Part shown: in pieces, positions 1 to 26,540 of the stretch
How positions within the stretch are numbered: the first letter of the stretch is position 1
How the letters are laid out: each line of letters starts with the position of its first letter
DNA from: a virus
Strand: one strand, 5' to 3'
IMG/VR virus record: IMGVR_UViG_3300032326_001795
Coordinates: 1 to 26,540 of that record
Length of the DNA: 26,540 nucleotides
Translations under genes and position numbers: made by a program
The notes under the pieces: model-generated
Told to the model about the DNA's origin: nothing
Databases searched by the model: none
The model's input: only the letters and a program-made list of their open reading frames with translations

Positions 1-19
1 CACTACGTACTCTTGCCAT
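1..19 (-). CDS. First codons of next baseplate-block gene (partial)
   Basis: On the minus strand the stop codon of gp6 (TAA, 21-19) overlaps an ATG at 19 in the arrangement TAATG. The frame stays open to the window edge and reads M-A-R-V-R-S. The same one-base stop/start overlap occurs elsewhere in this block (at 10129), so a translationally coupled downstream gene is likely. In T4 the genes after gp6 are further wedge proteins (gp7, gp8). Six codons are far too few to identify it. Confidence 0.35.
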
Positions 20-3000
20 TAAATTACTCCGCTACCAGGGGCTGTTCGGAGATTGGTGCTGGTCAAAGCCTCAATCACATCTATATTAGTTATGTCTGCT
101 GCATTCACGAATATTTCGTTGGGCGCTGAACGAATCTCATACAAGTCGCCAAAACTCTTTTGTGGATCCAATGGTACCAAGACCACGGAACTGATGATGG
201 TTCCCAACTGACGGTGCAGGTATGCTGCCAGTTCGGAGAAGTAGAAAGTATCACCAAAGTTCCACTTGTCAATGCTGAAGTAGGTGTTCATTTCTGCAAT
301 CACAGAACTCTTAATTTCACTGGTGCTAGCTGTGCTTCCTTGCGCACGAATCACTTTGATATTGGCTCGTAGCTGTTGTGCTGCCTTGGCACCAAACAAG
401 GGCTTGAATACTACGGAGTTTAGCACCACGTTGTCTGAAATCATTTTGTAGTCTTGCAGTCCTTGATATGCTGTGCTTAACTCGTCGATAGTAGGCACAC
501 TGGGCTCCAGCACAGTGCCTGTGGTATCTTTGATCCAGTTTTGATATGCTGTATAGTAGGACTGTGTGACCACATACAGGTCAATGATGTTGGTGGTACC
601 AGGATCAATACGAGTGGTCAGTGGTGAGTTGTGACGATACTGGAAGTAGAGATCTTGGCGGCCAGTGCGTGCAATCCAGCCTGACTGTTGCACCAGCGTG
701 CGAACACCAGCAACGTTGATGCTCAACAGGTAGAATGCACCAACTGAACCATCATCATTGACCTGTTCATATGCATAGAAAATTTGTCCTGGACTCCATT
801 CGCTCTTGACCAGTTCGATGTCATCTAGAGTAGCATAGTCGCTGTTGACTACACCTTGTTCTACCAACAAGAATCTCTGCAGATTATCAAAGTCCACAGT
901 CTGTTGCAGGAACACCAGCTTTTGATTTGAATTTACTTCAGGTGCCACAATTTCCTGAAAGAAGTCTGGATTGTCTGGAACGCCATCGTTGTCACTGTCT
1001 CTGTAGCTGACCAAGACCTGGAAGTCATCAACATATCCATCGCTTTCCACAGGCTGGCCAATGATGTTCATGATCACGTCACCTTCAAGTGGTGCAGAGT
1101 CATCAGGCTGTGTGTTCATGGCCAACACGTTCACAAAGTCCTTGATGATAGTACCTGTTCTGCTGTCATAGATCAGTTGATCACCGTAGAAGAAGAATCG
1201 TGTCTGCAACACTGATCCAAAGTAGTAGGCTAGGCCACGGAATGTCACTGTGTAGTTTTGATTTTCTACAGCAAATTGCACCAACCAACTAGCGTCAGAA
1301 TTTGTGCCTGCAGTTGAACCTGCATTGGCTTGACTCCAAGTAGCATCAGTTGCTAAATTGGTGCTGGTAATAAGATACCAAGAACCAGCAGGTATAATCG
1401 ATCCTTGAGGAGTAGTAATATCGGTGCTGGCATACCCTAGTCCAAAGTCACGGAACAGTTCAATTTGATCGCCCATTTGTTGTTCTATGCTCACAGGAAG
1501 ATCTGTGATAAACAACGGAATGACCTCCCCAACAACTGCACCTGTGGGCACAAAGTTGTTGATGGTTATAGGACCTGCACCTGACGTCAGGTTGCCTAGG
1601 CCGTTGTTGTAGCCATCTCCTACAATGGCTTGAGCGCTAGCCCAAATTTCTGTGCGCTCATCAGGACGAGTTGGCACACCTGATTGCAGTCGATTGTTGC
1701 GATCAAAATAGTAAGGCTGTCCATTGATAACTGGTGCAACAAATTTAATCAAGCTACCAACTTGCACATATCTAAAACCAGTTCCGCTGCTGGTACCAAC
1801 TGGAATGGGAGTACCTGCAGAGTTCTTGAAGTAGCCTGTGGTTTCGTTGGCCAGCGTGGTACTTTGTTGCCAAGTAGATCCTGCAGTAGTGCCCGAATTA
1901 ATTGACACTCGCGGAAAGTTTGCATAATAAAATTGCTTCATAGTGGCTTCAATCAGCTGCGGTTGCACACTGTTGGTCACAAAATCTGCAATTTCATTGC
2001 GGTTGGTCCAGCCAAACAAAATTGTAGGCAATATGTTGTTTTCCCACAATGCACCATCACTGCTGAATGTGTTAGTGCTGCTATACTTGCCGGTGTTGTC
2101 CACTAGATCCAAGTAACGACTGGTGCCAATACTGGCACGATTCAGAGCCTTGCTCTTGATGATGCTGTTGTATTGCGTGTATGGAAACAAGTTGTAGTCT
2201 TCGCCGTTGACCATGCGATTCTGTGTGTAGAATCTAGCAGGAGCACGTTGTTTAATTGCTTCAATGGGTTCACGAGCCTGTGCATTAGTAACAGGTTGTG
2301 TGATACCACAGGTAAAAGTGATGGTCTGCAGGTTTCCATTACGATCAGTGTAGCTGATGGGAATACTCACACTCTGCATTTCAGAAGGGTTGATAATGTA
2401 TTGCAGGCCGTTGCTGGCGCGAGTGTAGCATCGGAAAATGCCCACAGGAATTTCACTGAACACCCCGTCGCCAAACACCAGGGTAATTTGGTCGTTGGTT
2501 CTGCTGGTGGTGCTGTAGATGGGACGCAATTCTACCTGTTGTTCTGCTGCGGCAGTGTACACACTTTCCACATACTCCCACTCTCTAGTGATATTGCCAA
2601 CGTTGTCTAACTGAAACAACCAACGGTCTTCATTGTTAACACCTTCTACGTTGATATTGACTGTGCGGTTGCTGATACGTTCAGCAAGGTTGAAGTCTGT
2701 GTTGATCAAGGTGCCTTGCTTGAACGCAAAGAAATAACCAGTGTTGGCGCTCTGAAAACCCAGTTGGTCGTTGCGGAACAAGATGTTGAATGGTGAATTT
2801 GGCTGTGGCGATGGTTCATACACATAGTCACGACCCACACTGGTAGATGTTACGGCTTCAAAAGGCATGCTGACACCATCAATGGTAGAGTTGTAGGGCA
2901 CCACAGGCAAAAAGCCAGGCAGCAAGTTGATAGCATATTCTTCAGTTCGCACACCCAGTATGGTTTGGCGATTGCCTGGACGGCCAATTCGTTGGCTGTC

Positions 3001-3495
3001 TACTAATGCAGCATTGATGATAGCAGTAAATTGTTCCTGCCAATCAGGGTTTGTGGGATCAGCCCAGTCCACTGTGACGTTGCTGAGGTTGATACCATTG
3101 TAGTCTGTGACGTTTTCTGTGGTAGTCACGTTGAACACTTTGAGGAAACCGCTGGCCGCTGTGTTGCGTTTGGGATCATAGCTGACCAGGTTTGCCAGGC
3201 GCACCACACTGTCACGACGCTCAGCAGTGTCCATGTAGTTTTCGCGAGTGTTGAGATCAGTACGGAAAGCCAAACTCTGGCCCATGAACGCAATGATGTC
3301 CAACAGCGCAATAAATTCTGAACTTTCAATGTAGTCATTGAATGTTTCGGGATAGTACAAACGAATGTAATCTACAAAACTCTTGCGCAGAGTTTCAAAG
3401 TCGTAGCTTTGGAAGTCAGCTTCCCGGTAGGTCTGATATATTTGTTTCCAATCTTCTACGCCGAAAATTGCTGTTTGTCTAGTGGTTTTTGCCAT
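19..3495 (-). CDS. 6: Baseplate wedge protein gp6
   Basis: T4 gp6-type wedge subunit. In the family it forms the ring that joins neighbouring wedges around the central hub and transmits the conformational change on contraction. The N-terminal 110 residues carry the well-conserved part (YPETFNDYIESSEFIALLD and LAFRTDLNTRENYMDTAERR). The C-terminal region (VKVIRAQGSTASTSEIKSSV, then a WNFGDTFYFSEL segment) fits the gp6/gpJ-like domain. It is 1158 residues against 660 in T4, with the extra length in the middle. Around residues 833-841 there is a DxDxDGxxD loop that resembles a calcium-binding loop. The ATG at 3495 is preceded by a late-promoter box about 30 nt upstream. It follows gp25 with a 56-nt gap and is last but one in the visible late operon. 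Confident assignment. Confidence 0.93.
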   Translation of the reverse strand: MAKTTRQTAIFGVEDWKQIYQTYREADFQSYDFETLRKSFVDYIRLYYPETFNDYIESSEFIALLDIIAFMGQSLAFRTDLNTRENYMDTAERRDSVVRLANLVSYDPKRNTAASGFLKVFNVTTTENVTDYNGINLSNVTVDWADPTNPDWQEQFTAIINAALVDSQRIGRPGNRQTILGVRTEEYAINLLPGFLPVVPYNSTIDGVSMPFEAVTSTSVGRDYVYEPSPQPNSPFNILFRNDQLGFQSANTGYFFAFKQGTLINTDFNLAERISNRTVNINVEGVNNEDRWLFQLDNVGNITREWEYVESVYTAAAEQQVELRPIYSTTSRTNDQITLVFGDGVFSEIPVGIFRCYTRASNGLQYIINPSEMQSVSIPISYTDRNGNLQTITFTCGITQPVTNAQAREPIEAIKQRAPARFYTQNRMVNGEDYNLFPYTQYNSIIKSKALNRASIGTSRYLDLVDNTGKYSSTNTFSSDGALWENNILPTILFGWTNRNEIADFVTNSVQPQLIEATMKQFYYANFPRVSINSGTTAGSTWQQSTTLANETTGYFKNSAGTPIPVGTSSGTGFRYVQVGSLIKFVAPVINGQPYYFDRNNRLQSGVPTRPDERTEIWASAQAIVGDGYNNGLGNLTSGAGPITINNFVPTGAVVGEVIPLFITDLPVSIEQQMGDQIELFRDFGLGYASTDITTPQGSIIPAGSWYLITSTNLATDATWSQANAGSTAGTNSDASWLVQFAVENQNYTVTFRGLAYYFGSVLQTRFFFYGDQLIYDSRTGTIIKDFVNVLAMNTQPDDSAPLEGDVIMNIIGQPVESDGYVDDFQVLVSYRDSDNDGVPDNPDFFQEIVAPEVNSNQKLVFLQQTVDFDNLQRFLLVEQGVVNSDYATLDDIELVKSEWSPGQIFYAYEQVNDDGSVGAFYLLSINVAGVRTLVQQSGWIARTGRQDLYFQYRHNSPLTTRIDPGTTNIIDLYVVTQSYYTAYQNWIKDTTGTVLEPSVPTIDELSTAYQGLQDYKMISDNVVLNSVVFKPLFGAKAAQQLRANIKVIRAQGSTASTSEIKSSVIAEMNTYFSIDKWNFGDTFYFSELAAYLHRQLGTIISSVVLVPLDPQKSFGDLYEIRSAPNEIFVNAADITNIDVIEALTSTNLRTAPGSGVI

Positions 3496-3524
3496 GCTCG
3501 TTGAACCTTTTTGTCACCTTGAAG

Positions 3525-3553
3525 TATTTATGGAGACTAAAAACGGCGCAGTT
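3525..3553 (-). promoter_or_regulatory. Composite late promoter upstream of gp6
   Basis: On the minus strand the sequence reads CCATAAATACTTC. Its core TAAATA (3530-3525) matches the T4-type late -10 box (TATAAATA). Exactly 8 nt upstream lies the 15-mer AACTGCGCCGTTTTT (3553-3539). The same 15-mer stands at the same 8-nt distance from another TAAATA box at 12472-12500. The position corresponds to a -35 region. The gp6 ATG lies about 30 nt downstream of the box. Confidence 0.7.
3539..3553 (-). repeat. 15-bp late-promoter upstream element, copy 1
   Basis: AACTGCGCCGTTTTT on the minus strand, overlapping the gp25 stop codon. Its first 12 bases are a near-perfect palindrome (AAC-x-GCGC-x-GTT). 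The identical 15-mer is at 12486-12500. The stem it could form (3-4 bp) is too weak for an intrinsic terminator. A protein-binding site is the better reading. Confidence 0.75.
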
Positions 3554-3926
3554 ATACGTAGCTGGCTATGCGTTGTTGCTGGTCAAAGAAAATGCTGAGT
3601 TGTTCAGCTGTAGTGGTAGGTACCACAGTGAGTTCAATCTGAATCAAGATTCCGTTTTCTTGCGGAAAGGCCTGTACCTGACTGATAAAGATTCTGGGGT
3701 CGCCGCCTGCTACACGTTGTACTTCTTGCTGTATCGAAGTTTGTGTTTGCTCAGTTTGAGGTTCAAACACAAAACTCCACAATGTGGTACCATAAGCCGG
3801 ACGACCTGGCAGTTGCCCTGGACGAATATTGAATGCGTTCAATAGGTCACGTTTAATCAACTCAAAGTCTGTGAGAGTGAACTTTTTGAATTGGTCAATG
3901 GTGTTGAAGCCGATAAATGTGGTCAT
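3552..3926 (-). CDS. 25: Baseplate wedge protein gp25
   Basis: Small wedge component of the gp25-like family, shared by all contractile injection systems. In T4 it forms part of the inner baseplate core together with gp6 and gp53 and helps nucleate the sheath. The 124-residue length is close to T4's 132. Diagnostic features are the early R-D-L-L-N-A-F run, the G-R-P-A-Y-G-T-T-L-W segment around residues 40-50, and a C-terminal beta segment with an I-Q-I-E-L-T-V-V-P pattern. The gene starts 8 nt after the stop of the 469-residue protein. No Shine-Dalgarno sequence is visible: the upstream bases are instead an ATAAATA late box that overlaps the preceding stop codon. Confidence 0.9.
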   Translation of the reverse strand: MTTFIGFNTIDQFKKFTLTDFELIKRDLLNAFNIRPGQLPGRPAYGTTLWSFVFEPQTEQTQTSIQQEVQRVAGGDPRIFISQVQAFPQENGILIQIELTVVPTTTAEQLSIFFDQQQRIASYV

Positions 3927-3931
3927 GTCAA

Positions 3932-3938
3932 TATTTAT
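3932..3938 (-). promoter_or_regulatory. Late promoter box directly before gp25
   Basis: Minus-strand ATAAATA (3938-3932) lies 5 nt before the gp25 ATG at 3926 and includes the TAA stop codon of the upstream gene. If used like a T4 late -10 box, transcription would begin at or next to the A of the start codon. It lacks the 15-mer upstream element present at the other two strong late boxes. It may therefore be weak or accidental, since A/T-rich stop-start junctions can produce the motif. Confidence 0.45.
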
Positions 3939-5344
3939 CGGCGTTGAAGTTGAGTTTTTACTTGTTCAATTAACTGAACACTGCTGTTGATTCTAGCAAT
4001 CAAATTGTCAATCTGTTTCAACAACAGGTCCAATTGTGCTATCAAACTTGGTGAAATTGGCAAAGATGTTGATGCTTGTTGTCGCAGAACAGACACTTGC
4101 GATTTCAAGGTAGTCAATGTTGTTTTATAGCTTTCTAATTTGTTTTGTCGAATCAGCGCATTTTGTGTTGTAGTAGTTTGTTGTGCTACAGCATTGACCA
4201 AATCTTGTGTGGCCACAAAAGATGTTTGCAGTGCGTTGGCTTGATCCAACAGCACAGGATTCACTGGTTCAGCTCCGTAGATCAAAGGCGGAACTTTAGC
4301 ATTGCCCACAATTCTATTGGTTGCTGCATCTAATCTAGCACGATCTGTTGTATCAGTTACTCCCACAGGCTCTGCTTCATTGACCATAGAGTTATTGACT
4401 TTGCTGTCAGCAAAATCTACAGCGTAGGCTCCATCTCTAACATACTGACTAAACACAGTTGATGCTTCGTCAGGCACAGATTGTCCATTGAGCCAGGCCA
4501 CTGCTATTTCAGGTGCTTTGGCCACACTCAACAATGCACCTGCTTGACTTCTTGGCGGTAGATTTTCAATGGCTATACCAATGTCCTGCAGATAAGTTAG
4601 CGCAGCAGACATTAGATCCAGCTGAATTTGTTGTTGTGTGTTTTCTGCCAACAGCAATTCTTGCGCTGTTTTGATACCGTTGAGACCAGTCCATACATTT
4701 GGACTTTTCAACACGCCCACTGTAGAGCCTTGACCCGATTCCCACAAAGCCAAAGCAGATGATTTGATATAACCTGCTGCTGCTAACTGTGGAACAGACA
4801 ATGCGTAGCGCCCCAGCCCTTGTTGGGTCAACACTTCAGAAGGCTGATTTACCAACTTGTGTAACTGTGCTAACACACTGGTGATTTGCACCGCAGACAA
4901 CCCAGCGATGCTTTCTGTGGCTGTTGGTTGTTTGGAATAATCAGCCACAGTAATACCATTGGTCACAGGGTATGTTGCTATCACCGTAGCAATGGTTTTT
5001 GCTGGCGATGGCTGTTGTGTCTGAATAGAAGTCTGTGATATCTGTTGCAGCAGTTGGGACTCAGCTGTGACTAGTCCATTAGCTGTTTGAGTAGCCGCAG
5101 ATATCACGTCACCAGCCTGCAGCCCTATCAGTGAGCCACTGGCCAACTGCTGATTGAAAATTCGTTGTGCTGCATCACGACCCAGATCTGGCGGCCCACT
5201 GATTACCACAGTTTTATTTTGTGTAGCAGTAATAGTCACCCCAGCTGGCACAGGTGGTGAACCCGGAGGCGTTTGAATATTGTTGGTTGAGCCAACAATG
5301 TTGCTTTGGGCAGCACCTGGGTTAACAAATGTAAACTGTGACAT
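3935..5344 (-). CDS. Unknown structural-type protein in baseplate operon (469 aa)
   Basis: Not recognised with certainty. It lies between the gp5-like spike gene (3-nt gap, TAA-CAC-ATG) and gp25, so it is expected to be late and baseplate- or hub-associated. Residues 1-130 are rich in Q, T, S, A and P with little predicted fold. A more globular middle around residues 150-270 contains LSVPQLAAAGYIKSSALALW, then VLKSPNVWTGLNG and a run of helices. That segment is reminiscent of parts of phage tail-tip or hub proteins linked to cell-wall processing, but this is an impression, not a match I can verify. Residues from about 370 to the end are Q/L/T-rich and likely alpha-helical coiled coil, ending Q-L-Q-R-R. 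No catalytic motif is evident. It is a possible supplier of the cell-wall-lytic activity missing from the neighbouring spike protein. Confidence 0.75.
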   Translation of the reverse strand: MSQFTFVNPGAAQSNIVGSTNNIQTPPGSPPVPAGVTITATQNKTVVISGPPDLGRDAAQRIFNQQLASGSLIGLQAGDVISAATQTANGLVTAESQLLQQISQTSIQTQQPSPAKTIATVIATYPVTNGITVADYSKQPTATESIAGLSAVQITSVLAQLHKLVNQPSEVLTQQGLGRYALSVPQLAAAGYIKSSALALWESGQGSTVGVLKSPNVWTGLNGIKTAQELLLAENTQQQIQLDLMSAALTYLQDIGIAIENLPPRSQAGALLSVAKAPEIAVAWLNGQSVPDEASTVFSQYVRDGAYAVDFADSKVNNSMVNEAEPVGVTDTTDRARLDAATNRIVGNAKVPPLIYGAEPVNPVLLDQANALQTSFVATQDLVNAVAQQTTTTQNALIRQNKLESYKTTLTTLKSQVSVLRQQASTSLPISPSLIAQLDLLLKQIDNLIARINSSVQLIEQVKTQLQRR

Positions 5345-5347
5345 GTG

Positions 5348-6769
5348 TTAGACCTTGACCCCTTTGTTATGGAACGGGTACGGTTCGTGAGTAGGAGCAC
5401 GATTGACCACGCTGGCCAAGCCTTTGTCCACTGTTTTCCATCCTGTGCTAGCATCAAACGTCACGTCTGGCATCAGATTCATAGGAATGACAGCAGGTCG
5501 TGGTATGTTTGCTGCTTTTGGACCATTGAGATCAATAGTGCCGGCTGTGGCCACTATGGCGCTGCCACCATTGATGCTGACGGTTTTGCCCTGCAGTCCC
5601 AGAGTACCATCAGCTCTAATAGCCAATGCTTGACCAGTGTACACTGATATATTTTTCTTGGCCAACAAAACGAAATCAGTATCAGTTTCAATCTGCATTG
5701 CTTCTTTGCTTTTAACCTTGATGTTTTTGCCAGCAAACATATTGATACTGCCATCAGCATGCAGGTTAAGATCGCCTTGTGTGCGCACATTAACTGAATT
5801 ACTGCTGTAGAGATCAATTGTGCCTTCGCTACCAAACTCCAACCAGCTTTGCCCATTGGCATGAATGATGTAGAAAAAGTCTCCGGAGTCACTCATGGTA
5901 ATCTGATGTCCTTTGGATGTGCGCAGGCGAATCAGCTGGTCTTTGCCGTCCACTGATCCATCATCCATGACCAAGGTGTGACCACCTGTGCGTCCAATTA
6001 CTTTGGTGTCGGTGGGAGTAATAGAACCTTGATCAATTCTGGTCAATACTTCTTCTTGTGTGAAACCACCTTGATATATTGGCCTGCCAGGTGTGCTGAT
6101 GCCAAACACTTGACTGGGACTTTCACGCTGACTGCTGCTGGCTATAGGTCCTCGTTGAACATCATTGATAAGACCTTGCTGAAACATAGTGGCTGCTGCC
6201 ACAGTATGCACTGGTTTGGGTTGTTCAAAGAATCTGGGATTATTGACAATAGCAGGGTTGGATGCATTGATTTCTGACACTGGCAACTGAGGTGCATTTT
6301 CAAAATACTTTTTTTGATTCTCGTTGGTGGTAACTGCTGCTGTAGATGCTCCTACAGCTGGCACCATGTGCGATGTGCCTTGATCAGGAATTACTCCAAT
6401 GTAGTAGCCTTTGTCACGTTCGCCGTTGACAAATATGCACATGACTTTGACACCAATATCCGGGGGCGTAAACCACATACCATAACTGTTGCGGTTGCCT
6501 GGATATGTGCCTACGCCTGTGACTGTGCCTGGGTTGATGGGTGTTGCTCCAAAGAAACTAGGCAAATATTCCACAGTGGTCCATTTGGTTTCATCTTCCA
6601 TACTACCGTCAGCAAATGTTTCTATAAACACCTGCAGTCGCCCCGATCGTGTGGCATCAACGTTGCTCATGACTGTGCCAATAAATGGACCGGGCTGTGT
6701 GGGCACGCCGCCACGATCTGGCTTGTAGTTTTGTGGCGTACCTCGACTGCGTTGAATATTTTCGCTCAT
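5348..6769 (-). CDS. 5: gp5-like baseplate hub/spike protein without lysozyme domain
   Basis: Central spike of the T4 gp5/VgrG type, which pierces the outer envelope during tail contraction. Residues ~25-150 look like the OB-fold domain (GPFIGTVMSNVDATRSGRLQ, then GTVTGVGTYPGNRNSYGMWF and a V-M-C-I-F-V-N-G-E-R-D-K-G-Y-Y-I-G-V strand pair). From about residue 265 a repetitive beta region begins (GGHTLVMDDGS, RTSKGHQITMSDSGD), followed by short alternating repeats (GDLNLHADGSINMFAGKNIK) typical of the gp5 triple beta-helix. T4 gp5 has 575 residues with a lysozyme domain between these parts. Here the protein is 473 residues and that domain is absent. The start at 6769 has an AAAGGA ribosome site in the 9-nt gap from the upstream gene. 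Confidence 0.85.
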   Translation of the reverse strand: MSENIQRSRGTPQNYKPDRGGVPTQPGPFIGTVMSNVDATRSGRLQVFIETFADGSMEDETKWTTVEYLPSFFGATPINPGTVTGVGTYPGNRNSYGMWFTPPDIGVKVMCIFVNGERDKGYYIGVIPDQGTSHMVPAVGASTAAVTTNENQKKYFENAPQLPVSEINASNPAIVNNPRFFEQPKPVHTVAAATMFQQGLINDVQRGPIASSSQRESPSQVFGISTPGRPIYQGGFTQEEVLTRIDQGSITPTDTKVIGRTGGHTLVMDDGSVDGKDQLIRLRTSKGHQITMSDSGDFFYIIHANGQSWLEFGSEGTIDLYSSNSVNVRTQGDLNLHADGSINMFAGKNIKVKSKEAMQIETDTDFVLLAKKNISVYTGQALAIRADGTLGLQGKTVSINGGSAIVATAGTIDLNGPKAANIPRPAVIPMNLMPDVTFDASTGWKTVDKGLASVVNRAPTHEPYPFHNKGVKV

Positions 6770-6778
6770 GCGTGTCCT

Positions 6779-9700
6779 TTATGTATCTACTGAAATTTGT
6801 TGAGTAGATTGATCTGTGATTTGTGGCCGTTGATTCTGTGCGGTTGGCGCCGGTAGATTAACTGGCTCTACTCCGTCGCCGTCAGCAGGAAGATTTTGAG
6901 CATTCAAAATAGCTGCTGGATCAAGTGTTGTAGCTTGTGCAATGTTACTAGCAGATCGTTGTACTGTGTCAATCACAGCTGGTGCAGCCAATGCTCCTCC
7001 ACCAGGCAATGTCAGGGAACTTGGTGATACAGCATCGCTGGCTCTGGCAGATCTACCATCTGCTTCCACAGACACACTGGCAGGTTGCGAAGCGGCTGTG
7101 TTGCGTTGTTCTGTGACTGGAAAGTTGTACAGCGATCCTTCGATGGTTTGCTCAAATTTGCCTTGTCGGAATTCACTGGTGCATTTTAGAGCCTGATAAA
7201 CATAACTCTGTATGGGTTGTCTATCAGTGCCCCCAAATCTTGAATACGGATCAGCTAGACCTGTGTCAAGATCATAATCTTCGGGTCGTTGCCATGCTAT
7301 CTCAAACATGACCTGCTGGCTGTCAAAGTTAATTGTACCATCGGGCAAAAATCCCTGGTATTGAAAGTTTTTGGGATCAACACCAGCGGCCAGGCTGCCC
7401 TGTTGTATCCAACCTGGGTCACCAACTATTCGCAGTTTGGTTTTGGCCAAATCACTGGGATTGTACAAATACTGCGCGGCGTTGGATGATATTTCGTTGC
7501 CTTTGCCGTCGGCACCGGTGCGAGATTCTGAACTACTGGCTTGATAAACATACATTGGAATTTCTCGCATGCTGGAAGTGTATTTTCTGCGAATGGTTTC
7601 TGTAGCGTTATTGCCCGGCTCGCTGCCGCTCACTGTCATGTTGTACAAGGAATTAAATGTTGCTTGATAATCCAACACTGCTGTGTTTTGTCCTGTGAAC
7701 CAATATTTGTAACTTTTGTGCAAGCCATTGAATTTGGGTATAGGAAAATACTTGCTGTCAAAGTTTGTGACTGTGTAAGGACTGATGATGTAACGAATAT
7801 CGTAGGCATAATCATTCCTTTTGTAATCGTACTCGTTGGTTCGAGGAATAGACTCCATGGTAATGTTGAACCAACTGACTTTGGCAGTAGCAGGAGCACC
7901 TGTGGGATTTTCCAATGGTATGCCCAGTTCATCTGTCATTACTTCTTGATCAACTGTGCGAGCCTGCTGTGTGATATATGTGCTGTTGCGAATGGTCAAG
8001 TCTATGACCTGCAGCAACTGCTGACCAGCTGTGACAGCTGAATTTCTCAAAGTATTGTCCACTTGACTCTTGCGAGGATCCAGACTGTTGGGATCCTGGG
8101 TAGCTGGTTTGCCCATGGGACTTTTGGCAATATTCTTGATAACGTTGGTGGGTTTGGTAATGGACGCATCGCGAATACTTTCTGCACCGTTGGCAAACAC
8201 AATTTCATAACGGTCAGCATATTCGTATTTGCCATCTTGCACTAGCTTTTGCTGAAAGTCATTCATGGCGCCCATGAGTCCTTGACGAATTGTAGGTTTG
8301 CTAGAAGGAGCTGCATTGGCTTTGGGCGGTGACGCAGGATTTGTGTTTGGGGCCGTATTGACAGATGCAGTGCCGTACACTGCATCGCCGCCTAGAAGAC
8401 CCCCCACAGTGTTGTCAGTGAGTTCAATGTCATAGGGGATGGTTCCACGAGCTTGCCCGCCTGCTACCAGTTGTCCCACGGGTGCACAAACAAAATCGTA
8501 TGTGACTAATTTGTTGTTGACACTCCAGTTGATTTTTTGAATCCTGAACGGGAAAAATTTTTCCACAGCGGCGTTGGGATCAGTTAGGCCGTTGGTTTCG
8601 CCAACGTTGCGAATGAGGTTTCCAAAACGATCCCATCCATACCATCTAATGGCCAATAGGTATTGTACCGCTGTGTAGTTGACTTTGCCTGCGCCGTCTT
8701 TGGGCACATGATCTTGCACTGCTGCATATATTCTGTCCAGCAAGGTAATGCCATTGGGCTCAATCACAGTGAATTTTAGCTCACTGGCCATGTGCGCTGC
8801 TTGTGTTTGCTTGCCAGGAAATGATGTGTCAATAGTCAAGCTATCTATGTAAAAATCCACATCAAAGTAGGGATTGCGACCAGCAGTGTTGTTTGGTGTA
8901 GAAGTAACTTCACTGGGAGATGTAACGGCGTTAGACGCTGGAGCGCCGCCGCTTTGAAACAACAAGTTGCTGCCGTTGAGTGTTCGAACTTTTGAAGTCA
9001 CAAGGTTTTTGTAGGCCTCTGGAGTCATCAAATACACTGATATTCCATAGGTATAACTAGCAAATCGATCCAAAATGTTGTCTCGTGGCTGTACTGTTTG
9101 ATCAGCATTGTAGGCATTGTTGACTTCGACTGCTCTAGCGCCCGCTGACGGGTTGGGGTTTTCGTCGTTGGCTCCTGCGCCAAGTGCAGTTTTTGGAGTA
9201 ACCGAAGGAGGTACCGCATCTGGACCAGCACTGCCACCACCGCCTTCGCCACCTTGTCCTGGGTCGTTGGGATTGACCACTGTTGGTGGCGGGGGTGCCG
9301 GCAGCGGCGCACCACCTTGTCCGTCGTCCTGACTGGTACTAGTGCCTTGAGTTGTTGCAAATGTTTTTGTTGGTCCGTTGGTGTTGGTGTCAGTATCGCC
9401 AGTTTGAGTGGTAGGTACCTGGTCAGCGTTGCTGGGCGTGCCTGTGGCAGTAGGAGGTTGTAAGCGACCTGTTTCCGCATCAGTTTCCAGGGGCTGTTGC
9501 TTGATGGGGTTTGGTACTGCATCGTCACTGACTGTTTGTCCTGCTGTTTTAGGAGGTGGCGGTACCACAGGAGGCAGTTGATCAATTTCTGCTCTTGTTT
9601 GAGTTATCCTTGCTTCGAGTCTTGCTATTTTAGATTCTTCGCTTTGAATACCGCGTTGGTTTTCAGCTTCTGTCCTAGCCGCTGCTTCGGCTGATAGCAA

Positions 9701-9826
9701 ACCTCGTGCCAGAAATCCTGGTATGCGGGCCAGGTTGTTTTCACGTATTTGTATCGTCTCGCGGGCTTGAGCAATTTGCCGTTCAAGATCTGATATACGA
9801 TTTTCTAAATCATTCCGTACTGACAT
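6779..9826 (-). CDS. Large baseplate structural protein, tail-hub candidate (1015 aa)
   Basis: Lies directly before the gp5-like spike gene and after the gp53-like gene, so it belongs to the baseplate. Residues 1-85 form a charged heptad-like coiled coil (LENRISDLERQIAQARETIQ). A long Pro/Gly/Thr/Asn linker follows to about residue 245. The remainder is a globular, beta-rich region with repeated W/Y/F motifs (YLLAIRWYGWDRFGNLIRN, KFFPFRIQKINWSVNNKLVT, YWFTGQNTAVLDYQATFNSL). The last ~90 residues are again low complexity. In T4 the partner of gp5 is hub protein gp27. Position and beta content make this the natural gp27 counterpart, but I see no motif that proves it. It starts just after the 99-residue gene (3-nt gap). 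Confidence 0.75.
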   Translation of the reverse strand: MSVRNDLENRISDLERQIAQARETIQIRENNLARIPGFLARGLLSAEAAARTEAENQRGIQSEESKIARLEARITQTRAEIDQLPPVVPPPPKTAGQTVSDDAVPNPIKQQPLETDAETGRLQPPTATGTPSNADQVPTTQTGDTDTNTNGPTKTFATTQGTSTSQDDGQGGAPLPAPPPPTVVNPNDPGQGGEGGGGSAGPDAVPPSVTPKTALGAGANDENPNPSAGARAVEVNNAYNADQTVQPRDNILDRFASYTYGISVYLMTPEAYKNLVTSKVRTLNGSNLLFQSGGAPASNAVTSPSEVTSTPNNTAGRNPYFDVDFYIDSLTIDTSFPGKQTQAAHMASELKFTVIEPNGITLLDRIYAAVQDHVPKDGAGKVNYTAVQYLLAIRWYGWDRFGNLIRNVGETNGLTDPNAAVEKFFPFRIQKINWSVNNKLVTYDFVCAPVGQLVAGGQARGTIPYDIELTDNTVGGLLGGDAVYGTASVNTAPNTNPASPPKANAAPSSKPTIRQGLMGAMNDFQQKLVQDGKYEYADRYEIVFANGAESIRDASITKPTNVIKNIAKSPMGKPATQDPNSLDPRKSQVDNTLRNSAVTAGQQLLQVIDLTIRNSTYITQQARTVDQEVMTDELGIPLENPTGAPATAKVSWFNITMESIPRTNEYDYKRNDYAYDIRYIISPYTVTNFDSKYFPIPKFNGLHKSYKYWFTGQNTAVLDYQATFNSLYNMTVSGSEPGNNATETIRRKYTSSMREIPMYVYQASSSESRTGADGKGNEISSNAAQYLYNPSDLAKTKLRIVGDPGWIQQGSLAAGVDPKNFQYQGFLPDGTINFDSQQVMFEIAWQRPEDYDLDTGLADPYSRFGGTDRQPIQSYVYQALKCTSEFRQGKFEQTIEGSLYNFPVTEQRNTAASQPASVSVEADGRSARASDAVSPSSLTLPGGGALAAPAVIDTVQRSASNIAQATTLDPAAILNAQNLPADGDGVEPVNLPAPTAQNQRPQITDQSTQQISVDT

Positions 9827-9829
9827 GCG

Positions 9830-10129
9830 TTAGAATCCTAGTGTTTCCTGCAGGGTTGACAGTTTGGGCAAGAAAATTCGTTTGCCCGCTGAAAAATCCA
9901 AAGGCGGCTTGGTTAAAGTGTTGGGGTTGCGTTGATAAAACACCCACCACAGTGTGGGAGTCTGATACAGGTCATAAGCCAACAGGTCAGGTCTGTACTG
10001 ATATGTTTGATTGATCACAAAACTTAGATCGTCTGTGAGTCTGGGTATGGGTCTGTCCACCATGACATCCAGATAAAACTGACTGTAACCAGTGGCATAA
10101 TATGGACTGGTTGAACTGTAGTTAGCCAT
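9830..10129 (-). CDS. 53: gp53-like baseplate wedge protein
   Basis: A 99-residue protein whose core reads YQYRPDLLAYDLYQTPTLWW followed by V-F-Y-Q-R-N-P-N-T-L. This is the LysM-like signature of the T4 gp53 wedge family (Y-R-P-D-L-L-A-Y-x-L-Y ... L-W-W-V-F ... N). In T4 gp53 binds the gp6/gp25 core and completes the wedge. T4 gp53 is about twice as long, so this is a minimal form lacking one domain. The ATG at 10129 overlaps the stop of the upstream 772-residue gene by one base (TAATG), indicating translational coupling. Confidence 0.7.
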   Translation of the reverse strand: MANYSSTSPYYATGYSQFYLDVMVDRPIPRLTDDLSFVINQTYQYRPDLLAYDLYQTPTLWWVFYQRNPNTLTKPPLDFSAGKRIFLPKLSTLQETLGF

Positions 10130-12447
10130 TACCAGTATCCTCCTTTGATCAGTGAGCCATCAGCATATTTCTTGAGATTAAACTGTTGGCTGACTTGTGC
10201 TCGAGTGTTGGTTGGCAACAGCGTGACGTTGATTTCGATCTTGGTTGGCACGTAAGTAGCTCCAGTTAAGTTATTGACGTTTTGATTGACATTTCCGGGA
10301 GTAGGAGATGTGGGCTCAGCGGCTAGAGGTATGCCAATTGTTGACAGTCGGCTCAGTACAGCACCGAATGGACTAGTACTGATGCCACCAGTTTTGGCTC
10401 TCTGACTAAACAGATTGCCATAGTTGTTGGGTGCCCATGCTCTTATATAGTCAACATCTGTGGGCAGGCTGTAACTAAAGTTGGATACCAAGCAAGGATG
10501 GTTGTTGAACTGATAGTCTCCAAAACCGTTGAGATATACCAAGGGTGGCGGCGAGCCGCGTAAGTCGCCTTGTCCATAAAACATTTTGGTAACGGATCTA
10601 AAAAAGTGTATTACTGCCAACAAGTATTCTGCTTCAGCAGTGTCCTGAGCAGTAAATGTTCCGCGTATGTTGATGTCATTGACTGCACTGTTTTTGTAGA
10701 AATATCCACGATAGTTGCTGTGTGTCAAATCATACTTGTCATAGTTAGAAATGTAAGATGTTTCAATACTGGGAGTATAGGGAAATATCACTCCATTGGT
10801 TGCAAACAACGGTGCCAAAATTCCTGGTTCAGGATCTTTATACAGGTACTCTGCGCCATCTGCAAGACTCAATCTCACTCGCCAGTCTGTTGCTCCAGCT
10901 GCTGTGTTGTTGCGTGCTTCAAGAGTTGCTTGCTCTTTGGCTTTCTGAATAGTGGCATTTTGACGAACCAGCAGATCATTGATAGCAGTCAATCCTGCAG
11001 CACTAGCAGCAGCGCTGACAGCGGCAGTGATGTAGGGTGACAGGCTGTCAGGAATGGCCGCTGGCAAACGTTTGATGTCTGCAAGTAAGCCTGCTGCTGT
11101 GTCTTCTGCCGCTTGTGCAAGACCTGCTACCTGGGCAGCAGTGAGTTGTAGTGCGCCAGTGATAGACGGAGGAATTGGCAGCGCATCTGTAAATCCTTCT
11201 GCAAATCCTGTGGCAATGTTTGCTAGGTCTGTTACTACAGGCACAGGCAAGCTGGCCACGGCTGCATTGGCTGCATTAGCTGCATCAGTAACAGCAGTGG
11301 TCGCACTAGCGACAACACCAGCTGCGTCAGCTGCGACTGTACCTGCTGTTGTAACTACCTTTGCAACAGTAGAAGTAGCAAAACCTGATGAGTTAACAAA
11401 GCCTGATGTGGTTACTGCTGTGGCGCCGTTAGCTGACAAACCTGTTCTCTCGCCTGCACCTGGTCCAGCTACAATTCCAGCGTTTGCATCCGAAATGGCG
11501 GCCTGTCTGGCCGCCTCAGCAGGGTTGGTAGATCGCAGAGCCCAACTTTCAAAGGTAGCCAGGTCCCAGCCATTTTCAGCCATGAGGTTGTTTCTGAAAT
11601 TGACATCAGCCAATGCTGCACTAGCTGTATCGTAGGCTACCTTGTTGCTGCCTTGATATGCTGGCCAATTTGGATCGTTCCAAGGTTCAATTTGTCCACC
11701 CGGTGGCGTCACTCCGCTTTGATTGAACAATGCGGCTCTGCTGTCTGCACGATCGATTTGAGCTTGTGCCTTTTCCACTAGCCTAGGGTCAGCATAAGGA
11801 TTGGCAATACCTTGACGAGCCCATGTTTGACCAACTGTGCCACCATTGTTGGGATCGTACTGCGATCCTTGCCACTGCAAAAATCTAGCTACTTCTGAGT
11901 TGGAATCAACCTGGATTGTGCCACCAGCAGTGGTCACTGCGGTTGGGGAGTCAGGCAAGGCTTGCACAGTGACGTTTCTAAAAGGAGTAGATACAGTAGT
12001 AGTACCATAAGTGGGCACACTGACGTCTATGGCCACCGGCGGCTTTGGATTGCCTTCAAAGTAATCAGTGATGTCTACTTGCCTTCCGTTTGCCACTTCA
12101 AGAAATATTCGATCGCCAACCACAGCTGATATTGTGCCTGGTCCTGAACCATTAGAGATAAAAAAATCTATCCCATTATCTCGGGCGGCCCGTGCAAAAT
12201 CCTCACGACTTTCCTGACGTGCTAGTTGTTCAGCACGTATAAATTCAGGACTACCTTGTACGAATTGAGGATTACCGCTGGCGTTCAATGTGCCAGGAAC
12301 CACGGGCACAGTGGGAGGTGGTGCAGGCGATTCCACTCGCTGGGGTGGCGACGGTTGTGGTAATTCAGGATCTGATTGTGCGGACACAGGATCGTCTACC
12401 CATACTAGCTCTTGGTTTTCTCCAGTTCCTACTACTTGATATGCCAT
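10129..12447 (-). CDS. Large baseplate protein with tail-tube-cap-like C-terminus (gp48-like)
   Basis: Residues 1 to about 510 are low complexity (P/Q/S/T first, then a long Ala/Thr/Val-rich stretch around residues 340-500). The C-terminal ~250 residues are globular and conserved-looking. They start W-R-V-R-L-S-L-A-D-G, continue with NDINIRGTFTAQDTAEAEYL, a helix leading to F-F-R-S-V-T-K-M-F-Y-G, LVYLNGFGDYQFNNHPCLVS and LPTDVDYIRAW, and end in a P-T-K-I-E-I-N-V-T-L-L-P-T strand. The spacing of the '(F)TxxSxEDLMAIINIYQYF-xYG' element and the final strand parallels T4 tail-tube cap gp48, hence the tentative naming. The start at 12447 is supported by AGGAAGG ten bases upstream and a late promoter further up. 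Confidence 0.7.
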   Translation of the reverse strand: MAYQVVGTGENQELVWVDDPVSAQSDPELPQPSPPQRVESPAPPPTVPVVPGTLNASGNPQFVQGSPEFIRAEQLARQESREDFARAARDNGIDFFISNGSGPGTISAVVGDRIFLEVANGRQVDITDYFEGNPKPPVAIDVSVPTYGTTTVSTPFRNVTVQALPDSPTAVTTAGGTIQVDSNSEVARFLQWQGSQYDPNNGGTVGQTWARQGIANPYADPRLVEKAQAQIDRADSRAALFNQSGVTPPGGQIEPWNDPNWPAYQGSNKVAYDTASAALADVNFRNNLMAENGWDLATFESWALRSTNPAEAARQAAISDANAGIVAGPGAGERTGLSANGATAVTTSGFVNSSGFATSTVAKVVTTAGTVAADAAGVVASATTAVTDAANAANAAVASLPVPVVTDLANIATGFAEGFTDALPIPPSITGALQLTAAQVAGLAQAAEDTAAGLLADIKRLPAAIPDSLSPYITAAVSAAASAAGLTAINDLLVRQNATIQKAKEQATLEARNNTAAGATDWRVRLSLADGAEYLYKDPEPGILAPLFATNGVIFPYTPSIETSYISNYDKYDLTHSNYRGYFYKNSAVNDINIRGTFTAQDTAEAEYLLAVIHFFRSVTKMFYGQGDLRGSPPPLVYLNGFGDYQFNNHPCLVSNFSYSLPTDVDYIRAWAPNNYGNLFSQRAKTGGISTSPFGAVLSRLSTIGIPLAAEPTSPTPGNVNQNVNNLTGATYVPTKIEINVTLLPTNTRAQVSQQFNLKKYADGSLIKGGYW

Positions 12448-12471
12448 TGGTATACTTGCCTTCCTATACCT

Positions 12472-12500
12472 TATTTACCGGTAGGAAAAACGGCGCAGTT
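12472..12500 (-). promoter_or_regulatory. Composite late promoter upstream of the gp48-like gene
   Basis: Minus-strand GGTAAATAAGG gives a TAAATA late box (12477-12472). It is preceded at exactly 8 nt by AACTGCGCCGTTTTT (12500-12486), identical in sequence and spacing to the element before gp6. The element begins 8 nt after the stop codon of the Q/A-rich gene. The gene start is about 25 nt downstream of the box, with a good ribosome site between. Confidence 0.7.
12486..12500 (-). repeat. 15-bp late-promoter upstream element, copy 2
   Basis: Second exact copy of AACTGCGCCGTTTTT on the minus strand, in the gap between the Q/A-rich gene and the gp48-like gene. The flanking bases differ from copy 1, so only the element, the 8-nt spacing and the TAAATA box are conserved. 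Confidence 0.75.
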
Positions 12501-12508
12501 TACAACAC

Positions 12509-13354
12509 TTATCTTGGAGGTTGTACAGGTATGCCAATAAATGGCTGATTGTCAAGCTGTTGTATAGCTATCTGAAGATCCACTGAAGGATTCACTGTGT
12601 AGTTCACTGTGGGAGTGACTGCGGTAGGTACAGCGGTTGTTGTTACGCCTGGATCAGATCGAGTTGATGTTGGGGCAATCCTCACTGACACTGGACGATT
12701 TGCTGTGTATTGTGGACTAGAAAAATACTCTGATGTTGTTGTTTCAGTGGCTGCTAGTGCAGCCGATTCAGCATCAATTATGGTTCTTGTTCTACCTGCT
12801 GCTGCCACTGTTGCAGTGGTTTGAGCTTCAGCTTCGGCCTGCGATTGTGCTATTATCTGTAGAGTCAGCGCATCTTGTGCTAGTTGTTGCTGAAACAATT
12901 GTTGCTGAATTTCTGCAGCCTGCTGTGCAGCTTGAGCAGCAGCCGCTTGTTGTGCAGCCTGCTGTGCTTGAATTGCTGCTTGACGAGCAGCTTCTTCAAA
13001 TGCTGCCTGTTGCGAGGCCTGCGACTGTGCTGCCAGTTGCGCTTGAGCAGCAGCTTGTTGTGCAGCTTCGGCAGCAGCTTGTTGTGCCGCAGCTTGAGCA
13101 GCAGCCGCTTGAGCTTGAATGACAGCTTGTTGTGCAGCAGCTTGTGCAGCGGCTTGTGCAGCCTGTTGTGCTTGTGCCTGTTGTTGAGCTAGATACTGTG
13201 CATAGGCCTGTTGTTGAGCAATTTGTTGTTGTTGGGCCTGGTACTGTTGAAAAGCCCGTTGTTGGGCAAGTTGTTGTTGGTACTGAAAGAATGCCTGTTG
13301 TTGTGCTTGTTGTTGAGCAATTTGTTGCTGTGCAATGTATGCTGAATAATCCAT
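12509..13354 (-). CDS. Gln/Ala-rich low-complexity protein (281 aa)
   Basis: No family recognised. Residues 1-170 are about 76% Gln plus Ala by hand count. They begin with QQQ-rich runs punctuated by Y and F, then turn into Ala/Gln helix-like repeats with occasional E, R and I. Residues 180-281 are a Thr/Ser/Val/Pro-rich tail ending in a short hydrophobic motif (Q-P-F-I-G-I-P-V-Q-P-P-R). There is no lysine or cysteine in the whole protein. The start is supported by CAGGAG five bases before the ATG and by a late box upstream. It is the first gene of the leftward late block, so a virion role (tether, fibre-like rod or assembly chaperone) is plausible but unproven. Overlapping open frames on both strands here are a by-product of the repeat composition. 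Confidence 0.8.
   Translation of the reverse strand: MDYSAYIAQQQIAQQQAQQQAFFQYQQQLAQQRAFQQYQAQQQQIAQQQAYAQYLAQQQAQAQQAAQAAAQAAAQQAVIQAQAAAAQAAAQQAAAEAAQQAAAQAQLAAQSQASQQAAFEEAARQAAIQAQQAAQQAAAAQAAQQAAEIQQQLFQQQLAQDALTLQIIAQSQAEAEAQTTATVAAAGRTRTIIDAESAALAATETTTSEYFSSPQYTANRPVSVRIAPTSTRSDPGVTTTAVPTAVTPTVNYTVNPSVDLQIAIQQLDNQPFIGIPVQPPR
12845..13354 (-). repeat. Gln/Ala-coding low-complexity tract
   Basis: About 510 bp coding for residues 1-170 of the Q/A-rich protein, built from CAA/CAG and GCA/GCT/GCC codons in mixed order. The codon mixture indicates selection on the amino acids rather than a simple trinucleotide expansion, although CAA-rich clusters near 13200-13330 could slip. Confidence 0.8.
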
Positions 13355-13372
13355 AGTGGCTCCTGTTTGCCA

Positions 13373-13378
13373 TATTTA
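13373..13378 (-). promoter_or_regulatory. Late promoter box for the Q/A-rich gene
   Basis: Minus-strand GGTAAATATGG contains TAAATA 18 nt before the ATG at 13354, with a CAGGAG ribosome site between. It has no copy of the 15-mer upstream element. It shares the short divergent region with the rightward gp55 promoter. Confidence 0.55.
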
Positions 13379-13389
13379 CCAAATTCTGG

Positions 13390-13417
13390 TTGACAACTGT
13401 GGGGTTTATGCTACAAT
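13390..13417 (+). promoter_or_regulatory. Extended sigma70-type promoter for gp55, near-leaderless
   Basis: TTGACA (13390-13395), 16-bp spacer, TACAAT (13412-13417), with TG one base upstream of the -10 box (TGCTACAAT, extended -10). The gp55 ATG is at 13427, so the expected start site (13422-13425) leaves a leader of only 2-5 nt and no Shine-Dalgarno sequence. Predicted to be read by unmodified host polymerase, so an early or middle promoter. Confidence 0.8.
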
Positions 13418-13426
13418 AAGTACTAT

Positions 13427-14326
13427 ATGTCCTTAATCCCCAAACCCCCTGCCAAAGTAAACTATCTCAACAACCGAGATATTCTCAAAGAGATTCACCT
13501 CAGCAAAAATACCTATTGCTGGTATCGTGATCCAGATCTGGATCACCAGTTTGATCTCATACTGTCCAGTGTGGACAAGATCAATCAGCGTACTGTGGTA
13601 GAAGCACGCAAGAATCGTGCCGAACGCATCAAGCGCGAAACAGGTGAAGTTGTTGATCAAAAGAAAATCCCCAACACAGATCTGGTGTTTCGCATCACTG
13701 CCTGGGATCACATTCCCAAGGCACCCAAAAAAATCACCAAGGCCGAAGCCAAACGCAAAAAACTAGAAGACATCTTTGAACTGGAGGATGCTGTGAGTGA
13801 TGACCCACTGGCAGATCTTGTGGATGAGCCTGTGTTGAACATGAACTATGTGCGCTTGAACTTTCCGCCGTTTGAACACTACAGACTGGACGACAACAAA
13901 GAACCCTACATCGTGGGTCGCAGTCACTGGAAGGGAGACTTAGCCACAGGTGAGTTCTGCCGTGATCATGGCACCATGACTCGCAAGCTGGCCACCATGT
14001 TCATGAAACTGTGCGAACGTTATGCTACACGCTCTAACTGGCGCGGCTACACCTACAACGAAGAAATGCGCGGTCAAGCTCTGCTGCAACTCAGCCAAAT
14101 TGGCCTGCAGTTTGACGAAAGCAAAAGTCAAAACCCCTTTGCCTACTACACTGCTGCCATAACCAATAGCTTTACTAGAATTCTCAACATTGAAAAGAAG
14201 AATCAAAACATTAGAGACGATATCTTGGAAATCAATGGCTTGAACCCAAGTTGGACTCGACAAAACTCCGGTGCCAAAAGCATGGCCGCTATGAGCGGAC
14301 CGGTTGTGAGCAGTCTTGATGAATAA
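13427..14326 (+). CDS. 55: Late-transcription sigma factor gp55
   Basis: T4 gp55-type sigma factor that directs host RNA polymerase to late promoters carrying TATAAATA-like boxes, with help from the sliding clamp in T4. The conserved part is the C-terminal half: LCERYATRSNWRGYTYNEEM (about residues 195-214), DESKSQNPFAYYTAAITNSF (230-249) and L-N-I-E-K-K-N-Q-N-I-R-D-D, corresponding to sigma region 2. The N-terminus (VNYLNNRDILKEIHLSKNTY) is also typical of the marine T4-like forms. At 299 residues it is far longer than T4's 185. It is transcribed from a near-leaderless promoter and is first in the rightward block, which fits a gene needed before late expression of the leftward block. Confidence 0.92.
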   Translation: MSLIPKPPAKVNYLNNRDILKEIHLSKNTYCWYRDPDLDHQFDLILSSVDKINQRTVVEARKNRAERIKRETGEVVDQKKIPNTDLVFRITAWDHIPKAPKKITKAEAKRKKLEDIFELEDAVSDDPLADLVDEPVLNMNYVRLNFPPFEHYRLDDNKEPYIVGRSHWKGDLATGEFCRDHGTMTRKLATMFMKLCERYATRSNWRGYTYNEEMRGQALLQLSQIGLQFDESKSQNPFAYYTAAITNSFTRILNIEKKNQNIRDDILEINGLNPSWTRQNSGAKSMAAMSGPVVSSLDE

Positions 14327-14329
14327 GGT

Positions 14330-15256
14330 ATGCGCAACAAAGACACTGTGCTGATTATGTATCCGCCAGGCAGCTATGGCTTTTTTCTGAACTGGTGCCT
14401 TGAATATTTTTCTGGTAATCTTTCTAGAGATGCAACATTACCCACGTCAGACACTGTACAACAACAAATGTCAAAACAGTTGCCACCTGCTGCAATATCC
14501 AACGGGGGAATATTTTTTATAGCAGGCAACGGAGTGCACCAACGTTGCAATGTAGCAGACTATGCCAACAACGACATTGAATATCAATTTGGCCGAACTG
14601 TGGCGTTTTTTAGTGATGATCAGAGCCGCAACAAACACAAATCTTACATTCAAGATTATCAAGATCTTTTTAAAAAATTTGTGTGCTTGACTCAGGATCA
14701 ACATTGTTATCTAATGATAAAACACAATTTTTTGAGCAAGCATTCTCGTATGCAGAATTTTGTTGAAAGAACAATATCTATAAACAAAGATATGTTTGGA
14801 GCACAATTACCGGTCCCACGTTGGCAACTTAGAGAAATGATAAGTTTTGAACACAACACAATGTTGGGACTCCATACAGAATTTTACCAACCAGTGTCAC
14901 ACAACAAAGTGATCAATGTTGCGGTCACAGATTTAGTCAATAATTTTCAACTCACCCTGGTCAAACTGTTTGAAGAGCTTGACGTACCAATGCTGTATCA
15001 GGATCAACTAGAAAAAGTTGAAACAGAATGGTTAGCTAACAAGTCGTTTATCAAGATAGATCGCCTATGCCATGATATTGTGGCAGCAGTATTAGATGGG
15101 CACAAGATTTCGTGGCAATCCCACCAATTGACCTTGTTTGACGAAGCATATGTGCAATGTTTGTTGAGAAATAAAAAGTTTGAAATCAGATGTCACGGGC
15201 TTGACACGTTCCCTACAGACAGTTCACAGTTAAAACAACTACTGTATCCTGTGTGA
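14330..15256 (+). CDS. P-loop/sulfotransferase-like protein, paralogue 1 (308 aa)
   Basis: Family uncertain. The N-terminus reads V-L-I-M-YPPGSYGFFL-N-W (motif at residues 11-20), a beta strand followed by a P-G-x-x-G-x-x-L loop. This resembles the 5'-phosphosulfate-binding loop of sulfotransferases or a related P-loop fold. The middle is rich in F, Y and H. A later segment (V-A-V-T-D-L-V-N-N-F-Q-L-T-L-V-K-L-F-E-E-L) aligns by eye with the matching part of the next gene, so the two appear to be paralogues. The start is 3 nt after the gp55 stop with only AAGG upstream, so it is probably coupled. A sample line is about 27% G+C, against 45% in gp55, which suggests later acquisition. Confidence 0.65.
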   Translation: MRNKDTVLIMYPPGSYGFFLNWCLEYFSGNLSRDATLPTSDTVQQQMSKQLPPAAISNGGIFFIAGNGVHQRCNVADYANNDIEYQFGRTVAFFSDDQSRNKHKSYIQDYQDLFKKFVCLTQDQHCYLMIKHNFLSKHSRMQNFVERTISINKDMFGAQLPVPRWQLREMISFEHNTMLGLHTEFYQPVSHNKVINVAVTDLVNNFQLTLVKLFEELDVPMLYQDQLEKVETEWLANKSFIKIDRLCHDIVAAVLDGHKISWQSHQLTLFDEAYVQCLLRNKKFEIRCHGLDTFPTDSSQLKQLLYPV

Positions 15257-15268
15257 ATATTTGTAACA

Positions 15269-15985
15269 ATGATACTATATAATCCAGATCTTGAAAATTT
15301 TGTTGACGGTATCAATTTTGACGCCGATAAGTCATGCATCTGGGTTGTGTACCCTCCAGGATGCGCTGGTGACCTTTTGGCCGCCATCATAAATTTTCAT
15401 TATGTTGAAACTGGTGCAAAGTTTAGAGGCATTAGCGATCGAGGTCGAGTTATTTTTAGGTCGTCTGATCAAAAATATTCTAATCAGTTGGCTAACCAAG
15501 GACAACTAACGTTCAATGATGCATTCTTTTTTAAGATTGCTGACACACTGTCATCAATCAATCTAAACTGGTCAAAAATGGATCAGTTTATTTTTTCCAA
15601 TCATTGTTATTCTGAATCTGACGTACAGCATGTTCTTGACACATTTGAACACTGCAAAATCATAAGACTTTTGCCCAAGACACAACACGAACAAAAAATT
15701 GTCAAATGGCTAGCACAATTTAAAAATCAAAATATTGAACCAGACTTTCCTACGCTGGACTTCGATGACTGTCCGTTGAACTGGCCAGAGGTACAAGATT
15801 GTCGGGTGCTAACTGTGTATTTTAGCGATTTGGTAAGACTTGACAAATTCGATTTGACGTATAGTCTGATTCTCTCACATTTGAACATTGGATCATCTTT
15901 GGTACGACATAATTTTGTACAATATTGGGTCGACCAGCAACATCCCAAAATACAAGAATACATTGTTCGGTTAACCGGCAATTGA
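15269..15985 (+). CDS. P-loop/sulfotransferase-like protein, paralogue 2 (238 aa)
   Basis: Has the same plan as the preceding gene. A strand and loop W-V-V-YPPGCAGDLL (residues 28-37) correspond to the nucleotide/PAPS loop position. A strand K-I-I-R-L-L-P follows that could serve as the 3'-phosphate site (Arg as in sulfotransferase R-x-P motifs). Then comes V-Y-F-S-D-L-V-R-L-D-K-F with a helix and a C-terminal Y-W motif. If truly a sulfotransferase it would move sulfate from PAPS onto a sugar or other hydroxyl group. The catalytic base cannot be assigned, so the activity is unproven. Twelve bases separate it from paralogue 1. The gp47 promoter overlaps its 3' end. Confidence 0.65.
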   Translation: MILYNPDLENFVDGINFDADKSCIWVVYPPGCAGDLLAAIINFHYVETGAKFRGISDRGRVIFRSSDQKYSNQLANQGQLTFNDAFFFKIADTLSSINLNWSKMDQFIFSNHCYSESDVQHVLDTFEHCKIIRLLPKTQHEQKIVKWLAQFKNQNIEPDFPTLDFDDCPLNWPEVQDCRVLTVYFSDLVRLDKFDLTYSLILSHLNIGSSLVRHNFVQYWVDQQHPKIQEYIVRLTGN

Positions 15986-16010
15986 CTTTGCTGTTGTTGT
16001 TTTGTATACT
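15982..16010 (+). promoter_or_regulatory. Sigma70-type promoter for gp47, leaderless
   Basis: TTGACT (15982-15987), 17-bp spacer, TATACT (16005-16010), with TG immediately before the -10 box. The gp47 ATG is at 16017, seven bases after the -10 box, which is the expected transcription start. There is no room for a leader or a ribosome site. The -35 box overlaps the stop codon of the preceding gene. Confidence 0.75.
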
Positions 16011-16016
16011 TGCTTG

Positions 16017-17033
16017 ATGAGTAATCTATTTAAAAAAGCCGCAATTTTCACTGACATCCACTTTGGACTAAAGTCAAACTCAGTTCTTCACAATGAGGAC
16101 TGTTTGGCTTTTGTGAAGTGGGTCACTGCCAAAGCACGAGAGGAAGGTTGTGAAACCTGTTTGTTTCTGGGCGATTGGCACAACAATAGATCCAGTTTGA
16201 ACATTGTTACACTGAACTACAGCCTGCGAGCGCTGGAACATCTCAATGCAAATTTTGAACGTGTGTATTTCATTCCTGGCAATCACGATTTGTACTATCG
16301 CGACAAACGAGATATACAAAGTGTTGAGTGGGCTCGGCACCTCCCTAATGTAGAGATTTGCAACGATTGGTTTTGCAGTGACAATGTGGTTATTGCACCT
16401 TGGCTGGTGGGCGATGATCATAAACGGTTAGCAAAAATGTCTGGTCAATACTTGTTTGGGCACTTTGAGCTGCCTGGATATTTGATGAATGCTATGGTAG
16501 CCATGCCAGACCATGGAGAAATTCGCAGAGAAGATCTTTCAGGATTTGATCATGTGTTCACTGGACATTTTCACAAACGACAAACCAAGAAAAACATTAC
16601 CTACATCGGCAATGCTTTCCCGCACAATTATGCAGACGCTGGCGATGACGAACGTGGGCTTACAATTTTGAAATGGGGTTGCGAGCCTGAATATCATGCT
16701 TGGCCCGACCAGCCCACTTACAGAGTTTATGGATTAGCAAATCTTATTGACAATGCTCAGACGCTTCTTAGACCCAAGATGCACGTTAGAGTTAACTTGG
16801 ACATTGAGATCAGTTACGAAGAAGCTAACTACATCAAAGAAACTTTTGTGGAACAGTACAACCTACGTGAAATGAGCTTGATTCCCAACAAAACTTCTGG
16901 CGTAGAAGAAGATTTGGCACCAGGCGAGGTCAAGTTTGAGTCAGTTGATCAGATTGTTACAGATCAGATTACTAACATTGAGTCAGAGTTCTACGACAAC
17001 AAACTGCTGCTGAAGATTTATCAGACCTTGTAA
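16017..17033 (+). CDS. 47: Recombination endonuclease subunit gp47 (SbcD/Mre11-like)
   Basis: Metallophosphoesterase nuclease that pairs with gp46 to resect DNA ends for recombination-dependent replication and to degrade host DNA. All motifs are present: D13-I-H15, G-D53-W-H55-N, G-N89-H90-D91, G-H149-F and G-H184-F-H186. It is 338 residues against 339 in T4. The start chosen is ATG 16017 (M-S-N-L-F-K-K-A): a longer frame from TTG 16002 would run through the promoter -10 box and adds residues not typical of the family. The stop overlaps the next ATG by one base (TAATG). Confidence 0.93.
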   Translation: MSNLFKKAAIFTDIHFGLKSNSVLHNEDCLAFVKWVTAKAREEGCETCLFLGDWHNNRSSLNIVTLNYSLRALEHLNANFERVYFIPGNHDLYYRDKRDIQSVEWARHLPNVEICNDWFCSDNVVIAPWLVGDDHKRLAKMSGQYLFGHFELPGYLMNAMVAMPDHGEIRREDLSGFDHVFTGHFHKRQTKKNITYIGNAFPHNYADAGDDERGLTILKWGCEPEYHAWPDQPTYRVYGLANLIDNAQTLLRPKMHVRVNLDIEISYEEANYIKETFVEQYNLREMSLIPNKTSGVEEDLAPGEVKFESVDQIVTDQITNIESEFYDNKLLLKIYQTL

Positions 17034-18604
17034 TGATTCAAGTCATAAACGATTTACAAAAATTATACGATACCGCAGGTCCATATTTCCTGTCAGATTT
17101 CTACAAACCTGGCGGCGAAAAACGTTTGCATGAGTTTTTGACATCTGTGTATCAGCCTGAATTCAAAAACAATTTTCGTATTCTGATCGTACAAGACTGT
17201 GTTGACGAATATGACTATCATGATTTACCCGGGCGAGCCGTTTGCACGTTACAAAAATATGCCAGTCAGATTGATATCAGCAATTTTTTTATATTGGTAT
17301 TGTCAGGCAACACACAAATTGATCAAGAGCTAGAACAAGCAAGAAAACTCTATTCCACCGATACCTTGTGCATTCAGAGTCAGTTTGTTCATGACATGTT
17401 GTACAACAGATCAGATAACAAAAAAAGCAATACATTCTGTGTTTTGCCCTGGGTACATCTTTATGTTGGTCCTGACGGAAACGTGTTGCCATGCTGTGTA
17501 GCTGACCAACAACACCCCATGGGCAATATAAACCAGCAATCAATAGACAGCATTGTAAAATCAGAAAAATTCAATCAGTTGCGATATAACATGTTAAATG
17601 GCAATCGCGTCAAGGAATGCAGCCGATGTTATCAACAAGAAGATGCTGGCATTCCAAGTTCTCGGGTATATCACAATGTCAAATGGTCTGACCGCATAAC
17701 GCAACATAACCCCGACGGGTCAATTGATCAATTTGAGCCGTTGTATCTTGACTTACGACTGAACAATATCTGTAATTTGAAATGTAGGATGTGCAGTGGT
17801 TACTTTAGCAGTGCTATTGCACAAGAAGAACAAAAACTGTTTGGAAACAGCAAACATTTAGATAATCTGCTAGTCTCTGATCAAAAGGATATATCTTTAG
17901 AAAAACTTCTAAAGTATTTGCCGTATTGTGAAAAAATATATTTTGCCGGAGGCGAACCTTTGCTGGCCAGCGAACACTACAAGATTTTGAATGCACTGAT
18001 AGAGTGCAACAACACTGACTTAGAAATTGTTTACAATACCAACTTTACAACACTGACTTACAAAAATGTATCTGTTATTGATTTGTGGAAACAATTTTCA
18101 AACGTAACAATTGGCGCAAGTCTTGACGCCATGGGACCAGTAGCTGAATATGTAAGACATGGAACCAATTGGATAGACATTGAATCAAATTTAAAATTGT
18201 TGAGGAATAATTGCCAACATGTTGTTTTTACAGTGACATCCACTGCTGGATTTTTGAACGTTTCAAGTTTGATTGAACTACAAAAAAGCTGGCACGAAAA
18301 CAATGTTGTTGACATTTCGAACTTTAGTGTCTCAACTATGGTAGGTCCAGACTATCTGACACTAAGAATTTTACCTCTGCATCACAAAGAACGATTAGGA
18401 CAAAAGATAAAGAGTCATATTGATTGGTGCCAGCAGAATCAGGCAACAGCTCTTGCAAATCAGTGGGAATCTGTGTTAAAGTATATGTTTAATACAGACG
18501 CAACTCATCATCTGTCCAAATTTAAACAATTGACCAATTTGATGGACCAACACAGAAACGAGTCCTTGCAGTCAGTGCTTCCAGAATTTTCAGATCTTTT
18601 ATGA
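17033..18604 (+). CDS. Radical SAM enzyme 1, twitch/SPASM-like cysteines N-terminal to the core
   Basis: The radical SAM [4Fe-4S] motif is C247-N-L-K-C251-R-M-C254, with G-G-E-P at 306-309. This predicts a 5'-deoxyadenosyl-radical enzyme. Residues ~1-130 form a separate alpha/beta region of unknown role. Between it and the core lies a cysteine-rich segment (C136, C154-C155 in G-N-V-L-P-C-C-V, C196-S-R-C199). This looks like the auxiliary-cluster 'twitch' or half-SPASM seen after the core in peptide- and sugar-modifying family members, but here it precedes the core. The gene is wedged between gp47 (1-nt overlap) and gp46 (4-nt ATGA overlap) with no ribosome site of its own. A sample line is about 32% G+C, against 50% in gp46. 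The substrate cannot be deduced. Confidence 0.85.
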   Translation: MIQVINDLQKLYDTAGPYFLSDFYKPGGEKRLHEFLTSVYQPEFKNNFRILIVQDCVDEYDYHDLPGRAVCTLQKYASQIDISNFFILVLSGNTQIDQELEQARKLYSTDTLCIQSQFVHDMLYNRSDNKKSNTFCVLPWVHLYVGPDGNVLPCCVADQQHPMGNINQQSIDSIVKSEKFNQLRYNMLNGNRVKECSRCYQQEDAGIPSSRVYHNVKWSDRITQHNPDGSIDQFEPLYLDLRLNNICNLKCRMCSGYFSSAIAQEEQKLFGNSKHLDNLLVSDQKDISLEKLLKYLPYCEKIYFAGGEPLLASEHYKILNALIECNNTDLEIVYNTNFTTLTYKNVSVIDLWKQFSNVTIGASLDAMGPVAEYVRHGTNWIDIESNLKLLRNNCQHVVFTVTSTAGFLNVSSLIELQKSWHENNVVDISNFSVSTMVGPDYLTLRILPLHHKERLGQKIKSHIDWCQQNQATALANQWESVLKYMFNTDATHHLSKFKQLTNLMDQHRNESLQSVLPEFSDLL

Positions 18605-20679
18605 TTCATTTTAAAAACTTAACTGTTAGAAACTTTATGAGTGTGGGCAATGCCACACAAGGTATTGACTTTGATCGCAGAGATCTTACACTGGTACTAG
18701 GCGAGAACTTGGATCTAGGAGGTGACGGCAGTCGCAACGGCACAGGCAAGACCACTATTATCAATGCTCTCAGCTATGCTCTGTACGGCAATGCGCTGTC
18801 AAACATTCGCAAAGATAATCTTGTGAACAAAACCAACAGCAAGCACATGTTGGTTAGTTTAGACTTTAGCATCAACGGACAAGACTACCGAATTGAGCGC
18901 GGTCGCAAGCCCAATGTGCTGAGATTCTTTGTGAACAACGAAGACAAAAGTTCTGACGATGCACAAGGCGACAGTCGTGAAACACAAGAAGCCATCGAGC
19001 GTGTGATCGGTATGAGTCATGACATGTTCCGTCATGTGTTGGCGCTAAACACCTACACTGAACCGTTCTTGAGTTTGAAGGCCAATGACCAACGTGCGAT
19101 CATTGAACAGTTGTTGGGTATTACTTTGCTGAGCGAACGTGCTGACCGGATCAAAGAACTCAACAAACAAACCAAAGAAGCTATTAGCCAAGAAGAATTC
19201 CGTATTCGTGCTGTTCAAGAGGCCAACAAGCGTATCGAAGAACAGATCGAAAGCCTGCGTCGGCGACAGACGTTATGGCGCACCAAATACGACAGTGACT
19301 TGGCAGCTTTGGTCACTCAGTACGACGATCTAGCCACAGTTGACATAGAACTAGAACTTGCTGCTCACAAAGAACTGACTACATGGAGCCAACTCAAGCA
19401 ACAACGGGACAGCCGTGACGCTTTGGTTGCTAGACAAACCGCCTGGCAGCAAAAGCATGATGCAGAGGTTGACGCAGCCAGTCGTGCATATCTGGACAAA
19501 AATCGCATCAACATTGAAACAGAGTTGGAGAACTGGGCAGCATTGTCTGCACACAATCACAAAGCTCGAGACATTGCTGAACTTGAAAAACTCATTGCTC
19601 GGTGTGTTGCAGACGAAGCCAAAGAAGTCAAACAAGTTGAAAAACTTCGTGCTGAAATTGCAGAACTGCAAAATCACAAGTGTTATGCTTGCGGGCAGGA
19701 CTTTCACGACACCAATCATGAATCTGTATTGGCTGCAAAACAAAAAGCCTTACAAGAAGCGGCCCTTCAAGCATTGGCTACCAACACTCAGTGGATTGAA
19801 CACACAGATGCACTGCTGAAGTTGGGCGAGCTTGGTGTTGCTCCCGCAACACACTATAACACTGAAGCCGAAGCAATCCGACACAGCAGCGAACTCAACA
19901 GCCTAAAGCAAACACTGGATACAAAGACTGCAGAAACAAATCCTTTTACTGAGCAGCTGAATGAGCTTGAAGACGTTGTGGTTCCTCCTATGCCAGTTAC
20001 TCATTACGACACTGAAGCAGAAGCTATCAAACACTCCAGCCAAGTCAGCAGTTTGTTAACACAGATCACAAACAAGCATGCCGAAACTGATCCCTACGGT
20101 GAGCAGATTGCAGACATGCAGACCAAAGCCTTGCAAACTGTGAGCTATGATGCTCTCAACGAACTTGTACGAGTACAGGAACATCAAGATTTCTTGCTCA
20201 AGTTATTGACCAGCAAGGACAGCTTTGTTCGTAAAAAGATCATTGACCAGAACTTGAGCTACTTGAACAGTCGTCTTACTCACTATCTGGATCGTATTGG
20301 CTTGCCACACACAGTGAAGTTTCAAAATGACTTGAGTGTCAGCATTGAAGAGCTAGGTCGCGAATTGGACTTTGACAACCTCAGCCGTGGTGAGCGCAAC
20401 CGACTGATTCTTTCAATGAGCTGGGCGTTCCGTGATGTTTGGGAAAGCCTATATCATCCTATCAACTTGCTGTTCATCGACGAACTCATTGACAACGGTC
20501 TAGACACACAGGGTGTAGAAAACGCCTTGGCTATTCTCAAGAAGATGAGTCGAGAACGCAACAAGAGTATTTGGCTTGTGAGTCACAGAGAAGAATTGGC
20601 TGGACGAGTTGAGAACATACTCAAAGTGGTCAAAGAAAACGGCTTTACCAACTATAATACAGATGTAGAGGTAGCATGA
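18601..20679 (+). CDS. 46: Recombination endonuclease subunit gp46 (SbcC/Rad50-like ATPase)
   Basis: SMC-type ATPase partner of gp47. Walker A is G-S-R-N-G-T-G-K-T (43-51). A coiled coil follows, then a zinc-hook C361-Y-A-C364 at the tip, a return coiled coil, the ABC signature L-S-R-G-E (594-598) and Walker B L-L-F-I-D-E (623-628). It is 692 residues, longer than T4's 560. Part of the excess is two tandem 50-residue units after the hook (residues 418-467 and 468-517). The start overlaps the radical SAM 1 stop (ATGA). Confidence 0.93.
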   Translation: MIHFKNLTVRNFMSVGNATQGIDFDRRDLTLVLGENLDLGGDGSRNGTGKTTIINALSYALYGNALSNIRKDNLVNKTNSKHMLVSLDFSINGQDYRIERGRKPNVLRFFVNNEDKSSDDAQGDSRETQEAIERVIGMSHDMFRHVLALNTYTEPFLSLKANDQRAIIEQLLGITLLSERADRIKELNKQTKEAISQEEFRIRAVQEANKRIEEQIESLRRRQTLWRTKYDSDLAALVTQYDDLATVDIELELAAHKELTTWSQLKQQRDSRDALVARQTAWQQKHDAEVDAASRAYLDKNRINIETELENWAALSAHNHKARDIAELEKLIARCVADEAKEVKQVEKLRAEIAELQNHKCYACGQDFHDTNHESVLAAKQKALQEAALQALATNTQWIEHTDALLKLGELGVAPATHYNTEAEAIRHSSELNSLKQTLDTKTAETNPFTEQLNELEDVVVPPMPVTHYDTEAEAIKHSSQVSSLLTQITNKHAETDPYGEQIADMQTKALQTVSYDALNELVRVQEHQDFLLKLLTSKDSFVRKKIIDQNLSYLNSRLTHYLDRIGLPHTVKFQNDLSVSIEELGRELDFDNLSRGERNRLILSMSWAFRDVWESLYHPINLLFIDELIDNGLDTQGVENALAILKKMSRERNKSIWLVSHREELAGRVENILKVVKENGFTNYNTDVEVA
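19852..20151 (+). repeat. 46: Tandem 50-residue duplication inside gp46
   Basis: Two adjacent 150-bp units encode residues 418-467 (HYNTEAEAIRHSSELNSL...) and 468-517 (HYDTEAEAIKHSSQVSSL...). Similarity continues through A-E-T-N-P-F-T-E-Q-L versus A-E-T-D-P-Y-G-E-Q-I. The DNA has diverged at many third positions, so the duplication is old and maintained at protein level. It lengthens the returning arm of the coiled coil after the zinc hook. Confidence 0.8.
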
Positions 20680-21314
20680 CCGTAAAAATTTTCGAAAATG
20701 TTTTTTCCAAAGAAGAACTGCAACAACTGTGCGAGTTTTACGCACAACTGCCAGTCGCTAACACACGGTATTTGGACAACAGCAAGCTGTTTCGCATCAT
20801 AAAAAACAGCGAGTACAATCTTGAAGATCAGTTGCCTTACAAAATTCTTCATGAGAAATTGACACAGACTCTGGGCCCACATCATTTTACTGGTGGTCAC
20901 TGGATGGACTCACACGCTCCCTTTAGGTGTCACATCGACAACATAGCCAACTATACTGCTCGAGGAGTTCCGATACATCACTCTGAATTGCACAAAAATG
21001 TTGGAGTATTGATACCACTGTGCGAGGGAGAACATTTTCAAACCATATTTTTTGATCACATGCTTGATCAGCTTTATCCTGGCTACATGAACGACTTGGC
21101 CAACAACAGTGACACAGAACTTGATTCAGTCACAATGTCTTTGCTGGACCATCACAGTGCTGACGAATGTGAAAAAATCAAAAAGTTTAAACTAGCAAAC
21201 ATTGTGCGCTGGAAACTAGGCAACATGTTCACTTGGCCGCGAGACCAACTGCACTGTAGTTCAAACTTTGAAAAATATGGTCTTACCAAACAAGCCATTG
21301 TGTTATGGTTGTAA
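20676..21314 (+). CDS. 2-oxoglutarate/Fe(II)-dependent dioxygenase
   Basis: A 212-residue protein of the 2OG-Fe(II) oxygenase superfamily, which hydroxylates or otherwise oxidises proteins, nucleic acids or small molecules using 2-oxoglutarate and O2. The iron ligands are visible: H86-I-D88 in F-R-C-H-I-D-N, and distal H193 in W-P-R-D-Q-L-H-C-S-S-N-F. K205 twelve residues later (G-L-T-K) is suitably placed to bind the 2OG carboxylate. Such enzymes are frequent in marine T4-like phages and their targets are mostly unknown. The start overlaps the gp46 stop (ATGA), with a GAGG ribosome site inside the gp46 end. Confidence 0.82.
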   Translation: MTVKIFENVFSKEELQQLCEFYAQLPVANTRYLDNSKLFRIIKNSEYNLEDQLPYKILHEKLTQTLGPHHFTGGHWMDSHAPFRCHIDNIANYTARGVPIHHSELHKNVGVLIPLCEGEHFQTIFFDHMLDQLYPGYMNDLANNSDTELDSVTMSLLDHHSADECEKIKKFKLANIVRWKLGNMFTWPRDQLHCSSNFEKYGLTKQAIVLWL

Positions 21315-21317
21315 AAT

Positions 21318-22823
21318 ATGATTGACATACTGCTAATCAATGTTCCGCAAATTTCTCTGGTGTATCCACCTGCGGCCACCAGCCTACTAAAAGGCATTTG
21401 CATTCGGCAGGGGTTTTTGGCGCAGGTCCAGGACTACAACTTAAAACTCTACAACGAATGCCAAGACCAAGCTATATCACAAGAACTGGATCAATATTTT
21501 AGTTTAAACGATGCTGGTGCTGAGTTAAGCAATGTTGCTCAAGCCTATCTTGATCAGTACTACCAACAAGTGATCAACGAAATCATTGAAGTCAATCCAA
21601 AGTTCTTGGGTATCAGCGTTTTTACGTTTCAATGTCAAATTTTTACACAACAACTGTTGCAACGCCTAAGATCAAAATTCAAAAACAAGATTGTGGTAGG
21701 AGGCGCCGGACTGTCCACCAATGGTATTGCATCAACACAAAACGATTTTGGACGTGACTTGTTGGCCAAGAATTTGGTTGATTATTACATACGGGGCGAA
21801 GGCGATTATGCCTTGATTGAACTGCTCAAAGGCAATGTTGATTGCCCAGGTATCAACAACGACAACCAACAACAGATTGATGATCTTGACAGTATTCCTT
21901 ATCCTGACTACAGTGATGTAGTGTCATCCTCATATCGTTGGTCCACTGGAAATCCGCAAATTCCTGTGACTGGCAGCAGAGGGTGCATTAGAAAATGCAG
22001 TTTCTGCGACATTCATGTTGCCTGGAAAAAATATCGTTATCGTTCAGGCAAAAATTTAGCTAAAGAATTCATACATCATTACCAAACACACAACATCAGA
22101 AACTTTTGGTTCACTGACAGTTTGATCAACGGCAGCATGAAAAGTTTCAGAGCATTTTGCAAATCACTGATTGAGTTCTATCAAGAAAACAATTTACCTC
22201 TTCGATATTTCAACTGGGGAGGACAGTTTATTGTGAGAGATTGTCGTAGCATGACTGCTGCAGATTATAAATTGGCTGCTGATGCCGGCATGAATGGTGT
22301 GGCCATGGGTGTGGAAAGTCTAAGTGAATCTGTCAGAGATCACATGAAAAAAGGCTTCAGCAACGAAGATCTTGACTTTACCATGCAGCAGATTCATGCC
22401 AACAACATGAACTGTTATTTTTTGATGATTGTGGGCTATCCCACAGAAACAATGCGCGACTTTGATGACACTGTGCAAAAATTCACAGAGTATCAAAAAT
22501 ACGCATTGGATGGTACTATCTATGGGGTGAACCTAGGCAGCACAGCCAGCATCGACGAAGGAACTCCACTATGGAATGATGTTGATAGTTTGAACATGGA
22601 TCCTGAGAGACAAAACCAAGGATATAACTGGCTGAGTTTAAACAATCCATCATTGACCTTTAAAGAACGCATTCGTCGGCGTATTGTGTTACAAGAAACA
22701 CTGATGGATCTTGGCTACAAAATTTGGAATGGCGATAGTCAGTTAATAAAACTTCAAGAAGCATACAAAAAAATCAATGAAGGAAACTATAAAACTAAAA
22801 TTAATCTACCAGTCCCAGAATAA
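21318..22823 (+). CDS. Radical SAM enzyme 2, B12-binding-like N-terminus
   Basis: Residues ~1-170 form a Rossmann-like domain (I-D-I-L-L-I-N-V-P, then F-L-G-I-S-V-F-T-F-Q, I-V-V-G-G-A-G and Y-Y-I-R-G-E-G-D) arranged like the cobalamin-binding domain of class B radical SAM enzymes. The His of the DxHxxG cobalamin motif is not seen. The radical SAM motif is C223-I-R-K-C227-S-F-C230. Members with this layout carry out methylations, cyclisations or oxidations in lipid, sugar and natural-product pathways. It follows the dioxygenase by 3 nt and its 3' end overlaps the next gene by 47 nt. The reaction is unknown. Confidence 0.85.
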   Translation: MIDILLINVPQISLVYPPAATSLLKGICIRQGFLAQVQDYNLKLYNECQDQAISQELDQYFSLNDAGAELSNVAQAYLDQYYQQVINEIIEVNPKFLGISVFTFQCQIFTQQLLQRLRSKFKNKIVVGGAGLSTNGIASTQNDFGRDLLAKNLVDYYIRGEGDYALIELLKGNVDCPGINNDNQQQIDDLDSIPYPDYSDVVSSSYRWSTGNPQIPVTGSRGCIRKCSFCDIHVAWKKYRYRSGKNLAKEFIHHYQTHNIRNFWFTDSLINGSMKSFRAFCKSLIEFYQENNLPLRYFNWGGQFIVRDCRSMTAADYKLAADAGMNGVAMGVESLSESVRDHMKKGFSNEDLDFTMQQIHANNMNCYFLMIVGYPTETMRDFDDTVQKFTEYQKYALDGTIYGVNLGSTASIDEGTPLWNDVDSLNMDPERQNQGYNWLSLNNPSLTFKERIRRRIVLQETLMDLGYKIWNGDSQLIKLQEAYKKINEGNYKTKINLPVPE

Positions 22824-23268
22824 CAACGGCTGGCCAATGATTATGATAAAGATCAACGACACTGTTGTTGAAAGGTTTCATGCTGACAGTTCAGAATGGA
22901 GTGGCAGTTTTTGTGTTGATGTTCAATCACACAATTTTCTCAAAATAGAACACTACGGAAAAAATTACATCACTGATCAAAACCCTGACAAGTACTTTGA
23001 ATTAAAACAAGTGTTCATAAACGATGTTGATCTCAAACATCACTTGCACAAAATCAAGCAAACTGCGTACTTGCCTCCTTGGGACACAGTTGGGCCACCA
23101 GAACACAGTTTGTATCTAGGACACAACGGATACCTAGGATTGGAATTCCACAGTCCTGTTAACTCATGGCTGCAGACGCTTTTTGGAATCACAACTGAGA
23201 CCATGCACGGACAACAAACTTCTAGGTCAGTGCTGAACAGTGTAAAAAAATATTTTGAAATACCATAA
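22777..23268 (+). CDS. Unknown beta-rich protein between two radical SAM genes (163 aa)
   Basis: No family recognised. The N-terminal ~80 residues alternate strand-like segments (I-K-L-K-L-I-Y-Q-S, W-P-M-I-M-I-K-I-N-D, F-L-K-I-E-H-Y-G-K-N, F-E-L-K-Q-V-F-I-N-D-V-D-L) and look like a small beta-sandwich, resembling carbohydrate-binding modules in layout. The C-terminal half has a distinctive L-P-P-W-D-x6-P-E-H-S-L-Y-L-G-H-N-G-Y segment and a Trp/Tyr/His-rich surface. The start at 22777 overlaps radical SAM 2 by 47 nt. It is preferred over ATG 22838 because the first strand would otherwise be lost, but 22838 remains possible. It ends in a 1-nt overlap with radical SAM 3. It could be a substrate or partner of the flanking enzymes, or a ligand-binding accessory protein. 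Confidence 0.7.
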   Translation: MKETIKLKLIYQSQNNNGWPMIMIKINDTVVERFHADSSEWSGSFCVDVQSHNFLKIEHYGKNYITDQNPDKYFELKQVFINDVDLKHHLHKIKQTAYLPPWDTVGPPEHSLYLGHNGYLGLEFHSPVNSWLQTLFGITTETMHGQQTSRSVLNSVKKYFEIP

Positions 23269-24371
23269 TGTTTCAGTTTGATACCGTCAGCGAATACCAG
23301 TTAGAAATAACCAGCTACTGCAATGCAGCATGTCCTCAATGCCCTCGCAACAAGTTGGGTGTGGGTATCAACCCCTACATGCCCCTGACGCATCTAGATC
23401 GAACTGTGATCGATCGTGCGTTCGACTCAAATCTATGCAAACAACTGAAACAAGTATTTTTTTGCGGCAGTTACGGTGACCCTATCATGCATCCAGAGTT
23501 CTTGGATATTTTGCGTGATTTTAGACGTAAAAATCCCACCTTGTGGCTGTATGTTCATACCAATGGTGGTGTTCACGAACCTGGCTACTGGGCAGAAATT
23601 GCATCAATCATGGCCGGCTACGGTCAAATTGATTTTGGCATCGACGGCCTGGAAGACACTTTACATTTGTATCGCAAGAATGTAAAATATCACAAAGTCA
23701 TTGATAATGCACAAGCGTTTATCTCAGCTGGCGGCAGAGCACAATGGAACTTTATTGTGTTTCGTCACAATCAACATCAGGTTGCACAAGTTCAACAGCT
23801 AGGCCAAGACATGGGATTTTTCAATGTACTGATTAGAAAAACTGGACGTTTTTTAAATCATAACACCATGGAGGAAATGCCCGTTTGGCCTGTGGCAAAC
23901 TCCAGCTATGTTCTACAACCTCCCAGTATTCCCGAATATCAAAATCCAAGCATGAACAACTTGCCTGAGCTCAAAAAACAGTACAGTGACATAAAACAGT
24001 ATTTTGACACCACACCTATACAATGTGATGCCTTGAAAGGACGCAAAGTGGCCGTCAATGCTGAGGGATTGGTGTTGCCTTGTAATTTTTTCAATCACAA
24101 TCTCTATGATGCAAGATTTAGAGACAACAGTTTGCCCGGTGCTAGTTTTTTGCATCAGCCCAACGGCCGCAATCAAGTGAGAGAATTTCTCGAAGGTTAC
24201 GGACTAGAAAATCTCAGTATTCACCATCGTTCTTTACAACAAATATTTGACAACAAGTTCTGGACAGATCTTGTGGAATCATTTACCAACAATCGCAGAC
24301 TATTTGAATGTGCTTTTACCTGCGGTGAAAAATTTACCAAGGTCTGGGACCAAGGAGGAAATCTCAAATGA
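23268..24371 (+). CDS. Radical SAM enzyme 3 with SPASM-like C-terminus
   Basis: The radical SAM motif C18-N-A-A-C22-P-Q-C25 sits very near the N-terminus (E-Y-Q-L-E-I-T-S-Y-C), as in SPASM enzymes. G-S-Y-G-D-P (67-72) takes the place of the G-G-E-P motif. C-terminal cysteines C253, C272 (G-L-V-L-P-C-N), C348 and C352 fit an auxiliary Fe-S cluster domain. Related SPASM proteins modify peptides (sactipeptide and quinohaemoprotein maturases) or sugars. The start overlaps the preceding stop by one base. The 3' end contains the AAGGAGG ribosome site of the next gene and overlaps it by ATGA. Confidence 0.85.
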   Translation: MFQFDTVSEYQLEITSYCNAACPQCPRNKLGVGINPYMPLTHLDRTVIDRAFDSNLCKQLKQVFFCGSYGDPIMHPEFLDILRDFRRKNPTLWLYVHTNGGVHEPGYWAEIASIMAGYGQIDFGIDGLEDTLHLYRKNVKYHKVIDNAQAFISAGGRAQWNFIVFRHNQHQVAQVQQLGQDMGFFNVLIRKTGRFLNHNTMEEMPVWPVANSSYVLQPPSIPEYQNPSMNNLPELKKQYSDIKQYFDTTPIQCDALKGRKVAVNAEGLVLPCNFFNHNLYDARFRDNSLPGASFLHQPNGRNQVREFLEGYGLENLSIHHRSLQQIFDNKFWTDLVESFTNNRRLFECAFTCGEKFTKVWDQGGNLK

Positions 24372-24952
24372 AAATGCTAGTGACAGGCGGCAATCGAGGA
24401 CTAGGATTGCATTTAACTGAAATATTTGGTGCTGACAGTGTCAGCAGGACCAGCGGCACCGATATCACCAAAGATTATCAGGCTATTGCGCAAAAAAGTT
24501 TAGAATACGACATATTTGTGAACAATGCGTTTGATGGGCCGCCGCAAGAGCCATGGGCAAATTTTGCACAAGTTCAAGTGTATATGGCTGTTTATGATGC
24601 ATGGAAAGCAGCTGGCAAGATTGGCTACATTTTCAATATTGGCAGTGTTGGCAGCAAAAGTATTGTATCACCTGAACCTAGATTTGAAACCTACAGAGTC
24701 AGCAAAGCGGCACTGGAACATGCCAGCAAACAAGGCACACAAGCATTCAAACAAAATGCTGTGCCTTTTAAAACAACACTGATCACACCGGATAGACTGG
24801 ACACAGATCTCAGTCGCAGCAGGCCAAACTGGACCGGCAACGGTGTTGCACTACAGGATATCACTGATTTTATAAAATACGCTGTCGCAGTGTCACCAAA
24901 CACTGTGATAGAAGAGGCAACATTTTACGTTAACTTTGATCATAAGGCATAA
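24368..24952 (+). CDS. Short-chain dehydrogenase/reductase (compact SDR)
   Basis: NAD(P)-dependent oxidoreductase of the SDR fold. The cofactor motif is T6-G-G-N-R-G-L-G13, N-N-A is at 52-54, the catalytic Ser is S93 in N-I-G-S-V-G-S, and Y109-x3-K113 is in Y-R-V-S-K. The catalytic set is intact although the protein has only 194 residues against about 250 for a typical SDR. The early alpha/beta units are shortened. Basic R10 after G-G-N suggests a preference for NADPH. It is one of the few genes in this block with a strong ribosome site (AAGGAGG, 9 nt before ATG). The likely substrate is a sugar or small alcohol/ketone, not determinable here. Confidence 0.85.
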   Translation: MKMLVTGGNRGLGLHLTEIFGADSVSRTSGTDITKDYQAIAQKSLEYDIFVNNAFDGPPQEPWANFAQVQVYMAVYDAWKAAGKIGYIFNIGSVGSKSIVSPEPRFETYRVSKAALEHASKQGTQAFKQNAVPFKTTLITPDRLDTDLSRSRPNWTGNGVALQDITDFIKYAVAVSPNTVIEEATFYVNFDHKA

Positions 24953-24984
24953 CTATAGCACAAGTACAAATTCACTGACCACAC

Positions 24985-25413
24985 ATGACATGGCACTATC
25001 AAAACACCCCAGTCGAGACATTGCCCGAAGAATGTGTGGGATTTGTTTACTTGATCACAAATAATCTATCTGGACGCAAGTACATAGGCAAAAAATTAGC
25101 AAAATTTAGCAAGACCACTTACAAAACAGTCAAGCAAAAAAACGGCATCAAAAAGAAAAAGAAAGTTCGCACCAAGGTCGATTCAGACTGGCGTGAATAC
25201 TACGGATCAAGTCCGGAACTTTCAAAAGACATTGAACAACTAGGCACCGAAAATTTCTCCAGAGAGATACTGTTCTACTGTGCTTCCAAGTCAGAATGTA
25301 GCTACATTGAGGCTCGGGAACAATTCAGTAGAAGAGTATTGGAATCATTAGATTATTACAACGGGCATATACAAGTAAGAGTACACGGCTCTCATATCTT
25401 AAACAAAATTTAA
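24985..25413 (+). CDS. GIY-YIG nuclease-family protein (Seg-like)
   Basis: A 142-residue protein with a GIY-YIG-type core: G19-F-V-Y22-L-I-T-N, Y33-I-G-K-K, D-W-R-E-Y-Y-G-S-S (68-76) and glutamate E109 in Y-I-E-A-R-E, which takes the place of the metal-binding catalytic Glu. A Lys-rich stretch (residues 50-64) could contact DNA. Stand-alone GIY-YIG proteins of this size are common in T4-like phages, where Seg members act as homing endonucleases. No extra DNA-recognition domain is visible, so a homing role is only one possibility. It is preceded by a 32-nt gap without a recognisable ribosome site. A sample line is about 30% G+C. Confidence 0.8.
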   Translation: MTWHYQNTPVETLPEECVGFVYLITNNLSGRKYIGKKLAKFSKTTYKTVKQKNGIKKKKKVRTKVDSDWREYYGSSPELSKDIEQLGTENFSREILFYCASKSECSYIEAREQFSRRVLESLDYYNGHIQVRVHGSHILNKI

Positions 25414-25414
25414 A

Positions 25415-26242
25415 ATGAAAAAAGTTATTTTTACTGGATGTTCTTTTACTGCAGGAAACGGATGGACCAACACTGATCCAGAAAAAAGCCTGCGTATAGA
25501 ACGCAAAGATCATCCTGAGCTATGGGTGAATTTATGTCATGATCAAATTTTAAAATTAAAAAAATTAGAACTTGTAAATGCTGGAATTGCTGGCGCTAGT
25601 AATACAGAAATATTTCAAACCACAGTTGACAACATAAGCAGTTACAAAGATATTGATACAGTTTTTTGTCAATGGACTGCTATGCCAAGATATAACTTCA
25701 GTATTGGATTTGAACTGTGGTCTACATCCGAAGGATTACAGCCTACTGCAAGATCTAAATTTGATGTCAAACTCAGCAACGGCGATCAATGGAGTAGGAA
25801 ATATTTAGATGACATGCTTGATAGATTGTTGTCTTTGCATCATTTGCATGGAGAAATTCTCAAAGTCGTAAAATATTCTGGTATTTTGAAAAAGCTGTGC
25901 AAAAAGCTTGGTATTAAATTGTATTTTATCAACGGCATATGCCCGTGGGACCAAGATTATTTTGTTAGATTGAACAACGTATTACCAGAATCATATACAC
26001 CCTTTACTAAAAAACAAATACTTGACATTGATTCAAAAGACGACGCTGACATCTTTAAACTTTACGAAATTCTTCACAACGATTATGACAAAGCTGGTGC
26101 AATTGATCCTGCAGACTGGATCAACCTGTACAACTCAATGCGAAAAAACACACTCGACACAAACTTCGACAATCTACATCCAGGCACCCAAAGCAATCAA
26201 CTATACTTTCAACAAGTTAAAAATTTCTTAGAAAACCACTAA
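25415..26242 (+). CDS. SGNH/GDSL-type hydrolase
   Basis: Predicted esterase/lipase-fold protein of 275 residues. Block I is V-I-F-T-G-C-S10-F-T-A-G-N-G, carrying the nucleophilic Ser. Block II is N-A-G-I-A-G-A-S-N63. Block V is D252-N-L-H255-P-G, giving the Asp and His of the triad. Family members deacylate sugars, lipids or polysaccharides. In a phage this could remove acetyl groups from surface glycans or act in the same pathway as the upstream enzymes. It follows the GIY-YIG gene with a one-base gap and has no ribosome site. A sample line is about 32% G+C. A perfect 6-bp hairpin straddles its stop codon. Confidence 0.8.
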   Translation: MKKVIFTGCSFTAGNGWTNTDPEKSLRIERKDHPELWVNLCHDQILKLKKLELVNAGIAGASNTEIFQTTVDNISSYKDIDTVFCQWTAMPRYNFSIGFELWSTSEGLQPTARSKFDVKLSNGDQWSRKYLDDMLDRLLSLHHLHGEILKVVKYSGILKKLCKKLGIKLYFINGICPWDQDYFVRLNNVLPESYTPFTKKQILDIDSKDDADIFKLYEILHNDYDKAGAIDPADWINLYNSMRKNTLDTNFDNLHPGTQSNQLYFQQVKNFLENH

Positions 26243-26281
26243 GACAACTATCACGACAACGTGTTGAGTGTTTGGCTCAAC
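26226..26281 (+). other. Three consecutive perfect small hairpins after the SGNH gene
   Basis: TCTTAG/CTAAGA (26226-26231 with 26239-26244, 7-nt loop) straddles the stop codon. CACG/CGTG (26252-26255 with 26260-26263, loop ACAA) is next. GTTGAG/CTCAAC (26263-26268 with 26276-26281, 7-nt loop) is third. None is followed by a T-run, so they do not make a standard intrinsic terminator. They lie just upstream of the candidate intron start. Confidence 0.55.
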
Positions 26282-26295
26282 CCCATTGAGGAACG

Positions 26296-26540
26296 GTGCG
26301 ATACCCGGTCTGGACTTGGGCGTCAAAGGAAGCTGCTAACTTCAGGCAGCAAATGGTTTGGGCTCTGCGGAAAAAGATGCAACCCATGCTTATAGGACTT
26401 GGATCTAACATCGGGTTACTAGGGTTCCGTTGATATGTGAAGCTTGAGTAGGGGGTACCGGTCAACCGCCTCCGTGTAGGAAACTACAATCTCATTATTG
26501 TTGGAATGGCTGCTGTCACTCAGATGATGCATTCAATTCA
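26296..26540 (+). ncRNA. Structured RNA, candidate 5' part of a group II intron (partial)
   Basis: No credible gene lies here. G+C is about 50% over 26281-26520 (hand count), against about 32% in a sample line of the preceding gene. The stretch begins GTGCG at 26296, the group II intron 5' consensus. Visible structure includes GCTGC/GCAGC (26332-26336 with 26346-26350), TGTAG-GAAA-CTACA with a GNRA tetraloop (26475-26488), and GGGGG/CCTCC closing a small CGG/CCG hairpin (about 26451-26473). GTTCC (26424-26428) could act as EBS1, pairing with exon bases GGAAC just upstream of GTGCG (26290-26294). The ATCGGG-TTACTAGGG...TTGATAT layout recalls the EBS1 stem of domain I. Domains II-VI and any reverse transcriptase would lie outside the window. 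Another large structured phage RNA is the alternative. Confidence 0.45.

Follow-up and report, generated by a model that had tools for sequence, protein, structure and literature searches.

Radical SAM genes have been found in variable regions of T4-like phages before. Pelagimyophages carry cassettes of such genes, which differ between close relatives, in their host-recognition cluster (PMC7029224), and the T4-like environmental virus TARA_ERS488813_N000010 possesses 12 radical SAM genes that have been linked to Fe-S metabolism (PMC5332604). With regard to gene exchange, PMC2988022 cites non-reciprocal exchange driven by the endonuclease SegE among T-even phages, and with regard to chemistry, the radical SAM diol dehydratase AprD4 works together with an NADPH-dependent reductase, AprD3 (PMC5461906). 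Here, we analyzed a window of 26,540 nt (IMG/VR record IMGVR_UViG_3300032326_001795) against related viral loci, which formed 136 groups after deduplication. The phages with this site are large, aquatic and related to T4 and form a clade without cultured members, and the large relatives resemble the TARA virus in the number of radical SAM genes per genome (3-17 each); the TARA genes, however, are tied to Fe-S metabolism, and the passage describing them mentions neither pairs nor an insertion site. The likeness to pelagimyophages lies in a variable region with radical SAM cassettes that differ between close relatives, but their cassettes occupy the tail-fibre island flanked by VrlC and gp14, whereas those studied here sit along gp55-gp47-gp46-segE, where one slot is radical-SAM-specific and holds two constant gene pairs. 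A pelagimyophage-type host recognition cluster was considered and rejected for this site, which has neither the tail-fibre neighbours nor the VrlC-gp14 position of such a cluster. Given these publications, the statement of an earlier, sequence-only reading that no described phage system has such a combination was too strong; what appears to be undescribed is the location found here, the invariable pairing of rSAM with SDR, and the CBM60-like partner of rSAM2.

The site is built on a backbone that is constant across relatives and, in the window, lies on the plus strand: a gp55-like late sigma factor gene (13427..14326; phrog_12791, E 1.3e-75), gp47 (SbcD-like, 16017..17033; phrog_100, E 4.5e-60; 65-91% identity in relatives), gp46 (SbcC-like ATPase, 18601..20679; phrog_77, E 3e-105) and a gene for a SegE-type GIY-YIG endonuclease (24985..25413; PF19835, 113.4 bits with a cut-off of 25). 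For gp47 the ATG at 16017 was chosen over the TTG at 16002 because the homologues begin at 16017. In the relatives gp55 is constantly 5′ of gp47, and the site lies between gp55-gp47 and the portal/baseplate-hub side. Cargo enters at three junctions, slot A (gp55|gp47), slot B (gp47|gp46) and slot C (gp46|segE), each of which is occupied in only some of the phages: slot A is empty in 54 of 94 loci, slot B in 26 of 104, where gp47 directly abuts gp46 (about a quarter of the relatives), and slot C in 11 of 113. A radical SAM gene was present in 92 of the 102 filled C slots (90%), showing that this slot is all but reserved for radical SAM genes. Most of the cargo consists of co-directional, low-GC enzyme genes, with a GC content below that of the backbone in 92/94 loci, and across relatives it also includes SDRs, methyltransferases, SGNH proteins, AMP-binding proteins and TctC; TctC-like cargo presumably hints at a Burkholderiales host. 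The comparison thus shows a cassette-exchange hotspot rather than one pathway, and gives a clear-cut example of T4-type phages exchanging enzyme cassettes at recurring junctions within a core operon.

The enzyme genes listed in the sequence-only reading are real and lie where it placed them, all in the same orientation as gp47 and gp46; its list omitted the SegE-family gene between the SDR and SGNH genes. The compact packing that it described was confirmed at six of the seven junctions from gp47 to the SDR gene, with overlaps of 1 nt (gp47/rSAM1), 4 nt (rSAM1/gp46), 4 nt (gp46/2OG), 47 nt (rSAM2/beta), 1 nt (beta/rSAM3) and 4 nt (rSAM3/SDR), the exception being a gap of 3 nt between 2OG and rSAM2. 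The genes do recur beside gp47 and gp46, but the proposed tie to these recombination genes is positional, given the relatives with nothing in between. The omitted gene, segE, is present in all 92 gp46 loci having 7 kb downstream. The protein shares its family (PF19835), its free-standing gene and its T4-like genomic setting with T4 SegE and similar free-standing GIY-YIG homing endonucleases (PMC2988022); what differs is its presence here in every relative with 7 kb downstream among those examined, and its position at the border of a cargo slot. Double-strand breaks made by SegE, followed by repair dependent on gp46 and gp47, may drive the cassette exchange.

The first constant unit consists of rSAM3 (23268..24371; PF04055, 40.2 bits) and a compact SDR oxidoreductase (24368..24952). 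In 97 of 97 complete loci the two genes were either both present or both absent (49 both, 0 discordant, 48 neither; p 8e-29), and in the gp47-scan subset the counts were 6/0/0/48. The genes were adjacent in 75/75 and 74/74 cases, and in four contigs (L006, L329, L370, L373) they are fused into one ORF, with two different linkers. The CxxxCxxC motif is present in 75 of 76 rSAM3 homologues, and in the C-terminal region Cys272, Cys348 and Cys352 are invariant among homologues, with Cys253 nearly so. The suggested SPASM-like character of rSAM3 agrees with these cysteines and with a SPASM/twitch-like predicted fold (neighbours SkfB, Z 19.0, SuiB, MoaA and anSME), the C-terminal end of the model being of low confidence, but the Pfam search gave no SPASM match. 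The SDR motifs TGxxxGxG, NNA and YxxxK are kept in 77/77 homologues, and the PF00106 score of 26.4 bits is slightly under the cut-off of 26.6. A partial Mantel comparison of the rSAM3 and SDR distance matrices gave no co-evolution beyond the phage phylogeny (partial r -0.11, n=20). Scanning genomes with the rSAM3 profile returned no bacterial relative and hence no bacterial context for the pair, and a PDB sequence search with the SDR alignment yielded nothing useful.

The second unit pairs rSAM2 (21318..22823; PF04055, 48.6 bits) with beta, a small protein (22777..23268). A beta profile match was detected behind 34 of 39 rSAM2 genes and, conversely, an rSAM2-family gene directly 5′ of beta in 43 of 57 loci; the pair also occurs in more distant contigs (L326-L333, L338), amid other radical SAM genes. 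All 39 rSAM2 homologues carry CxxxCxxC. On the B12-binding-like character suggested for rSAM2, the profile searches diverge: the protein is broadly similar to many B12-type radical SAM models of NCBIfam, all below their cut-offs (best TIGR03975, a RiPP C-methyltransferase, 93.8 bits), but the B12-binding domain PF02310 scored only 23.4 bits (E 5.5e-5; cut-off 32.1). A genome scan with the rSAM2 profile returned only remote B12-type radical SAM proteins (35% at best, in L236, the rest at ~21-30%), with no beta-like neighbour beside any of the nine best matches. The AlphaFold2 model of beta (pLDDT 86) is predicted to fold like the carbohydrate-binding module CBM60 (2xhh, Z 10.8; 2xfd, Z 10.5; next match 6.4), the calcium-dependent CBM60/CBM36 modules (2xfd, 2xhh, 7ay3) being the closest known counterparts. 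The structural alignment spans ~105-113 residues at 11-12% identity and, in contrast to those modules, beta is a protein of its own, encoded behind a radical SAM gene; a PDB sequence search with its alignment yielded nothing useful. The median dN/dS for rSAM2, rSAM3, SDR and beta ranges from 0.065 to 0.082, near backbone values and indicating strong purifying selection; with the motifs conserved in homologues, the earlier view that the catalytic residues are intact was right.

The remaining cargo appears looser. Slot B holds rSAM1 (17033..18604), which matches NF033640, "twitch domain-containing radical SAM", at 385.5 bits (E 3e-115; cut-off 170) and has an N-terminal SPASM domain at residues 136-200; with rSAM1, all three radical SAM enzymes are above the PF04055 cut-off. 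Its 14 homologues (25-65% identity) all carry CxxxCxxC. The 2OG-Fe(II)-oxygenase-like protein (20676..21314) is rare slot C cargo with an HxD...H motif invariant in its three homologues, and the SGNH-hydrolase-like protein (25415..26242; GC 35.2%) is cargo of slot D, whose genes vary in presence between relatives; its Ser10, Gly60, Asn63 and His255 (blocks I, II, III and V) are invariant in nine homologues. Both assignments are based only on these motifs, since neither protein had a Pfam, PHROG or NCBIfam match, and a PDB search with the 2OG alignment gave nothing useful. Viral-contig scans queried with rSAM1 or the 2OG protein alone returned no relative; the homologues surfaced in loci fetched with other queries. 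Isolate phages had relatives of neither SDR nor 2OG nor beta, and their matches to the radical SAM proteins all stayed at <30%.

We consider that there is about an even chance that this hotspot holds glycan-tailoring enzyme units. The two pairs would probably edit sugars: by analogy, rSAM3 could abstract a hydrogen from a hydroxylated carbon, leading to dehydrogenation or diol dehydration, and the SDR could then use NAD(P)H to reduce the carbonyl so formed, as in AprD4 plus AprD3 (PMC5461906). Shared with that system is a radical SAM enzyme with a dedicated reductase partner, here backed by strict co-occurrence and fusions, but the analogy is mechanistic only: in a profile search against the PDB, rSAM3 matched no chain at E 0.01, though AprD4 (6fd2) was in the set. 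In the second unit, the CBM60-like beta may bring the B12-type rSAM2 to a sugar chain for methylation or a related radical reaction, while rSAM1, the 2OG protein and the SGNH protein would be separate add-on tailoring cassettes. The substrate may be a glycan carried by the virion or displayed on the host surface, and fast turnover of cassettes might let the phages vary the chemistry of that glycan. The bolder version is tentative: a phage-restricted, exchangeable glycan-editing system that combines the rSAM-SDR pair with a B12-type radical SAM enzyme guided by the CBM60-like protein, is housed in a dedicated slot of the T4 recombination operon and is swapped between phages to change surface sugars during infection. 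As to substrate class, the modelled fold of beta is the only evidence pointing to sugar, and this carbohydrate-binding-like partner may serve as a hint.

There is a lesser but appreciable chance that the enzymes instead modify a peptide or protein of virion or host, in the manner of RiPP maturases, with beta as a peptide- or protein-recognition domain of CBM-like fold. Among the nearest solved or curated relatives of rSAM2 and rSAM3, peptides or proteins are no rarer as substrates than sugars: TIGR03975 and the best PDB match of rSAM2, the methyl-coenzyme M reductase glutamine methylase 9ccb (E 1.4e-12), on one side, and SkfB, SuiB and anSME on the other. Furthermore, GT2 glycosyltransferases are few in the large relatives (0-2 each). 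Against this, the fold match of beta is to a carbohydrate-binding family well above all other matches, and no gene for a precursor peptide stood out among the longer ORFs of these loci. The cargo otherwise includes sugar-type enzymes such as SDRs, as does a second, separate radical SAM array in relatives, which encodes a carbamoyltransferase and in a single phage also an NAD-dependent epimerase.

It is unlikely that the hotspot simply gathers any arriving selfish or auxiliary genes without shared chemistry, as the diversity of the cargo (TctC, AMP-binding proteins) and the behaviour of the looser genes might suggest: neither the slot-B radical SAM genes (Fisher p 0.11) nor the 2OG protein (Fisher p 1.0) was significantly associated with rSAM3. 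The radical SAM content of slot C, the two constant pairs with natural fusions, and the backbone-like dN/dS argue otherwise. These missing associations also tell against the central proposal of the sequence-only reading, one multistep pathway expressed together with recombination functions, which is now very improbable and largely refuted by the co-occurrence counts. The single strand and overlapping reading frames agree with it, and rSAM3 and rSAM2 are associated (22/27/3/45, p 1.5e-5), but in L006-L011 the rSAM2-beta unit runs opposite to gp46, and 26 loci have gp47 and gp46 adjacent and cargo-free. The earlier reading was right in that some of the genes form lasting units and recur beside gp47/gp46. 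What had been a vague enzyme cluster thereby becomes a set of units open to testing: two gene pairs whose motifs are conserved, of which one also occurs as a natural fusion. Hypermodification of DNA or nucleotides tied to recombination, in keeping with the gp46/gp47 neighbourhood and with the DNA-modifying 2OG enzymes of phages, has hardly any likelihood, since the cargo swaps freely while the surrounding DNA genes remain unchanged and no unit member matched known DNA-modification families in Pfam, PHROG and NCBIfam searches.

Two further cargo ORFs occupy slot A 5′ of gp47, both without a Pfam match. The first (14330..15256; GC 39%) belongs to a recurrent GGxG-type family with homologues at ~27% in the same slot of other loci, and the second (15269..15985; GC 37.7%) has a homologue in slot D of L022.

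The baseplate genes of the 26.5 kb virus record lie on the minus strand, and its plus-strand run comprises gp55, two unassigned ORFs, gp47, a first radical SAM gene (rSAM1), gp46, a 2OG-Fe(II)-oxygenase-like protein (2OG), a second radical SAM gene (rSAM2), a small beta-protein (beta), a third radical SAM gene (rSAM3), a compact short-chain dehydrogenase/reductase (SDR), a GIY-YIG endonuclease and an SGNH-like protein. Between gp47 and the SDR, neighbouring genes overlap at six of seven junctions. The gene assignments made in the sequence-only reading were borne out by ORF, Pfam, PHROG and NCBIfam evidence, with 2OG and SGNH recognized from motifs only, but the list omitted the GIY-YIG endonuclease, which is present in the window (24985-25413, plus strand). 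For this endonuclease the PHROG label of the family, 'NAD synthetase' (phrog_447), conflicts with the Pfam match to SegE; we refer to the gene as segE.

Related loci were collected by scanning IMG/VR with rSAM2 (9 loci), rSAM3 (188 matches, 80 kept), SDR (155 matches, 80 kept), gp47 (at least 599 matches, 80 kept) and beta (108 matches, 80 kept), and the loci from the rSAM2, rSAM3, SDR and gp47 scans fell into 136 groups at 95% identity over 40%. Among isolate phages, no relative of the SDR, 2OG or beta was found and the radical SAM proteins had only weak relatives, the closest gp46 being that of PA5oct-type jumbo phages (44%).

Comparison of these loci identifies the region as a cassette hotspot in which two gene pairs are constant. 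The order gp55, gp47, gp46, segE is constant among the relatives, and segE was found in all 92 loci that have 7 kb downstream of gp46. Between these backbone genes, the gp55|gp47 junction (slot A) is without an insert in 54/94 loci, the gp47|gp46 junction (slot B) in 26/104, where the two genes usually overlap by 4 nt, and the gp46|segE junction (slot C) in 11/113. Slot filling thus rises in the direction of segE (43, 75 and 90% for A, B and C), a gradient that is compatible with, without proving, endonuclease-driven exchange. The inserts of slots A and B are 100% co-directional, and the GC content of the cargo is lower than that of the backbone in 92 of 94 loci (38.8 vs 44.0%). Two gp46 types, of about 587 and 693 aa, occur among the relatives; compared with the window, L150, for example, is 90% identical in gp47 and 62% in gp46, whereas L164 is 88% and 86% identical, respectively, which suggests replacement of the gp46 allele between slots B and C.

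Filled junctions mainly carry proteins of the radical SAM, SGNH and GGxG types; less common are methyltransferases, SDRs, 2OG, amidinotransferase-like, AMP-binding and TctC proteins. The labels SGNH, GGxG and amidinotransferase-like rely on motifs recognized by eye. A radical SAM gene is present in 92 of the 102 filled gp46|segE slots, a proportion partly skewed upwards because radical SAM queries were used in some of the scans. Neither the radical SAM genes of slot B (p 0.11) nor 2OG (p 1.0) showed a significant association with rSAM3. Slot B of L007 and L083 holds TctC (tripartite tricarboxylate receptor)-like cargo, a possible clue to the host.

The first constant pair is rSAM3-SDR. Both genes are present in 49 complete loci, both are missing from 48, and one without the other was seen in none; in the gp47-scan subset the corresponding numbers are 6 with both and 48 with neither. 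The p-value of this co-occurrence (8e-29) is indicative only, since related loci are non-independent. The two genes are neighbours in 74/74 and 75/75 cases. L006 and the L329/L370/L373 group carry them as fusions, with differing linkers.

For the second pair, 34 of 39 rSAM2 genes have a beta-family ORF behind them, a few of these matches being weak. Seen from beta, an rSAM2-family gene lies upstream in at least 43 of 57 loci; this count is a minimum, as the ORF caller dropped some genes. The orientation of rSAM2-beta relative to gp46 is inverted in L006-L011, and in L326-L333 and L338, with the exception of L329, the pair is located away from gp46, mostly amid other radical SAM genes; rSAM2-beta is therefore a portable unit. 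In five loci (L353, L366, L368, L369 and L382) the pair is followed by two aminotransferase-like proteins in place of rSAM3-SDR, with an SLSK motif recognized by eye and, for one of them, a PDB match at E 0.005; most of these loci have a second beta-like ORF in between.

Catalytic motifs are kept in the tested enzyme families, and median dN/dS is 0.065-0.082 for rSAM2, rSAM3, SDR and beta. The AlphaFold2 model of beta (pLDDT 86) matched CBM60 at Z 10.8 and 10.5, far above the remaining rows, and the fold neighbours of the rSAM3 model are SPASM/twitch enzymes, both peptide- and sugar-acting. The likeness of the rSAM-SDR pair to AprD4/AprD3 (PMC5461906) is one of arrangement only; a search of rSAM3 against PDB sequences revealed no relationship to AprD4. 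We infer the chemistry of the cassettes from enzyme family, and their most likely role would be glycan tailoring; that the substrate itself is a glycan is our guess, with one match of a predicted fold in its favor.

Radical SAM cassettes are already known from pelagimyophages (PMC7029224), and T4-like viruses rich in radical SAM genes have been described as well (PMC5332604). Each of the large relatives has 3-17 radical SAM genes and 0-2 GT2 glycosyltransferases. A second conserved radical SAM locus was noticed in L228-L234, segments of the same records as L064, L109, L213, L226, L011, L216 and L157. It consists of an array of four to six radical SAM genes together with a NodU-type carbamoyltransferase (PF02543/PF16861 in both of the scanned members) and, in some members, amidinotransferase-like and SGNH-like proteins, and it adjoins genes that, judged by eye, appear to encode tail fibres.
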